This document shows positions 1 to 64,000 of a stretch of 64,000 nucleotides of DNA, one piece after another. The translations under genes and the position numbers were made by a program. Within the stretch, counting starts at the first letter, position 1, and every line of letters begins with the position of its first letter. The DNA lies in contig NZ_AP019781.1 of NCBI RefSeq assembly GCF_019669965.1, positions 1 through 64,000 on the forward strand. Reading direction: 5' to 3'. A model generated the notes under the pieces. That model searched no databases, had not been told where the DNA came from, and was given only the letters and a program-made list of their open reading frames with translations. The DNA is from Methanoculleus chikugoensis. GTDB lineage: Archaea; Halobacteriota; Methanomicrobia; Methanomicrobiales; Methanoculleaceae.

Positions 1-72
1 CTTAAACCATTCCTTAAACACCTCATCTTTTCCCTTCTTGATCGGCGGGAACTCCACGATATTGACGAACAT
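1..72 (-). CDS. N-terminus of an ABM-like (antibiotic biosynthesis monooxygenase fold) protein, cut by window edge
   Basis: Only the first 24 codons are present; the gene runs off the left edge of the window. The ATG is preceded on the minus strand by a GGGAGG ribosome binding site at good spacing. The translated start, MFVNIVEFPPIKKGKDEVF, has the hydrophobic first strand followed by PPIKKGKD that is typical of small ferredoxin-like (ABM/DUF) dimeric alpha-beta barrel proteins in methanogens. Function cannot be fixed from this fragment; the family assignment is from memory of similar N-termini and is moderately sure at best. Confidence 0.55.
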   Translation of the reverse strand, partial: MFVNIVEFPPIKKGKDEVFKEWFK

Positions 73-267
73 GACAACCTCCCGGGGAGACTTCAACAAG
101 TAAGTATTCCCAGGCGAGCCTGTGTATAATCAGGAGCATATAGAGGTTTCTGCGATCCTGAACGGTGTCGTGCCGATCAATTACTATGGAGGGATCGGAT
201 ACAGAGAACTTGATGGTTCTTACAACCCTCGCCCTTCTGCAATTTGATAGAAACCCCGTGCCGCCCA

Positions 268-505
268 CCGGATGGGAACCCATGCGAGACCCGGGCTCTT
301 TGATGTGATAGCGTTCCATATTAACCGGGCCCCTGCAGCAAGCCGGGTGACAGACCCCCGCGGGCCACGCCTACTGGAAGAATCAGGACGGGCTCGATAA
401 GGGGAGGCGTCACTACGTGGATGTGCCGGTCAATCCGGTTTGCTATACGTTGGGCATGGCGATGGAGTGGTATACGCGCCGGTGGTGCGGAAGGCGACAC
501 GCAGG
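268..505 (+). pseudogene. Decayed C-terminal fragment of an Fe-S flavoprotein gene (paralogue of the gene at 1417)
   Basis: The DNA from about 268 to 505 aligns with the 3' third of the intact flavoprotein gene (about 2010-2240). The best-preserved part reads KGRRHYVDVPVNPVCYTLG against KGRRYYVDVPVNPVYHALG in the intact protein. Stop codons and frameshifts interrupt the earlier part (for example TGATAG where the intact gene has TGATGG), and no 5' portion with the FMN or cysteine motifs is present. It is therefore the remnant of a duplicated copy, separated from the intact gene by the transglutaminase-like gene on the other strand. Confidence 0.75.
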
Positions 506-670
506 ATGATAGATTCCGGCGCCCGACCGTGCTCCGCCGCCTCCTGCTCCGCTCCCTGCATACCGGATTGCCCCATTATGCATTCTTTGGCGGGGCGCTT
601 CCATCGATCTAACCATTGTACCCAACCCGCCCAGGCAGAGGGCAGAGCAGCGGCACCTTCGCCTCTCGCG

Positions 671-1279
671 TCACCAGTCGAGGATATCGGGCTCGCCCTC
701 GATATAGTCCTGCAGGTTCTCAATGACGTCCTGCCGTGTCGTAGCGGCGTCGAGCATCCGCATGACGCCCATCTGCGGCGATGCGTAGATCCCTTTCCAG
801 AAGTATTCGTCGTAATCGCTCCGGTTGGGATACGCGAGGACAGGTTTCTCCGGCGAGAAGAGTGCACGCCTGCCGCCCGTGTTCCCGCGTGCATCGAGGA
901 ATATCCAGCGGTCGTCCAGATAGACCGCGTTGTAGCAGTGGACGCAGTAGCCGAGCGAGTCGTCGTCCGCAAGGGTGATGTGCTGGTAGCAGAACCCGGC
1001 GGGAATCCCGATCCCGCGGAGCAGGGCCGCGAGCAGGTTTGCCTTCGCGTGGCAGATCCCCGTTCCCCCGGCGAGTACGTCGGAGGCTCTCGACGTTATG
1101 ATGTCTGAACCAATATCGAAACAGTGCGGAATTTCGTCACGGACGAACTCGTACGCGATTCTCACCCTTTCAAGAGGGCTCTCGGCTCCCGGGAACAGCT
1201 CCTCAGCCTTTGCCCGGATAATCGGGGACGAGTAATCGACGTAGGGATGTTCTTCCAGAAAAATACTCAGATCTGTCAT
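671..1279 (-). CDS. Transglutaminase-like cysteine protease-fold protein
   Basis: 202 residues. The core GGTGICHAKANLLAALLRGIG places the probable catalytic cysteine at C76, with H114 in VHCYNAVYLD and D129 in FLDARGN completing the Cys-His-Asp triad of the transglutaminase-like superfamily (Transglut_core). There is no signal peptide or membrane segment, so it should be cytoplasmic. Members of this group are usually proteases or amidases rather than true crosslinking enzymes; the substrate is unknown. It stands alone, facing away from the flavoprotein gene downstream on the plus strand. The start at 1279 is the only good one before the conserved region. Confidence 0.8.
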   Translation of the reverse strand: MTDLSIFLEEHPYVDYSSPIIRAKAEELFPGAESPLERVRIAYEFVRDEIPHCFDIGSDIITSRASDVLAGGTGICHAKANLLAALLRGIGIPAGFCYQHITLADDDSLGYCVHCYNAVYLDDRWIFLDARGNTGGRRALFSPEKPVLAYPNRSDYDEYFWKGIYASPQMGVMRMLDAATTRQDVIENLQDYIEGEPDILDW

Positions 1280-1416
1280 ACGTGAAAAAGCAACAGGTTT
1301 TTTTGATGCTCAATACTGCATTGGTTTTGGGTCTATTTATGCCTCCTCCTGGAAGATATCCTGCGGAGCTCCACCGAAGAGTGTAGCCCCTGACCCTTTA
1401 CGGGGGAAGAAAGTCT

Positions 1417-2256
1417 ATGTACGAGAGTTACCTTCACGCTTCCATGGAAGAACGGCCTATAAAGGTCCTGGTCATCATGGGCAGCGCCCGGAAGGGAAAC
1501 ACCTACCGTGCTGCGGAGCGGATCCGCGAGATCCTCGAGGAGAGCGCACCGGTTGACTGGGAGTACGTCATGCTCAAGGACGTCGGCCTGGAGCAGTGCC
1601 GCGGGTGCTACACCTGTTTTGACCGGGGGGAGGAGTACTGCCCCATCAAGGACGATGCGGCCCTCCTCGAAGAGAAGATGCATGCCGCGGACGGGGTGAT
1701 CTTCGCCACCCCGGTATACGGGTTCCAGGTCTCGGGACTGATGAAGGTCTTCATCGACCGCCACTCCTACATCTTCCACCGCCCACGGTTCTTCCGGCAG
1801 AAGGCGCTCCTCCTCACGACCGTCGGGGTGATGGGGGATAAGGACGTGCTGGACTACCTCAACACTGTGGCCCGCGTCTGGGGCTTCGAGGTCGTTGCCC
1901 GGGCAGGGATCGTCTCCCACGCGAAGATGGGCCCGCTCCCCGCCTACCGGCTGCGGGAGAATGAAGAGAAACTGCAGGCGGCGGCAAAGGCCTTTCTCGC
2001 CCCTCTCCGGAGGGGAACCCGCGCCAGGCCGGGGCTCTTCGACGTGATGGCGTTTCATATCGGGCGGGCGCCCTGCGACGAGCTGGGCGAGTCGGCTCCC
2101 GCGGATCACGCTTACTGGGAGAAGCAGGGGTGGTTCGAGAAGGGGAGGCGCTACTACGTGGACGTGCCGGTCAACCCGGTCTACCATGCGTTGGGCACGG
2201 TGGCGGAGTGGTACCTGCGGCGGCGGGTGCGGAGGGATCTGAGAGAAGTGAGTTGA
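1417..2256 (+). CDS. Iron-sulfur flavoprotein (Isf / NADPH-dependent FMN reductase-like)
   Basis: 279 residues. The flavodoxin-like N-terminal half carries the FMN phosphate loop GSARKGNT (22-29) and then a compact cluster motif with cysteines at 61, 64, 67 and 75 (CX2CX2CX7C), the signature of methanogen Isf proteins that bind one [4Fe-4S] cluster and one FMN. Isf proteins are thought to pass electrons from ferredoxin to O2/H2O2 or other acceptors. The C-terminal 100 residues form an extension rich in Tyr and Trp that is not part of the minimal Isf fold. An internal ATG at codon 10 is an alternative start. A decayed copy of its 3' end lies at 268-505. Confidence 0.85.
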   Translation: MYESYLHASMEERPIKVLVIMGSARKGNTYRAAERIREILEESAPVDWEYVMLKDVGLEQCRGCYTCFDRGEEYCPIKDDAALLEEKMHAADGVIFATPVYGFQVSGLMKVFIDRHSYIFHRPRFFRQKALLLTTVGVMGDKDVLDYLNTVARVWGFEVVARAGIVSHAKMGPLPAYRLRENEEKLQAAAKAFLAPLRRGTRARPGLFDVMAFHIGRAPCDELGESAPADHAYWEKQGWFEKGRRYYVDVPVNPVYHALGTVAEWYLRRRVRRDLREVS

Positions 2257-2572
2257 TCAGGGGCAGATACAGGGCAGGGGGAGAACGAGGCGATGGAGGC
2301 GGCTGCTATGATCAGCACCGACCAGGCATGACATTGGTTATGAAATCCCTCGATCTTCAGAGATCCATGGGTCGCGTTTGATATTCCAAAGTCCACGTGT
2401 TCGCCAAACCACTCCTGTTTGCCACTTTGTTCCATCTCACCGGTTCCATTTTACGGTTCACACAGATTCGATACACACGGCATATCGAATAGACGGCCTT
2501 AAAAATGTCATAACGAAGTCTATTTTTAATAAGAAAGAATTTATTAAGCGGATATAACAAAAGAAAATCTAT
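2257..2572. other. Intergenic stretch with AT-rich promoter region
   Basis: No credible gene. Base composition drops sharply towards AT after about 2450. A 7-base inverted repeat, AATAGAC and GTCTATT, lies near 2486 and 2517, and A/T runs (TTTATTAAG, GATATAAC) just before 2573 are likely the TATA region of the next gene, which would then have a very short leader. Confidence 0.4.
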
Positions 2573-3310
2573 ATGGGCCGTATTCAAACAATCCTGTTCA
2601 TTATCGTATTAGTTGCTACATGTTGGAAAGTATGGGGGATTTATGGCGATAGCACTGATGAGATTAAGGTGAAGGTTCCCTCATCGGCAGTGGTCGCTGC
2701 CGGGACAGTCACCCCGAAGATTACCCACACCCCTGTTTCATCAACCTGGGGGACTCAGGCATCAAAAGTCGCTGAAGCGATGGATTACACCAATCCCACA
2801 ACCAGGGATTACTCCTTGAGTTTGATCGATAAAGACCATGGGGGAAAGTACAATATCGCACAGATCTGCGACATGTGGGAAAAGATCTATAAACGATGGA
2901 CTTACGTAAACGACCCCAACGGATTTAACTACTACTCCCCCGCAAGCAGGACTATCAACCTCGGATTAAAGGGGGACTGTGATGATTTCGCGATCCTCAC
3001 AGCATCATCGATCCAGGCAATCGGGGGTGCCTCCCGGATAATCATAGCATCAAATACTGATGGGGCGGGACATGCCTATGCAGAGGTCTATATATCCTCA
3101 AGCAAGAGTGACCTTCAAAGCGCTGCAGATTACATCTGCCAGAGGTACAAATGTAAGAGCATTGCCTACAGAACCACAAACGAGGGCGGACAAACACGAT
3201 ACTGGCTTAATCTTGATTGGCAGGCAAAGCACCCAGGGGGTCCGTATTACCAGAACAATGGCGAAACTGTCGCGATCTATCCTAACAAATATTGGGTGAA
3301 ATTGAAGTAA
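2573..3310 (+). CDS. Membrane-anchored transglutaminase-like protein
   Basis: 245 residues. Residues 7-24 are a hydrophobic N-terminal anchor or signal, followed by a Ser/Thr/Pro-rich linker, so the catalytic domain is probably outside the cell. The domain has GDCDDFAIL with catalytic C136, H167 in GHAYAEVY and D215 in LNLDW: a complete triad of the transglutaminase-like superfamily. Its codon use is clearly more AT-rich than that of most of the window and similar to the TIR/SLOG genes downstream, so it may have arrived with them. The substrate is unknown; the arrangement resembles archaeal cell-surface transglutaminase-like proteases. Confidence 0.8.
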   Translation: MGRIQTILFIIVLVATCWKVWGIYGDSTDEIKVKVPSSAVVAAGTVTPKITHTPVSSTWGTQASKVAEAMDYTNPTTRDYSLSLIDKDHGGKYNIAQICDMWEKIYKRWTYVNDPNGFNYYSPASRTINLGLKGDCDDFAILTASSIQAIGGASRIIIASNTDGAGHAYAEVYISSSKSDLQSAADYICQRYKCKSIAYRTTNEGGQTRYWLNLDWQAKHPGGPYYQNNGETVAIYPNKYWVKLK

Positions 3311-3618
3311 GGTGGGACCGCGGCCATAACCCCTCCCAAACACTTCTCTGGAGACGTATTAGGCAGAGGCTTCTTCCAGAACCGCCCGCAAACCCTTTGC
3401 CGGGTATATCGACAGAATCCTGATATTCTCTTCAATCATAACAGAAGATGATACGCGCTCTGCAAGCCACAAAACATAGCTAAATCACAAATTTCTGCGC
3501 TCAAGAGCTCGATTCATACATTGTCGGGCTGGATTTGCGATGCCAGAGTCACTAAAAAGTGGAAGAACTCTATCGCCGCGAGTATTCCGATTAGACCCCA
3601 CCACGGGAGCTCACCGGC
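3311..3618. other. Convergent intergenic stretch with a possible gene relic
   Basis: No intact gene. On the minus strand an open stretch of about 45 codons ending near 3360 (including the segment MIEENIRILSIYPAKGLRAV) looks protein-like but is closed upstream by a stop near 3500 and has no start codon with a ribosome binding site. It could be the tail of a lost gene of the SLOG/TIR island; this is weak. Confidence 0.3.
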
Positions 3619-5220
3619 CTACGCGGGATGGAGTTGACGTACGATCAGCGTTATCCGCCAGTCCTGGTTCTCACTGGTTATGAGCGTATATGCTTCTTTC
3701 AGGAGATTTCCAGAGGTATCCGGAGTTCGGCTCGCTTTCATCTGCCTGATCAGCATGGTAAGCCTTCGAGCAATTGCATCATAGCGAAGGGCATTCTTAT
3801 GGAATTCTCTCTGCACCTGTATTGTTGTCAGGGCGCCCCCGAACGCAGGAAGCACGATAGCAAAAACAGTGAGAAGCGCCGGGATCTGGAGGCCCGCATC
3901 GTGTGCAGAGCCATGACCTATTCCCAGAGCGTGAAGAGCAGAGGCGATCATCGTGATCACGAACAGACCGATGCCGACTATCTCAAATATTCTATCCCTG
4001 GCTTCGTGACGAACTGTTGCTTTTCGATAAAATTTAACCTGATCTTCAAGGTATTCCGCAATAATAAAAGCAAAGATTGCCCTCTTCCGCACCCCAATGT
4101 CCCCCAACGGAGGGAGGGAGCGTTTCCAGAAGCCGGTAATTACCGTTCCGGTCCAATCCTCGGGGTTTGTTTCGCCCCCTTCCGAGAGATCCATCCCTGC
4201 AAGGGCAAGGAATGGGTATGCCCTGAGCTGCTCGGCGATGATCCGGTAGTCGATCCACTTCCTGTGCCACTCACCGCGCCTGGATACAAAGACGATCCCC
4301 AGTATTCCGGCCATCTCGAGGAACTCCAGCCAGAGCAACTCCGGGTGATCCGGGAGGAATAACACCTGAACAGTGACCGTCGCTACGGCCAGAGTTGCAA
4401 GGAGTGCTATCACAGTCCCGGCATTCAGGTGTCGTTTCTGGTAGAGAATCGCCAGCTGATCCATCCTGGCGAAAGCCGGTATTATCTCCTCTTCAAACGG
4501 CGCCACCAGGTCAACAGGCAGCCCGTATTTTTTACAACCGTTCCTGAGTGTTTCGCTCAACCAGTGTATCTCACCCGCTGTACCCGCAGGTGTCTGTTCC
4601 CGATTCAGAATGTTTAAACGATGGAGACTTTCGAACAGCACATCGGTTCCCGATCGGCCGGGAACCCCGCCAGCCGGATTTATATGAACGTAGGCTCTTC
4701 CAGTTTCCCGCGCGTAATTAACGATATCGGATGTCCCGCCCTGTCCGCTTGCCGGCTTTCCATCCCATACTGCAATGAGCAGATCACAACGATCGACAAC
4801 GGCATGCCCCACCGCTTCGTATTCCTCCTCCCGGGTACCATGCGCAGGCAGTACGACAGTCGATGCTGCTTTTTCGAGGAGACCTTCAAACTCATCTCTA
4901 GAGGACTGAGTCCCGAAGTCCCGAAGATAGTCTTCCTTTTCAAAGGGGAGGAGCACATCCAGAGCAGGTGAGAGTACCGGGTTTCCTGCTTTCCATTCGA
5001 GCACGGCCTTCGCGACGATGCGATCGGCGCCTTCTGCAAGTGGTGAAATGACGCGATACCGGTATGGGGTATCCTCCAGAATACCGTCGATCTCTGCGAG
5101 GATGGCATGGATCTCCCGGAGAAGCTCAGGGGATGCGGAGACATTGCGGTGACCTGTGATACCGATCCGGATCTCGGCAAGTAAGGGTTTCTGTGGAGGT
5201 TCGGTAACCATCTGTTTCAC
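3619..5220 (-). CDS. SLOG-domain protein with SLATT-like membrane effector region
   Basis: 533 residues. Residues 16-180 form a Rossmann-like SLOG domain: ITGHRN near the start, ISPLAEGADR, LLPFEKEDY, CDLLIAVWDG and the nucleotide-loop GGTSDIVNYA. SLOG domains are proposed to bind or make nucleotide-derived signals. After it come paired membrane segments (about 267-288 and 298-313), then a soluble stretch with the W..R..AE.LR pattern known from SLATT domains, and a second pair (413-432, 445-463) followed by a similar motif. SLATT domains are predicted pore-forming effectors in defence systems. The gene starts with GTG inside the stop codon of the TPR-TIR gene (GTGA), so the two are translationally coupled; ATG at codon 4 is an alternative start. 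Confidence 0.75.
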   Translation of the reverse strand: MKQMVTEPPQKPLLAEIRIGITGHRNVSASPELLREIHAILAEIDGILEDTPYRYRVISPLAEGADRIVAKAVLEWKAGNPVLSPALDVLLPFEKEDYLRDFGTQSSRDEFEGLLEKAASTVVLPAHGTREEEYEAVGHAVVDRCDLLIAVWDGKPASGQGGTSDIVNYARETGRAYVHINPAGGVPGRSGTDVLFESLHRLNILNREQTPAGTAGEIHWLSETLRNGCKKYGLPVDLVAPFEEEIIPAFARMDQLAILYQKRHLNAGTVIALLATLAVATVTVQVLFLPDHPELLWLEFLEMAGILGIVFVSRRGEWHRKWIDYRIIAEQLRAYPFLALAGMDLSEGGETNPEDWTGTVITGFWKRSLPPLGDIGVRKRAIFAFIIAEYLEDQVKFYRKATVRHEARDRIFEIVGIGLFVITMIASALHALGIGHGSAHDAGLQIPALLTVFAIVLPAFGGALTTIQVQREFHKNALRYDAIARRLTMLIRQMKASRTPDTSGNLLKEAYTLITSENQDWRITLIVRQLHPA

Positions 5221-7439
5221 CCCCTATTTGCCAGAACGGCTCTCCGGATCGCTTGAATTACCTGTGAATTTATCCCATTGAAGGCGTTAATCCACTGTGC
5301 ATCGCTGATGCAGTACTGCATCGCCTTGGATAATCCTGTCTCTTCGATCATGAGCGGGATGATTGTCGTATCCCTATCGAAGGCCCGTTTCACCTCTCCA
5401 TTCACGTGCTTGGATACGACGGAGTTTGATGAGCAGATCAGGATCATGGCAGGACAGGTCTCGATGGCATCAATGATCTCCTCATGGTAATCCTGACCGG
5501 GAAGGATATCCCGCGGTGCGATCCAGCAGCCAAGCCCTGAAGCTTCGAGTTCCGAGCAGAGCAGGTTGGCGATCTCCTTATCTTTCGAGGAATGACTGAT
5601 AAAAATGGTTTTTTTGGAGCCGGATATCCCTGGGGGAACGACCTTTGGACTTGGTATACCGGTGTTTGCTCCGTCTATCCGCGCAAGGAGTCTCTTTGCA
5701 TCAACGTTGTAGGAATTTATCTCCAGTGCTTTCCTGAAATAGTCACGTGCAAGGTCGGGACGCTTCAGGCTCAGGTAACAGAGACCTTTTGTGGACCACG
5801 CGTATGAGTCATAGGGATCGACTGCCATCGCCTGATCGCAGAGAGGTAGCGCCTCCTGGTGCCTATTGAGCACCAGGAGAGCAAGAGCTTTCCCCCAGAG
5901 GAGGCTGGATTCAGGTTTTTTCAAGGGGGTCCTCTCAAAGAGGGCAAGGCCGCCCGCTGCATCCCCCAGATAGGTGAGGGAGAGGGCCTTTCCGATGAGG
6001 GCGCACTCACTCTCCGGATCGGCTCGCAACGCCTCATCGCATGCCAGGATTGCCTCTTTCGGGAGGTTGAGCATCGCAAGGCTGATCCCTTTTGTCGCGA
6101 GGATGTTGATGTCTCCCGGACTTTTGATCAGGGCGTGATTGAAACGGCTCTGAGCTTCGACCGGATTGTTCATCGATGCATAGCATAGTCCCTCCAGTGT
6201 CAGCAGGAAAGCCTGTCCTTCGGAGATGTCCCCGATCTGTCTGCGAACCTCACTGGTATATCGAAGAGCTTCTTCGTAGCGGTTCAGACCGGCAAGTGCA
6301 ATTCCCTTGTGTATAGCAGCCTCCGTTAGATCCGGATCTTCTGCCAGGACGGTCTCAAAGCATGCCAGCGCTTCTTCGTACCTATGAAGATTGTTCAGAG
6401 CAACTCCCTTCTTTACGCTAATAGCCAGATTGTCTGGCGCAAGGCACAGGGCTTTATTGAGATACTCCAGAGACTCATAGATCCTGTCCAGAACCTGCAG
6501 AACAACCCCTTTGCGGTAAAAATAGTCCGGTTCATCGGGGTCGAGGGCAATGGCACGGTCATAGCATGCCAGGGCTTTGTCGTATTCGGCAAGCTCCGCA
6601 TGTATGATGCCCCGCAGCCACCATGCCGCTGCATTGTCCGGATGTAAGGAAAATACCTGATCGAGGCTGGCTACAGCACCGTCCATATCCCCGGTCTCGA
6701 TCTGTGCCTGCCCCCTCTGGAGCCAGGAGTCCTCTGCACAGTCGTTCAATGCAATAGCATGGTCGAACGCATCGAGGGCCCCGGAATAATCCTCCAGAGC
6801 CATGAGGGCCCGCCCTTTGGACTCCCAGAACCCCCAATCCTCCGAATTAAGGCTGATTGCATTATCCAGGCAGTCTACTGCTTCGTTAGGCCTCTCCAGA
6901 GAGAGTAACGTTTTCCCTTTCCAGGCCCAGATATCTCCATCCTCGGGGCTGATACGGAGTGCGGCGTCGAAACACTCCAGTGCTTCGTCATACTCGCTCA
7001 GAGCGTTGAGCGATATCCCTTTGCCATACCATGCAGCACTGGATTCCGGATCTACCTGGAGTGCATCGTCGTAACACGCCAAAGCACTCTCTGGATCCTC
7101 CAGGGCAAACAGGACATGCCCTTTTAACGTTAAGACATCAGTATCGTAAGGGTCAAGTTCGTGAGCCTTATCAAGAAACACCTTCGCATCCTCTAGATCT
7201 TCTTGATCTCCTCCGCCATACAGGGCAGAATAAGCAAGGCCATACCAGGCAACCAGTGAATCAGGGGATTTATCGACTGCCCGACAGAAGCAGATTGTTG
7301 CCTCATCAAACTCGCCGTTATTGATGTGTTCATTCCCTTCATTAATCCAGTCATCTGTAGATTTCCAGAAGAGACCCATTTCAACCATTGTTTCGTTGGA
7401 ACGGGCACCATATATACTCATCTTTTTATCTGTGGCCAT
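5217..7439 (-). CDS. TPR-repeat protein with C-terminal TIR domain
   Basis: 740 residues. Residues about 30-595 contain some 15-16 tetratricopeptide repeats (recurring AWYGKGISL..., EALECFD.AL..P patterns), usually a protein-binding superhelix. Residues 609-740 are a TIR domain: TIFISHSSKDKE, then WIAPRDILPGQDY, then SSNSVVSKHVNGEV, where E682 sits at the place of the catalytic glutamate of NAD-consuming TIR enzymes. Bacterial and archaeal TIR proteins commonly cleave NAD+ or make cADPR-like signals during phage defence. The stop overlaps the start of the SLOG-SLATT gene, so the pair is one operon. A TATA-like stretch (about 7450-7460, minus strand) sits very close to the start, suggesting an almost leaderless mRNA. 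Confidence 0.88.
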   Translation of the reverse strand: MATDKKMSIYGARSNETMVEMGLFWKSTDDWINEGNEHINNGEFDEATICFCRAVDKSPDSLVAWYGLAYSALYGGGDQEDLEDAKVFLDKAHELDPYDTDVLTLKGHVLFALEDPESALACYDDALQVDPESSAAWYGKGISLNALSEYDEALECFDAALRISPEDGDIWAWKGKTLLSLERPNEAVDCLDNAISLNSEDWGFWESKGRALMALEDYSGALDAFDHAIALNDCAEDSWLQRGQAQIETGDMDGAVASLDQVFSLHPDNAAAWWLRGIIHAELAEYDKALACYDRAIALDPDEPDYFYRKGVVLQVLDRIYESLEYLNKALCLAPDNLAISVKKGVALNNLHRYEEALACFETVLAEDPDLTEAAIHKGIALAGLNRYEEALRYTSEVRRQIGDISEGQAFLLTLEGLCYASMNNPVEAQSRFNHALIKSPGDINILATKGISLAMLNLPKEAILACDEALRADPESECALIGKALSLTYLGDAAGGLALFERTPLKKPESSLLWGKALALLVLNRHQEALPLCDQAMAVDPYDSYAWSTKGLCYLSLKRPDLARDYFRKALEINSYNVDAKRLLARIDGANTGIPSPKVVPPGISGSKKTIFISHSSKDKEIANLLCSELEASGLGCWIAPRDILPGQDYHEEIIDAIETCPAMILICSSNSVVSKHVNGEVKRAFDRDTTIIPLMIEETGLSKAMQYCISDAQWINAFNGINSQVIQAIRRAVLANRG

Positions 7440-7768
7440 TCAGGCCATATTTTTATGACGGCGGGCGTGAAACCGGCTGTTAGTACCAAAACCCTCTCGG
7501 GAGACCCCAAAACCATAAGCCCCTGTAACCAGGGAGAGCATCTCGGTGCTCACCGAGACGACCAACGATCTCCTTCGTGAGAAATACCCTCGCGATACTG
7601 AAACTCTCCAAGCGTTCCCTTTTCGTCTTACTAGACGAGGACCGACTTCTTTACCACTGAGGATGTCAGGGCCATGTGCTGATGAAAGAGAAGATCGCAA
7701 AGATATCGTTTCCCTTCATCGATCCCACCGCGGCAGCACCTGTATCGTGACAAACAAAACCAAAATCC
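7440..7768. other. Intergenic stretch, no convincing gene
   Basis: About 330 bases upstream of the TPR-TIR gene. A short plus-strand open frame (7546-7797) begins with a protein-like run (LTETTNDLLREKYPRDTETL) and then turns into low-quality sequence, so it may be a relic. No ribosome binding site or complete domain is visible. The region at about 7445-7462 should hold the minus-strand promoter of the TIR operon. Confidence 0.35.
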
Positions 7769-8260
7769 TCAAAACCCCTCGCCCTTCCTCAGTTTAACCA
7801 GAACCCCGCCCCCGCGCTCCTCAACAACAATCCTCTCCATAATCTCCTCCCGGAGCCCCTTCGGGAGCCTTTCCGCCTGCCACTCCCGCTCCGCAGCAAC
7901 ATTCGCCACGGCGTTCGCCGGGTCGGCCGCCGCGACGGCCTTCAAAGCATAGTAAGCCCCTCCGTAGGCGTGCTGGGGGACATGTGCGGTCGCCACCGCC
8001 TGGCCGGCGGCCCGTGCGGCATACTGAGCCGCGCTCCCCTTTTCTGCGTCGCGGGCGGCGGCATGAGCCCCAAGGGACGCCCCGCGTATCTCAGCCATCC
8101 TGAAGACGCCCGTCCGGACCCATGCCCGGCACGTCTCGATGGCGTTTCGCGGCCGGTCGTCCTCCGGGTATGCCCTCTCGAAGAGCGGGAGCACCCGCTC
8201 GGCACAGTCCGCGACCCAGGCCGCCATCGTTATCTGGTCCTGTCTGCTGTATTTTTTCAC
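7769..8260 (-). CDS. Imm-5-like putative immunity protein
   Basis: About 163 residues from the GTG at 8260 (a shorter start is ATG at 8227; the longest frame, to 8452, would run through the operator repeats and is unlikely). The sequence has the alpha-helical Imm-5 pattern: RQDQITMAAWVADCAERVLPLFE, AIETCRAWV, then repeated Ala-rich helices (HAAARDAE, AAQYAARAAGQAVATAHV, AYYALKAV). The family is found beside polymorphic toxins but in archaea is usually solitary, so an immunity role here is inference only. Two palindromic operator-like sites lie directly upstream, which points to a dedicated regulator. Confidence 0.7.
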   Translation of the reverse strand: MKKYSRQDQITMAAWVADCAERVLPLFERAYPEDDRPRNAIETCRAWVRTGVFRMAEIRGASLGAHAAARDAEKGSAAQYAARAAGQAVATAHVPQHAYGGAYYALKAVAAADPANAVANVAAEREWQAERLPKGLREEIMERIVVEERGGGVLVKLRKGEGF

Positions 8261-8311
8261 GAACAGGTAGTATGAGCTTCCAGTATTTTGAGATACCACA
8301 GGGAAGGCTAC

Positions 8312-8376
8312 GTCAACATAGGTTGACTTACACCGACACCCCTCTTCTAAGTCAACTTGCGTTGACTTACACAGAC
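8312..8376. promoter_or_regulatory. Tandem palindromic operator candidates GTCAAC-N4-GTTGAC
   Basis: Two copies of the palindrome GTCAAC-N4-GTTGAC are at 8312-8327 and 8351-8366, each followed by CTTACAC and a GAC. The repeats are 39 bases apart, close to four helix turns, which would put two dimers on the same face of the DNA. They lie about 50-105 bases upstream of the GTG start of the Imm-5-like gene, so they fit a repressor or activator site. Confidence 0.6.
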
Positions 8377-8639
8377 CCGCCTCACCCATGAGCACCGCAA
8401 CGGAGAACAGACCGGTCCTCCTACAGGACGACCATCCCCCGGCCGGCACCACGGCCGCAAACGGCCCTTGGAGAGGGGTTGTGAGACGGAGTTACTCCCG
8501 TTTTCCTGAATCCCTTGAATATTTCCAGCTTTTCACTCTTCCTCCAACCGCGTCGAGAATTTTTCTTCGTACGCCGATAGTTATGGTTATTCGCCGTCAC
8601 CTCTAATAACGAATAAAATAAGATTACGTTCTACCGAGA

Positions 8640-9122
8640 ATGATTTTCCTTCGTCAAATCACCCAGGACGACATCGCCGTCATCAAAGGATGGCCCCCCT
8701 ACCCTGCTGAGTTCAGCGATCTCGATTACGCGCTCAGGGACGAGGGCTGGCTGGATGAATACTCGCAAAAACCCGATGCGGAGATTCTTATCGCCGACGA
8801 TGGAGGAACGGCTGCCGGTTTTTCGATCATCGCACGCGAGCCCGGCGGCATTGCTGAGTTCCGGATCGCACTCCACCCGGAGAGATGCGGGCGAGGGGTA
8901 GGGAGAACCGTCACATATCTCTCACTTGTGCATGGATTTTCCGATACTACAACCGGCACCGTCCGGCTTATTGTAAGGAAGAATAATCCGCGTGCAAAAA
9001 GACTGTATGAAGGGATGCACTTCCGAAATACCGGCGAGTGCATGGAGGAGATCCAGGGAAAACCTGTGGAGTTCTATCGGATGGACATCAACAGGATTGC
9101 ATTTTACGGGGCTGATGCATGA
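8640..9122 (+). CDS. GNAT-family N-acetyltransferase
   Basis: 160 residues covering a single GNAT domain. The acetyl-CoA pyrophosphate-binding region is [21 protein letters not shown], with R/Q-x-x-G-x-G/A character, and the C-terminal motif [19 protein letters not shown] is typical of strand 5 to helix 4. It transfers an acetyl group from acetyl-CoA to an unknown amine. A TATA-like AATAAAATAAG at about 8611 gives a short leader. The stop codon overlaps the ATG of the following cysteine hydrolase gene, so the two are probably co-expressed. Confidence 0.85.
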
Positions 9123-9682
9123 TGAAAGAAGCATTACTGGTCATCGATGTCCAGAACGAATATTTCTCCGGCAATCTGCCGATAACATACCCGAAGACGA
9201 GCTTAATCAGCATCCTTCAGGCGATGGATGCCGCATGTGCTGCAGAGATCCCGGTCGTAGTGATCCGGCACACCAGCACCGCTCCGGATGCCCTGTCGTT
9301 CCGGTTTGGAACCCCGGCATGGGAGCTTCACCCCGAAGTGAAGAAGCGGCCGTATGATCTGCTCATCGAGAAGGCCCTGCCCGGGAGCTTCACCGATACC
9401 GACCTTGATGCCTGGCTTAGAGATCAGTCCGTCAATTCGGTGACCATTTCCGGCTACATGACCCAGATGTGCTGTGATTCGACCGCCCGGCAGGCATTCC
9501 ATAACGGGTACGGCGTGAAGTTCCTTTCGGATGCCACCGGAACGCTCTCCGTTACCAACCGGGCCGGGACGATCTCCGATACCGACCTTCACCGGGCAGT
9601 CCTCGTGACCCAGCAGATGCGATTCTCGCAGGTGATGACGACCGCAGAATGGATCCGGTCGCTGGAACTTGCGTACGGGTAG
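9119..9682 (+). CDS. Isochorismatase-family cysteine hydrolase
   Basis: 187 residues. The catalytic triad of the isochorismatase-like hydrolases is visible: D10 in [11 protein letters not shown]85 in EKALPGSF and nucleophile C118 in [13 protein letters not shown]. Relatives hydrolyse nicotinamide, N-carbamoylsarcosine, ureidoacrylate or isochorismate; the sequence does not decide among these. The ATG overlaps the GNAT stop (ATGATGA), indicating translational coupling. Confidence 0.88.
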
Positions 9683-9859
9683 CGGTATTCCGCCCGGTCG
9701 CGGTCGTCTTCGGGCGTGCTCGAGAGGCACCGGAAGAGACCGGGTAACACCGCTCCGAGATCGGGAATCTGCGGGTGAAAGACCTCACGACGACGCTCCC
9801 CGGCAAACCTTGAATCACCGGCACATCCAATCCTTACCTACAGAAGGATGGGAGAGGGC

Positions 9860-10132
9860 ATGAGCAAGACAATCATTACCGTCGTCGGAAAGGATACCGT
9901 GGGGATCATCGCGAAGGTCTGCACCTACCTTGCCGGAAACCAGGTCAACGTCGAGGATATCTCGCAGACAATTGTCCAGGGCTACTTCAATATGATGATG
10001 ATCGTCGACACCAGCGGGTCATCAAAACCGTATGCCGAGATGGTGACCGAACTCGACGAACTCGGCGAGGAGATCGGCGTTCGGATCCGGTGCCAGCGCG
10101 AGGACATCTTCACGAAGATGCACCGCATCTGA
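9860..10132 (+). CDS. ACT-domain protein, UPF0237 family
   Basis: 90 residues from the ATG at 9860, which has a GGGAGAGG ribosome binding site; an earlier ATG at 9848 lacks one. The start SKTIITVVGKDTVGIIAKV is the usual UPF0237 N-terminus, and the whole protein is one ACT fold, a small amino-acid-binding regulatory domain. It lies nine bases upstream of the UPF0210 gene. UPF0237 and UPF0210 occur as neighbours in many bacteria and archaea and very likely act together. Confidence 0.93.
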   Translation: MSKTIITVVGKDTVGIIAKVCTYLAGNQVNVEDISQTIVQGYFNMMMIVDTSGSSKPYAEMVTELDELGEEIGVRIRCQREDIFTKMHRI

Positions 10133-10141
10133 GGTAGCGTC

Positions 10142-11506
10142 ATGATCAACATCCTCGAAGTGAACGAGACCAACAAGATGATCGAGCAGGAGAAGCTCGA
10201 TGTCCGGACGATCACGCTCGGCATCAGCCTCCTCGACTGCTGCGACGCCGATCTCGATGCCCTGAACCAGAACATATACGAGAAGATCACGGGGCTCGCA
10301 AGAGACCTCGTCTCGACCGGGAGGGAGATCGAGCTCGAGTACGGGATCCCGATCGTGAACAAGAGAATCGCGGTAACCCCCATCGCGCTCGTCGGCGGGC
10401 GGGCGTGCAGGTCGCCGGCGGATTTCGTAACGATTGCAGAGACGCTTGACCGGGCGGCACGGGATACGGGGGTCAACTTCCTCGGCGGGTACTCGGCGAT
10501 CGTCTCGAAGGGGATGACCCCGAACGAGGAGGCGCTCATCCGCTCGATCCCCGCGGCCCTCGCCGCGACCGAGAGGGTCTGCAGCTCGGTGAACGTCGGC
10601 TCGACGAAGACCGGGATCAACATGGACGCCGTCAAACTGATGGGTGAGATCGTGCGGGAGACGGCCGAGGCGACGAAGGAGAAGAACTCCCTCGGCTGCG
10701 CGAAACTCGTCGTCCTCTGCAACGCCCCCGACGACAATCCGTTCATGGCCGGGGCGTTCCACGGCGTCTCCGAGGCCGACGCGGTCATCAACGTGGGCGT
10801 AAGCGGCCCCGGCGTCATCAAGCACGCGCTCGAAGGAGTCCGGGGAGCGAACTTCGAGGTTCTCTGCGAGACGGTCAAGCGGACGGCCTTCAAGGTCACC
10901 CGCGCCGGGCAGCTCGTCGCCCAGGAGGCCTCGGAAAGGCTCGGGATCCCGTTCGGGATCGTGGACCTCTCTCTTGCCCCCACGCCCTCCGTCGGAGACA
11001 GCGTCGCCGGCATCCTCGAGGAGATGGGACTCGAGTCGGTCGGTGCCCCGGGGACGACGGCCGCGCTTGCTCTCCTGACCGACCAGGTGAAGAAAGGCGG
11101 GATCATGGCGAGCTCGTTTGTCGGCGGACTCTCGGGCGCGTTCATCCCGGTCAGCGAGGACCAGGGGATGATCGATGCGGTGAACCGCGGCGCCCTCACC
11201 ATCGAGAAACTCGAGGCGATGACCTGCGTATGCTCGGTCGGGCTCGATATGATCGCGATCCCGGGCGACACCCCCGCCTCGACGATATCCGGCATCATCG
11301 CGGACGAGGCCGCGATCGGGATGATCAACAACAAAACGACCGCCGTCAGGCTGATCCCGGTGATAGGAAAGGACGTCGGCGAGACCGTCGAGTTCGGCGG
11401 CCTCCTCGGGCATGCGCCGGTTCAGAGGGTGAACGGATTTCGCTGCGCCGACTTCATCAACCGCGGCGGGCGGATCCCCGCGCCGATTCACAGTTTCAAG
11501 AACTGA
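10142..11506 (+). CDS. UPF0210 / DUF711 (PFL-like) protein
   Basis: 454 residues, full length for the family. Characteristic segments include the N-terminal [15 protein letters not shown], then [34 protein letters not shown] and the C-terminal [12 protein letters not shown] ending. The fold is related to pyruvate-formate-lyase/ribonucleotide-reductase-like barrels but the reaction is not established. It follows the ACT-domain gene with nine bases between them, so the ACT protein may be its regulatory subunit. Confidence 0.93.
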
Positions 11507-11517
11507 TGGCCGGGGGA

Positions 11518-11538
11518 GTTCGGCTTTTTTTTGATTTA
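11518..11538 (+). terminator. T-rich terminator after the UPF0210 gene
   Basis: A run of eight T residues (CGGCTTTTTTTTGATTT) follows the stop codon of the UPF0210 gene by about 15 bases, as expected for archaeal transcription termination. Confidence 0.5.
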
Positions 11539-11627
11539 GGCAGCACGACAATCCCCACCGAGAACACGAGAGCGATTGAGCCTCGCGGCCGGTGCTGGAG
11601 TGCAGGAATAAACCTGTTGCGAGGTAG

Positions 11628-12659
11628 TCACATCCCCAGCACCAGGCGAATCAGCGTGAACGCCAGATACCCGATCAATGCACTGAGCGGGATCGTGATG
11701 AACCACGCCGTAACAATCCGGCGCGCAACGCCCCACTTTACGGCTCTCACCCCTTGAGTGGCCCCAACGCCCATAATGGAAGACGAGATGATATGGGTCG
11801 TGCTCACGGGTATTCCTGCGATCGAAGCCCCGATGATCGTCGCGGCGCCCGCCGTCTCCGCTGAGAACCCGTGAATCGGCCGGAGCCTCGTAATCCCGTA
11901 GCCCATTGTCTTCACGATCCGCCACCCCCCAGAGAGCGTCCCGAGCGCTATAGCCGCGTGTGCGGCGAGGATTACCCAGATCGGGACCGGCAGATGATTC
12001 GGATCAACACCGGCTCCAAAGTAACCGATGGAGAAGAGAAGCGGCGTGATGATCCCCATGGTCTTCTGCGCATCGTTGGTCCCGTGGCTGAAACTGTATG
12101 CCGCAGCCGATACGAGCTGGAGACGCCTGAAGCGTTGATCGGCTACATGTCGCGGGATATTCTCGGAGAACCGCATCACGCCGGTCATAAACAGCAGGCC
12201 CATGAGAAGCCCGATGATAGGCGAGAGGAACATGAAGAGAACAATTGTCCCGAGGGTCGAGAGTTGAATCGCCGCAACCCCGGCCGCAGCCAGGCCCCCG
12301 CCCATCAGACCCCCGATCAGCGCATGCGATGAGGATGACGGCAGACCGAAGTACCATGTTATGAAATTCCAGGCGATCGCCCCGATGAGGCCGGAGAGCA
12401 CGATATAAGGGATGATCGAGGTCTCGACGTAATCGAGTCGGATGATCTTGCTGATGGTGCTTGCGACCGCAACACCGAACCCGAACGCTGCGATAAAATT
12501 GAAGGACGCAGCGAAGATCACGGCGTTCTTCGGGGAGAGAACCTTCGTCGAGACGACGGTCGAGATCGAATTCGCCGAATCGTGAAAACCATTCGTGAAA
12601 TCGAAGAAGAGCGCAATGATAATGATGCCCACAATAAAGAGCACGGTAACGTCGAGCAT
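11628..12659 (-). CDS. pit: Inorganic phosphate transporter, PiT family
   Basis: 343 residues with about ten hydrophobic segments. Both PiT signature repeats are visible: FDFTNGFHDSANSISTVVST near the N-terminus and SFSHGTNDAQKTMGII in the second half, plus GLPSSSSHALIGGL and the matching PVSTTHIISSSIMG. These proteins import phosphate with a cation. No PhoU-like Pit accessory gene (DUF47) is adjacent. The gene is divergent from the methyltransferase, and the shared region carries two palindromic sites, which fits regulation by phosphate along with the pst genes nearby. Confidence 0.93.
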   Translation of the reverse strand: MLDVTVLFIVGIIIIALFFDFTNGFHDSANSISTVVSTKVLSPKNAVIFAASFNFIAAFGFGVAVASTISKIIRLDYVETSIIPYIVLSGLIGAIAWNFITWYFGLPSSSSHALIGGLMGGGLAAAGVAAIQLSTLGTIVLFMFLSPIIGLLMGLLFMTGVMRFSENIPRHVADQRFRRLQLVSAAAYSFSHGTNDAQKTMGIITPLLFSIGYFGAGVDPNHLPVPIWVILAAHAAIALGTLSGGWRIVKTMGYGITRLRPIHGFSAETAGAATIIGASIAGIPVSTTHIISSSIMGVGATQGVRAVKWGVARRIVTAWFITIPLSALIGYLAFTLIRLVLGM

Positions 12660-12718
12660 GGAAGTATCAGTTGCTTAACAGTAGTGTGACAGCAGACATA
12701 GCCATTTTCCATGGAGAA

Positions 12719-12773
12719 TATAGGATGCTATAGAGACACCTGCAAAAATACAGGAGAGTATAGGGAACCTATA
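12719..12773. promoter_or_regulatory. Two palindromic operator candidates between pit and the methyltransferase gene
   Basis: TATAG-GATG-CTATA at 12719-12732 and TATAGG-GAA-CCTATA at 12759-12773 are palindromes inside a longer direct repeat (GGAGA.TATAGG). Their centres are about 40 bases apart. They sit 60-115 bases from the pit start and 105-155 bases from the methyltransferase start, in a region serving both genes. Confidence 0.55.
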
Positions 12774-12875
12774 GATCCCGGATTTTCGCTCGACCGGGTA
12801 CCGGAGCTAGTTCCGGGTCGGTCGGACCTGCTGCAAAAACAGAACGATTATACCACGCCGGGGAGAGAAACGCCC

Positions 12876-13715
12876 ATGCATCGGATCATCGACTGGAACG
12901 AGCTCTGGAAGGCGATATACGCAAGTTCTCCCGACCGCGTCGAGAAAGGCCACGATCCAGCCGCTCACTGGAACAAACGCGCTGCCGCCTACCGCCGGGC
13001 CACCCGTGACGAGAAACGGGCGACCGAGCAGGAACTCGCGATCCTGGATCTCGCGGCCGGCGAGACCGTGCTCGATGTGGGTGCCGGAACGGGGAGACTG
13101 GCCGTGCCGATTGCCCGGACCGCCGCCCACGTCACCGCCCTCGACCCCTCGGAGGGCATGCTCGCCGTCCTCCGGGAGCAGATGGCCGCTGCGGGGCGTA
13201 CGAACTACTCCACGATTACGTTGCGCTGGGAAGATACGGTGATCGGCAGGGATGTTGAACCCCATGACGTCGTCGTCGCGGCGTTCTCGCTCGGGTTCTA
13301 CGATCTCGACGCCGCCCTCGAAAAACTCGACGCCGCGGCTCGCCGGGTGGTCTATCTCTTCTGGCACGCGGGCGAGTGGCGGGATCCCGACGAGATGGCG
13401 CTCTACCGGGCGGTCTTCGGGGAAGAAGCGACCATGCGGAAAGGCTACCCGGACTACATCTACCCGGTCAACATCCTCCACGACGCCGGGATCTACCCGA
13501 ACGTCCGGATCTACCGTGCTGCCTGGGACGCGGTCTACGACTCCGTCGAAGATGCCGCCGGGGCCTGGGCGGCGATGCACAACCCCGGGATGGAGGATCT
13601 CTCGCCGGTCAGGGACTACTTCGCCCGGGTGCTCCGCACGACCGGGTCCGGGAAGTACGTCGAGACGACGGTGCGGCCGACCGCAGCGGTCTGGTGGGAG
13701 AAGGTGGACGGCTAG
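12876..13715 (+). CDS. Class I SAM-dependent methyltransferase
   Basis: 279 residues from the ATG at 12876, preceded by GGGAGAG. Motif I for S-adenosylmethionine, VLDVGAGTGRLAVPIA, is at about 65-80, followed by VTALDPSEGML (acidic ribose-binding residue). The N-terminal segment WNELWKAIYASSP and the later HWNKRAAAY are typical of a group of methanogen methyltransferases often found near metal or phosphate transport genes. Substrate unknown. It lies between pit and pstS; an upstream in-frame extension to 12711 overlaps the palindromes and is unlikely. Confidence 0.82.
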   Translation: MHRIIDWNELWKAIYASSPDRVEKGHDPAAHWNKRAAAYRRATRDEKRATEQELAILDLAAGETVLDVGAGTGRLAVPIARTAAHVTALDPSEGMLAVLREQMAAAGRTNYSTITLRWEDTVIGRDVEPHDVVVAAFSLGFYDLDAALEKLDAAARRVVYLFWHAGEWRDPDEMALYRAVFGEEATMRKGYPDYIYPVNILHDAGIYPNVRIYRAAWDAVYDSVEDAAGAWAAMHNPGMEDLSPVRDYFARVLRTTGSGKYVETTVRPTAAVWWEKVDG

Positions 13716-13753
13716 GGGTACAGCCCCTCCACAGCAGGCGCCTCTCAAGAAAA

Positions 13754-13816
13754 ACAATACCGCTATTGTGACTATGGAGTCGCCTGTACCTGACGTCGAG
13801 AACCAATATACCTCAT
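13754..13816. promoter_or_regulatory. Palindrome and promoter upstream of pstS
   Basis: ACAATA-CCGC-TATTGT (13754-13769) is a perfect 6-base inverted repeat with a 4-base spacer. A weaker CAAT...ATTG pair follows at about 13802-13816 and overlaps a TATA-like CAATATACC. The pstS start is at 13835, so the mRNA leader would be a few bases long. Confidence 0.5.
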
Positions 13817-13834
13817 TGTAATCTCGTTCATACC

Positions 13835-14686
13835 ATGACAGGAAAGAGTCTGTCTGGTACGACCACGGTTGCCGTCGCCGGCATCCTCGTGGTTCTTCTG
13901 ATGATGGCTGGGTGTCTCGGCAACGATCAGACGGCCGCACCGGAGCGGATCACGGTAACGGGGTCGACCACCGTCATGCCCATCGCCGAGCAGGCGAGAG
14001 AAGCGTTCGAGGCACAGGACGCCTCCGCGGAGATCATGGTGAGCGGAGGGGGCTCGAGCGTCGGGGTCAAGGCCGCCGGTGAGGGCACCGCAGACATCGG
14101 CATGTCCTCACGGGACCTCAAACCCGAAGAGACCGCAGGTTACCCGGATCTCGTCAAGCACCACATCGCCGATGACGCGATCCTCCTCATCGTCAACCCG
14201 GGAAACAGTGTCGAGAGCCTCACGCTTGATGAGGTGCGGGGCATCTACAACGGCACCTACACGAACTGGAACCAGGTCGGCGGGTCTGAGGCGCAGATCG
14301 TCGTTGTGGGAAGAGACAGTGCATCGGGAACACGGGAGTTCTTCTCCGAGTTTGTCATGGATGAGGAAGACTTCACCAGGACCCAGGAGGAGTTCAACTC
14401 GAACGGCGGAATCCAGCAGAAAGTCTCCCAGACTCCGGGCGCGTTCGGCTACGTCGGCCTCGGCTACACCGAAGGCGTGAAGCCGCTCGCGCTGGACGTC
14501 GGCGGAACCAGCGTTGAGCCCACGCTCCAGAACATCACGGACGGGACGTATCCCATCAGCCGGCCGCTCTACATGCTGACGAACGGAGAGCCTGAGGGGC
14601 TTGCGCAGCGGTACATCGATTTCATCCTGAGCGCGGAAGGCCAGGAGATCGTAGCGAGCGAAGATTACATCCCGGTGCGGGGATGA
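13835..14686 (+). CDS. pstS: Phosphate ABC transporter substrate-binding lipoprotein
   Basis: 283 residues. Residues 8-26 form a hydrophobic signal followed by a lipobox-like AGC with C27, so it is probably a lipid-anchored surface protein. The mature domain shows the PstS phosphate-binding elements TVTGSTTVMPIAE, VSGGGSSVGVKA, and GRDSASGTREFF, where Thr, Ser, Arg and Asp residues normally coordinate phosphate. It is the first gene of the pst cluster. A hairpin and T-run separate it from the permease gene. Confidence 0.95.
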   Translation: MTGKSLSGTTTVAVAGILVVLLMMAGCLGNDQTAAPERITVTGSTTVMPIAEQAREAFEAQDASAEIMVSGGGSSVGVKAAGEGTADIGMSSRDLKPEETAGYPDLVKHHIADDAILLIVNPGNSVESLTLDEVRGIYNGTYTNWNQVGGSEAQIVVVGRDSASGTREFFSEFVMDEEDFTRTQEEFNSNGGIQQKVSQTPGAFGYVGLGYTEGVKPLALDVGGTSVEPTLQNITDGTYPISRPLYMLTNGEPEGLAQRYIDFILSAEGQEIVASEDYIPVRG

Positions 14687-14689
14687 ACG

Positions 14690-14711
14690 GGGTAACGCCC
14701 CCATTTTTTTG
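14690..14711 (+). terminator. Hairpin and T-run between pstS and pstCA
   Basis: GGGGTAACGCCCC can form a short stem, followed by ATTTTTTT. It lies three bases after the pstS stop and about 20 bases before the permease start. It could partly stop transcription, so that more PstS than permease is made. Confidence 0.45.
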
Positions 14712-14731
14712 AGTGCTACGGCGGAGTGCTG

Positions 14732-16675
14732 ATGGCAAAAGGTTTCAGCATACGGGCCCGGTGCCAGAACTTCGGGTGGCCGCGAGATCGCGGAACGGGA
14801 GAGATCGGCAGGCCGATCATTGGAGCGAAGAGGCGGTTTGTCGATCGGGCCGTCGGCAAAATGCTCTTTTGTGCCGCGCTGGCCGCGATCGTCGCAGTCT
14901 TCTTTATCATCGTCTTCCTGCTCCGCGACGGCTACCAGATCGTTCTCGAGACAGGTCTCTGGAACTTCCTCGTCGGTGCGGAATGGAACCCGACCGGCCT
15001 GAATCCGGCCTACGGGGTGTTTCCGCTCATCACCGGGACGATCCTGGTTATGGCGCTCGCGATGGTCATCGCTGTCCCGCTCAGCATCGGGAGCGCTGTC
15101 TTCATCGCAGAGATCGCCTCTCCGGGGATGAAATCAGTTATAAAACCCGCTATCGAGCTGCTGGCCGGCATTCCCTCCGTCGTCTACGGATTCTTCGGCC
15201 TGATCCTCCTGACCGACTGGATACGTGTCGTATTCGACCAGCCGTCGGGGTCGAGCTGGCTTGCAGGCTCGATCCTCCTCGCGATCATGGCCATACCGAC
15301 GATCACGAGCGTCGCCGAGGATGCCATCAGTTCGGTCCCGAGAGAGTTCAAAGAGGGCAGCCTCGCTCTCGGGGCAACGCACTGGCAGACGATCCGGAGG
15401 GTCATCGTGCCCGGCGCGCTCTCCGGCATCAGCGCAGCGATCATCCTCGGGATGGGGCGCGCCATCGGCGAGACGATGGCGGTGCTGATGGTCACGGGGA
15501 ACGCCGCCGTCATCCCGGACCCGATCTACGACGTCTTCTCCCCCGTACGGACGCTGACCGGGACGCTGGGCATCGAGATGGGCGAGGTCGCGTTCGGAAG
15601 CACGCATTACCATGCGCTCTTCGGTGTTGCGGTGGTCCTGCTCTTCACCACGCTCGCGATCAACAGCGCGGCACGGGTCATCATCACCCGGATACAGGGA
15701 ACACAGGGTACGGCACGGCCCACGCCGTCCGGGCGGGTGAAGGCCGCGATCCTGCACTCCACGCCGTATCAGGCTATTACCGGGGCGGCCTCACGCATAA
15801 CCCACGCCGTATCGGCGCCGTTCGGAAGGCTTCTCCCCCCGAGGGCCTCGCAGCGATGCGCGTTCCTCCTGGTATCGCTCTCGGTCGCGATCGTGATCGC
15901 GGCTCTCGGAGTGATCCTCTTCGAGCTCGTCGTCAACGGAGCCGGAGCGATCTCCTGGGAGTTCCTGACCGGGTCGCCGAGAGATCTCGGGAGAGCAGGA
16001 GGAATATTCCCCGCGATCGTCGGGACGTTCTACCTCGTGGGAGGAGCTCTCGCTATCGCCCTTCCGCTCGGGATCGCGACGGCCGTCTATCTCGTCGAGT
16101 ACACGGCCGAGACCCCGCTGACGCGGAGCACCCGTACCGCGGTGGACCTGCTGAACGGAACGCCGTCCATCGTCTTCGGACTCTTCGGGTTCGCGTTCCT
16201 GGTGCTCTTTATGGGCTTCGGGGTCTCGCTGATCGCCGGACAGATCACCCTCGGCCTGATGATCCTCCCGATGATCATCCGGACGACCGAAGAGGCGCTC
16301 CGGTCGATCCCCGGCTCTCTCCGGGAGGGAAGTTACGCTCTCGGCGCCACAAAGTGGCAGACGATCTGGCGGGTGGTCCTTCCCCCGGCACTCCCCGGGA
16401 TCCTCACCGGAGCGATCCTCTCCATCGGGCGTGCTGCAGGCGAGACGGCCCCCATCATGTTCACGGCAGCGATCTTCAGCAGCAGATTCCTGCCGTCGTC
16501 GCTCACGGAACCGGTGATGGCGCTCCCATACCACCTCTTCGTCCTCACCACAACCGTTCCGGGGGCGGCCACGCAGAGTTACGGGACCGCGTTCGTGCTC
16601 CTGCTGCTGGTCCTCACGATCTATCTCGCCGCGATCCTGGTTCGGCGGCGATACCACCGGGCAACGGTGATGTAA
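14732..16675 (+). CDS. pstCA: Fused PstC-PstA phosphate ABC transporter permease
   Basis: 647 residues from the ATG at 14732 (GGAG five bases upstream). Two complete permease domains are joined in one frame. The first, about 40-330, ends its cytoplasmic coupling loop with EGSLALGATHWQTIRRV; the second, about 385-640, has EGSYALGATKWQTIWRV. These EAA loops contact PstB. The first half matches PstC (GVFPLITGTILVMALA) and the second PstA (GGIFPAIVGTFYLVGGALA). Most organisms encode these as separate proteins; here a charged linker of about 60 residues connects them. The stop is immediately followed by the pstB ATG. Confidence 0.93.
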   Translation: MAKGFSIRARCQNFGWPRDRGTGEIGRPIIGAKRRFVDRAVGKMLFCAALAAIVAVFFIIVFLLRDGYQIVLETGLWNFLVGAEWNPTGLNPAYGVFPLITGTILVMALAMVIAVPLSIGSAVFIAEIASPGMKSVIKPAIELLAGIPSVVYGFFGLILLTDWIRVVFDQPSGSSWLAGSILLAIMAIPTITSVAEDAISSVPREFKEGSLALGATHWQTIRRVIVPGALSGISAAIILGMGRAIGETMAVLMVTGNAAVIPDPIYDVFSPVRTLTGTLGIEMGEVAFGSTHYHALFGVAVVLLFTTLAINSAARVIITRIQGTQGTARPTPSGRVKAAILHSTPYQAITGAASRITHAVSAPFGRLLPPRASQRCAFLLVSLSVAIVIAALGVILFELVVNGAGAISWEFLTGSPRDLGRAGGIFPAIVGTFYLVGGALAIALPLGIATAVYLVEYTAETPLTRSTRTAVDLLNGTPSIVFGLFGFAFLVLFMGFGVSLIAGQITLGLMILPMIIRTTEEALRSIPGSLREGSYALGATKWQTIWRVVLPPALPGILTGAILSIGRAAGETAPIMFTAAIFSSRFLPSSLTEPVMALPYHLFVLTTTVPGAATQSYGTAFVLLLLVLTIYLAAILVRRRYHRATVM

Positions 16676-17437
16676 ATGACTGGATCCACGATCCTCGAGA
16701 CGACAAACCTCAACCTCTGGTACGGGCAGAAGCATGCCCTCATCGATATCTCGCTCCAGATCCCGAAGAATAAGGTCACGGCGCTGATCGGACCGTCGGG
16801 ATGCGGGAAATCGACCCTGCTCCGGTGCTTCAACCGGATGAACGACCTCATCGACTCCTCAAGGATCACCGGAGAGATTCTCTTTAACGGGAACGATATC
16901 CACGATCCCCATGTGGACGTATACGCGATCCGCGAGAAGATCGGCATGGTCTTCCAGAAACCCAACCCGTTCCCGAAGAGCATCTACGAGAACGTCGCTT
17001 ACGGCTCCCGTATTCATGGGGTGGGCGATAAGAAGGAACTCGACCGCACCGTCGAGGAGAGCCTGAAGGGGGCCGCGCTCTGGGACGAAGTGAAGGACCG
17101 CCTCCACGAACCCGCGCTCTCCCTCTCGGGCGGACAGCAGCAGAGGCTCTGCATCGCGCGATCCCTTGCGGTCGGGCCGGAGGTGATCCTGATGGACGAG
17201 CCATGCTCCGCCCTCGACCCCATCGCCACGGCAAAGATCGAGGACCTCATCGTCCGGCTTGCCCGGGACTACACCGTCGTCATCGTCACGCACAACATGC
17301 AGCAGGCGGCACGGGCCAGCGACTGCACCGGGTTCATGTACCTGGGAAGACTGGTGGAGTTCGACAAAACCACGAAGATCTTCGAAGATCCCGGTGAAGA
17401 ACTGACGGAGAACTACATCACCGGGCGGTTCGGGTAG
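16676..17437 (+). CDS. pstB: Phosphate ABC transporter ATP-binding protein
   Basis: 253 residues, the usual PstB length. Walker A is GPSGCGKST (39-47), the ABC signature is [15 protein letters not shown], Walker B is [13 protein letters not shown], and the switch histidine is in [14 protein letters not shown]. It powers phosphate import through the fused permease. Its start codon directly abuts the permease stop (TAAATG). Confidence 0.97.
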
Positions 17438-17446
17438 GGAGAACCA

Positions 17447-18097
17447 ATGGTAACGAAATTTCATACGGAAATTGCGTCCCTGAAAGGGGATGTTCTCGCG
17501 ATGGGCCGCCTCGCACAGGGTATGCTCCGGCAGTCGATGGTAGCGTTGAAGGCCCAGGACGTGACGCTCGCCGAGACGATCGGCGAGGAGAAGCAGAAAC
17601 TCGCGGATTACGATGATGGGATCGAGCAGAAATGCCTGAGACTCATCGCCCTCAACCAGCCGATGGCAAAAGACCTCCGGACGATCGCAGCCTCGATGAA
17701 GATGATCACGAACCTCCACCGCATCGGCCGCTACGGGAAAGACATCACCATCGTTGTACCCGATCTCGCCGGGGCGCCGCACGTGGGAAACCTCGTCAGC
17801 CTCCCCCACATGGGAGAGGTCGTCGACGGGATGATCGCGGATGTGCTGGTCGCGTTCGAACGCGAGGACCTCGCCGTGATAGCCAATATCCAGGAGAGGG
17901 AGGAGGTCGTCGACGCCCTCAGGTACTCCATATTCCGCGAGTGCCTCACCTACATGATGGAGGACCAAAAGAACATCACGCGGTGCACGAACTACGTCAT
18001 GATCGCCCGGTACCTCGAACGTTGCGGGGACCACGCGTGCAAGATCGCGGAGAAGGTGCACTACATGGTGACGGGCGACCGGATTGAGATCCGGTGA
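17447..18097 (+). CDS. phoU: Phosphate signalling and transport regulator
   Basis: 216 residues, all alpha-helical, with two PhoU repeats: FHTEIASLKGDVLAMGRLAQGML at the N-terminus and VVDGMIADVLVAF in the second half, each followed by the acidic/helical E..D....LR patterns that bind metal clusters (CLRLIALNQPMAKDLRTI; ARYLERCGDHACKIAE). PhoU restrains the Pst transporter when phosphate is plentiful. It closes the pst operon, ten bases after pstB. Confidence 0.95.
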   Translation: MVTKFHTEIASLKGDVLAMGRLAQGMLRQSMVALKAQDVTLAETIGEEKQKLADYDDGIEQKCLRLIALNQPMAKDLRTIAASMKMITNLHRIGRYGKDITIVVPDLAGAPHVGNLVSLPHMGEVVDGMIADVLVAFEREDLAVIANIQEREEVVDALRYSIFRECLTYMMEDQKNITRCTNYVMIARYLERCGDHACKIAEKVHYMVTGDRIEIR

Positions 18098-18138
18098 TAC
18101 GGACGACCGGCCGGTAACCGCCCGACATTCCCAAGTGG

Positions 18139-18146
18139 TTTTATAC
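18139..18146 (+). promoter_or_regulatory. TATA box of the RNB ribonuclease gene
   Basis: TTTTATAC, centred about 27 bases before the ATG at 18170, in a GC-rich surrounding; predicts a leaderless transcript. Confidence 0.55.
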
Positions 18147-18169
18147 CCGCAAACGAATCTCTCAGAGAG

Positions 18170-19636
18170 ATGCAGAATGAGCAGCCCGTGAACCTGAAGG
18201 GCATCGCGTGGACGGCGATGCAGCAGTACGGCTTCATCCCGGCCTTCCGGCCGGCCGTCCTCCGGGAGGTCGACGCTCTCGCCGAAGACGCCTTCCCGGA
18301 TACCCCCGGCGACCCCCTCGATCTCCGGTCGCTCCTCTGGTCCTCGATCGACAACCACGACTCAGAGGACCTCGACCAGATCGAGGTCTGCGAAGAAGGA
18401 TCGGGCGGTGAGATCCGGGTCAGGGTCGCGATTGCGGACGTCGACTCCCGCGTCCCGAAAGGATCGGAGACCGACCGGCACGCCGCCCATAACGGAACAT
18501 CCGTTTATACCGGCGTAACGACCTTCCCGATGCTCCCCGACCGCCTCTCGGCGGGCATCACCTCGCTCCTGCCCGGCCGGGACCGGATGGCGGTCGTCAT
18601 CGAGTATACCGTCCTTGCCGACGGGAGGACGCGGCCCGGCGAGATCTACCGGGCGACCGTCAGGAACCACGCGAAACTCGTCTACGAGGAGGTCGGCGAC
18701 TGGCTGGAGGGGAGCGGCCCCGTTCCGGAGGCGGTCAGGGAGACGCCGTGGCTTGCAGAGCAGGTCCTCCTTCAGCACGAGGCCGCGGTGCGCATGAAGA
18801 AGCGGCGGACGGAGCAGGGAGCGCTCGCCCTTGAGACGATCGAGGCCGAGCCGGTCGTGGCGGACGGCCGGGTCATGGGGCTCGTCGTCCAGGAGCAGAA
18901 CCTCGCCCGGTGCCTCATCGAGGAGTTCATGGTCGCGGCGAACGGCAGCATAACGGCGTTCCTCGCCGCCGCCGGTCTTCCCATGATCCACCGGGTCGTC
19001 CGCACCCCGAAGAACTGGGACGGGATCGTTCAAGAAGCGGAGGACCGCGGCGAGACCCTGCCCGACCACCCGGACGCCGAAGCGCTCACGCGATTCCTCA
19101 TCCGGCAAAAGGCGGCCGACCCCGACCGCTTCCCCGACCTCTCCCTGACTGTCGTGAAACTGATGGGCGCGGGGGAGTACGTGGCGTTCCGGCCGGGAGA
19201 CGAGCCGGTCGGCCACTTCGCCCTCGCGGTCACCGACTACACCCACGGCACCGCACCGAACCGGCGCTACGTCGATATTGTCATCCAGCGGCTGATAAAA
19301 TCGGTCATCGACGGGGATGAATGCCCGTATACCTGCGAAGAACTCGACGACCTCGCCGCACGGCTCACCGACCGGGAGAAGGCGTCGCAGAAGGTCGAGC
19401 GCTACGTCCGGAAGGCGGCGGCTGCCGTCCTCCTCCGGGAGCGGATCGGCGAGACGTTCGAGGCGTTCGTCACCGGCGCCTCCGAGAAGGGAACCTACGT
19501 CCGGCTGATCGATCCGCCGGCCGAAGGAAGGGTCGTGCTGGGCGAGCAGGGGCTCCGGGTCGGCCAGCGGGTGCACGTCCGCTTGCTCGCGACGGACCCC
19601 TACAAAGGCTTCATCGACTTCGCGCGTACCGGATAA
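18170..19636 (+). CDS. RNB-domain exoribonuclease (RNase II/R family)
   Basis: 488 residues with a complete RNB domain and a short C-terminal S1-like region. The catalytic acidic cluster is SSIDNHDSEDLDQIEV: D61, D67 and D69 match three of the four magnesium-binding aspartates of RNase II, while Q70 replaces the fourth, as in the small SIDN.DS.DLDQ subfamily. It probably degrades RNA 3' to 5'. The gene is solitary; a TATA box (TTTTATAC at 18139) is about 25-30 bases before the ATG, so the message may be leaderless. Confidence 0.88.
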   Translation: MQNEQPVNLKGIAWTAMQQYGFIPAFRPAVLREVDALAEDAFPDTPGDPLDLRSLLWSSIDNHDSEDLDQIEVCEEGSGGEIRVRVAIADVDSRVPKGSETDRHAAHNGTSVYTGVTTFPMLPDRLSAGITSLLPGRDRMAVVIEYTVLADGRTRPGEIYRATVRNHAKLVYEEVGDWLEGSGPVPEAVRETPWLAEQVLLQHEAAVRMKKRRTEQGALALETIEAEPVVADGRVMGLVVQEQNLARCLIEEFMVAANGSITAFLAAAGLPMIHRVVRTPKNWDGIVQEAEDRGETLPDHPDAEALTRFLIRQKAADPDRFPDLSLTVVKLMGAGEYVAFRPGDEPVGHFALAVTDYTHGTAPNRRYVDIVIQRLIKSVIDGDECPYTCEELDDLAARLTDREKASQKVERYVRKAAAAVLLRERIGETFEAFVTGASEKGTYVRLIDPPAEGRVVLGEQGLRVGQRVHVRLLATDPYKGFIDFARTG

Positions 19637-19656
19637 AGGGGGATCCCCTCCCCCAT

Positions 19657-20352
19657 TCAGTATCCGAGCCGTTCCCTGATCAGGACGAGGGATACCCGCC
19701 CATCGGCGTCCTCCTTATCGAGGATCACGTGCTTGCCGATGTAACTTCCCATGCCGTAGACGTGCTGTGCCCGCTGGTTCTCGAGGGGCAGGCAGTACTC
19801 CCGGCACCGCCGGAGCGCATCGTCGACGGTCGGCACGATCTTGTTTGTCCCGGAGACGAGGATGAGGTGGGCCGCCGCGTGAGGCCACGCCCCCATCCGG
19901 CTCCCGGTCTTGTCGCACCCGACGACCTCGCCCGACTCGGCGATCGCCTGGACCCCGGAGAGGAAGTAGTCGGCGGCCACGCTCTTCCTGCGGAGCGCGT
20001 GCCGCTTCTTCTCATCGTTCTCGGCGGTGATGACCGCGTGGTAATCGCGCCACCCCTTCCGGTTCTCCTTAAGCGCCCGGTCAAACCCCATCTCGTTCAT
20101 GGTCGTCGAGGAGCCGTACATGACCTCGGCCCCCTCCGGGATCAGGTCGATAACGGCCCGGAGCCCCTCCTCTGCCGTATCCACAAGAATCACCCTGATA
20201 TTCCGGGATTCAACTGCTTCAGCCGTTCTTTTTATCGTCGCCTCGTCCGGAACCCGGTTCCACCGTTCCGTGTCCACCCCGGCATCCTTCACCAGGTTGA
20301 CCGCACTGTACTCGGTGGGTTTTGCCATCTGCTGGCCGGTAACATCTGCCAT
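19657..20352 (-). CDS. LUD-domain (LutC/YkgG-like) protein
   Basis: 231 residues. The LUD fold is recognised by VILVDTAEEGLRAVIDLIPEG, VMYGSSTTMNEMGFDRAL, then GVQAIAESGEVVGCDKTGSR, HLILVSGTNKIVPTVDDAL and the C-terminal VYGMGSYIGKHVILDKE. In bacteria LUD proteins belong to lactate oxidation complexes; solitary archaeal copies have no assigned reaction. No LutA/LutB-type iron-sulfur partner is nearby. Confidence 0.88.
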   Translation of the reverse strand: MADVTGQQMAKPTEYSAVNLVKDAGVDTERWNRVPDEATIKRTAEAVESRNIRVILVDTAEEGLRAVIDLIPEGAEVMYGSSTTMNEMGFDRALKENRKGWRDYHAVITAENDEKKRHALRRKSVAADYFLSGVQAIAESGEVVGCDKTGSRMGAWPHAAAHLILVSGTNKIVPTVDDALRRCREYCLPLENQRAQHVYGMGSYIGKHVILDKEDADGRVSLVLIRERLGY

Positions 20353-20445
20353 CCAATCACCTTCAGGGACGGAGATACGTCATCCCACATATACCTCTCG
20401 ATGACCCGGATCACAGAGAGGAGGCATACGCTTACCACGGGAGTT

Positions 20446-21027
20446 TCAGTACCAGACGTGGTCCATAAGCACCCGGCCGTCCTCGCGGAACCCGGTCCCC
20501 TCCATCTCAAGCAGCCTCCGCTTCATCTCAAGGCCGCCCTGAAATCCGCCCATCGCTCCGTCCGACCGCAGGGCGCGGCGGCAGGGGATGGCAAGAGGAA
20601 ATGGGTTCCTGGCGAGTGCGTTCCCGACCGCCCGTGCGGCGCCGGGCACCCCGAGGCGCCGGGCGATGCGCCCGTAGGTGCTGACGTATCCCCGGGGAAT
20701 GCCGGATTCGGCGAGGAGAACGCGCTGCTGGAACGGCGGGCGCCGGTCAAGGTCGAGGAGATCGATATCGAACTGCACATCCTTCCCCAGGAGGAAGGAC
20801 TGTATCCCGGCGCTGAACGCCGGGACCTCTCCATCGCGGGGCTCCTCGACGGAAGGCATGCCCTCAATCATCATCGCATCGGATCGTGGGTCGCCGGGGA
20901 GGAGTATTCCATGTACCCTCGGCCCCGAGCGGGAGTGGACCCGGATGAGGCGGGCCTGACCGGATGCCGTCGCGATCCCGGCGACCACCGGCATCGTATC
21001 GGGCAGACCGTCAAGAGATCGATCCAT
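20446..21027 (-). CDS. Methylated-DNA cysteine methyltransferase-like protein with PCRR active site
   Basis: 193 residues. The C-terminal half is the DNA-binding alkyltransferase domain: PPFQQRVLLAESGIPRGYVSTYG, ARRLGVPGAARAVGNALARNP and the active-site segment LAIPCRRALRSDG. The acceptor cysteine C149 is present, but the histidine of the canonical PCHR motif, which activates the cysteine, is Arg (R150). This may weaken or change alkyl transfer. It could still repair O6-alkylguanine, or act as an alkyltransferase-like damage sensor. Confidence 0.8.
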   Translation of the reverse strand: MDRSLDGLPDTMPVVAGIATASGQARLIRVHSRSGPRVHGILLPGDPRSDAMMIEGMPSVEEPRDGEVPAFSAGIQSFLLGKDVQFDIDLLDLDRRPPFQQRVLLAESGIPRGYVSTYGRIARRLGVPGAARAVGNALARNPFPLAIPCRRALRSDGAMGGFQGGLEMKRRLLEMEGTGFREDGRVLMDHVWY

Positions 21028-21162
21028 GATCGGAGAAGACGATCCCCCGGCATCTCATTTTGTGGGAGGAAAGGGCTGTCCGTGACCCGGAGATAGCCCC
21101 GGTCAGGATCGGGTCGTACCGGCGCAACAGGTATATCAGGCACCAGCATAAAACAGGGGTAG

Positions 21163-21798
21163 ATGTTTGAACAGATAGGGAATCTCATCGACGTCGTCAT
21201 ACACTTCGATGATTTTCTGCCGCTCGTCATCGAGGAGTACGGGACATTCGTGTACTTCTTCCTCTTCCTCATAATCTTCCTCGAGACGGGGCTGGTCGTC
21301 ACCCCCTACCTTCCGGGCGATTCGCTCCTGTTCCTTGTAGGCGCAATCGCCGCACAGGGCAACCTCAGCCTCCTCCCCGTCCTCGCGCTCCTGATAACGG
21401 CGGCGATTGCGGGGGACACGCTGAACTACTTGATCGGGAGGGAGTTCGGCTCCCGGTTCCTCTCGCGGGGAATCCCGTTCATCAGACCGCACCATATCGA
21501 GAAGACCGAAGCCTACTTCGAGAAGTACGGCGGGAAGACCATTGTGATAGCCAGGTTTGCTCCCTTCGTCCGGACCCTGGCGCCGTTCCTCGCGGGGACC
21601 GGGAAGATGGACTACTCCAGGTTTATCCTGTTCAATGCGACCGGAGGGGTGTTGTGGGTCACGAGTTTCATCCTCGCGGGCTACCTCTTCGGGAACATCC
21701 CCCTCATCTCCGAGAACTTCAACCTTGTTGCTTTCGCGATCATCGCGGTCTCCCTGGTCGGCGTGGGTTCCATGATCCTCGATGTCAAACGGCTCTGA
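21163..21798 (+). CDS. DedA-family membrane protein
   Basis: 211 residues with about five hydrophobic segments. Family hallmarks are FLETGLVVTPYLPGDSLLF, GDTLNYLIGREFGSR, and the arginine-containing FARFAPFVRTLAPFLAG-type segment (here VIARFAPFVRTLAPF), then GVLWVTSFILAGYLFG. DedA proteins are thought to move lipids or support membrane potential. It is a single gene with a short AT-rich promoter (ATAAAAC) about 15-25 bases upstream. Confidence 0.92.
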   Translation: MFEQIGNLIDVVIHFDDFLPLVIEEYGTFVYFFLFLIIFLETGLVVTPYLPGDSLLFLVGAIAAQGNLSLLPVLALLITAAIAGDTLNYLIGREFGSRFLSRGIPFIRPHHIEKTEAYFEKYGGKTIVIARFAPFVRTLAPFLAGTGKMDYSRFILFNATGGVLWVTSFILAGYLFGNIPLISENFNLVAFAIIAVSLVGVGSMILDVKRL

Positions 21799-21866
21799 GA
21801 TCCGCCGGGAAGAATGCCTGAATATTTTCTTCAGAATAGAGATCGGAGAATTTGTCTCAAAAAAGG

Positions 21867-22178
21867 TCAGGGGGCCGGTGCGGCCTCCACGGCTTGTTCT
21901 TCCTCTTCCATCGCTTCGCTGTCCCAGACAAGGGCGCTCTTCATCTCGGTCATGATCACCCTCGATCCCGGGGGAACCCGGATCGCGTCGCCGATATCCT
22001 CCGGAGCCCGCGCCCAGACGACCTGGTGCTTGACATCCCCGTCGGGCAGCAGCACCACAACGCTGTAGGTGTTCATGCCCTCCTCGGGAATACCCTCCTC
22101 CCCCGGGGTGATACGGTAACATGTAAACGTGACCGGGGCCGCTTCTCCTGCCGTGCTTTCTTCTGCTCCACCTCTCAT
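21867..22178 (-). CDS. Small conserved hypothetical protein
   Basis: 103 residues from an ATG with a perfect GGAGGA ribosome binding site on the minus strand; a longer frame to 22262 has no such site. The body (YSVVVLLPDGDVKHQVVWARAPEDIGDAIRVPPG) looks like a small beta-rich domain, with an acidic Glu/Ala-rich tail. No family recognised. A TATA box at 22292-22303 lies about 115 bases upstream. Confidence 0.65.
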   Translation of the reverse strand: MRGGAEESTAGEAAPVTFTCYRITPGEEGIPEEGMNTYSVVVLLPDGDVKHQVVWARAPEDIGDAIRVPPGSRVIMTEMKSALVWDSEAMEEEEQAVEAAPAP

Positions 22179-22291
22179 ACGCGTTCCTCCGTCACCCGGA
22201 CGTGCGCGGCTCCACGAGGTCCTCAGGGGCATCCCCCTTCTCCGCCGGGAGCCCGGCGCCACGCCGGAGAGCCACCTCCTCTGGATCTCCC

Positions 22292-22303
22292 GGATATAAT
22301 ACC
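22292..22303 (-). promoter_or_regulatory. TATA box for the small hypothetical gene at 22178
   Basis: GGTATTATATCC read on the minus strand, in GC-rich context, about 115 bases before the start; the intervening leader is unusually long for this window. Confidence 0.45.
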
Positions 22304-22415
22304 TTGCCCCTGCCGCGGCTCAGGCGGGAGGGGAGGTGTACCCGGACAGGGGTCCGGTGCCGTACCCTGCCGGCCGCTGGAAAAAAATAATCTATGGGAG
22401 GCGGAGAGGCGGCTC

Positions 22416-23921
22416 TCACGCGACGTGGATGTACCGGTCGACCAGTTCCCGGATCGCGTCGTTGTTGCCGTAGAGCCTCTCGCTCAGTCCCAGGTCGTCG
22501 AAGGCCTTCAGGGTAGAGATCCTGCTCTCGATCATTCCCGCCGGGAAGATCCCGTTCGACTCGAAGATCGCACGCTTCGCCTCGAGTGCCTCGGCCGACT
22601 CGACGCAGGAGGCAGGAAGCTGCTTGAACGTCGCGAGACGTTCCTTGAACTCGGGGCGGAAGATGTTCCCGCTGACATAGAGTTTCTCGGCCGCTTCGAG
22701 CGCGCCGGGCATCTCGATTCCGCGGAGCGCCGCCACGATGAGACCGGCGACGATCAGGTAGGGATCGGCCGATCCGTCGGCGACCCGGTACTCGAACGTC
22801 TGCTTTGAGGGGCGGTTCGGCCGATGACCGTTCTCGCCGGGGTTCGCGTCACGGGTCATGCCGTCGGCGCCGACCCAGCCGAGAGGCACCCGGACCACGA
22901 CCGAGCGGTTGCGGTCGCCCCAGCAGACCGTCGTCGGCGCCTCCTGGTGGGGGACGAGACGGAGGTAGGAGGTCGGGATGGTGTTCCCGAAAGCCGTCAG
23001 GGCGTCGGAGGCGTCAAGGATGCCGGCGATCATCTTCCGGGCGAGCGGGCTCAGTCTGCCCTCCTCGACCAGCAGGTTCCTGCCGTCCTTCTCGACGAGC
23101 ATGTGGAAGTGCATCCCGCTCCCGGCCTTGCCGACGGTGATCTTCGGGGCGAAACTGATCTCGACACCGTACTGGTTGCCGAGCATCCGCAAGACCCACT
23201 TCGCGACGATCAGCTGCTCGACCGCCTGCTCCACCGGCATCGGCAGGAACTCGATCTCGTGCTGCTCGTAGTAAGCGTCGTCGTTATAGAAGCACCCGAC
23301 CTCAGAGTGGCCGTACTTGATCCTGCCTCCGGCGCGGGCGATCAGCCGCATCGCCTCGTCCCGCAGGTCCGCGAACTTGACGAAGGGTTCGGCCGAGTGG
23401 TAACCTTTCTGGTCGCGGCCGGGGTAGAGGTCGTCCCGCGGGCTGACGACGTAGTACTCGAGTTCTCCAAGGGTCTTGAAGGTGCACCCGGTCCGGCGGG
23501 TGAACTCCTCGTCCGCCTTGCGGAGCACGTACTCCGGCGCGCTCTCAAGCGGTTTCCCGTCGCTGTCGTAGAACGAGCAGAGGAACTCGAGTGTCGGCAC
23601 CTCGGCGAACGGGCTCACGAACGCCGTGCGATACCGGGGGATGACGTAGAGATCGCTGCTCCCCGCCTCGATGAACGAAAAGAGGTTGCTGCCGTCGACG
23701 CGTTCGCCGTCCGAGAGGATGGTATCGAGGTGTTCCTTTGAAGAGATGACAAAATTGAGGGTCTTGAGTTTGCCGTCCTCGGCGGCGTAACGGAAGTTGA
23801 CCATCTCAATTCCGTTCGCCTCGCAAAACCGTATCATGTCCTCTTTCGTAAATTTCGCCGGATCCTTCTTGAGAAAACGTACCAGCTCGTTGGGGTTCAT
23901 CAGGATCTCAGAATCATTCAT
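22416..23921 (-). CDS. Glutamine synthetase-family protein
   Basis: 501 residues from ATG at 23921 (ATG at 23900 is also possible). The N-terminal beta-grasp region (GIEMVNFRYAAEDGKLKTLNF) and catalytic barrel are present: KAGSGMHFHMLVEKDG for metal and glutamate binding, and GDRNRSVVVRVPLGW for ATP/phosphate. The usual GS loop N-x-Y-K-R-L is changed to TSYLRLVPHQEAP, so it may be a GlnA-like ligase of another amine rather than the main glutamine synthetase. A TATA box lies about 25-30 bases upstream, giving a near-leaderless message. Confidence 0.88.
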   Translation of the reverse strand: MNDSEILMNPNELVRFLKKDPAKFTKEDMIRFCEANGIEMVNFRYAAEDGKLKTLNFVISSKEHLDTILSDGERVDGSNLFSFIEAGSSDLYVIPRYRTAFVSPFAEVPTLEFLCSFYDSDGKPLESAPEYVLRKADEEFTRRTGCTFKTLGELEYYVVSPRDDLYPGRDQKGYHSAEPFVKFADLRDEAMRLIARAGGRIKYGHSEVGCFYNDDAYYEQHEIEFLPMPVEQAVEQLIVAKWVLRMLGNQYGVEISFAPKITVGKAGSGMHFHMLVEKDGRNLLVEEGRLSPLARKMIAGILDASDALTAFGNTIPTSYLRLVPHQEAPTTVCWGDRNRSVVVRVPLGWVGADGMTRDANPGENGHRPNRPSKQTFEYRVADGSADPYLIVAGLIVAALRGIEMPGALEAAEKLYVSGNIFRPEFKERLATFKQLPASCVESAEALEAKRAIFESNGIFPAGMIESRISTLKAFDDLGLSERLYGNNDAIRELVDRYIHVA

Positions 23922-23945
23922 ATTTTTTAAACGTTGGCTTTGACC

Positions 23946-23955
23946 GTATAAAAAT
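23946..23955 (-). promoter_or_regulatory. TATA box of the glutamine synthetase-family gene
   Basis: ATTTTTATAC on the minus strand, about 25-34 bases before the ATG at 23921. Confidence 0.55.
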
Positions 23956-24119
23956 GAGTCTTCGCCTCTCCGCATCCTGTCCGGCGAGGGTATCGCGCAT
24001 CCGGATATACGATGGATAAAGAGCCGGATCGAGGATGGCAGCAGCCTCGCAGGGGTTGAAAACGGCAGCACAATCAGCTCACACCACCCGCGCGACGGAT
24101 TACGGCTCCGTTCCGATCG

Positions 24120-25133
24120 CTAGCCCGCCCCGTCCAGCCTTCCTGAGAGATCCCACACCACCCTCAGGGCCTTCGAGATGGCGTTGCCGGCATCCTCTCC
24201 CCGGAACCCCGCCACCTCCGCGAGCACCGCAAGACCGAGCCGGGCGTTCCTCTTCGCGTAGTCAAACGATACCTGGTCGACGGTGTCGTCCGGGGTATGG
24301 GCCGGGCCGTGCCCCTCGCAATGGGTCGTCACGGCCGGGTAACCCCGGTCACGGAAGGATACGTGATCTGAGGTGCAGGAATGGACGTTCTCGGTCAGGG
24401 TGAAGTTCGTGGAGTAGAGGGTGTTATAGTCCGCCATGAGTGCCGCGACATCCGCGGAATGCTCGTCGTAGACGATATCGAGCACGGAGCGGTCAAGGGG
24501 ATCGTAGCAGGACGAGTCGTAGTTGAGATAGAGCACGATCGGGGACGCCGCACCGGCGGCGTACTCGATGCTGCCGAGACGGCCGACCTCTTCGCCGTTC
24601 CAGAACGCGAACTGCACCGTCCGGTCGAACGAGTGCTCGCTCATAACCCGGGCAAGTTCCAGGACGATCGCGACGCCGCAGCCGTTGTCGGTGGCCCCGG
24701 GCGCGCGGGCGGGGTCGAGCGACTTGCTGTCGTAGTGCGCCCCCACCACCACGACTCCGTCGGAGGCGTCGCCCCCGGGGAGCGTGGCGACGATGGCATT
24801 GTGTTCGCCGCCCCGTGACTCCACCTCGAGCCCGGGGATGGCGGCAAGCCTCGCGGAGAGGTACGCACCCGCCTCCTGGTTCCCCTCGGTGCCGTATACC
24901 CGGGTCGAGAAGTTCTGCAGGTCGTAGGTCGTGTTCCGGAGTTCCGACTCGTCGATCTCTGCGAGCATCGCGGCGATCCCGGGGTCGTACTCACCCCCGG
25001 GCGTGCCGGTGGCGGCTGCCGGAGCGGCTGCAAGGAGAACTGCCATGCCGGTGAGGAGGAGAACGCAGAACGACGGCCCGTGAGAACGGGCATGCCGTCG
25101 GGTATGCTTTCCGTGCACTGAATCCTGTTTCAT
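24120..25133 (-). CDS. Secreted M28-family zinc peptidase
   Basis: 337 residues. Residues 1-42 form a signal peptide (basic start, then CVLLLTGMAVLLAAAPAAA). The di-zinc site of M28 aminopeptidases is complete: H133 in GAHYDSKS, D149 in GATDNGCG, E181/E182 in WNGEEVG, D206 in LNYDSS and H279 in AHTPDDT. It should trim peptides outside the cell. It is divergent from the UPF0216 gene; TATA boxes for both are visible between them. Confidence 0.9.
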   Translation of the reverse strand: MKQDSVHGKHTRRHARSHGPSFCVLLLTGMAVLLAAAPAAATGTPGGEYDPGIAAMLAEIDESELRNTTYDLQNFSTRVYGTEGNQEAGAYLSARLAAIPGLEVESRGGEHNAIVATLPGGDASDGVVVVGAHYDSKSLDPARAPGATDNGCGVAIVLELARVMSEHSFDRTVQFAFWNGEEVGRLGSIEYAAGAASPIVLYLNYDSSCYDPLDRSVLDIVYDEHSADVAALMADYNTLYSTNFTLTENVHSCTSDHVSFRDRGYPAVTTHCEGHGPAHTPDDTVDQVSFDYAKRNARLGLAVLAEVAGFRGEDAGNAISKALRVVWDLSGRLDGAG

Positions 25134-25170
25134 ACATGATCACGCAGAACATGCCGAAAGGAGAGGGAGA

Positions 25171-25180
25171 GATATATACT
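25171..25180 (-). promoter_or_regulatory. TATA box of the M28 peptidase gene
   Basis: AGTATATATC on the minus strand, about 40 bases before the start at 25133. Confidence 0.6.
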
Positions 25181-25290
25181 TTCTCCCGGACGAAGAGGAG
25201 ATTGCGATCGGAGAGAAGGGCCATCCCCGACCGGAATCGCCGGAACACGCCCCGGATACCCTTCATGGGAGACGCGGTTTCCGGGGCCAG

Positions 25291-25299
25291 GTATATATT
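25291..25299 (+). promoter_or_regulatory. TATA box of the UPF0216 gene
   Basis: GTATATATT, about 60 bases before the start at 25357. Confidence 0.55.
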
Positions 25300-25356
25300 G
25301 CATGGCAAAGAGAGGGGTCCTGAGCGGCCCAGAGGCGGATCGCGATAGGTGCATTC

Positions 25357-25788
25357 ATGCCCGACCGACCATCAGCAGGCGACGAGTCGACCCTCTTACG
25401 ATGGATGCGGCTTGAGATCGGCAGGATCAACGACGGGATCGTCTCGGAGCGTAAACGCCTCTCCCGGCTCCTCGCGGAAGAGCACCCGTCGTCCGTCACG
25501 AAGGGAGGGGACCGCTACGACTTTGACCGGGGCGTCCTTCTTCACCTGGAGAGGACACTCCCGGGCGAGTTGCAGAGACGGCTCCGGCTCCCGATCCTCT
25601 TCTACTTCGACTCGACGGTTCCGGACAGTTTCTTCCTCGGAGACGAGGCCGCGGTGCAGGCCCTCCAACACCTCGGGGAGATCAGTACCCTTAGGAGGAT
25701 GCAGGGCGGAAGGCTCTGGATCGCAAAACCTCTCGTCTACGCCGTCATGAACCGGTACCCGACGGTCATGCAGGTTGTGATGGGGTAG
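25357..25788 (+). CDS. UPF0216 (DUF61) family protein
   Basis: 143 residues, full length for this archaeal family. Recognisable are the N-terminal MRLEIGRINDGIVSERKRLS.LL and the end region GRLWIAKPLVYAVMNRYPT. Cytoplasmic, no known activity. Its last 23 bases overlap the 3' end of a small convergent membrane-protein gene. Confidence 0.88.
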   Translation: MPDRPSAGDESTLLRWMRLEIGRINDGIVSERKRLSRLLAEEHPSSVTKGGDRYDFDRGVLLHLERTLPGELQRRLRLPILFYFDSTVPDSFFLGDEAAVQALQHLGEISTLRRMQGGRLWIAKPLVYAVMNRYPTVMQVVMG

Positions 25789-26032
25789 GGGAACCGTCCC
25801 CCACGGAAAAGAGGATGAACGTCTCCCCGGCACCCGACAGGATACCCGCCGCCTGGTGGCCGACGATCGGATACGCAGCCGCTGAGACACCCGGCGGCAG
25901 ATCACCGGCATACCGGCCCTCGGTGATCGGCGGGACCTCGCGAGACGACCGATCCTGTGTTCCAACGACGATACAGGCTATCAACCCGCCGACAACCAGT
26001 GCCTGAATGACGACGGTCAATATTGTGGCCAT
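25766..26032 (-). CDS. Small protein with one N-terminal membrane segment
   Basis: 88 residues: a hydrophobic segment at about 4-24 (ILTVVIQALVVGGLIACIVVG), then a polar domain ending in a Ser/Thr/Pro tail. A clear TATA box at 26081-26090 about 50 bases upstream supports transcription, although no strong ribosome binding site is seen. Its 3' end overlaps the UPF0216 gene. No family recognised. Confidence 0.5.
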   Translation of the reverse strand: MATILTVVIQALVVGGLIACIVVGTQDRSSREVPPITEGRYAGDLPPGVSAAAYPIVGHQAAGILSGAGETFILFSVGDGSPTPSQPA

Positions 26033-26080
26033 CTGCTGCTGGGAGATTCTATCACCCCGCGTGCCGGAGGCGGGGATGAT

Positions 26081-26090
26081 ATTTATATTT
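26081..26090 (-). promoter_or_regulatory. TATA box of the small membrane protein gene
   Basis: AAATATAAAT on the minus strand within an AT-rich island (about 26075-26135). Confidence 0.5.
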
Positions 26091-26196
26091 TGCTATTTTT
26101 ATTACGCCGAATAATATATATTGCTACACATATGTTGCACGGTAGCGAAGGAACGGCAACCGGACATTCGGTGACCCGGGCGGTACACGCACGGCA

Positions 26197-26796
26197 TCAG
26201 CCGGAACGGCCCGGGGACTGGCCGGAACCGCCCTTCTTCGCGACCGTCCTCCGGAACCGCTCAAAGACCGGGCGGGTGACCTCGTCCATCTGCCGGTCGA
26301 AGTAGTCGACCCATTCCGCGACGAGGGCGAGCTGCTCCTGCTGCGCGGAGAGGCGGCCCTCAAGGTCGTCGACGGTCTTCCGGAACCGCTCACCCTCCTC
26401 GGCCCTCAGTTCGCGCTCCTGCTCGAGTTCCTCGACCAGACGGGCGATCCGGCGCTCCTGCCGGGCCAGCGTATCCCGCATCACCCCGAACTCGATCACC
26501 ACCTCGGACGGGAGCGGGGCGGCTGTCCGGCCGATCTCTTCCGCGGGTTCTTCAGGTGGGGCCCGATCTTTTCCCGATCTAACCTCGTCGGCGATCTCCT
26601 CAGGCGAGAGCCCTCGCCCGGAGAGCTCCGTGAGTTCCCGGACGATCGCCACAGCCTTCTGCGGGAAGAGCCGGGCCCGCCCGATCGTCCGGTAGGTAAA
26701 AAGGCTGTCGTAGGCCCGGATGAGCGCCCGGACATCCTGCTCCGAAAGCCCGGTGAGGTGCGCGATATCACCGATCTTCAGTTCCTTCTCGTGCAT
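26197..26796 (-). CDS. MerR-like helix-turn-helix protein with coiled coil
   Basis: 199 residues from the ATG at 26796, which follows GAGGA; a longer frame to 26874 lacks a site. Residues 1-70 are a MerR-type winged helix (LKIGDIAHLTGLSEQDVRALI, then ARLFPQKAVAIVRELTEL). After an acidic/Pro linker, residues about 110-180 form a long coiled coil (LARQERRIARLVEELEQERELRAEEGERF). Probably a DNA-binding regulator or chromosome-organising protein. It is divergent from the YgjP-like metallopeptidase gene. Confidence 0.78.
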   Translation of the reverse strand: MHEKELKIGDIAHLTGLSEQDVRALIRAYDSLFTYRTIGRARLFPQKAVAIVRELTELSGRGLSPEEIADEVRSGKDRAPPEEPAEEIGRTAAPLPSEVVIEFGVMRDTLARQERRIARLVEELEQERELRAEEGERFRKTVDDLEGRLSAQQEQLALVAEWVDYFDRQMDEVTRPVFERFRRTVAKKGGSGQSPGRSG

Positions 26797-26917
26797 GCTG
26801 CCATCCTCGCGCCCGCCTGCATCCCGGGGCGGGAGCCCTACGTAATTCTTTGTCGTCATCAGGTATAGGTACATGCCGGATCACGTTTTTTCCCGCCGGC
26901 GCCCCATTACTGGTATC

Positions 26918-27601
26918 ATGAACCGGGGAGAGAGGGAGAGCAGCGCGGGCAAAACGACCATTGTTCTGAAGGCGGTGCGATCCGCCCGCCTCCAGGTGCG
27001 GCCGGACGGAACTCTGCGCGTGGTCGCCCCCCCGTCGTTCGACGTCGAGGGGTTCCTGCAGCGCAACGCGGCCTGGATAGAGAAGCGGCGGCGGGAACTC
27101 GACCGGCTGGCCGCCGAAGGACGCGGGCGAGAGGAGATGCTCCTCCTGCACGGGCGGTTCTGCCGCGTGGTTCCGGGCGCGCGGTTCGCGGTCGACGAGG
27201 CCGCGGGAACCGCCGCCTTCCCGTCCGTCCCCGCTCTCCGGCGAGGACTCTCCCGGATGCTGAAGAAGGAGGTGCTCGACCGGCTGGTGGCCTGCCCGGA
27301 TCTCGCCGGCCGGTGGCAGGGGCGGATCGCGGTGAAGATGCAGAAGACGCGGTGGGGGAGCTGCTCGGCGCTCGGCAACGTAAACGTCAACCTGCGCGTC
27401 GTAGCCCTCCCGGAGACGCTACGCGAATACGTCGTCGTCCACGAGGCCGCCCACCTCCGCGAACAGAACCATTCGGAACGGTTCTGGCGTCTCGTCGGCG
27501 AGCATTACCCCGATTACCGGGCGGCGGAAGCCGAACTCCGCCGCTACTGGATCATCCTCGAGCGGAACCGAGTATGGAAGGCGCTCGGAGAGACGGGGTG
27601 A
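26918..27601 (+). CDS. YgjP-like (DUF45/M48-type) zinc metallopeptidase
   Basis: 227 residues from the ATG at 26918 (an upstream ATG at 26873 is possible). The zinc site is HEAAH at 175-179 (EYVVVHEAAHLREQNHSERFW) with H185 as likely third ligand. Preceding it, TRWGSCSALGNVNVNLRVVALP is the family-typical stretch. Substrate unknown; the YgjP domain is widespread and usually cytoplasmic, sometimes linked to restriction-modification genes, which are absent here. Confidence 0.88.
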   Translation: MNRGERESSAGKTTIVLKAVRSARLQVRPDGTLRVVAPPSFDVEGFLQRNAAWIEKRRRELDRLAAEGRGREEMLLLHGRFCRVVPGARFAVDEAAGTAAFPSVPALRRGLSRMLKKEVLDRLVACPDLAGRWQGRIAVKMQKTRWGSCSALGNVNVNLRVVALPETLREYVVVHEAAHLREQNHSERFWRLVGEHYPDYRAAEAELRRYWIILERNRVWKALGETG

Positions 27602-27679
27602 GGGGTATCAGCACTTTGCTACAGTTCTGAGGATCCTCCGAAGGCCAAACCATCGACCTGCCCATCGGCCAGTCGCACA

Positions 27680-27985
27680 TCGCACCTGCGGTGCTCATGC
27701 TCCGGTTCTTACGAACCGTCGCACCCTTCGGGAAAGTCGTCCTTCGCGTGAGGCAGTATCATTATCTGCACCTGTTGACTCACGCGAAGCCGCGAAGGAC
27801 GCGAAGATCGGTGTAATTACCTGTAATTCCCTTCGCGGCTTCGCGTTCTTCGCGTGAGACTGTATTATTAATCCCCAGCAAGTAACTCACGCGAAGTGCG
27901 AGCGAAGCGAGCTTGAGCACCGTAGGCGCGAGCCGCGACTGTCCGCAGGACAAGAGCGTGAGAAGCCGTAGGCTTCGAGACGCGA
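27680..27985. repeat. Intergenic inverted-repeat element with ACGCGAAG hairpins
   Basis: Two outer arms of the form GAGC.TGAGCACCG.AGGTGCGA lie in opposite orientation at 27680-27702 and 27909-27931. Between them, CTCACGCGAAGCCGCGAAGGACGCGAAG (about 27779-27808) pairs with its inverse CTTCGCGGCTTCGCGTTCTTCGCGTGAG (about 27831-27858). More ACGCGAAG units follow at 27887 and 27979. The same arm sequence occurs twice again near 44.8 kb, so this is a dispersed repeat family. Open frames here only reflect the repeat. Confidence 0.75.
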
Positions 27986-28091
27986 AGAGCGCGAAGGCCA
28001 GTATCAGGGTTACCACCAGCTCTTCATTACGGCATTGCGTGAGACTGCATCGTTTGATGTCAGGTATCAAAATTAGCGAAGTATTGGGATA

Positions 28092-29711
28092 TCAGGAGTA
28101 CCTCCGCCAGAACGTGGAGAGTCTCCTCGACTCGCCCCACCGTTCGTCGAGCTGGTCGATGATCCCGTTGATCCGCTGCACCTGCTGGCGGATCTTCTCC
28201 CTCGTCTCGGCATCGTCGAGCAGTTCGGCACGCCCCATGATCGCCTGGAGCGGATTCCTTATATGGTCGGCCAGCAGGGCGAACTGTTCCATGTTCCGCT
28301 CGATCTGAGCGTAGGCTTTTGATTTCAGGTCTTCGACCTCTCTCTGGGCGGTGACGTCTCTCGCGACGGTGACGACCCTCGCGACCTCGCCGTGCTCGAA
28401 GATCGGGATCCGTATCTCCCGCAGAACCATGGCCCGGTCGCCCGAACTGAGCGACCGCTCCGACGTCAGCGGCCGACCGGTCCGGATGACCCGGTCGTAG
28501 AGCTGCCGCGTCGCGGGGGGGAAGAACGGCACGACGGTGAAGAGATCCTTCCCGACGACGTCTGTTTCAAGTCCGAGGTCTTCGCACCAGGTGATGAAAG
28601 CGTCGTTTGCGAGAAGAACGGTGAGCTGGGTATCGACGACGGTAACGGTGTCGGTGATGGCGTCGAGGACGATCTGGTAGAGGCCCTCCGACTCCCGGAA
28701 GATGTACTCGGACTGCTTCCGATCGAGCGCTCCCGCGATGATGTGGACGGCCGCAGAAAGAAGCGCCACATCCTCGTCCGAAAAACAGGCGCCGTCGGCA
28801 TCCAGATCGTACCCGACGAAGCCGACGACCGCTCCGTTCAGCCGGAGAGGGATCATCAGGGCCGCCGTAGCGCCGTGCCGCTCCAGGAGCTCGCGCTCTA
28901 CCCTATCCGGCCGCCCGTCCCCGGACACCCCGTTCACGATCACGGTCTCGCCTTTGAGAACCCGCACGGCCCACCGGGGCGGATCGTCCTTGAGGAGGGT
29001 GTGCAACTCGCCCCGCAGCGGAACCAGACCCGCACGGCACCATTCGTGCGTCGCGCCGAGATGCGTCCGCGGGTCGTTGAAGAGAGCGAGATAGACCCTG
29101 CACGCCCCGCACGCGCGGCCGAGATCCTCGAACGAGTCGTCGATCGCCGGATCGATCGCCGCCGGGTCTATGAACCGGGCGGGCATCGACGCGACGGCCC
29201 GCTCAAGGCTGCGGCGGGGATCGGGTGCCTCTTCGCCCCCGCGTTTTGCGCCGGTCTCGATGCAGGAGAGGAGGAGCCAGACGTCGGCGGTCCCGGGGTC
29301 GCGGACAGTACTGAGCGCTATCCGGGAGGAAAACGAGGAAGCGTCCCTCCGCCGGGCGGCAACCGTCCCGGTCCACCGTCCGGCGGAGAGCACACGGTCG
29401 ATGCAGTCCCGCGCCTCTTCGGGGGAGAGCCAGAGCCGGGTCACCGGTTTTCCGACCACCTCAGAGAGGTCGTACCCCCACATGGCGAGGAGCGAAGCGT
29501 TGGCAAAAGCGATGCACCCCTCCTGATCGACGATACAGATCCCGGAGAGCGAGGTCTCGATCACCTGCTGCAGCATCGCAGCGGTGATGCCGGGCGTCGT
29601 GTGGTGGGTTTCGCCGGCCTCCAGGCGGCTCGTCGTATTCAAATCCATATTCAGACCGTCCGGGGCGACCGACAAAGGCCGCCCCCTGGCCGTTCCGGGG
29701 AGTGGCGGCAT
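28092..29711 (-). CDS. PAS-GAF-PAS sensor protein with HisKA-like end, no ATPase domain
   Basis: 539 residues; ATG at 29711 follows GGAGGGG and a TATA-like CTATAATA about 45 bases upstream. PAS 1 spans about 45-150 (GICIVDQEGCIAFANASLLAMWGYDLSEVVG), a GAF domain about 190-335 (AALMIPLRLNGAVVGFVGYD), PAS 2 about 345-455 (DTVTVVDTQLTVLLANDAF). The end, LADHIRNPLQAIMGRAEL, resembles a HisKA dimerisation helix (H.IRNPL) but the protein stops about 45 residues later, with no HATPase_c domain. It may act as a decoy, a dimerisation partner or a degenerate kinase. No response regulator gene is adjacent. Confidence 0.82.
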   Translation of the reverse strand: MPPLPGTARGRPLSVAPDGLNMDLNTTSRLEAGETHHTTPGITAAMLQQVIETSLSGICIVDQEGCIAFANASLLAMWGYDLSEVVGKPVTRLWLSPEEARDCIDRVLSAGRWTGTVAARRRDASSFSSRIALSTVRDPGTADVWLLLSCIETGAKRGGEEAPDPRRSLERAVASMPARFIDPAAIDPAIDDSFEDLGRACGACRVYLALFNDPRTHLGATHEWCRAGLVPLRGELHTLLKDDPPRWAVRVLKGETVIVNGVSGDGRPDRVERELLERHGATAALMIPLRLNGAVVGFVGYDLDADGACFSDEDVALLSAAVHIIAGALDRKQSEYIFRESEGLYQIVLDAITDTVTVVDTQLTVLLANDAFITWCEDLGLETDVVGKDLFTVVPFFPPATRQLYDRVIRTGRPLTSERSLSSGDRAMVLREIRIPIFEHGEVARVVTVARDVTAQREVEDLKSKAYAQIERNMEQFALLADHIRNPLQAIMGRAELLDDAETREKIRQQVQRINGIIDQLDERWGESRRLSTFWRRYS

Positions 29712-29808
29712 GCGACCCCTCCGGATAGCCTGGATGATTAATCCCCGAGCCCGGTATTATAGCTTTTCGTTTACGCTGCGCCGGCGCCCGTCCCATAACC
29801 CGCCGGGA

Positions 29809-30483
29809 TCAGGCGTCCGCTTCAGGCCTCCGCGAATAACTCCGGTAGGTCACGAGAAGAGCGGTGCCGATCAGGAGGAGGACGGCAAGCGAGACCCAGA
29901 GCCCGGCCCCAGGCGGGATGAGGTGCACGACGTAGTCGATGCCGAGAGCGATGGCAAAACTGCCGATGATGCCGCCGACAGTGATGCAGGCGAGGACCTC
30001 CGCCTTCGTCATCCCGAGCATTCTTCCGACGATGGAGCCGACGATGCTCCCCGACCCGTCAAAGGGAAGAGCCACGAAGGCGATGAGACCGACGAAGTAG
30101 AGCCGCTCAAGCCACGGCCGCCGGTCGAGGAAGGTCCGGCCTGCCGCCGTGAAACGGCTGACCCAGGGGCCGACGTAGGGGATGCGCAGGACCAGCGGAA
30201 AGTTCCAGGCCATAAAGAGCCCGCCGGCGAAGTCCAGGAACGCCAGGGTGAACGCGGCCAGCCACCACGGAATCCCCCAGAGGATGCAGACCGGGATGAT
30301 CGTCTCCCGGCCGAGCGGCGGAACGATGTAGGCGACCATCATCCCGAAGAGCAGGAGCCACTGCTCCGCCGGGAGGAAGAACCATACGACGGCAAGAAAG
30401 AGCCCGCAGAGCAGGAACGGAACCGAGACCTTCAGCCCGCTCGTCGTATCGTCGTCATCGTCCCGGATACCGATCTGCCGCAT
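29809..30483 (-). CDS. Putative small multidrug export family membrane protein
   Basis: 224 residues with about six hydrophobic segments and an acidic N-terminus (DDDDD). FVALPFDGSGSIVGSIVGRMLGM is the hallmark of the Sm_multidrug_ex family (PF06695). Actual transport has little experimental support. Next to the RibL gene on the same strand, 47 bases downstream of its stop. Confidence 0.75.
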   Translation of the reverse strand: MRQIGIRDDDDDTTSGLKVSVPFLLCGLFLAVVWFFLPAEQWLLLFGMMVAYIVPPLGRETIIPVCILWGIPWWLAAFTLAFLDFAGGLFMAWNFPLVLRIPYVGPWVSRFTAAGRTFLDRRPWLERLYFVGLIAFVALPFDGSGSIVGSIVGRMLGMTKAEVLACITVGGIIGSFAIALGIDYVVHLIPPGAGLWVSLAVLLLIGTALLVTYRSYSRRPEADA

Positions 30484-30530
30484 GAATCGCCGTCACCTGC
30501 GGGTGGTTTCCCCGTGTTCCGGGTCCGGAG

Positions 30531-30980
30531 TCACTCCTCGCCGGGAGAGCCGGTGGGACCCGGAGGAGCCCGGGTATTCAGGACACGCTCGATGATCTTC
30601 GACGAACTGGCAAGCGATCCGGGATACCCGGGTATCCTGACGACCTCCGCATCGAGCCCTCGTTCCCGGAGCCTCTGCCGGAGATGCTCCTCATCGAAGT
30701 GCTGGTTAAACCCAAGCGTGATGATCTCGGGCCGGATCTCCGCTATCGGCCGGAACATATCGTGGAGGTCACCGAGGAGCGCATGGTCGACCGGCTTTAA
30801 TGCCCGGACCATCCGGAGCCGCTGGTCTTCGGGGAGGATCGGCCGCGGCTTATGCTTCACGTTCGCGTCCCGCGCCACGATCACGGAGAGCTCGTCGCCG
30901 AGGTTCCGCGACTCCTCAAGGTAGTAGAGGTGTCCGGGGTGGAGGATGTCGAACGTCCCCGTTGCGACCACGCGGATCAC
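30531..30980 (-). CDS. ribL: FAD synthase, archaeal RibL-type cytidylyltransferase
   Basis: 149 residues from GTG at 30980. VVATGTFDILHPGHLYYLEES holds the HxGH nucleotidyltransferase motif (H14-P-G-H17) and LASSSKIIERV is the second phosphate-binding motif. Archaeal RibL joins FMN and ATP to form FAD. The GTG overlaps the stop of the upstream JAMM gene (GTGA), so translation is coupled. Confidence 0.9.
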   Translation of the reverse strand: MIRVVATGTFDILHPGHLYYLEESRNLGDELSVIVARDANVKHKPRPILPEDQRLRMVRALKPVDHALLGDLHDMFRPIAEIRPEIITLGFNQHFDEEHLRQRLRERGLDAEVVRIPGYPGSLASSSKIIERVLNTRAPPGPTGSPGEE

Positions 30981-31348
30981 TCGACCACCTCGAGGTGTGT
31001 CGCGCTGCCGTCCGCCCGGTAGCACCGCCAGTCCCGCTTCCCGTAGGGGTAGCCGACGATGATGTGGTACCGCCCCACCGTGGGGAAGAACCTGAGATCC
31101 GCCGCCGACGGGGAGAGGACGCCGTTCGGGTGGCTGTGGGCGCTGCCGGCCTGGTGGGTGTCCAGCGGGAGCATACCGATGAAGAACGAGGCGCTCTCTT
31201 CCCCGACGATGGTGCCGGGAACCAGGTCGAGGTCCCGGATAACGCCGTCCCGTTCCCGCAGCACGGCAACGAACTCGTCCGGATAGTGTTCCTTGCCGAG
31301 CTCGAGGAGCATCGCAAGCAGATCCCTGCTGATCCCGCGTATGACCAT
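30977..31348 (-). CDS. JAMM/MPN-domain metalloprotease
   Basis: 123 residues from ATG at 31348 (an upstream ATG at 31378 exists). The zinc motif is complete: E25 in YPDEFVAVL, then H71-S-H73, followed ten residues later by D84, the E...HxHX10D signature of JAMM peptidases. Archaeal JAMM proteins can cleave SAMP ubiquitin-like conjugates or act on sulfur carrier proteins. Overlaps ribL by four bases. No SAMP or sulfur-carrier gene was noticed nearby. Confidence 0.88.
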   Translation of the reverse strand: MVIRGISRDLLAMLLELGKEHYPDEFVAVLRERDGVIRDLDLVPGTIVGEESASFFIGMLPLDTHQAGSAHSHPNGVLSPSAADLRFFPTVGRYHIIVGYPYGKRDWRCYRADGSATHLEVVE

Positions 31349-31438
31349 TCTTCTGAATAGTAGGGAAGGAGGGGACATAAGTCCTCGCGTTGAAGATACA
31401 TGCCCGGGCCGCGGGGGTCTTCGCGGAAAAAGGATCGG

Positions 31439-32758
31439 TTAAGGGATAACCCGTTGTTTTTCTGCCGGGGCCTCCGGGGTTATGTTCCCGGTCACATTCT
31501 CAACCAGGGTTACGTTCTCCACCGGGGTTATGTTCCCCTCAACGGTGACGTTCACCGTCTCGAACGCAAGCGGGATGAGCGGGGTGTGGTCGTTGTTGAC
31601 GGCCTGGACCGAGAAGTTGTGCTCGCCCGCCGTCACGTTCTCCCAGGTGTGGGTGAGGTTCGTCGAGATGACGTAGCCGCCGGTCTTGGGGATAGCAGGC
31701 GCGCTCTCGTTCGTCGGCACCACGGCATCCAGGTAGTAGTGCAGGTGCCCCTCGCCCGGCGCGTTCGGCTGCCCGGTCGGCTCAACCAGCGTGAAGTTCG
31801 TGACGTTCACGCTCACCGTGACGTTCCCGGCAGCGACGCTGGCGCCCTCCATGGGTTCGACGATGGTGATGTTCGCTTCAGTGGTCGGGGTCACGTTCTC
31901 TGCCGGGATGAGACCCTCCGGAACGAGAACCATATCGATGACGTGGACGATGCCGTTCTCGGCGGCAACGTCGGCAGTGACGATTGTGGCGTTCTCTACG
32001 GTGAGGTTGCCGTCGACCGCAGTGACGTTGATCGTGTTCCCGGCAAGCGTATCAAGAGTCGTCATGTTCCCGGTGGTGTTTGCTGCCGCCATCAGGTCTT
32101 CTACGGTATAGTTCCCCTCCACCACATGATGCATCAGCAGGGCGTCAAGCATCTCCGTATCGTTGAAAATCGTCGTAAGAGTCTCGTTGCCGAGAGCCTC
32201 AAATGCGGCGTCGTCCGGGGCAAAGACCGTGTACGGGCCGCCGCTGGTAAGCACCATCTTCGCGACGCTTGCTCTATCCAGGGCATCCGCAAAGGTGGTC
32301 AGGTTCGCCTCGCCGGCGATCAGGTCGACCAGCGTCATGTTCAACGGCTCCTCGCCCGGGGTCAGGTTCCCGGTCGGCGTCGGGGTTACGTTCTCACCCG
32401 GCTCGACCATCATCCCCCCCGGGACGACGATCACGACCCCCTGCATGGGTGTCCGCCGCGTCGAGGCGTTGAGCGTACAGCCGTACGGATAGGTTCCCAT
32501 ATCGGCAAACGTGTAGTTGAACGTCTGGTTCTGCTCTATCGGCCCGGAGTCGAAGAGCCCGCCCGTGCTGGTGACGGTATGGCTTACCTCATCGTAGTCC
32601 GTCCAGGTTACCGTTGTATTGCCCTCGACCGTGAGCGAGGCGGGAACGTAATCCCCACCGCGTATATCGACGTCGGCGGTCGCCGCGAGAACCGGCAGGG
32701 CAACGAGCCCGATAGCCAGGACGGCTGCGATCCCGAGGATGGTTGAATTCATTCTCAT
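31439..32758 (-). CDS. Secreted cupredoxin-like / fasciclin protein
   Basis: 439 residues. Signal peptide about 1-26, cupredoxin-like domain about 28-113, fasciclin (FAS1) domain about 140-275 (TFADALDRASVAKMV, YTVFAPDDAAFEAL, then GIVHVIDMVLVP), and a C-terminal beta domain about 285-405 (GHLHYYLDAVVP). In the cupredoxin the copper ligands would be H60, C94, H and M105, but the C-x-x-H histidine is N97. Many N-x-T/S sites suggest N-glycosylation. Probably an adhesive cell-surface protein. Confidence 0.85.
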   Translation of the reverse strand: MRMNSTILGIAAVLAIGLVALPVLAATADVDIRGGDYVPASLTVEGNTTVTWTDYDEVSHTVTSTGGLFDSGPIEQNQTFNYTFADMGTYPYGCTLNASTRRTPMQGVVIVVPGGMMVEPGENVTPTPTGNLTPGEEPLNMTLVDLIAGEANLTTFADALDRASVAKMVLTSGGPYTVFAPDDAAFEALGNETLTTIFNDTEMLDALLMHHVVEGNYTVEDLMAAANTTGNMTTLDTLAGNTINVTAVDGNLTVENATIVTADVAAENGIVHVIDMVLVPEGLIPAENVTPTTEANITIVEPMEGASVAAGNVTVSVNVTNFTLVEPTGQPNAPGEGHLHYYLDAVVPTNESAPAIPKTGGYVISTNLTHTWENVTAGEHNFSVQAVNNDHTPLIPLAFETVNVTVEGNITPVENVTLVENVTGNITPEAPAEKQRVIP

Positions 32759-32962
32759 GCAATCTCACCACAGTTACGTGTCCTGGCAGGGAGAACAGCC
32801 GCGATCATCCCGGAAGAGAACCGGGATGGTTCGGCACCGCTCGCCGCTGCCACGGGAGGGGAAAATAAGCACGCAGTTATATAAGTATTGTCATAAAATT
32901 CGGGATCGACACCCCCGGTCGTCCTCACACTCCAGATATGAGAAACTCCGGGAACGGGCCGC

Positions 32963-34387
32963 TCAGAACGGCCCGTCCTGTTCGAAGCTCCTGCTCATCC
33001 GGATGGCGAGTTCCGCCTTGAAGAGTTCTTTTCCGAGGTAGGCGGCGTGGTCGAGCCGGGAGAGGCTCCCGTTTGAAAGAAGCGTGTAAAAGACATCTTC
33101 CCACCGCTCTCCCCGCACGGCGCGACCCCTATGGACGGCAACGATCGAATCCCCTTCGATACCGATCCGGATGCAACCCAGGGGGTCGTAGACGATCTCG
33201 CCCGGCATGGGGAGTGCATCCTCGATGTTCCCGTACTCCAGCGGCGGTTCGCGACGCCGCCGCTTCTCCTTCAGGATCAGGAGGTCGAGCCCCAGATCCT
33301 TGGGGTACGGGCGATCCGTCGCGAGGGCCATCATCTCGGTTGCCCGCCGCATCTCCGCGATAGATCCGACTGTCTTGTCGCTGTGCTCGCTCGTGAAGAC
33401 GACGGCGGCCCCGACCTCGTGCGCCATCCCGGCGAGCAGGGCGTTCGCCCCCGGAGAGTCGGCGTCGAGCAGTTCCACAACGTTGCCCGCCCCGAAGAAG
33501 AGCGGACAGCGAGCATCGGCAAACCCGGCGAGCGATTCCGTGAGCCCGGAACCCACCGGCTGAAGGAGGGGATCGGCGATCAGGCAGCGGATCCCGGCCT
33601 CCTCTGCAGCGGCAAGGTTCTCTTCAAGCGTTCGCTCACGCGGCACCACGACCGCTGCCGCCCCGGCATCCGCGACCGCCCGCCCGACGGCGGGGATATT
33701 CCCCTCGTGCAGGGAGAGCACCAGGTCGGCGCGGAAGAGCGCCGCCGCGATGAGATCGGGGTCCTGTGTATCGACGGCAAGCGGCCCCTCGACCCCCGCG
33801 AGGGAGGAGAAACACCGCGCGACGTCGTCCGGGGTCGCGTCGAACCCGAACCCCAGGTCGACGATATCCGCCCCGTCGGCAAAGAACCGTCGGACGTCGG
33901 CGAGGAGATCGTCGCGCCTGTGCGCATCCATGATCTCCGCGAGCACCTTCATCCTCGAACCCCCGCCGACTTTCACGCCGCGGACGATGAAGTCCGGCTC
34001 CGCTTCCGCTTCCCGCAACGCCACCCGCCGGCAGGCCTCCTCGCGCCGGGTCTCCGCGAGGAACTCGTCGGCGGGAACGGTCTTTGAGAGGGGGGCGGTC
34101 TCCAGCACCGAGAGAACCGGCACAAGATCGGCCGCATGCCGCGGGCCCCGGTAGACCGGGACGCCGGTCTCGCGCTCGACGTCGGCAAACGACGCGGTGC
34201 ACATCCCGGAGACGATCGCCATATCGTAGTTACTACCGGCAAGCAGCCTCCGGAGTTCTCCGGGGGCAAGAAATGACGCAATTTCGCCGGTGATTACTAC
34301 ATCGATCTCATAGCGGTCCCTGAACCTTTCAGCCGCCGACTTCACGATACCGACCGTCGCCGATCCGGTCGGGAGGAGAATGCGCAT
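32963..34387 (-). CDS. Dihydropteroate synthase-related protein (TIGR00284 type)
   Basis: 474 residues from ATG at 34387. The N-terminal third is a Rossmann-like region (MRILLPTGSATVG, YDMAIVSGMCTASFADVE); the middle and C-terminal parts form a TIM barrel related to pterin-binding enzymes (GADIVDLGFGFDATPDDV, PLAVDTQDPDLIAAAL, VGAAVVFTSEHSDKTVGS). This archaeal family is linked by homology to tetrahydromethanopterin synthesis but its reaction is not settled. It is divergent from the PHP gene. Confidence 0.82.
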   Translation of the reverse strand: MRILLPTGSATVGIVKSAAERFRDRYEIDVVITGEIASFLAPGELRRLLAGSNYDMAIVSGMCTASFADVERETGVPVYRGPRHAADLVPVLSVLETAPLSKTVPADEFLAETRREEACRRVALREAEAEPDFIVRGVKVGGGSRMKVLAEIMDAHRRDDLLADVRRFFADGADIVDLGFGFDATPDDVARCFSSLAGVEGPLAVDTQDPDLIAAALFRADLVLSLHEGNIPAVGRAVADAGAAAVVVPRERTLEENLAAAEEAGIRCLIADPLLQPVGSGLTESLAGFADARCPLFFGAGNVVELLDADSPGANALLAGMAHEVGAAVVFTSEHSDKTVGSIAEMRRATEMMALATDRPYPKDLGLDLLILKEKRRRREPPLEYGNIEDALPMPGEIVYDPLGCIRIGIEGDSIVAVHRGRAVRGERWEDVFYTLLSNGSLSRLDHAAYLGKELFKAELAIRMSRSFEQDGPF

Positions 34388-34430
34388 ACACTTCACTTAT
34401 TACTCTGAGGATGACAAATAATCTGATCTC

Positions 34431-35096
34431 ATGCTACGGTGCGATCTGCATGTCCACACCAGGTTCTCCAAGGACGGAGAGAGCAGTGTGGAGGAAATTC
34501 TCCGGCGAGCGGAGGCGGTCGGCCTCGACGCCATCGCGATCACCGATCACGATACGGTGGAGGGTGCCCTCTACGCCCTCGAGTGCGACACCCCCGTGAC
34601 CGTGATCCCGGGCACCGAGGTCTCGACAAAGCAGGGCCATCTCCTCGCACTCGGCGTCACGGAACCCCTCCCGGACGGGCTCGACTTCTTCGAGACCGTT
34701 ACCATCGCGCGTGTCCGGGGCGCTCTCCTGATCCTCCCGCACCCCTACCACCGCTGGCGCCACGGCGTCGGGAGGAGGCTCGCGGCCGGTATCGGCGCGG
34801 TGGACGCGGTGGAGGTCTTCAACAGCCGCTACATCACCGGATCGGCGAATCGCAAAGCCGCAGTCATAGCAAAGAGGTTCAGGAAACCCGGCGTTGCCGG
34901 GAGCGACGCCCACAACGCCCGTTACGTCGGGTTCGGGGTCACTTACGTCACGGCCGAGCCCGATGCGGCCTCCATCCTCTCCGCGATCCGGGAAGGCCGG
35001 ACGATGGCGGGCGGAAGGATGACCCCGCTCCACACCTACACCCGCCAGTCCCTCAAGGGCGCTCTCCGGAGAATCCGGCGGACGGTACACCGATGA
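34431..35096 (+). CDS. PHP-domain metal-dependent phosphoesterase
   Basis: 221 residues. The first metal motif is [11 protein letters not shown] (H7, H9), the second ITDHDTVEG (D39, H40, D41), then PHPYHRW and [14 protein letters not shown], completing the metal site of PHP phosphoesterases. Substrate unknown; relatives hydrolyse nucleotide phosphates. The stop overlaps the truA ATG (ATGA). Confidence 0.9.
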
Positions 35097-35905
35097 ACCT
35101 GGCGTTCCGCTTCTCGTACTTCGGCGACCGGTTCTTCGGTTCGCAGATGCAGCCCGACCTCCGCACCGTGGAAGGCGAGTTCATCGCGGCCTGCAGGCAT
35201 CTTGGGCTCTTCGAAGACTGGAGAGAGGCGGGATTTGCCACCGCCGGCCGCACCGACCGCGGGGTGCACGCCCGGTGCCAGGTCTGTTCATTCCGGACGG
35301 ATAAGCCGGAATTGGCTATCGAAGCGCTGAACCGGGTGCTCCCCCCGGACATCTGGTGTACAGGATGGACCGAGGCCCCCGACGGGTTCCACCCCCGGTA
35401 CAGCGCCGTATCGAGGACATACCGCTACTACTTCTCTGCCCCCGGCGACGTCCCCGCCATGCACGAAGCGGCGCAGGAGTTTCTCGGACGGCACGACTTC
35501 TCGGCGTTCGCCCGTGCCGGAGACCGGAACCCCGAGCGGAGGATCCTTGCATCGCGGGTCTTTAGAGACGGGCGGTTCGCCGTATTCGAGGTGACGGGCG
35601 AGAGTTTCCTCTGGAACATGGTCAGGTGCATGGCAACAATGCTTGGAGAGGTGGGAAGGGGCGAGGCCGAAGCCGGGGATGTCGCAGGGCTTCTTGCCGG
35701 ACCGGCGGAGGGAAGAGTCGCTGCGGCACCCCCCGAGGGGCTGATCCTCTGGGATATCGATCACGGGATCTCCTTTACGCCTCTTCCGATCGACCCAAAG
35801 AGCAGCCGGCATCTGTCCGACCGCCACCGCTACCACGTCCTCATGGCGGAGGTCTCCGCACACCTCGCACCGGATATCCGGCAGCCTGACACATCCGGGA
35901 TATAA
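35093..35905 (+). CDS. truA: tRNA pseudouridine synthase A
   Basis: 270 residues. The catalytic motif [10 protein letters not shown] contains D55, the nucleophile of TruA enzymes that isomerise uridines at tRNA positions 38-40. Other family segments: [14 protein letters not shown] and [19 protein letters not shown]. It starts inside the PHP stop codon, so both are made from one message. Confidence 0.93.
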
Positions 35906-36323
35906 TACTTCCCAATGAAGCACAATGCTTCAGAGGGGATCGGGAAACCGACCCACCTTATTATCGCTGTTTTGAATGGATCAGGCCACAGGCGATGGAT
36001 CTTCCGGAAGCGGTGCGGCAGGGGAAAAGAACCCCTCCGCCCATCATCTAGGATTGCTTCACTTAACCCTTCCGAAACGCGGCATACGATAAGACCGGAG
36101 ATCGCCGGAATCACGCCGTAGGTGTTCCCTGCCCGCTCCCGGCGGAAGGCGGCGACCATTCTCGCCCGGGCCGAAACGTTTAACCAGTCGGGTACGATTT
36201 AAGGGCACGCAGGTAAATGTAATTACATTTATTTTATGCATAAGTTTAGCATTTTTGGTTAATAATAACCTATTAATATATGCCAGAACAGTCCCGTTTC
36301 AGTACGTCAAGAGGGGAAAGTGG
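35906..36323. other. AT-rich regulatory region before the glycan cluster
   Basis: No gene seen in the 418 bases. The first 300 bases are GC-mixed without signal; from about 36205 the sequence becomes very AT-rich and contains an 18-base perfect palindrome, a second inverted repeat and TATA-like sequence (TATTAATATATG at about 36271). Confidence 0.5.
36214..36270. promoter_or_regulatory. Palindromic operator candidates before the GT2 gene
   Basis: TAAATGTAATTACATTTA (36214-36231) is a perfect 18-base palindrome. GGTTA-ATAA-TAACC (36257-36270) is a second inverted repeat. Both precede the TATA-like stretch and lie 54-110 bases before the GT2 start, suitable for a regulator of the surface-glycan cluster. 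Confidence 0.55.
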
Positions 36324-37478
36324 ATGTACGACAAGGATCCGGTTCGGGCGAGGCCACCCGCTCACCTCGAGGGGTGGTTCGCCGAAGAAACAACTGTGCC
36401 GTTGCCGCAGTACCTAGATGCAGAGAGAGACAGATGGATCGACCGCCATATCCCCCGGAGCATCGGGCAGGAGAGCGTGATAGACGTCCCGGCCCTCCGC
36501 TGTGAGGTCCAGGAGCAGGTCAACCCCCTGAGGACGCCCGCGGTTCCGGGGAACCGGCGGGTGGTGAGCGAAACCACCGAAGGTTCCGCCCTTGTGTCCC
36601 GGCGGGCGAGCAGGATGCGGACGCTTGCGGCGGTCCCCTGCTTCGACGAAGAGGTCGCGATCGGCTCCGTCGTCCTGCGGGCCCGGCAGCACGTCGACGA
36701 AGTCCTGGTGATAGACGACGGGTGCACGGACAACACCGCGAAGGTTGCCCGGGATGCAGGGGCGACCGTCATCTCTCACGGGACCCAGAAGGGGAAAGGA
36801 CAGGGGATCAAGAGCGCTCTTAAGTATGCGGTCGATCACGACTACGACTGCCTGGTCTTCATGGACGGGGACGGCCAGCACGACCCCGGGGAGATACCTC
36901 TCCTGGTCGAGCAGATCCGCGCCGATGCCGCCGATCTCGTCATCGGATTTCGGACCTTCGCCCAGATGCCGCTTTACCGGCGGTTCGGCCGGGCGGTGCT
37001 TGATGTCGTCTCCAGCAACGGAAGTGCGATAACCGACTCGCAGTGCGGCTTTCGGGCGCTGAACAGAAAGAGCATGGAATCGATGATCGGAACGCTTCGG
37101 ATGGACGATTTTTCGACCGAATCGGAGATGCTCAGGATCGCCCAGGAGAGGCGCTTGCGTATCGGAGAGACGCCGATAAACTGCAGATACGGCGATTTCG
37201 ATACATCCACAAAGAACCCCCTTTCTCATGGAGTGGAGGTGCTCGGATCGATATTCTGGCTTGCCGTGGAGAGAAAGCCACTTCTCCACATCGGCCTGCC
37301 CGGGATTGTCGCGATGTTTGCCGGGATTTTCTTCTTCCTTCAGTTCCTCCGGGGATTCAGCGAGACCGGCCTCGTCCCGATCGAACAGGGCATGCTTGCA
37401 TCGCTCTTCCTGATCCCGGGAACCGTCGCACTCATGCTTGGCCTGGCGCTTGCCCTCGCTGCAAGGATGCGGAAGTGA
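36324..37478 (+). CDS. Family 2 glycosyltransferase (DPM/DolP-type) with membrane anchor
   Basis: 384 residues from ATG at 36324, after GAGGGG. The first about 100 residues are an unusual basic/proline-rich extension. The GT2 domain (about 98-310) has VPCFDEEVAIGSVV, VLVIDDGCTDNT and the metal-binding FMDGDGQHDP, then TDSQCGFRALNR. Two hydrophobic segments follow (about 318-340, 355-380). Such proteins move a sugar onto a lipid carrier such as dolichyl phosphate. First gene of the surface cluster. Confidence 0.88.
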   Translation: MYDKDPVRARPPAHLEGWFAEETTVPLPQYLDAERDRWIDRHIPRSIGQESVIDVPALRCEVQEQVNPLRTPAVPGNRRVVSETTEGSALVSRRASRMRTLAAVPCFDEEVAIGSVVLRARQHVDEVLVIDDGCTDNTAKVARDAGATVISHGTQKGKGQGIKSALKYAVDHDYDCLVFMDGDGQHDPGEIPLLVEQIRADAADLVIGFRTFAQMPLYRRFGRAVLDVVSSNGSAITDSQCGFRALNRKSMESMIGTLRMDDFSTESEMLRIAQERRLRIGETPINCRYGDFDTSTKNPLSHGVEVLGSIFWLAVERKPLLHIGLPGIVAMFAGIFFFLQFLRGFSETGLVPIEQGMLASLFLIPGTVALMLGLALALAARMRK

Positions 37479-37515
37479 GCAGGGTGAACGATACGATGCA
37501 GAGGAGACGTGAAGA

Positions 37516-38595
37516 ATGATTGGAGTGGTACTCGGCACGCGGCCGGAGATCATCAAGATGTCCCCCATCATCAGGGAGTGCGAACGCAGGGGTATCGACT
37601 ATTTCATCCTCCATACCGGGCAGCACTACTCCTACGAGATGGACCGGCTCTTTTTTGAGGAACTCGAACTCCCCGACCCGGACTACAGCCTCGACGTGGG
37701 TTCCGGCACCCATGCCGGCCAGACGGCAAAGATCATGACCGGCGTCGAGGACGTCCTCGTAAAGGAGGCTCCCGACGTCGTCCTGGTGCAGGGGGACACG
37801 AACACCGTCATGGCCGGGGCTCTCGCGGCGTCGAAACTGCATATGCGGGTGGGGCATGTCGAAGCGGGGCTCCGGAGTTTCAACCGCTGGATGCCGGAAG
37901 AGATCAACCGGGTGCTCACCGACCATATCTCAGATTACCTCTTCGCCCCGACGGAGAGCGCGAGAGACAATCTCCTCCATGAGGGGATCGCCGAGCAAAA
38001 GATCTGCGTGACCGGCAACACCGTCGTCGATGCGGTATACCAGAACCTCGGCATAGCGCAGAAGAAGAGCAACGTGTTGAAAGAACTCGACCTCGAACCC
38101 CGTGAATACTTCCTCGTCACCGCCCATCGGCAGGAGAACGTGGACAACCGGACCCGGCTCAAAGAGATCTTAAAAGGGCTAGAAGGGGTGCAGAGGGAGT
38201 TCTCCCTCCCGGTCGTCTTCCCCGTCCACCCACGGACCGAGAAGCGGATCAAGGAACTGGGTATCGGCGTCGACGGGCTGAACCTCACCAAACCCTTCGG
38301 GTTCCTGGAGTTCCTGCAGCTGGAGTCGCAAGCAAAACTCGTGCTGACCGACTCCGGCGGCGTCCAGGAAGAGACCTGTGTTCTCGGCGTTCCCTGCGCC
38401 ACGATGCGGTACGACACGGAGCGGCCCGAGACGCTGGACGTCGGATCGAACGTCCTGGTCGGTGCCGACTCAAAAAAGATACTCGAAGCGGTTCGTTCCA
38501 TAGAATCCTGGAAATGCGGGTGGAAGAACCCCTACGGCGATGGTATCGCCGGAAAAATGATTGTCATGGTCTGTGCAGCCGCACGGTCCCGATGA
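37516..38595 (+). CDS. wecB: UDP-N-acetylglucosamine 2-epimerase (non-hydrolysing)
   Basis: 359 residues, normal length. Family motifs: GTRPEIIKMSPIIREC at the start, ILHTGQHYSYEMD, VLVQGDTNTVMAG, VEAGLRSFNRWMPEEINR, TAHRQENVDN and LVLTDSGGVQEETCVLGVPC. Converts UDP-GlcNAc to UDP-ManNAc. The next gene oxidises that product. Confidence 0.94.
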   Translation: MIGVVLGTRPEIIKMSPIIRECERRGIDYFILHTGQHYSYEMDRLFFEELELPDPDYSLDVGSGTHAGQTAKIMTGVEDVLVKEAPDVVLVQGDTNTVMAGALAASKLHMRVGHVEAGLRSFNRWMPEEINRVLTDHISDYLFAPTESARDNLLHEGIAEQKICVTGNTVVDAVYQNLGIAQKKSNVLKELDLEPREYFLVTAHRQENVDNRTRLKEILKGLEGVQREFSLPVVFPVHPRTEKRIKELGIGVDGLNLTKPFGFLEFLQLESQAKLVLTDSGGVQEETCVLGVPCATMRYDTERPETLDVGSNVLVGADSKKILEAVRSIESWKCGWKNPYGDGIAGKMIVMVCAAARSR

Positions 38596-38614
38596 CTGCC
38601 CGAGGAGAATGCAC

Positions 38615-39988
38615 ATGAAGATCTGCGTACTGGGATTAGGATACATAGGATTGCCGACTGCACTGTTGTTTGCGGCTCACGGGGCGGATGTTGTAGGCGT
38701 CGACGTGAAGCAGAGCGTGGTGGATTGCCTGAACCGCGGGAGCCTGCCGTTCACGGAGCCGGGGCTTGACGACCTTTATGGCGAGGCTAAAAGCCGGTTC
38801 CTCGTCAGAACCGGACCGGAGGCCGCGGACGTCTTCCTGATTGCCGTGCCGACACCCCTGGATCCGGCAACGAAAGTCTCCAACCTCGCCTACGTCAAGA
38901 GCGCCGCCGACATGATCGCCCCCCATCTTCGCAGAGGGAACCTGGTCGTCCTTGAATCGACCGTCCCTCCCGGCACCAGCGAACGGGTCATCATCCCGAG
39001 ACTCGAGAAGAGCGGCGTTGCCGTCGGGGACTTCCTCTACGCCCACTGCCCTGAGCGGGCGATACCCGGGCGAACCCTCTCCGAGATGACGGGCAACAAC
39101 CGCATCATCGGCGGCTACGACCGGGACTCCACCGACCGGGCGACCGCGATCTACCGGACATTCGTCCGCGGGCAGATCTACCAGACCGATGCGAGGACGG
39201 CGGAGTTCGTCAAGTTAATGGAGAACACCTGCCGCGACGTGAACATCGCGCTCGCAAACGAGTTCGCCCAGCTCGCGGAAGAGTGCAGGATCAACGTCTG
39301 GGAGGCCATCACCCTCGCAAACAAGCACCCCCGGGTCACCGTCCTCAACCCCGGCCCGGGTGTCGGAGGGCACTGCATCGCCGTCGACCCCTGGTTCCTG
39401 ACCGAGAACTCGACTCGGTGCAGGATGGTCTCGACCGCACGGGAGATCAACGACTCCATGCCGAACTACGTGCTGCATATCGCACGCGGCCTGCTCGCCG
39501 GCATCCGGGATCCGACGATCAGCATCCTCGGCGTCGCCTACAAGGGCAACGTCGGCGATACCAGGGAGAGCCCGGCGTTCAAGTTCCTCCAGCTCGCCGA
39601 GAACGAAGGATATGCCGTCCGGTGCCACGACCCGTATGCGGCGGAGTTCGCGCATCCTCTCATGGACCTCCCAAAAGCGACCGCAGGGAGCGACTGTATC
39701 GTCATTCTCACCGATCACGACTGCTTCCGGAGACTCGATCCGGCAACGCTCCAGGTGAGGACGAAACTCGTCATAGATGCCCGGAACATCCTCGACCACG
39801 AGAAGTGGTCCGACCAGGGCTTTGCCGTCCGCGTGCTGGGCGACGGTTCATCGGTGCAGCAGACGGTTCCGGGTGAGATCGCGGCCCCGGCAGGGCTGTA
39901 CCCTGCAAGCGTTGCGCGGCCGATTGCACCGCCATCGCCGCCGTCCATATCCCTGCTCTCTCCGAACGGGCGGGAGGGCTTCCTTTAG
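38615..39988 (+). CDS. wecC: UDP-N-acetyl-D-mannosamine dehydrogenase
   Basis: 457 residues from ATG at 38615, seven bases after GAGGAG. NAD-binding loop VLGLGYIGLPTALLFA at the start; catalytic cysteine in NPGPGVGGHCIAVDPWF; C-terminal UDP-binding domain with LGVAYKGNVGDTRESPAFK. The combination with wecB indicates UDP-ManNAcA production; other UDP-sugar 6-dehydrogenase substrates are less likely. A Pro/Ser-rich tail of about 40 residues is not part of the enzyme fold. Confidence 0.9.
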   Translation: MKICVLGLGYIGLPTALLFAAHGADVVGVDVKQSVVDCLNRGSLPFTEPGLDDLYGEAKSRFLVRTGPEAADVFLIAVPTPLDPATKVSNLAYVKSAADMIAPHLRRGNLVVLESTVPPGTSERVIIPRLEKSGVAVGDFLYAHCPERAIPGRTLSEMTGNNRIIGGYDRDSTDRATAIYRTFVRGQIYQTDARTAEFVKLMENTCRDVNIALANEFAQLAEECRINVWEAITLANKHPRVTVLNPGPGVGGHCIAVDPWFLTENSTRCRMVSTAREINDSMPNYVLHIARGLLAGIRDPTISILGVAYKGNVGDTRESPAFKFLQLAENEGYAVRCHDPYAAEFAHPLMDLPKATAGSDCIVILTDHDCFRRLDPATLQVRTKLVIDARNILDHEKWSDQGFAVRVLGDGSSVQQTVPGEIAAPAGLYPASVARPIAPPSPPSISLLSPNGREGFL

Positions 39989-40066
39989 TCCTCCCGGATA
40001 CGGTCTCAAAGGGCAGGATTCGCCGCCATCCTCCCACGACCACATTCAGATACTACGAGGAGTTGC

Positions 40067-41275
40067 ATGAAACAGGTATGCATCGTATCGCAACACTTTC
40101 CGCCGGAGAAATCGGGAAACGCGTCACGGATCTACGACACCGCCGCGCACCTTGCAAAACTGGGTATCGGCGTGACCGTGCTTGCGCCGCACCCCACGTT
40201 CCCCACCGGCTCGTTCCCCCGTACATGGAAGCGCTCTGACGTGCAGGAAGTCGACGGGATCCGGGTCGTCCGCCTCTGGACCTGGCAGCCGGGCTCCGGG
40301 GATCCGGGGTTTGCAAGCAGGATGGCCTACTATCTCTCCTTTCCCGTCCACGCCGCACTCTGGCTCCTCTTCACCCGGATCCGGTTCGACGCAATCATGA
40401 CGTCGGCGCCGCCGCTCTTCACCGGGATCCCGGGGTACGTCCTGAAACGGACGTCACGGGTGAAGTGGATCCTCGATATCCGCGATCTCTGGATCGATGC
40501 GTCGATAGGCCTCGGGTTCCTCAGGGAAGGAAGCCTCTACGAGAGGCTGAGCCGGAGGTTCGAACAGGCGTGTCTTGACCAGGCGGATCTCGTCGGGGTC
40601 ACGACGGAGGAACTCGGGCGGAGGATCTCGTTGCGCTACCGGGTTACGGCCCCCATGGAACTGCTGCCGAACGGCGTCAATACCGAGTTCTTCCGCCCCA
40701 CGGACGGCGGAAAGAAGCGGCAGATCATCTACGCCGGCAACGTCGGGCACGCCCAGGATCTCGACAAGGTGGCTCTCGCCGTCAAGTCGATGAACGGCAC
40801 CTACAACCTGAAGTTCGTCATCGTCGGGGACGGCGACACGCGGAAGAGCCTCGAAGGGCTGGTGAAGGCGGAGAGCCTGACCGACTCCGTCATCTTCACG
40901 GGCATCCTTCCGCGCGAGGAGATCCCGCGGCTGCTCTCCGAATCGCTTGTGGGGGTGGCGCCCTTAAAGAGGCTCGTGAACCTCGAATACGCGGCGCCCA
41001 CCAAGGCCTACGAGTACATGGCCTGCGGGATACCCTTCGTCGGCTGCGGAAACGGCGAGATCGCCCATCTCGCGAAGGAGTCGGGTGCGGGGGTCATCGC
41101 CGAGAACACGCCGGAGGCGATCGCCGCGACGCTCTCGAAGCTCCTCGACGACCCCGAGAAGATGGAGGAGATGGGACGCCGGGGCCGGGAGTACGTCGCA
41201 AAGCACTACGACCGGCGATCGGTCGCCCTGAAACTGAAGCACTATATCGAGAGGATGGCATGGACGGGCGTGTGA
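40067..41275 (+). CDS. Family 4 glycosyltransferase (WcaI-like)
   Basis: 402 residues. N-terminal acceptor domain CIVSQHFPPEKSGNASRIYD, C-terminal donor domain IIYAGNVGHAQDLDKVALA, FTGILPREEIPRLLSE and the E-x7-E region KAYEYMACGIPFVGCGNGEIA. Adds one sugar, probably on the cytoplasmic side, to the growing glycan. Overlaps the toroid gene by 16 bases. Confidence 0.9.
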   Translation: MKQVCIVSQHFPPEKSGNASRIYDTAAHLAKLGIGVTVLAPHPTFPTGSFPRTWKRSDVQEVDGIRVVRLWTWQPGSGDPGFASRMAYYLSFPVHAALWLLFTRIRFDAIMTSAPPLFTGIPGYVLKRTSRVKWILDIRDLWIDASIGLGFLREGSLYERLSRRFEQACLDQADLVGVTTEELGRRISLRYRVTAPMELLPNGVNTEFFRPTDGGKKRQIIYAGNVGHAQDLDKVALAVKSMNGTYNLKFVIVGDGDTRKSLEGLVKAESLTDSVIFTGILPREEIPRLLSESLVGVAPLKRLVNLEYAAPTKAYEYMACGIPFVGCGNGEIAHLAKESGAGVIAENTPEAIAATLSKLLDDPEKMEEMGRRGREYVAKHYDRRSVALKLKHYIERMAWTGV

Positions 41276-42450
41276 GAGCGCTTCTCTCCCGGGTTACCGG
41301 GGAGGTCCGGGACCTCGCCGTCGTCGACGGCGAGACTGCGTACATCCGCGACCCGGTCTTTCCGGTCATCCGGAACCGCGTGAACGCCGAAGTCGCAAAA
41401 ACGATGCTCCGTCTGGGGGGCGACCCGCTCGTGGGCCCGATCCTGAACTACGCCGCGGGGTGCCAGAACCCAGACGGGTCCTGGAACGAGGTTCACGTCA
41501 ACTACAACGAGCCTTCGGCCCTGATCACGGCATTCATCGGCGACGCGTTCCTGGAGGCGGCGGATCGATATCCGCACGAAGAAGAACTCCGAAAAGCCCG
41601 GGACTACGTCCTCGCCGCCGAGAGGAGCCCGGGATGTTTCCTGAAGTCCCGGGGCTACACCGCCGACCACCTGAACGTCGACGCCTCCTGCGGGGCGTTC
41701 CTTGCCTGGTATGCGGAGCGCTACGACGATGAGGAAGCCCGTGCGGCCGCGCTGCGGGCGGCGGAGAACGTCGTCCGCCACCAGCGCCCCGACGGCGTCT
41801 ACCCCTACGCGGTCGATAAGGGGACCTATCCTTTCGTCTTCGACCTCCCCTGCGTGCACTACCAGGGGGTGACGACCTACTACCTCGCAAAGGCAAACGA
41901 CGTCCTGCGCGACGAGCGTATCGACGAGAGCATCGCAGGAGGCGTGCGGTGGCTCGCGGCCGCCCAACGCCCCGACGGGCGGTTCGATTGGTCGAAGAGC
42001 GGCCTCTCCTTCGCCTACCACCTCTCCGGGGCGTATGCATTCGCCCTGGCCTCGTTCGTCTACGCCTCGCGGACGGACGGGCGGTACCGGGAGCACGCCG
42101 ACCGCTGCCTCGAACGGCTCGAGCGGGACGTACCGGGGCTCGCCCCCCGGTGGGAGCCCGGCTCCTGGCCTGGTCTCGTCCCGTCCTTCGCCACGGCGGC
42201 GAAGGCGGCGTCGCTCGGGGACTACCCGCTGCGGCACCGGGCGTTCCGGTTCGGCTACGGCGTGTACCGCGAGATCGCCCGGCGGCGGTACGGCAGAACC
42301 GCGGAGACGCGGTCGTTCGAGGCTCTCTGCCGACTGCTCCGGATCCGGTCGTCGACCGTGGAACCGTCGAATAACTTCCCCGATCTCTTCATGACCTCGG
42401 AGGTGCTCGACTGTCTCAGCCAGTCGGGAGTATGGGAGAACCACGCATGA
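41260..42450 (+). CDS. Alpha/alpha-toroid protein of unknown function
   Basis: 396 residues from ATG at 41260 (GAGAGG five bases upstream). Repeating helical pairs with CQNPDGSWNEVH, QRPDGVYPYAV, AQRPDGRFDWSKSG mark an alpha/alpha-toroid of the kind found in terpene cyclases, polysaccharide lyases and uronate-processing enzymes. No catalytic signature that decides between them is recognised. Position between a glycosyltransferase and a bi-domain oxidoreductase, overlapping both, suggests a role on the glycan, such as epimerase or lyase. This is inference. Confidence 0.75.
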   Translation: MDGRVRALLSRVTGEVRDLAVVDGETAYIRDPVFPVIRNRVNAEVAKTMLRLGGDPLVGPILNYAAGCQNPDGSWNEVHVNYNEPSALITAFIGDAFLEAADRYPHEEELRKARDYVLAAERSPGCFLKSRGYTADHLNVDASCGAFLAWYAERYDDEEARAAALRAAENVVRHQRPDGVYPYAVDKGTYPFVFDLPCVHYQGVTTYYLAKANDVLRDERIDESIAGGVRWLAAAQRPDGRFDWSKSGLSFAYHLSGAYAFALASFVYASRTDGRYREHADRCLERLERDVPGLAPRWEPGSWPGLVPSFATAAKAASLGDYPLRHRAFRFGYGVYREIARRRYGRTAETRSFEALCRLLRIRSSTVEPSNNFPDLFMTSEVLDCLSQSGVWENHA

Positions 42451-44594
42451 AACAGGTATTGCTCGACCTGCATTCAGGGTCCATCCAGGTGGAGAACGTT
42501 CCCGTTCCCGCCGTCACGAGGGGGGTCGTCGTCGAGAACGCCTACTCCCTCATCAGCGCCGGCACCGAGTCGTCGCTGATCAATCTCGCACAGCAGTCGC
42601 TCGTCGGCAAGGCGAAGGCACGCCCCGACGACGTCAAGAAAGTCCTCCAGAAGATCGGGACGGACGGCCTCCTCCCGGCCTACCGGCAGGCGATGAGCCG
42701 TCTCTCCAAACCCGAACCGCTCGGCTACAGCTCTGCGGGCACGGTGGTGACGACGGCGTCCGACGAGTTCGAGGTCGGCGACCGCGTCGCCTGTGCCGGA
42801 GCCGGGTATGCGGTGCATGCCGAATACGTCTCGGTTCCAAAGAATCTCTGCGTCAGGATCCCCGACGGCGTCGGGTTCCGGGAGGCGGCGTTCACGACCG
42901 TGGGAGCGATCGCGATGCACGGTGCGAGAAACGCGAACGTCGCCGTGGGCGAGAACGTCGCGGTGATCGGGCTCGGGCTGATCGGGCTCCTCACCGTCCA
43001 GATCCTCAAAGCCGCGGGGTGCCGGGTGATCGGGATCGATATCGACCCCGAGAAACTCGCGCTCGCGGCGGATCTCGGCGCTGACGTCGTCTCGAACTAC
43101 GACGGCCTCTTCGAGCGGGTGCGGGCGTTCTCGCCGTTCGGGGCGGACGCGGTCATCATCACCGCGGCCACTAAATCAAGCGCACCCATCGAGGCCGCCG
43201 GCCGCCTGGTCAGGGACAGGGGCAGGGTCGTGGTCGTCGGGAACGTCGGCATGAACGTGCCCCGGGACGTCTTCTACGAGAAAGAGGCGGAGGTCGTCGT
43301 CTCCCGGTCGTACGGTCCCGGCCGCTACGACAGGAACTACGAGGAGCGGGGGATCGACTACCCGATCTACGTCCGGTGGACGGAGAAGAGGAACATGGAG
43401 GCGTTCCTCGAACTGGTGCGGCAGAAGAAGATCGACCTCGACCGCCTGATCACCCACACCTTCCCGCTCGATGAGGCGCCGGGGGCCTATGACCTCATCA
43501 ACACCGGAAAGGAACGGTTCATCGGGGTTCTCCTGCAGTACAGCCCGAACGGTTCGGGCGCCTCCGGCACCGTCGTCCGCTTCCCACAGCCCGGCGCACG
43601 GAAGCGCAAGGCTCCGGCCGCGGCCCGGACGCTCGGGTGCATCGGCGCCGGGGTCCACGCCCAGAGCGCCCTCTACCCGCACCTCTCCGCCCTCCCGGTG
43701 AACCTCGGGGGGCTTGCGACCGCGACGGGACTCTCGGCGCAGACGGTCGCGAAGAAGTACGGGTTCGCCTACTGCACCACCGACTACCGGAGGATCCTCG
43801 ACGACCCCGATATCGACGCAGTGATGATCGCGACGAGAAACGACCTGCATGCGCCGATGGCAATCGAGGCGCTGCGCGCCGGAAAAGACGTCTTCGTGGA
43901 AAAACCGCTCGCGACCGATATCGACAGCCTCCGCCGGATCGTCGAGGCCAGAAACGAGTCCGGGCGGCGGCTGATGGTCGGGTTCAATCGCCGCCACTCC
44001 CCGCTTGCCGTGAAGATGAAGGAGTTCTTCAAAAACCGGGCAACCCCCGCCGTCCTGCACTACCGGGTCAACGCCGGGCAGATCCCGCCCGAACACTGGG
44101 TGCACGACGACGAGCAGGGCGGCGGGATGCTGATCTCGGAGTGCTGCCACTTCATCGACTTCATGCAGTACATCACCGGGGCACGGCCGGTCCAGGTCGT
44201 TGCCCGGGCGATCGAGCCGACCGGGACGCTCCGGAAGTACGACAACTTCCAGGCGACCCTGACGTTCGACGACGGGTCGCTCGGCACCGTCACCTACACG
44301 ACGCTCGGGGATCGCTCCTACCCCAAAGAGACGGTCGAGGTCTTCGCCGGCAACGCTGTCGGGAGGATCACCGACTTCCGCGACCTCGAACTCCGGCGGG
44401 AGGGGAAGGCATCGCGGGAGAAGCGGTGGCTCACCCAGGAGAAGGGGTTTGCCGAGGAACTCCTGGCGTTCGTGAAGGGCGAGGAGCCGGACTTCGCCGG
44501 AAGCGTCGCGACGACGCTCGCGACGTTTGCGGCATGGGAGTCGATCGACACCGGGGCGACGCAGGAGATCGATCTCGGGCGGGTCGGGTTGTGA
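42447..44594 (+). CDS. Bi-domain oxidoreductase (zinc-type alcohol dehydrogenase + Gfo/Idh/MocA)
   Basis: 715 residues from ATG at 42447, which overlaps the stop of the toroid gene (ATGA). Residues about 1-370 form a medium-chain dehydrogenase (SLISAGTESSLI, VAVIGLGLIGLLTVQILKA for NAD(P)), and about 390-715 a Gfo/Idh/MocA oxidoreductase (LGCIGAGVHAQSALYPHL, the EKPLATD motif, and GGGMLISECCHFIDFM). This fused architecture is common in exopolysaccharide gene clusters beside heparinase-like proteins; its reaction is unproven, but sugar oxidation/reduction is likely. Confidence 0.9.
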   Translation: MKQVLLDLHSGSIQVENVPVPAVTRGVVVENAYSLISAGTESSLINLAQQSLVGKAKARPDDVKKVLQKIGTDGLLPAYRQAMSRLSKPEPLGYSSAGTVVTTASDEFEVGDRVACAGAGYAVHAEYVSVPKNLCVRIPDGVGFREAAFTTVGAIAMHGARNANVAVGENVAVIGLGLIGLLTVQILKAAGCRVIGIDIDPEKLALAADLGADVVSNYDGLFERVRAFSPFGADAVIITAATKSSAPIEAAGRLVRDRGRVVVVGNVGMNVPRDVFYEKEAEVVVSRSYGPGRYDRNYEERGIDYPIYVRWTEKRNMEAFLELVRQKKIDLDRLITHTFPLDEAPGAYDLINTGKERFIGVLLQYSPNGSGASGTVVRFPQPGARKRKAPAAARTLGCIGAGVHAQSALYPHLSALPVNLGGLATATGLSAQTVAKKYGFAYCTTDYRRILDDPDIDAVMIATRNDLHAPMAIEALRAGKDVFVEKPLATDIDSLRRIVEARNESGRRLMVGFNRRHSPLAVKMKEFFKNRATPAVLHYRVNAGQIPPEHWVHDDEQGGGMLISECCHFIDFMQYITGARPVQVVARAIEPTGTLRKYDNFQATLTFDDGSLGTVTYTTLGDRSYPKETVEVFAGNAVGRITDFRDLELRREGKASREKRWLTQEKGFAEELLAFVKGEEPDFAGSVATTLATFAAWESIDTGATQEIDLGRVGL

Positions 44595-44640
44595 TGCGGT
44601 TTAAGCGTTGAGAGCGGGTTTTTGCACCCCCACAGCGAGA

Positions 44641-44985
44641 GCAGTGCGCGGTGATAGCCAGTGGGAAGCCGAGTCCCGGGATCTAGTTGGGACTCCGTTC
44701 TTCTCCGGAGTATCCCCATGCAGTGGACCGTGGGAGTATCGCCATGGGGGAGGGGCTGACGGGGAGTGCGAGCGGAGCGAGCTTGAGCACCGATAGGTGC
44801 GAAGGGGGCGTGCCCCCTCCCCTGTCTCTACCGGATTCGAGGATACCACTAGCCCCCATCCCGCCCGGCCTTCGGCCTCCTCATTCGCACCTAACGGTGC
44901 TCGAACTCCTGCCGTTCCGGCAGTCGTTCCCCGCCCCGAGGGGCGGGGGCAGTGCGTGGCGATTGCCAGGGAAAGCCGTAGGCGG
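44641..44985. repeat. Intergenic repeat element sharing arms with the 27.7 kb element
   Basis: Inverted arms GAGCTTGAGCACCGATAGGTGCGA (44779-44802) and TTCGCACCTAACGGTGCTCGAACTC (44884-44908) flank about 80 bases. Outside them a direct repeat, GCAGTGCG.GG.GAT.GCCAG.G.AAGCCG, occurs at 44641-44670 and 44949-44980. The arm sequence is the same as at 27680 and 27909. Open frames here do not look like genes. The gap lies between the oxidoreductase and radical SAM genes. Confidence 0.7.
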
Positions 44986-45076
44986 GAATTGTGAGGTTCT
45001 GAAAAGTGACGGGTGTTCCACCCAGAGCCTGCACTCCGGGGAGAAACCAGGCTCCCACCCGCCCCCGGCTCAACAC

Positions 45077-46189
45077 TTACAGAGACGAAATCCGGGTATT
45101 CCGGATATACGCCAGCTGTTCGCGGATCCGCTCCGGGATCGTGCGGGGGTCTCCTGCCATAACAGCATCATGCCACTCCTCCCGGCACGAGCAGTCCAGA
45201 CCGTCGAACTCCGCCATGTCGAAATGGGAGTTGTAGCGCTGGATGGCTTCGGTGATCCCGGCATCGCACTTCCCGCAGTTCCGGGCCCAGTCGAGCGACT
45301 CGACCGAGTAGTTCCAGGGGCTGACGTAGACGTGGGCACGGTCCCCGAACCGTTCCCGGCACTGCTGCAGGAGTTCGACGAGCGTCCAGAGCCACGGCGG
45401 GCGGTAGAGGTCGTTCTTCCAGAGTTCGTGCACGACGGTGTTCTTCTCGACCGTCGTCACCTCGAGGTCGACGTAGTCGATCCCGCGGGAGATGCAGTAG
45501 GAGATGGTCTGCAGGATGTCGTCTATCGCTTCTCCTTCAGTGAGGAACGGCGGTTTTACCAGGAGGAGCGGTTTCGTCAGCACGCCCATTCCCCGCATCC
45601 TTGAATGGAAGAGATCGAAGTTGTTCGCCGAAAACCCCTTGTTGATGCAGAGGTTCATCACCTGGGCGTTTGCAGACTCGAACCCGAACGCCACCTCGAG
45701 CTGCCGCCCGTTTAAGGCTTTCTTCATCTTTGCCACGTGCTCGTCGGGGGAATAATCGATCCTCGACTCGACGACCACCTTCTTGATGGTTCGATAGTCG
45801 TCGATGTACGAGCAGATCTTCTCGATGGCGGCAACCGGCATCTCTCGCTCGTTAAAGATGTTACCGTCGTTGTATATCGAGACGATCGGGTAATCACCGA
45901 GATCGACGGCGTCCATCACGTGCTCGAACTGCGCAATGTATTCGTCAGCCGATACCTCTCTGCCCCGGGAAGTTGCACAGTAAAAACCGCACATGGTACA
46001 CCCTCCCGTCTTCTCGACCCACTCGCACCCCGTGGACCGGAGGAAGATGATCAGCCGCCTGATGGGTTGATCGTCGAGATGTCCAATCCGCTCCTCCCAC
46101 CCGATAGGAATCGTAAAATCGAGGTCTTGCGGAACCTTTCCATTCTGTTTGCGCAGCCCGCCGGCCAGTGCCCGGATCTCGTTTAGAAT
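45077..46189 (-). CDS. Radical SAM protein (archaeosine/Elp3-like, TIGR01210-type), no canonical start codon
   Basis: The first in-frame ATG is at 45994 and would give 305 residues, but the conserved cluster region lies partly upstream of it: STGCEWVEKTGGCTMCGFYC runs across the ATG (cysteines encoded at 46025-46027, 45998-46000, 45989-45991 and 45977-45979). The frame is open to a stop at 46328, with no ATG, GTG or TTG between. GGAG near 46196 lies six bases before an ATT codon at 46189, used here as a tentative start, so a rare ATT start or a lesion is possible. The family binds a [4Fe-4S] cluster and SAM. Later segments (VVVESRIDYSPDE, EVAFGFESANAQVMN, DYVDLEVTTVEKNTVV) are intact. Confidence 0.75.
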   Translation of the reverse strand: MLNEIRALAGGLRKQNGKVPQDLDFTIPIGWEERIGHLDDQPIRRLIIFLRSTGCEWVEKTGGCTMCGFYCATSRGREVSADEYIAQFEHVMDAVDLGDYPIVSIYNDGNIFNEREMPVAAIEKICSYIDDYRTIKKVVVESRIDYSPDEHVAKMKKALNGRQLEVAFGFESANAQVMNLCINKGFSANNFDLFHSRMRGMGVLTKPLLLVKPPFLTEGEAIDDILQTISYCISRGIDYVDLEVTTVEKNTVVHELWKNDLYRPPWLWTLVELLQQCRERFGDRAHVYVSPWNYSVESLDWARNCGKCDAGITEAIQRYNSHFDMAEFDGLDCSCREEWHDAVMAGDPRTIPERIREQLAYIRNTRISSL

Positions 46190-46740
46190 ATCATTCTCCG
46201 ATGAATGACCCGTGAAGGCCTCTGCGCTGCTACTGCTATCAGGTACGGCCCTATCTAGAATAATTATCCCCCCTGTTCCGGGTATGCGCCTTCGGCATGA
46301 AGGTGCACGGCCCCGGTGACTGTCGCCTTATCTTACCAAGACATACCCCTGATAGGCTTTCGCATATTTATAGTTTATCCAATCAGCCAGATTACCGGGT
46401 CATGTTTCCGAAAAGGTATTCTCTGACAGGAAATCCTGGAAATCAGGCGGTCCGTTGAGAAGAACCGGATCAGGACGCCCGCTGTATGTCATCCGGAGAG
46501 CGATCCGTTCGTCCATAGAACCCTGATCCCGAATGGGAGAGATGACAGCATGCCAATTTTTATATACGTTGTTTGGGGGTATACTGTCCCGATGCACTGG
46601 TGGAGAGCCGTCCGGGAGATCCTCCGGGAAACGACCGGAAAGAGCCCGGTGGAGACCGGAAGAGCGGGGCGAAGAGGCGGGATGACCGTGCGTCCTCAAT
46701 GCACACGGCACAAGAACGCATGAGAAGGGGGACAAAGGGC
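46190..46740. other. Divergent promoter region and leader before the first CapK gene
   Basis: About 550 bases. The 46190-46327 part is the open upstream extension of the radical SAM frame. A hairpin (GCGCCTTCGGCATGAAGGTGC, near 46287) follows. A 38-codon minus-strand open frame at 46400-46516 lacks any recognisable motif. A strong TATA-like TTTTATATAC is at 46557-46566, about 175 bases before the CapK start, so the leader is long for this organism. Confidence 0.4.
46557..46566 (+). promoter_or_regulatory. TATA box for the first CapK-like gene
   Basis: TTTTATATAC. It is nearly symmetric and could also fire to the left. Confidence 0.5.
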
Positions 46741-48168
46741 ATGATTCGTCTGGGAGAGAGGATCTGCGGCAGAGAATCGTTCACTGCAAAAGCTCTCGGG
46801 CTTCTCCCGGCCTATAACGTCTATCGAAAGACCTACGCTTTCCTCCGGGAGTCCCAGGGGTGGAGCCGGGAAGAGCTCGCGGCCTACCAGGCCCGGGCGC
46901 TCTCGCGGCTGCTCGACCACGCCTACAGGAATGTCCCCTACTACCGGAGGGTCTTTCAGGAGCGCGGCCTTGTCCCGGAAGACATCCGGACTCCCGACGA
47001 CCTGGCGCTCCTCCCGATCCTGACCCGGGAGGATCTCCAGGCCAACCTCCCGGACCTGAAGGCCCGGAACTACCCCGAGTCCGCCTTCGAGTACGTCACC
47101 ACCGGCGGCTCCACTGGGATCCCGGTCGGGTTCTACTACGAGAAAGGGGTCTCCCGCGCCCGGGAGTGGGCGTTCATGAAGACCCAGTGGGACCGCGTCG
47201 GCTACCGATTCACCGACCGCTGCGTCGTCCTCCGGGGCTACATCATCGGGTCGGCAAAAAACGGTGTCTACTGGAAGAAGACCCTCGGCGGCCGGTGGCT
47301 GCTGATGTCTTCCCACCACATGACCGAGGAGACCCTGCCCGCCTACATCGACCGGATCCGGAGGTTCAAACCCCGCTTCATCCAGGGATACCCCTCCACG
47401 GCCGTGATACTCGCCCGGTATATGCGGGAGCACGGCATCGAGCCCATCTCGACCGTCAAGGCCGTCCTCTGCGGGTCGGAGAACCTCTACCCCTGGCAGC
47501 GCGACCTCCTCACCGAGGTCTTCGGGTGCCGGGTCTTCTCCTGGTACGGCAACTCCGAGCAGACGGTGCTCGCCGGCGAGTGCGAGGAGAGCACCCACTA
47601 CCACATCTTCCCCGAATACGGGATCGTCGAACTGATCGGACGGGACGGACGGCCCGTCCGGGGCCCGGGGGCGATGGGCGAGGTGGTCACGACCAACCTC
47701 ACCAACTTCGTCTGCCCCCTCATCCGCTACCGCACCATGGACCTTGCCACGGCGGCCGGAGGGGCCTGTTCCTGCGGCCGTGCCTACCCGATACTCGAGC
47801 GCGTGGAAGGAAGGGTTCAGGACTTCATTGTGACGGACAAAGGCGAACTCCTCTCCGGGATCGCCATGAACATCGATACCGATGCGTTCGACAACGTTAA
47901 ACAATTTCAGTTCTACCAGGAGAAGGTCGGGGAAGTCATACTGAATATCGTGAGAAAACCGGCGTTCAGCAAGCAGGACGCGGAGTATCTCTACCGGGAG
48001 GTGAGCAGGAGTTGCGGCGACGACGTCCGTATCACCATCAGGTACGTCGACAACATACCGCTCACCGCCCGCGGCAAGTACCGTTACTTCGTTCAGGGCC
48101 TGCCGATACACTTCAGCGACCGCGAAGGGGGGATTGTCGAACATGTCTCCCACGACCTGCTCGCCTGA
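46741..48168 (+). CDS. CapK / phenylacetate-CoA ligase-like protein, copy 1
   Basis: 475 residues from ATG at 46741 (GGGGGAC ahead). Adenylate-forming fold: the P-loop-like TTGGSTGIPVGFYYEKGVSR, A-motif region SWYGNSEQTVLAGECEEST, then LIRYRTMDLA and the zinc-type CSCGRAYPILERVEGRVQDFI found in CapK and coenzyme F390 synthetase relatives. It should activate a carboxylic acid as acyl-AMP. Target unknown; gene context points to the surface polymer rather than F390. DNA is almost identical to copy 3 over most of its length. Confidence 0.85.
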   Translation: MIRLGERICGRESFTAKALGLLPAYNVYRKTYAFLRESQGWSREELAAYQARALSRLLDHAYRNVPYYRRVFQERGLVPEDIRTPDDLALLPILTREDLQANLPDLKARNYPESAFEYVTTGGSTGIPVGFYYEKGVSRAREWAFMKTQWDRVGYRFTDRCVVLRGYIIGSAKNGVYWKKTLGGRWLLMSSHHMTEETLPAYIDRIRRFKPRFIQGYPSTAVILARYMREHGIEPISTVKAVLCGSENLYPWQRDLLTEVFGCRVFSWYGNSEQTVLAGECEESTHYHIFPEYGIVELIGRDGRPVRGPGAMGEVVTTNLTNFVCPLIRYRTMDLATAAGGACSCGRAYPILERVEGRVQDFIVTDKGELLSGIAMNIDTDAFDNVKQFQFYQEKVGEVILNIVRKPAFSKQDAEYLYREVSRSCGDDVRITIRYVDNIPLTARGKYRYFVQGLPIHFSDREGGIVEHVSHDLLA

Positions 48169-48184
48169 CCAGGGAGGTATATAT

Positions 48185-49573
48185 ATGAAGGCCGGTCTTC
48201 ATCGATGGGTGTCGCGTGCAAACCCGCTCACCGTCAAAGCACTCAGTCTGGTGCCGTCGTACCGTACCTACCGGCAGATGTATGCACTCCTCCGGCAGTC
48301 ACAGTGGTGGAGCCGGGAGGAACTCGCGGCCTACCAGGCCCGGGCGCTCTCGCGGCTGCTCGACCACGCCTACGAGAATGTCCCCTACTATCGAAGGGTC
48401 TTTCAGGAGCGCGGCCTTGTCCCGGAGGACATCCGGACTCCCGACGACCTGGCGCTCCTCCCGTTCCTGACCAAGGAGATCGTCCAGGCCAACCTCCCGG
48501 ACCTGAAGGCCCGGAACTACCCCGAGTCCGCCTTCGAGTACGTGCGCACATCCGGCTCAACCGGCACCCCCATGGGGTTCTACTACGAGAAAGGGGTCTC
48601 CCGCGCCCGGGAGTGGGCGTTCATGAAGACCCAGTGGGACCGCGTCGGCTACCGGTTCACCGACCGCTGCGTCGTCCTCCGGGGGCACGTCGTGGACGCG
48701 GCATCCAGCGGCACCTACTGGAGGCGTGCGCTCTTCGGCCGGTGGCTGATCATGTCCTCCCACCAGATGACCGAGGAGACCCTGCCGGACTACGTCGACC
48801 GGATCCGGAGGTTCATGCCCCGGTTCATCCACGTCTATCCCTCCACGGCCGTGATACTCGCCCGGTATATGCGGGAGCACGGCATTGAGCCCATCCCGAC
48901 CGTCAAGGCCGTCCTCTGCGGGTCGGAGAACCTCTACCCCTGGCAGCGCGACCTCCTCACCGAGGTCTTCGGGTGCCGGGTCTTCTCCTGGTACGGCAAC
49001 TCCGAGCAGACGGTGCTTGCCGGCGAGTGCGAGGAGAGCACCCGCTACCACATCTTCCCCGAATACGGGATCGTCGAACTGATCGGACGGGACGGACGGC
49101 CCGTCGAAGGGGCCGGCGCCATGGGCGAGGTGGTCGCGACCAACCTCACCAACTTCGCCTGCCCCCTCATCCGCTACCGCACCATGGACATCGCGGTCGC
49201 CACGGAAAAGCGGTGCTCCTGCGGGAGAGAGTATCCCCTGCTCGAGAAGGTCGAGGGGAGGCTCCAGGAGTTCATCGTAACCCGGAGCGGGCACCTGATC
49301 TCCGTCACCCCCATCAACTACGAATCCGAAGCGTTCGAGAATATACGGCAGTTCCAGATGTACCAGGAGGAGGCGGGGGAACTCATCATGAAGATCGTCA
49401 GAAAACCGGCTTACACCGAGAAGGACACCCGGCAGTTGACAGACGAACTCCGGTGCCAGCTCGGTGACGGGGTGAACGTCCACGTCCGTTTCGTCGATGA
49501 GATCCCCCGCACCGAGGGCGGGAAGTTCCGGTACCTCATCCAGAAACTTCCCATCTCGATCGGCGACCTCTGA
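48185..49573 (+). CDS. CapK / phenylacetate-CoA ligase-like protein, copy 2
   Basis: 462 residues from ATG at 48185, after GGGAGGT. Same adenylate-forming layout as copy 1: RTSGSTGTPMGFYYEKGVSR, SWYGNSEQTVLAGECEEST, LIRYRTMDIA, CSCGREYPLLEKVEGRLQEFI. It differs from copies 1 and 3 in patches around the P-loop, residues about 175-225 and the whole C-terminal domain, while the rest of the DNA is nearly identical. This suggests a different acid substrate on a shared scaffold. It begins 16 bases after copy 1 ends, so the two are probably one transcript. Confidence 0.85.
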   Translation: MKAGLHRWVSRANPLTVKALSLVPSYRTYRQMYALLRQSQWWSREELAAYQARALSRLLDHAYENVPYYRRVFQERGLVPEDIRTPDDLALLPFLTKEIVQANLPDLKARNYPESAFEYVRTSGSTGTPMGFYYEKGVSRAREWAFMKTQWDRVGYRFTDRCVVLRGHVVDAASSGTYWRRALFGRWLIMSSHQMTEETLPDYVDRIRRFMPRFIHVYPSTAVILARYMREHGIEPIPTVKAVLCGSENLYPWQRDLLTEVFGCRVFSWYGNSEQTVLAGECEESTRYHIFPEYGIVELIGRDGRPVEGAGAMGEVVATNLTNFACPLIRYRTMDIAVATEKRCSCGREYPLLEKVEGRLQEFIVTRSGHLISVTPINYESEAFENIRQFQMYQEEAGELIMKIVRKPAYTEKDTRQLTDELRCQLGDGVNVHVRFVDEIPRTEGGKFRYLIQKLPISIGDL

Positions 49574-49577
49574 CCGT

Positions 49578-50609
49578 TCAGTCGATGTAGGGGACGAACC
49601 GGCGTTTCAGCCAGGGTTTATTGATGACGTTGCTGTATGCCCATTCCGCCAGGGTCCCGACCGCGTCCTTCCGAAGGACCTCCATATATATGCCGAGACT
49701 CGAACAGAACCTTGATTTGAAGAAGTTCAGGTCAGGTGTGTTCGCTCCGATATTCTCCAGGTACGAGTAGCCTTCGGCCTTTGCACGCTGGATCAGGAGC
49801 CACTGGAGATACTCGTTCCCGGCATGAACCCCCTCGATCCGCGGGGTTCCTATCCAGAGCAGGAACCGTTTGTACTCCTGGGTGGCGACGGCTCCCATGA
49901 GGGCACCTTCCCGGTCGTAGAGGTAATATGCCGCGAGATGGTCCGGATACGCCCGGAAGAGCTCCTCGAAGTAGCGCCTGCTGACCATCGCGATCTTCAT
50001 CTCCGGCTGGCTGAACCGCTCGGTAAGCGACGTATACAGCGTTGAAATATCGGCGCTTCGCACGAGGTTCATACCGGCCTTTTCGGCCTTCCGGAGCTTG
50101 TTGCGAAGTTTGTAGTGAAAATCACTCCAGATCTTCTCGGTCGGTCGCGAGATGTCGACAACGTAGGTGTAGTGAACCTTCGGGTCGTATCCCCGCCAGA
50201 GAAACTGCCTGACATCGGTGAGGCCGGGAACGAGGGTCAGGGAGAAGTAATGCGGTGAGATGGCATCGATCTCCGCGGAGAGATCCCCCGCAACGAGATC
50301 CATGATCTCCTCCTTCTTGCCCAACTTCAGCGTATCAAACGACTTCCCCGGGACGAATCCCTGGTAGGGGACGACCGCCTGCATGGGCGGCGGCGAGAAG
50401 AGTATCTTCACCCCATGCGTGCTCTTTAAGTAGAGCGGAGCGAGGCAGACCAGTTCCTCCCCCTTGTAAATCCCGTAGGGGAGGAGCCGATAGCCCGCGT
50501 GCTGTGCGGTGATCGTTATGTAGTCCCACTTGTGGAAAAGCAACCCATACGTGCTTGCATCTACGAAAGAGTCCCACAATTCCCTATCTTTGATGAATTC
50601 GAGCACCAT
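49578..50609 (-). CDS. FemAB/CelD-like acyltransferase, copy 1
   Basis: 343 residues from ATG at 50609, the start that matches copy 2; a longer frame to 50636 is possible. Two GNAT-like halves: DSFVDASTYGLLFHKWDYI and later HYKLRNKLRKAEKAGM, then YYLYDREGALMGAVATQEYKRFLLWIGTPRI and HAGNEYLQWLLIQRAKAEGY, typical of FemAB/Acetyltransf_6 proteins. FemAB enzymes attach amino acids from aminoacyl-tRNA to wall precursors. Here the acceptor is presumably the surface polymer; donor unknown. TATA box at 50672-50683. Confidence 0.82.
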   Translation of the reverse strand: MVLEFIKDRELWDSFVDASTYGLLFHKWDYITITAQHAGYRLLPYGIYKGEELVCLAPLYLKSTHGVKILFSPPPMQAVVPYQGFVPGKSFDTLKLGKKEEIMDLVAGDLSAEIDAISPHYFSLTLVPGLTDVRQFLWRGYDPKVHYTYVVDISRPTEKIWSDFHYKLRNKLRKAEKAGMNLVRSADISTLYTSLTERFSQPEMKIAMVSRRYFEELFRAYPDHLAAYYLYDREGALMGAVATQEYKRFLLWIGTPRIEGVHAGNEYLQWLLIQRAKAEGYSYLENIGANTPDLNFFKSRFCSSLGIYMEVLRKDAVGTLAEWAYSNVINKPWLKRRFVPYID

Positions 50610-50671
50610 AGAGCCTGACTTCCGGCGATCGGTCATGCCAGACCGCGCCCGCTACAGGATACCTCAAAGGG

Positions 50672-50683
50672 CATATTTATATC
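50672..50683 (-). promoter_or_regulatory. TATA box of the first FemAB-like gene
   Basis: GATATAAATATG on the minus strand; predicts a start point near 50650. Confidence 0.55.
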
Positions 50684-50766
50684 TTCCCGGGACAGTGCCG
50701 GGAGCGGGGGCCCGAACGGTTTTTAACCGGCCGGGGGGCTCTGCTGCCCCGGGAGGGCACTCTCCG

Positions 50767-50955
50767 GTTCGGTCGATGCGGGGGACAAACCTCTTCTTGA
50801 TCGGCGGCCTGTTGATCGGGTTCGGATCGTTCGCCCCGGTATGCTGCTCTGTGATCGTTAAGAAGTCCCATTTATGAAAGAGGAGGGGCGCGAGGGGCTG
50901 TCGTCGACAAATGCATCCCAGGTATCTCTGTCGGCGATGATCTCGACCGGCAAAC
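50767..50955 (-). pseudogene. FemAB-like gene remnant with large internal deletion
   Basis: Reading leftwards, the remnant starts with VEIIADRDTWDAFVDDSP (like DRDTWDTFIDESP of copy 2), shifts frame, continues WDFLTITEQHTG (like WDYITITAQHAG of copy 1) and then jumps straight to NRPPIKKRFVPRID, the C-terminus of copy 1 (NKPWLKRRFVPYID). About 285 codons in the middle are missing. It lies exactly between the two intact copies, so a third tandem copy existed and collapsed. Confidence 0.8.
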
Positions 50956-51163
50956 GGTTCTTCCTCCGTTCTGCCGGAGAAACCGGCAGGCCTTACCTCC
51001 TGCGGCCGGCCATTCGTGCCGGGGCGTAGAGCAGGGCCCGTCGCACAAACGCACTACTCATTCCGGCTTTTTCGGGTATGGGCCCCCTGAACCGCGGGTT
51101 TCAGGATACCACATGCTGCCCTGTGCAGTGAGGTAGCGGAGAGGAGAGAGACGGCGGCGAACC

Positions 51164-52177
51164 CTAAACTCTTCCGGTCGCCATCATCAACCGTTTCACG
51201 AAGGAGCGGTATGCCCACTCGGAGAACGCGCCGAGGCCGTCTTTCTTCTCAATCTCAAAGTACATCGTAAGATCGGGGTTGAACTTCGATTTGAAGAAGG
51301 CCAGATCGGGGTTGTTCGCACCCATATTCTCAAACGTCCGGTAGCCTTCGGCACGTGCACGCTCGATCAGGAGCCACTGGAGATACTCGTTCCCGGCATG
51401 AGCGCTCTCGATCCTCGGGGTTCCCATCCAGAGCAGGAACCGCCTGTACTCCTGGGCGGCAACCACGGCCGCGACCTCGTCCTCTGCATCGTAGAGGGTG
51501 TAGACCCCGATCTCCGGGTAGGCACGCACGAGATCCTCGAGGTAGTCGCGCTTGATCGGCGGGATGTCGAGCGACGGGTCACGGTAGCGCTCGGAGATGA
51601 GCGTATGGAGCGTGGAGATATCGCCGGATCTCTCCAGCCGAAGACCCGCTTTCGACTCCTTCTTCAGTTTGTTGCGGAGCTTGTAGTGGAGGTTGTTCCA
51701 GATCTCCTCGATCGGGCGCTCAAGATCGATGGTGTAGGTGTACCGGACCCGTGCATCGCACCGGTCCCAGAGGTAGTGGCGTATATCGTGAAAGCCCGGG
51801 ACGAAGGCTATCGAGAGGTAGTTCGGCGAGATATCGAGGAGTTCCCCGCGAATTTCCTCTGCAATCAGCCCGAGAAGGGATTCTTTCTTGCTCCGCTTGA
51901 GCGACCCGAACTTCCCGTTCATTACGCACCCGAGGTGGGGGATCACCGTGAGGGGCGGGGGTGAAAAAACGGCGTTGATCCCGTGCATCCGCTTCCAGAA
52001 GAGCGGGAATACGCAGAGCGGCTCGTCGCCGTTGTAGATCGCGTAGGGAAGAAGCGTGCTCTTTGTATGGTTTGCCGTCAGGTGCAGGTAGTCCCACTTA
52101 TGAAAGAGGAGGCCCGAAGGGCTCTCGTCGATGAAAGTATCCCAGGTATCTCTGTCCTCGACTCTGATCGCTGTCAT
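51164..52177 (-). CDS. FemAB/CelD-like acyltransferase, copy 2
   Basis: 337 residues; start at 52177 with GGAGGG/GGAAGGG just upstream. Same architecture as copy 1 (ESPSGLLFHKWDYLHLTANH, HYKLRNKLKKESKAGLRL, EYRRFLLWMGTPRIESAHAGNEY). TATA box at 52243-52254. Likely to transfer an amino acid or acyl group to a glycan or lipid-linked precursor; relation to true tRNA-dependent FemX enzymes is by fold only. C-terminus ends near MMATGRV, slightly shorter than copy 1. Confidence 0.82.
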   Translation of the reverse strand: MTAIRVEDRDTWDTFIDESPSGLLFHKWDYLHLTANHTKSTLLPYAIYNGDEPLCVFPLFWKRMHGINAVFSPPPLTVIPHLGCVMNGKFGSLKRSKKESLLGLIAEEIRGELLDISPNYLSIAFVPGFHDIRHYLWDRCDARVRYTYTIDLERPIEEIWNNLHYKLRNKLKKESKAGLRLERSGDISTLHTLISERYRDPSLDIPPIKRDYLEDLVRAYPEIGVYTLYDAEDEVAAVVAAQEYRRFLLWMGTPRIESAHAGNEYLQWLLIERARAEGYRTFENMGANNPDLAFFKSKFNPDLTMYFEIEKKDGLGAFSEWAYRSFVKRLMMATGRV

Positions 52178-52242
52178 CCCTTCCGTCCCTCCGGCGCTGT
52201 CATGCAGTCTGCGGCTCGGCGACCTCTAATCATCTCCCGGAC

Positions 52243-52254
52243 TCATATATACCT
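52243..52254 (-). promoter_or_regulatory. TATA box of the second FemAB-like gene
   Basis: GGTATATATGAG on the minus strand, about 65-75 bases before the start at 52177. Confidence 0.55.
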
Positions 52255-52317
52255 TTCCGAGGGGGCGCCGTGTCGGGCAGCCGGTCGCGGTGGCCGCGCC
52301 CGGCCCCGCCGACAAAT

Positions 52318-52328
52318 CTATTTATATA
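52318..52328 (+). promoter_or_regulatory. TATA box of the small gene at 52349
   Basis: CTATTTATATA, about 25 bases before the ATG, followed by a GAGGTAGGGG ribosome binding site. Confidence 0.5.
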
Positions 52329-52348
52329 AGAACACGTGAGGTAGGGGC

Positions 52349-52540
52349 ATGGTCGCACTCCGCCTCCTCGCCATGGACGACGTTTCGTTCCGTTCGTGGG
52401 AAGGCAACGGTTCCGATGCATACGGCGACGTCTGGGTGCTCATCCCGGAGAACAGCCTCTTTCCCGAGTTCCTGAAACATTTTTGCCGTGCATCCGGCCG
52501 GGATCTGATCGCGATACCGTACTCCGAGAACTTCTTCTGA
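52349..52540 (+). CDS. Small unknown protein (63 aa)
   Basis: A 63-codon frame with a strong TATA box and a GAGGTAGGGG ribosome binding site directly ahead. It is soluble and mildly acidic (SWEGNGSDAYGDVWVLIPEN). No family recognised. It sits between a FemAB-like gene and the third CapK gene and could be an accessory peptide; support is from signals only. Confidence 0.5.
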   Translation: MVALRLLAMDDVSFRSWEGNGSDAYGDVWVLIPENSLFPEFLKHFCRASGRDLIAIPYSENFF

Positions 52541-52660
52541 ACGTACCCGGTCTCCCGGCTAAGCCGGTCACCTTCATCATGTCGCCGGTGCCGTCCGGCC
52601 ATACCGGGAGCAAAACGTTTAATGCCGAGTATAGGCATGAGCACCCCGATGGGTGTGCGG

Positions 52661-54055
52661 ATGAATCATCGGGGATTGAGGGCTCTCCGGCCCGAGGATT
52701 CTGTGACGGCGAGGGCGCTCCGCATCCTCCCTGCATACTCCGCGTATAGAAAGACCTACGCCCTCCTCCGGGAGTCCCAGGGGTGGAGCCGGGAAGACCT
52801 CGCGACCTACCAGGCCCGGGCGCTCTCGCGGCTGCTCGACCACGCCTACGAGAATGTCCCCTACTATCGAAGGGTCTTTCAGGAACGCGGCCTTGTCCCG
52901 GAGGACATCCGGACTCCCGACGACCTGGCGCTCCTCCCGATCCTGACCCGGGAGGATCTCCAGGCCAACCTCCCGGACCTGAAGGCCCGGAACTACCCCG
53001 AGTCCGCCTTCGAGTACGTCACCACCGGCGGCTCCACCGGGATCCCGGTCGGATTCTACTACGAGAAAGGGGTCTCCCGCGCCCGGGAGTGGGCGTTCAT
53101 GAAGACCCAGTGGGACCGCGTCGGCTACCGATTCACCGACCGCTGCGTCGTCCTCCGGGGCTACATCATCGGGTCGGCAAAGGATGGTGTCTACTGGAAG
53201 AAGACCCTCGGCGGCCGGTGGCTGCTGATGTCTTCCCACCACATGACCGAGGAGACCCTGCCGGACTACATCGACCGGATCCGGAGGTTCAAACCCCGCT
53301 TCATCCAGGCGTATCCCTCGGTGGCGACGATCCTGGCGCGGTACATGCGGGAGCACGGCATCGAGCCCATCCCGACCGTCAAGGCCGTCCTCTGCGGGTC
53401 GGAGAACCTCTACCCCTGGCAGCGCGACCTCCTCACCGAGGTCTTCGGGTGCCGGGTCTTCTCCTGGTACGGCAACTCCGAGCAGACGGTGCTCGCCGGC
53501 GAGTGCGAGGAGAGCACCCACTACCACATCTTCCCCGAATACGGGATCGTCGAACTGATCGGGCGGGACGGACGGCCCGTCGAAGGGGCCGGCGCCATGG
53601 GCGAGGTGGTCGCGACCAACCTCACCAACTTCGTCTGCCCTCTCATCCGCTACCGCACCATGGACGTCGCGGTTCGCGGGAGAGACCCCTGCACCTGCGG
53701 CCGCGCCTACCCGATACTCGAGCGGGTCGAGGGGAGGCTCCAGGAGTTCATCGTGACGAAGAACCGCCGGTTCGTATCGATGACCGCGGTGAACATGCAC
53801 TCCGACATCTTCGACAACGTCGCGCAGTTTCAGTTTCACCAGGAGAAAGAAGGAGAGGCCCTGCTGCGGATCGTGAAAAAACCCGGCTACGGCGACCGCG
53901 ACACGGAACGCATCCTCCGAGAACTCGACAGAAAATTCGACGGCGGCGTGGACGTGACCGTCCGCTTCGTCGATGAGATTCCCCGCACCCGGCGCGGCAA
54001 ATACCAGTTCCTGATACAGGAACTCCCGCTGGATCAGTGGGGCATTTCGGTGTGA
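52661..54055 (+). CDS. CapK / phenylacetate-CoA ligase-like protein, copy 3
   Basis: 464 residues from ATG at 52661, matched to the start of copy 1 (earlier in-frame ATGs at 52622 and 52637). Motifs as in copy 1: TTGGSTGIPVGFYYEKGVSR, SWYGNSEQTVLAGECEEST, CTCGRAYPILERVEGRLQEFI. The DNA is nearly identical to copy 1 from about 52777 to 53300 but differs in a patch near 53310-53345 and in the C-terminal domain. Followed after five bases by the CapA-like gene, so probably co-expressed. Confidence 0.85.
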   Translation: MNHRGLRALRPEDSVTARALRILPAYSAYRKTYALLRESQGWSREDLATYQARALSRLLDHAYENVPYYRRVFQERGLVPEDIRTPDDLALLPILTREDLQANLPDLKARNYPESAFEYVTTGGSTGIPVGFYYEKGVSRAREWAFMKTQWDRVGYRFTDRCVVLRGYIIGSAKDGVYWKKTLGGRWLLMSSHHMTEETLPDYIDRIRRFKPRFIQAYPSVATILARYMREHGIEPIPTVKAVLCGSENLYPWQRDLLTEVFGCRVFSWYGNSEQTVLAGECEESTHYHIFPEYGIVELIGRDGRPVEGAGAMGEVVATNLTNFVCPLIRYRTMDVAVRGRDPCTCGRAYPILERVEGRLQEFIVTKNRRFVSMTAVNMHSDIFDNVAQFQFHQEKEGEALLRIVKKPGYGDRDTERILRELDRKFDGGVDVTVRFVDEIPRTRRGKYQFLIQELPLDQWGISV

Positions 54056-54060
54056 GAACC

Positions 54061-55170
54061 ATGCAAAGACTCAGGCTAACAGCAGTAGGAGACATATGGG
54101 TTCGGACGGCGAACCATCAATACCCATTCGGAAAGGTCGGTCATCTTCTTGAGGGTAAAGACGTCCTCTTCGGGAACCTGGAGACCACTCTCTCGGATAC
54201 GGGCGAACCGGTAGAGAAGCACCACGTGATCTTCACATGCCCGGACGCGGCCCGGTACCTGAAGGAGGCCGGGTTCGACGTCATGAGCGTTGCAAACAAC
54301 CACTCCGGCGACCTCGGGGTCGAGGGATTCAGGAACACTCTGAACGCGCTCGAGAGACGGGGGATCGTCGCCATCGGCGGATCGGCGACCGAAGACCGGC
54401 AGGAACCGGTCATCCTCGAGAGGAACGGCATCTCGATCGGGTTTGCGGGCTATACGATCGGCAAACTCGCCATATCGCGTGAGGTCTCGGTCAACCGGCT
54501 GGTCGAGGAGGAAGTCTTCAGGGATATCGTCTCCCTCAAAGGCCGGTGCGACCATATCGCCGTCTCGCTGCACTGGGGGACGGAGATGGCCTACTACCCG
54601 TCTCCCGAGCAGATCGACCTCGCCCACCGGCTCATCGATGCCGGGGCCACCCTGATCCTCGGGCACCACCCGCATACCATGCAGGCGATCGAACGCTACC
54701 ACGGGGGGCTCATTGCCTATTCGCTCGGCATGTTCCAGTTCGAACCGCGCTGGCCCCACAACATCTCGCGGGAGGCGATCATGCTCTCGGTCGACCTGCA
54801 GAAGAACGGCGTCGTCGGAGGGCATGAGACGGTGCCGCTCATCATCGACGACGACTTCATACCCCATCCCGCAGAGGGAGCGATGGCCGAGGAGATCCAG
54901 AACTTTCTATCCGAGATCTCGCGGCCGGTCGCCGAGGGGAGGCTCACCAGGGCAAGGTGGTTCGAGGAGATCGCGCCGGTCTACATGAAGATGAACCTCG
55001 AGAGTTACCGTTACCGGATACGCCGCAAAGGCATCTTCCCGCTCCTGGAGATGGGAGCCTGGTTCTTCACGCCGTTCTGCCTGAGATGCTGTGCCGGCCT
55101 CGTCCGGCGGCTGTTCCACCCCGAACTTGCGCGCAGGAGACGTGCTCCGGGGCAGAACGCCGGGAACTGA
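54061..55170 (+). CDS. CapA-family (poly-gamma-glutamate synthesis type) metallophosphatase-like protein
   Basis: 369 residues from ATG at 54061. Calcineurin-like fold motifs: TAVGDIWVRT, FGNLETTLSDTGEPV, DVMSVANNHSGDLGV, VSLHWGTEMAYYPS, LILGHHPHTMQAIERY and GLIAYSLGMFQFE. CapA proteins take part in capsule polymer export or attachment. The C-terminus has a short hydrophobic stretch with cysteines (FFTPFCLRCCAGLV) that may anchor it. Last gene of the surface cluster. Confidence 0.88.
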   Translation: MQRLRLTAVGDIWVRTANHQYPFGKVGHLLEGKDVLFGNLETTLSDTGEPVEKHHVIFTCPDAARYLKEAGFDVMSVANNHSGDLGVEGFRNTLNALERRGIVAIGGSATEDRQEPVILERNGISIGFAGYTIGKLAISREVSVNRLVEEEVFRDIVSLKGRCDHIAVSLHWGTEMAYYPSPEQIDLAHRLIDAGATLILGHHPHTMQAIERYHGGLIAYSLGMFQFEPRWPHNISREAIMLSVDLQKNGVVGGHETVPLIIDDDFIPHPAEGAMAEEIQNFLSEISRPVAEGRLTRARWFEEIAPVYMKMNLESYRYRIRRKGIFPLLEMGAWFFTPFCLRCCAGLVRRLFHPELARRRRAPGQNAGN

Positions 55171-55336
55171 ACGAAGGTGAATACGGGGGGACAGAGGAGT
55201 CCGGTTAAACAGGACCCCGTCCCCGACCCGTTCTTCAACGCATCCTGCATTCCGGCCGGTCATTCCGCGGGAAAACCACCGGGTTCCCGGGGACCGGATC
55301 GCAAAACCCTCATTACAATTGATGACAAATATAACC

Positions 55337-56236
55337 ATGAGGAGTGTAACCAATTTGTCAGCGATTCCAAAGGAAGAGTATCTCTATAAGTGCACGTCCG
55401 CCTGCGCGGGGTGCAGCTCTTCCCTATGTCTGCGTTACGTGCTCAAAGCCGCCGGACCCGACTCCGTCCTGGTCGTACCCGCCTGCTGCACCAGCGTCAT
55501 CCAGGGGATCTACCCCGGCACCGCGATGAACGTGCCCGTCTACAACGTGGCGTTTGCCGCATCCGCGGCCTGCGCCTCCGGTATGAGCGAGGCGTTCGCA
55601 GCCATGGGGAGGGAGACCAACGTCATCGTCTACGCGGGCGACGGCGGAACGGTCGATATCGGCATCCAGGCGCTCTCCGGCGCTTTTGAGCGCGGCACCA
55701 ATTTCCTTTATATCTGCTACGATAACGAGGCATACGGCAACACCGGCATGCAGCGGTCGGGCGCAACCCCGCTCGGGGCGCGCACCACCACGACCCCCGG
55801 CGGCAAGCCCACGACCAAGAAAGACCTCGACCGGATCGTCGAGGCGCACAACCCGCCCTACATGGCGACCGCCTGCAGCGCCTACCCCCTCGACCTCTAC
55901 AAGAAGGTCAAGAAGGCGCTCTCGATCGAAGGCCCCAAGTTCATCCATATCCTCGCACCGTGCCCGCCGGGGTGGCGCTACCCCACGGAGAAGACGGTCG
56001 AGATGGGGAAACTCGCCGTGAAGACCGGAACGTGGATCCTCTACGAGCGCGAGTTCGGGAAACTCTCGATCAGCGGCCCGTCAAAGGCGGCGATGAAGAA
56101 ACCCGCGCCGCTCGAGGACTACATCAAAGGCCAGGGCCGGTTCAAGAACCTGAGCCCCGATATCATCGACCTGATGCGCCAGCAGGTGCAGCAGAACATC
56201 CAGCGGCTCGCCCGTGAGGAGGCAGGCGTATGCTGA
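55337..56236 (+). CDS. porB: Pyruvate:ferredoxin oxidoreductase, beta subunit
   Basis: 299 residues from ATG at 55337; a TTG at 55355 with GAGGAG upstream is a good alternative that would start LSAIPKEEYLY. N-terminal cysteines CTSACAGCSSSLCLRYV bind a [4Fe-4S] cluster with a later cysteine (APCPPGW). Thiamine diphosphate binding: AGDGGTVDIG to DNEAYGNTG. The segment QRSGATPLGARTTTTPGGK is POR-type. It converts pyruvate to acetyl-CoA with ferredoxin reduction, or runs in reverse for carbon fixation. First gene of the operon. Confidence 0.88.
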   Translation: MRSVTNLSAIPKEEYLYKCTSACAGCSSSLCLRYVLKAAGPDSVLVVPACCTSVIQGIYPGTAMNVPVYNVAFAASAACASGMSEAFAAMGRETNVIVYAGDGGTVDIGIQALSGAFERGTNFLYICYDNEAYGNTGMQRSGATPLGARTTTTPGGKPTTKKDLDRIVEAHNPPYMATACSAYPLDLYKKVKKALSIEGPKFIHILAPCPPGWRYPTEKTVEMGKLAVKTGTWILYEREFGKLSISGPSKAAMKKPAPLEDYIKGQGRFKNLSPDIIDLMRQQVQQNIQRLAREEAGVC

Positions 56237-57342
56237 CGATCGCGACCGGCAACAAGGCGGTGGCCGCTGCGGTGAAGGCCGCGAAACCGGGCGTCATCGC
56301 CGCATATCCGATCACCCCCCAGACAGAGATCGTCGAGCAGATCGCCGAGTATGTCGCCGGCGGCGACCTCGAGAGCCGCTACATCCCGGTGGAGAGCGAG
56401 CACTCGGCGATGGCGGCCTGCATCGGGGCGAGCGTCGGCGGCGTCCGGACGTTCACGGCGACGAGTTCCCACGGCCTCCTCTACATGCACGAGATGATCC
56501 ACTGGGCCGCGGGCGCGCGTCTCCCCATCGTCATGGCGAACGTCAACCGTGCCCTCGGGCCCGGGTGGAACACCTGGGCGGAGCATACCGACGCCTTCTC
56601 CCAGCGCGACACGGGATGGCTGCAGGTCTTCGTGGGCACCGTCCAGGAGGCCTACGACGCCACCCTGATGGCGTTTCGGATCGCCGAGGACGAGAGGGTT
56701 CTCCTCCCGATGATGGTCAACCTGGACGGGTTTGCATTGAGCCACATCACGCAGTCGCTCGACACGGTGGAACTCGGCGACTTCGTGCCTCCCTACCACC
56801 TCCCGCACGCCATCGACACGGCAAACCCCCTCGGCTACGGGCCCATGACCGGGCCGGACGACCACTTCCGGTTCCGGTGGGATATCGAGCGGTCGATGCG
56901 CGACGCCCGGGGCGTGATCGCGGAGGTCGAGCGCGAGTTTGCCGAGCGGTTCGGCCGCTCTTACGGCCCCACGGAGGATTACCGGTGCGAGGACGCCGAC
57001 GTCGTCGTCGTCGCGATGGGAACCCTCGGTAAAGAAGCGGAGGTGGCGATCGACCGTCTCCGCGACGAGGGTATCAAGGCCGGTTCCATGCGCCTGCGCT
57101 GGTTCCGCCCCTTCCCGGACCTCGATCTTGCCGGGCGGGAGGTCGTCGTCATCGACCGCGACTACTCCTTCGGGTTTGGAGGTGTTGTGGCGCATTCCAT
57201 CAAGTCGAAGACCGGCATCGAGCCCTACAGCGTGATCGCCGGCCTCGGCGGCCAGGAGGTCACCTACAACGATATCGCAGACTTCGTCCGGAACCGTCGT
57301 CCCGGCACCGAGACCTGGTTCGGGGTGAGCGACCATGTATGA
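56230..57342 (+). CDS. porA: Pyruvate:ferredoxin oxidoreductase, alpha subunit
   Basis: 370 residues. Starts inside the end of porB (seven-base overlap). GNKAVAAAVKAAKPGVIAAYPITPQTEIVE is the pyrimidine-binding domain start; TATSSHGLLYMHE, ANVNRALGPGWNTWAEHTD follow as in POR alpha chains. The C-terminal domain YRCEDADVVVVAMGT and VIDRDYSFGFGGVV completes it. Confidence 0.92.
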   Translation: MLTIATGNKAVAAAVKAAKPGVIAAYPITPQTEIVEQIAEYVAGGDLESRYIPVESEHSAMAACIGASVGGVRTFTATSSHGLLYMHEMIHWAAGARLPIVMANVNRALGPGWNTWAEHTDAFSQRDTGWLQVFVGTVQEAYDATLMAFRIAEDERVLLPMMVNLDGFALSHITQSLDTVELGDFVPPYHLPHAIDTANPLGYGPMTGPDDHFRFRWDIERSMRDARGVIAEVEREFAERFGRSYGPTEDYRCEDADVVVVAMGTLGKEAEVAIDRLRDEGIKAGSMRLRWFRPFPDLDLAGREVVVIDRDYSFGFGGVVAHSIKSKTGIEPYSVIAGLGGQEVTYNDIADFVRNRRPGTETWFGVSDHV

Positions 57343-57862
57343 GATCAGGATCCACTCCCGGGGCGGGCAGGGCGGCGTCACCGCCGCGAAACTCCTCGCC
57401 CTCGCGGCGTTCAGGGACGGCAAGCACGCGACCGCCTGCCCGTTCTACGGGGCGGAGCGGCGCGGGGCGCCGGTCGTCTCGTTCGTCCGGATCGACGACG
57501 AACCAATCAAGGTGTACAGCCAGATCCACGAGCCGGATCTCGTGATCGTCCTTGACACGAGCATCATGGACGTCGTCGACGTCCTGGACGGCCTCAAGGC
57601 CGACGGCACGGTTCTCTTAAACAGCGCTCATCCGGTTGCCGGGTGCAACGGAACCTGCCGCCACGTCGACCTGACCGGGATCGCGCTCGCAGAGAACCTG
57701 GTGGTCGCGGGAAGCCCGATCCTGAACACCCCGGTGCTCGGGGCGCTCGCGAAGATGGGGATCGTCACCCTCCCGTCGGCGGAGCAGGCGATCCGCGAGA
57801 TGTTTAGCGACGAACGGAACGTAAAGGCTGCCAGAGCGGCATACGAGGAGCTGAAGATATGA
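57335..57862 (+). CDS. porG: Pyruvate:ferredoxin oxidoreductase, gamma subunit
   Basis: 175 residues. EIRIHSRGGQGGVTAAKLLALAAF is the hallmark GxGGQG motif; CPFYGAERRGAPVVSFVRID and INTPVLGALAKM-type segment ILNTPVLGALAKMGIV follow. Overlaps porA by eight bases and porD by four. Confidence 0.93.
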   Translation: MYEIRIHSRGGQGGVTAAKLLALAAFRDGKHATACPFYGAERRGAPVVSFVRIDDEPIKVYSQIHEPDLVIVLDTSIMDVVDVLDGLKADGTVLLNSAHPVAGCNGTCRHVDLTGIALAENLVVAGSPILNTPVLGALAKMGIVTLPSAEQAIREMFSDERNVKAARAAYEELKI

Positions 57863-58104
57863 GAGAGAGACTTGCGCTCAGCAGGCCGAAGGAGGCCGCG
57901 TCGGGGAAGACCGGGACGTGGCGGACGTTCCGGCCCGTCGTGGATAAGGAGACGTGCAACGCCTGCGGGCTCTGCGCCCAGTACTGCCCGGACGGGGTCA
58001 TCGACGAGGAACTGAACATCGACCTCGACTACTGCAAGGGGTGCGGCATCTGCGCGAACGAGTGCCCGAAAGGGGCGATCGCTATGGTGCGGGAGGAGCG
58101 CTGA
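57859..58104 (+). CDS. porD: Pyruvate:ferredoxin oxidoreductase, delta (ferredoxin) subunit
   Basis: 81 residues with two [4Fe-4S] motifs: CNACGLCAQYCPDG and CKGCGICANECPKG. It carries electrons from the catalytic subunits to ferredoxin. The start overlaps the porG stop (ATGA), and its 3' end overlaps the convergent zinc-ribbon gene by 23 bases. Confidence 0.95.
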   Translation: MRERLALSRPKEAASGKTGTWRTFRPVVDKETCNACGLCAQYCPDGVIDEELNIDLDYCKGCGICANECPKGAIAMVREER

Positions 58105-58468
58105 CCCCGTCGTCGACGGGGCGCTTCGCCATATACTCCAGGTTGAACCGGTAGAAGTGCGTGTAGCCGCAGTTGCGGCACCGGGTCGTGAGATGGTTGG
58201 ACCCGATCGCAAGATCGTGCGGGCCCGTGACCCCACAATTTTTGCATCGCCCGCCGGCATCGAGCGTCCAGAGATCGTAGCGCCCGATCGGCGTGCAGGT
58301 TCCGACCGCCCCGGTGTTCTCGAACCGCGGGATGAATATCCGGGTTGCCCCGCAGGCTGAGCAGATCACCTGCGCCTGCGCGGAGACCGCTTGTATGATC
58401 TGGTCGGCATCCTCGCCGCAGTGGTAGCAGCGGGTACGGTGCCGGGTGAAGATGAACCGCTCGCTCAT
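58082..58468 (-). CDS. Four-CxxC zinc-ribbon protein
   Basis: 128 residues from ATG at 58468 (start MSERFIFTRHRTRC). Four CxxC pairs (CYHC, CSAC, CKNC, CRNC) indicate two zinc ribbons. No catalytic domain is seen; likely a nucleic-acid- or protein-binding regulator. The frame extends upstream to 58693 but without a ribosome binding site. Confidence 0.75.
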   Translation of the reverse strand: MSERFIFTRHRTRCYHCGEDADQIIQAVSAQAQVICSACGATRIFIPRFENTGAVGTCTPIGRYDLWTLDAGGRCKNCGVTGPHDLAIGSNHLTTRCRNCGYTHFYRFNLEYMAKRPVDDGVSAPPAP

Positions 58469-58627
58469 GCATGATACTTGAGGAGCGTAAGATAAAACCT
58501 CCGTTCGGGGGTACTGCCGCCCGCACCCCGGGACGGCGGACCGGTGCCGCGCCCGGGCCGGGTCACGGGAAGAGGGAAACGTTAAATAGCACCCCCGCAC
58601 CTCTGTTGCCGAATAGGAGGTTATGCG

Positions 58628-58930
58628 ATGGCAGCGTTGAGAGTTGCACCCTATGTCTGCGCGTACTCGGACGAGAATGAAGAGAACCTGCATATCGAGA
58701 TCGAGCTACCCGGGGTCGACAAGAAGGACATCACGTTCAAGATGCAGGAGACCAGTTTCTCCATCGATGCAGCCCGCGGCGACGTGCGCTACGTCGGCAC
58801 CTATGCGATCGGATGCCCGGTCGACACCGGCAAGGCGAAGGCGACGTTCCGGAACGGCCTCTTGGCCGTGGATGTCCCCTACATCCAGCCGGCCGCGGAG
58901 GAGACAAAGCAGATTCCCATTGCGGAATGA
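58628..58930 (+). CDS. Hsp20/alpha-crystallin small heat shock protein
   Basis: 100 residues, little more than the alpha-crystallin domain. AGGAGGT (58616-58622) is a strong ribosome binding site before the ATG. Signature: IEIELPGVDKKDITFKM, then the A.FRNGLLAVDVPY strand, matching A.y.nGvL.v. It lacks the long N-terminal arm and the I-x-I tail is only loosely present (QIPIAE). Chaperone that holds unfolded proteins. Confidence 0.85.
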   Translation: MAALRVAPYVCAYSDENEENLHIEIELPGVDKKDITFKMQETSFSIDAARGDVRYVGTYAIGCPVDTGKAKATFRNGLLAVDVPYIQPAAEETKQIPIAE

Positions 58931-59059
58931 GGGGCGCACTTCATTTTTAACCCCCGGGCGCCCTTCGCCCCGGTAGCGGGAAGGGGCGTCCGCACCCCGG
59001 GGCCGCTCCGTCCGCCGGGAGGAGTCACCTTTATTAGCCTGCATCCGCACGTCAGGGAT

Positions 59060-61225
59060 ATGAACCCGGCACGCGGATACGACCCGGAAGCACCGGAAGC
59101 ATCGGTGCGGGAGAGATCACCACCGAACCGGCTGATCAACGAACAGAGCCCTTACTTACTCCAGCACGCCCATAACCCCGTCGACTGGTACCCCTGGGGC
59201 GAGGAGGCGTTTTCACGGGCGCGGGAGGAGGGAAGACCGATATTCCTCTCCATCGGCTACTCGGCCTGCCACTGGTGCCACGTCATGGAAGAAGAGTCGT
59301 TTGCCGACCCGCAGGTCGCGAAACTCCTAAACGACGTCTTCGTCTGCGTCAAGGTGGATCGCGAGGAGCGGCCGGATATCGACCAGGTCTACATGGCGGC
59401 CGCCCACGCACTGACCGGGACCGGAGGCTGGCCGCTCACCATTCTGATGACCGCCGATAAAAAACCCTTCTTTGCGGCGAGTTACATCCCGAAGGATAGC
59501 CGCTATGGGATGACCGGCCTGCTGGACCTCATCCCCCGGATCAGCAAGATCTGGCAGACCCAGCGGCAGGAACTCGAGAGCGCCGGCGACCAGGTGTTGC
59601 AGGCGCTGCAGAGCGCGGCGAAGACCCCGCCGGAGGAGGGCGAACTCGACGAGGCGGTCCTCGACGAGGCCTATAACACCTTCTTCCGGGTCTTCGACGG
59701 AGAGAACGGCGGGTTCGGGGATGCGCCCCGGTTCCCCACCCCGCACAACCTCATATTCCTGCTCCGGTACGGGAACCGGACCGGGAAGGAGCCGGCATAC
59801 ACGATGGTCGAGAAGACGCTGCACGCCATGCGCCGGGGCGGGATCTTCGACCAGGTCGGTTACGGGTTCCACCGTTACTCGACGGACGCGGAGTGGTTCG
59901 TCCCGCACTTCGAGAAGATGCTCTACGACCAGGCGCTCCTCGTCATGGCGTATACGGAGGCCTACCTCGCGACGGGGAGGGAGGAGTTCGCGAGAACCGC
60001 CCGGGAGACGATCGCCTACGTCCTGCGCGACATGACCGATCCGGACGGCGGCTTTTACTCGGCGGAGGACGCCGACAGCGAGGGGGAGGAGGGGAAGTTC
60101 TACCTCTGGACGAAGGACGAGATCCTCGCGGTCCTCGGGGAAGAGAACGGAGAACGGTTCTCCCGGATATTCAACGTCATGGATCCCGGGAACTACCGGG
60201 AGCAGCCCGGTGGGAGGAGGACAGGCAAAAACATCCTCCGCCTCCGCCGGCCCCTCGCATCCTGGGCGCACGAGTTCGCAGTCCCGGAGGAGGATCTGGC
60301 GTGGTTCGTCGAAGAGGGGCGGCAGAAACTTCTCGCGGCCCGCGAGCGGCGTCTCCGCCCGGACAAGGACGATAAGATCCTCACCGACTGGAACGGCCTC
60401 ATGATCGCCGCACTCGCGAAAGCGGCCCGGGTCTTCGACGAACCGGACTACCTGGCGGCGGCGGAGCGAGCGGCCGCGTTCATCCTCACCAATCTCCGCC
60501 GGCAGGACGGGCGGCTCCTCCACCGCTACCGGGGCGGCGATGCCGGCCTCGCGGCAACCCTCGACGACTACGCGTTCATGATCTGGGCGCTCATCGAGGT
60601 CTACGAGGCGTCGTTTACCCCTGGCTACCTCAAGACCGCCGTCGACCTCTCCCGGGACCTCATCGCGCACTACTGGGACTGCAACCAGGGAGGGTTCTTC
60701 TTCGTGCCGGACGATGCGGACGTTCCTGTCCGCCAGAAACCCGTCTACGACGGGGCGATTCCTTCCGGCAACAGCGTGGCCATGTACGCTCTCTTCGTCC
60801 TCGGACGGATGACGGCGAACCTCGAACTCGAGGAGACGGCGGAGCGCATACGGCGCGTCTTTGTCGGAACCGTCAGCGAGTCTCCCACCGCCTGCTCCCA
60901 CTTTCTCACCGGCCTCGAGTTCATGCTGGGGCCGAACTTCGAGGTGATCATATCCGGCGTTCCGGGCGCGGAGGATACGAAAGCGATGATCGGCGCCATC
61001 CGGTCGCACTACGCCCCCGACGCCGTCGTCATCTTCCGCCCTTCCGATGAAGAGGAGCCGGATATCGTGAGGGTAGCCGGGTTTACCCGCGATATCGTGA
61101 CGATCGAGGAGAAGGCGACGGCATACGTCTGCACCAACTACGCCTGCGACATCCCGACGACCGATCCCGGCGAGATGGTGCGGCTCGTGCGATCGACGGG
61201 ACGGCCGCCGGAACCGATCATCTGA
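59060..61225 (+). CDS. DUF255 thioredoxin-like / (alpha/alpha)6-barrel protein (YyaL type)
   Basis: 721 residues, full length for this family. N-terminal [20 protein letters not shown] and the thioredoxin-like [17 protein letters not shown] with C70-H-W-C73 are diagnostic. The rest is a glycosyl-hydrolase-like helical barrel ([32 protein letters not shown]). Role unknown, perhaps redox or sugar related. The following OsmC-family gene is 19 bases downstream and likely in the same operon. Confidence 0.93.
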
Positions 61226-61244
61226 CTTCAGGGAGGGATACACG

Positions 61245-61781
61245 ATGAACGCGCGAAACGGGGTCGATATGGAGCGGGTGAACGCCCTCAAAGCGGCGAT
61301 GCAGGAGGAACCGGCGGCGGGCAGAAAGACCCTCTCCGCCATCACGAGCTGGAACGGCGGCGCCCACTCCACCACGATCGTCCGGAACTTCGCCATCCCG
61401 GCCGACGAACCGGTCGCCCTCGGCGGAACCGAACGGGGGGCAAGCCCGACGGAACTGGTGCTCACGGGGCTTTCCGCCTGCATCGCGATCGGTATCGCCT
61501 ACAGCGCGGCGGAAGACGGGATCGAGGTCGATTCAATCGAGATCGATGTTGCGGGCGACCTCGATCTCGGCGGATTCCTTGAAATTGGTGAGGCCCGACC
61601 AGGACTAGAGGAGATTCGCCTGACCGTCCGGGTGGATGCCGACGCGCCGCGGGAGAAGATCGAGGAACTCGTGGACCACGGTTACCGGCGCTCGCCGGTC
61701 GCGGCCTCGCTCGAGGGCAGGGTGCCGGTCAGGGTCTGCATCGGGTGGGAGGAGACCGGGGCGGGCAGGGTGCAAAGATAA
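61245..61781 (+). CDS. OsmC-family protein lacking the resolving cysteine
   Basis: 178 residues, start after AGGGAGGG. The OsmC fold is marked by ASPTELVLTGLSACIAIG with C79 and the later SPVAASL, where active OsmC/Ohr enzymes carry a second cysteine (here A153). Only C79 and a non-equivalent C165 remain, so peroxidase activity is doubtful. Confidence 0.88.
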   Translation: MNARNGVDMERVNALKAAMQEEPAAGRKTLSAITSWNGGAHSTTIVRNFAIPADEPVALGGTERGASPTELVLTGLSACIAIGIAYSAAEDGIEVDSIEIDVAGDLDLGGFLEIGEARPGLEEIRLTVRVDADAPREKIEELVDHGYRRSPVAASLEGRVPVRVCIGWEETGAGRVQR

Positions 61782-62154
61782 CCCACAACGAAGCGGCGCT
61801 CCACACGCAGGCAAACCCTACCGCGAGATCCGGGATCGGTCCAGTGCAGCCGCGACGACTGCGAGGTATCTCTGGTGCAAGTCGAAGGGGAGTTTTCATC
61901 AATAATTCGCCGACCCGGAGAGACACCTCGAAAAAGAATGACGGGAAAGGCTCAACTTTCACGTTGGCACGATACTCCACGATCCGACCGCCGTCCACCT
62001 TCGCGGTGCATTCACTCAGGTAGACATGTCGTATGTTTTTAACCGTTTTCGCGGCTTCTTTCACTGCATTGGCCGCCGCATCCTCCCATCCGGTCGGGGA
62101 GCTGCCGATCAACTCGATGACTTTGGCCACGGAAGGCCCACCCGTTGTTGCCAT
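61729..62154 (-). CDS. Dodecin flavin-storage protein with abnormal C-terminal extension
   Basis: 141 residues from ATG at 62154 (GGAGG eight bases upstream). Residues about 1-70 are a normal dodecin: SVAKVIELIGSSPTGWEDAA, KEAAKTVKNIRHVYLSECTA, GGRIVEYRANVKVE. Usual dodecins end there, but this one continues for about 70 residues without dodecin similarity and overlaps the end of the convergent OsmC gene by 53 bases. A late frameshift or lost stop codon is likely. Dodecin stores FAD/FMN or riboflavin as a 12-mer. Confidence 0.8.
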   Translation of the reverse strand: MATTGGPSVAKVIELIGSSPTGWEDAAANAVKEAAKTVKNIRHVYLSECTAKVDGGRIVEYRANVKVEPFPSFFFEVSLRVGELLMKTPLRLAPEIPRSRRGCTGPIPDLAVGFACVWSAASLWVIFAPCPPRSPPTRCRP

Positions 62155-62453
62155 GTTCATTCCTCCACGGTCACCCTGAGGCATACCACCCAGATAAAGA
62201 TTTGCAGCGTAATACCCGGATGGTCGGGAGCGGCGTGCCGGCTACAGGGAGAGGTTCAGCCGGAGCAAGGCAGGAGGGAGACGGCGATAGTAGTAGCGGG
62301 ATCAGGAAATAGTCCGGACGAAGCCCGCACCTTCGGTCCTTTAACTCCCGCTGTTCCGGGGGCGGGCAGTTCGGGGCGATAAGTCGTCCCGGGATCCGGT
62401 GGAGGTGGGCATACGCAGGCCCGGACAACCTGCACGCCATCCCGGCCCCGCCT

Positions 62454-63857
62454 CTACATCGCCGGAGGGACGGAGAGGGGTTTCTCCTCGTCCTTGACGA
62501 GCGGGTAGTTCGCCGCCTTCCACCCGATCGTGCCGCCGAGCAGGTTCGTGACGTTTCTAAACCCGTGCTTCTCCAGGATGCTCGCCGCAAGGCTCCCCTT
62601 GAACCCGGCGTCGCAGTGGACGACGATCCGCTTATCCTCCGGGATCTCGTCGATATGCTCCTCGAGATGCCCGACGTAGATGTGGTGCGATCCCTGGATG
62701 TAGCCGTCCTCCTCCCGGTGATTAACGTTCCTGACGTCGAGCACCCAGATCGACGGGTCGTCCAGATTCTCGGCGAGGTCGGGGGGGGACCAGGTGCCGG
62801 AGCGCTCGACGGTCTCGCCCTGCTTGAACCAGGCTGCAAACCCGCCCGCGAGGTATCCCGCGATGTTGTCGTAGCCGAGCCGGACAAAGTGGCGCACCAC
62901 GTGATCCAGGTCCAGGTTGAAGTCGTCCACGAGGACGATCGGGTTCTCGTAGTTCAGGTAGTAACCCATGTAGAGGGGAAGACCCTGCCGCCAGATACTG
63001 ATGGTTCCGGGGATGTGCCCGCCGGCGAAACTCGTCGGGGACCGGATATCGACGATCTGTACGCCCCGATCCATGAGCGAGCGGATCTCCCGGGCCGAAT
63101 ACGCCCGCAGGTGCGGCAGGTTGTAGATCAGGGGCGGCCCTTCCCGGTTGAGCTTGCGCATCATCCTGAAATACTGCGGCTCGTAGAGCCGTTCGTTCAC
63201 TTTGCGCTCGACGAACGTCTCCTCCGGGAGGGAGAGCAGCCTGTTCGTCGCCTTCTCAAACCCGATGGTCGTGTACTCCCGGTCGCTGATCTTCCCGCCG
63301 CAGACGGAACCCGCGCCGTGGGCGGGGCAGACGATCGTGCCGTCGGGGAGCGGGAGGATCTTCTGGTGCAGGCTCTCATACAGCAACTCTGAGGCCTCCC
63401 GCCGCTTATCCTCGCCCGCGAGATCGGTCCTCCCCACATCCCCGGCGAAGAGCGCGTCGCCGGTAAAGACCATCAGGGGATCGTCGGAGACCGATCGATC
63501 GCGGAGCAGGAGCGATATGCTCTCTACGGTATGGCCGGGCGTCTCCAGGATCTCGAGTTCGAGCGGACCGAACGAGAACGTCTCCCCCTCCCGGACAGCG
63601 GTGCCGAACCCGAACTCCTCCCGGGCACCGTGCAGGATCTCCGCCCCGGTCGGACGGGCGAGGTCCCGGGAGCCGGTGACGTAATCCTCGTTTCTATGCG
63701 TCTCAAAAATCTTCGTGATCTTCATACCCTCGCGCCCGGCGACGGCCGCGTAGACCAGGCAGTCGCGCCTCGGATCGATGACCGCCGCCTCCCCGTCCGC
63801 CCCGACGATGTATGAGTTGTGAGCAAGGATATCGGACTTAATCTTCTCAAACAGCAT
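62454..63857 (-). CDS. Metallo-beta-lactamase fold protein with two rhodanese domains, altered metal motif
   Basis: 467 residues; start preceded by GGGAG and a TATA box at 63913-63924. MBL domain about 1-240: the usual HxHxDH is H54-R-N56-E-D58-Y59, while H109 (TPGHT), D134 (TGDALF) and H180 (CPAHG) remain. Rhodanese 1 (about 255-350) lacks a cysteine at the active loop, rhodanese 2 (about 365-455) has C415 in CDAGFKGS. The layout resembles persulfide dioxygenase-rhodanese fusions of sulfur metabolism, but metal binding is probably changed. Confidence 0.88.
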   Translation of the reverse strand: MLFEKIKSDILAHNSYIVGADGEAAVIDPRRDCLVYAAVAGREGMKITKIFETHRNEDYVTGSRDLARPTGAEILHGAREEFGFGTAVREGETFSFGPLELEILETPGHTVESISLLLRDRSVSDDPLMVFTGDALFAGDVGRTDLAGEDKRREASELLYESLHQKILPLPDGTIVCPAHGAGSVCGGKISDREYTTIGFEKATNRLLSLPEETFVERKVNERLYEPQYFRMMRKLNREGPPLIYNLPHLRAYSAREIRSLMDRGVQIVDIRSPTSFAGGHIPGTISIWRQGLPLYMGYYLNYENPIVLVDDFNLDLDHVVRHFVRLGYDNIAGYLAGGFAAWFKQGETVERSGTWSPPDLAENLDDPSIWVLDVRNVNHREEDGYIQGSHHIYVGHLEEHIDEIPEDKRIVVHCDAGFKGSLAASILEKHGFRNVTNLLGGTIGWKAANYPLVKDEEKPLSVPPAM

Positions 63858-63912
63858 CCGAATTCATCTCCCGGGTGGTGGAACCCGTTCCGATGAGCCG
63901 GGATACGGGACG

Positions 63913-63924
63913 GATATATAAAAG
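63913..63924 (-). promoter_or_regulatory. TATA box of the MBL-rhodanese gene
   Basis: CTTTTATATATC on the minus strand, about 60 bases before the start at 63857. Confidence 0.6.
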
Positions 63925-64000
63925 GGTTCCGGGGGATACGGGGAGAGAGCAGGCGCTTCCTGCCGGCGTCCGGGGAGCAGAATCCTTTCACTCCTGCCGG

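Follow-up and report, generated by a model that had tools for sequence, protein, structure and literature searches.

A radical SAM gene on the minus strand of the analysed window (64,000 nucleotides of contig NZ_AP019781.1 from Methanoculleus chikugoensis) is very probably functional, with AUU 46261-46259 serving as its start codon behind a GGGGGG Shine-Dalgarno element. The comparison of orthologous 5' ends points to AUU as the codon used in the cell. The main features of the gene are as follows.

45077 to 46261, minus strand: coding sequence of a predicted radical SAM protein, apparently a RaSEA paralogue, 394 codons plus TAA (TIGR01210 score and structure model)
46259 to 46261, minus strand: putative ATT (AUU) initiation codon, ATT in 29 of 30 Methanoculleaceae 5' ends and GTG in the 30th
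46268 to 46273, minus strand: GGGGGG, candidate Shine-Dalgarno element, separated from the ATT by 6 nt, at least five Gs in 30 of 30 loci, 16S pairing
46187 to 46189, minus strand: ATT proposed as the start by the original prediction, not conserved
45989 to 46027, minus strand: C-x8-C-x2-C cluster motif, codons C79 to C91, with C79, C88 and C91 invariant in 27 rows
45992 to 45994, minus strand: internal methionine M90, the first canonical start codon (ATG) in the frame scan

The stop-to-stop frame that contains the gene covers 45077..46327 on the minus strand (416 codons). The original prediction, made from the letters of the window, described this frame as open upstream without ATG, GTG or TTG, and its first in-frame ATG as crossed by the GGCTMCG segment. 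Both points were borne out: the frame is open from 46327, and the ATG at 45994 is its earliest ATG, GTG or TTG codon and encodes M90 of GGC-T-M-C-G. The C79-x8-C88-x2-C91 pattern is invariant in 27 of 27 alignment rows, RaSEA among them, and would provide the three radical SAM cysteines for a predicted [4Fe-4S] cluster. Two of the three, C79 (46027-46025) and C88 (46000-45998), are located upstream of ATG 45994; therefore a protein started there would be without two cluster cysteines, and it would also lose the first strands of the structure model. The start-codon comparison showed that this motif ATG is not where the orthologues begin. The gene is full length in all 28 loci compared (the window and 27 relatives), and in four of these (window, L010, L021 and L026) a canonical codon is absent from the upstream stop through the motif.

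The family search gave some match in 40 of 40 genomes, and this orthologue in 31 of them, own genome included, as judged by E-value and identity; the remaining nine hold a distant RaSEA copy or short fragments. For example, only short fragments were found in the draft genomes G020 (69% over 83 residues) and G024 (60% over 30 residues), which perhaps reflect contig ends or decay. The family group was defined by names as Methanoculleus and near relatives, and the nearest relative read is a M. chikugoensis record (95%, L006/L051). The 5' end was read in 30 of the 31 orthologues, including 28 in the nucleotide alignment plus L073 and L074; the G025 contig starts inside the gene.

The 28-locus nucleotide alignment (window included) contains GGGGG(G), then 5-8 bases, then ATT in 27 loci and GTG in L029. 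L073 and L074, read outside this alignment, also have ATT, so that ATT occupies the start site in 29 of the 30 readable Methanoculleaceae 5' ends. One start tally was located by the string ATTCT behind the G-run; the alignment provides the independent view. ATT accounts for only 46 of the 654 other Ile codons in 27 genes, and for 2 of 216 cells in eight other amino-acid-invariant Ile columns (L029 excluded). Such a rare synonymous codon that is nevertheless invariant points to use as a signal. The 15 N-terminal residues are disordered in the structure model, and therefore the first residue would not be fixed by structure. The two codons ahead of the ATT are variable (AGT, CAT, GGT and GAG among them, with TAG at -6 in L021), TGA also occurs among the codons upstream, and the codon after ATT is CTN with a variable third base. 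Conservation extends to the bases on either side of the ATT (GGGG..ATTCT, GTACCTGATAGCAGTAGC), and further nucleotide-level constraint could add to the ATT invariance.

In 26 of the 30 loci the roughly 13 nt next to the G-run are free of ATG, GTG and TTG in all frames. The four others (L007, L024, L031 and L029) have a canonical codon near the run, which counts against the AUU reading: L024 has an ATG directly after the run and L031 a TTG one codon before the ATT, and the GTG of L029 sits at the same distance from the run as ATT elsewhere. L007, where the codon preceding the conserved ATT is an ATG (GGGGGGATAATGATT), resembles a natural near-revertant and may use either codon.

At least five Gs stand 5-8 nt ahead of the start in all 30 loci. 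The 16S tail of the genome itself is TGGATCACCTCCT. Its pairing with the 20 bases before the window ATT has an energy of -11.6 kcal/mol, and of 2000 20-mers drawn at random from the window about 5% pair equally well. The G-run and ATT motif is uninformative on its own, with one match in the window versus 3.64 expected. GC3 is 0.46 in codons 2-12 versus 0.82 in codons 46-394, as expected of an initiation region. In the proposed mechanism, the GGGGGG six bases upstream of the AUU would place the 30S subunit at 46261-46259, and methionyl initiator tRNA would presumably read the AUU to begin the protein M-LDRAVPDSSSS...

Two further features were located upstream of the G-run.

46274 to 46345, minus strand: conserved gene-specific leader from the alignment, with dyads TCTTGGTAAGA (46341-46331) and GGCGACAGTCACC (46327-46315)
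46365 to 46372, minus strand: TATAAATA, predicted TATA box, conserved in the 28-row alignment

The TATAAATA element is a predicted TATA box. The leader, which is conserved in the genus, also contains a hairpin-like stretch. No second leader copy was found in the genome within 3 mismatches; a leader model retrieved the gene itself (1.2e-31) and two other sites (E 0.39 and 0.58), which were taken as chance. An Rfam search of 45900-46700 gave no match up to E 5, and the single-sequence leader fold was no stabler than shuffles (z -0.40). RNAalifold draws the leader as paired to codons 4-7. The covariation of this long-range pairing and of the local hairpins was no better than shuffles, and therefore an RNA structure is not claimed. 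The dyad blocks at 46315-46341 (minus strand; TCTTGGTAAGA and GGCGACAGTCACC, with GGCGACGATCGCC in L023) lie directly downstream of the predicted transcription start and are conserved in the genus; they may form a repressor site, and the leader is possibly an operator.

An alternative would be that another near-cognate codon is used, such as a neighbouring ATA or ATT or the CTN, and that the ATT is kept for another reason, for example as part of an RNA element. Nucleotide conservation does reach both sides of the ATT, and the drawn pairing with codons 4-7 would agree with such an element; however, the two codons ahead of the ATT and the CTN behind it are both variable, and the pairing has no covariation support. 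This explanation is regarded as very improbable. Slightly less credit is given to a canonical start in an upstream or other frame, followed by a frameshift or readthrough into the radical SAM frame. Short ATG-started frames are present in the leader (e.g., ATG-TCT-TGG-TAA at about 46344), and some relatives have in-frame upstream ATGs, for example at -24. However, in-frame stops at most 36 nt upstream are found in 11 of 28 loci and are not common to all, unlike a readthrough site; the leader also has frame-breaking indels, and the ATG at -24 precedes the G-run and is absent from the window.

Initiation at AUU 46261-46259 also agrees with the onset of coding constraint. The whole gene gave dN/dS values of about 0.12-0.23 against seven relatives, and it is under purifying selection; the values for codons 2-43 were higher (about 0.16-0.53). 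Among 25 genus members, the mean pairwise differences at the three codon positions were 0.172/0.157/0.341 in codons 2-24 versus 0.275/0.278/0.388 just upstream of the ATT, where the bias is weaker, though not flat. Third positions are the most variable from codon 2 onward. From the ATT to codon 24 the 28-locus alignment has zero indels (L029 apart), whereas the leader has several.

The evidence supports the rare start codon of the original prediction but not the position given for it, ATT 46189 with a GGAG as the Shine-Dalgarno element. Both the GGAG and this ATT are present in the window; however, the best-supported ATT is that at 46261-46259, and the corresponding position (window codon 25) reads GTT in 11, ATT in 7, GTC in 5, ATC in 3, ACT in 1 and CTT in 1 of 28 orthologues. 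Moreover, a start at 46189 would cut the predicted helix of residues 20-38, and constraint begins already upstream of it, so that this position has almost no probability. The other suggestion, that a recent pseudogene or a sequencing error had removed the normal start, would fit the missing canonical start of the window gene but can be set aside, since many species and assemblies are in the same state with full-length frames and dN/dS of about 0.12-0.23, and an assembly error cannot explain an ATT common to 29 of 30 orthologues.

The product scored 234.0 bits against the NCBIfam model TIGR01210 (RaSEA), above the cut-off of 212.15; the Methanofollis-type orthologue L049 reached 210.3 bits, just under it. 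The profile match begins at residue 61 of 394, well upstream of M90. The structure model, based on a 27-row alignment, has a mean pLDDT of 85.5, and places a helix (20-38) and two strands (54-62 and 65-73) ahead of M90. Foldseek of the model returned Elp3 chains as the best matches among solved structures, at E 6.7e-8 and probability 1.00 with a TMq of about 0.5, and matched other radical SAM enzymes too; the predicted fold is a radical SAM barrel. The Pfam search gave no family, and a sequence search for solved relatives gave none up to E 1.

RaSEA is described, in the part of the source available, as acting in complex with ArcS to convert preQ0-Lys15 to archaeosine (PMC11298593). The window protein resembles RaSEA in its score above the family cut-off, its C-x8-C-x2-C motif and its aligned core; whereas it differs in having about 60 additional N-terminal residues and in its separate clade, and the genome has its own RaSEA with an ordinary ATG behind GAGGT. 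The two proteins of this genome are about 30-32% identical. Of 61 genomes, 59 carry a separate RaSEA, and these cover 23 of 23 genera as tallied. The ten RaSEA sequences used in the tree formed a clade of their own (98/94), and the window gene shares a 100/100 branch with its orthologues. The gene therefore appears not to be orthologous to the RaSEA of the order, and its product is, by sequence, a lineage-specific paralogue rather than RaSEA itself. This paralogue probably acts on RNA.

The order-wide search of 150 genomes gave 32 matches at E 1e-60 or better, including four of one genus in another family. A Methanofollis MAG record (L072) was placed among these four by identical flanking sequence, and G087 is the fourth. 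All three of the Methanofollis-type loci read (L048/L072, L049 and L050) have GTG just after the same G-run. On the tree, two changes are required to account for the ATT label, and the GTG rows (L029 and the three Methanofollis-type loci) group at 97/83; several forks are weakly supported, and the tree gives no direction between ATT to GTG and GTG to ATT. A one-site switch between GTG and ATT would be the simplest history.

Near-cognate starts are known from bacteria, where IF3 represses them and where infC (ATT, E. coli) and sigR (GTC) take advantage of such repression, as reported in the accessible text of PMC5472188. The infC gene of Escherichia coli is a functional gene with a conserved AUU start, and the present gene likewise has a conserved putative AUU behind a Shine-Dalgarno element in 29 of 30 loci; whereas infC is bacterial and encodes the fidelity factor itself with demonstrated autoregulation, and here the product is an archaeal radical SAM protein for which regulation is inferred. 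The sigR gene of Streptomyces also keeps a near-cognate start within a lineage and its product is not an initiation factor; however, its start is GTC rather than ATT, it is bacterial, and IF3 repression was shown by experiment (both comparisons from the same portion of PMC5472188). In archaea, aIF1 favours discrimination against non-canonical starts, according to the section seen of PMC6237735. By analogy with IF3 acting on infC and sigR, the weak AUU might be retained for the low level of synthesis that it gives and for the dependence of this synthesis on initiation stringency, which is a tentative suggestion. It is rather unlikely that the AUU is a dedicated regulatory start, with translation reading out stringency (aIF1 or the state of the initiator tRNA) together with the conserved leader. 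In that reading, the likeness of the product to a tRNA-modifying enzyme could mean that it completes a feedback loop acting on initiation.

A genus-wide AUU start would be unusual in archaea. Elsewhere, a start codon has hardly ever changed to AUU, with 1 such case among 61,358 ancestral AUG starts and 1 among 5,080 ancestral GUG starts in the figures seen in PMC5622118. According to passages of a 2021 review, elongation and termination were the only stages for which non-canonical events had been demonstrated in archaea (PMC8211752). The proposed precedent is a single gene, the Asgard (Kariarchaeaceae) tubulin gene atubA, for which the portion available of a 2026 paper inferred a likely ATT start (PMC13394414). 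The two cases are similar in that the archaeal ATT of atubA was also deduced, its basis being the N-terminus together with a plausible ribosome-binding site; whereas atubA is one deposited sequence versus the 29 of 30 orthologues here (PMC13394414, same portion). Asgard tubulin apart, no report came up in the open-licence literature searched, either on the start of this gene or on an AUU start conserved in archaea. An AUU start kept across the genus and into a neighbouring genus would be natural evidence for archaeal ribosomes using AUU in the cell, and the gene could serve as a convenient reporter for start selection that depends on aIF1. Moreover, gene finders commonly allow ATG, GTG and TTG only, and so a Methanoculleus genome annotated in this way would have the enzyme truncated within its active-site motif. 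Misannotation has been reported for infC-type genes with a non-canonical start (PMC5472188, text as accessible).

Two tandem, closely similar open frames with long identical stretches are located on the plus strand at 46573-48168 and 48134-49573; they resemble phenylacetate-CoA ligase-type proteins by eye, and perhaps represent a recent duplication with partial homogenisation. A 720-residue fusion frame at 42432-44594 is convergent with the radical SAM gene. By eye, we take it to be a zinc-alcohol-dehydrogenase-like protein fused to a Gfo/Idh-like oxidoreductase, and similar frames are found near the radical SAM gene in 20 of the 27 loci compared, window included.
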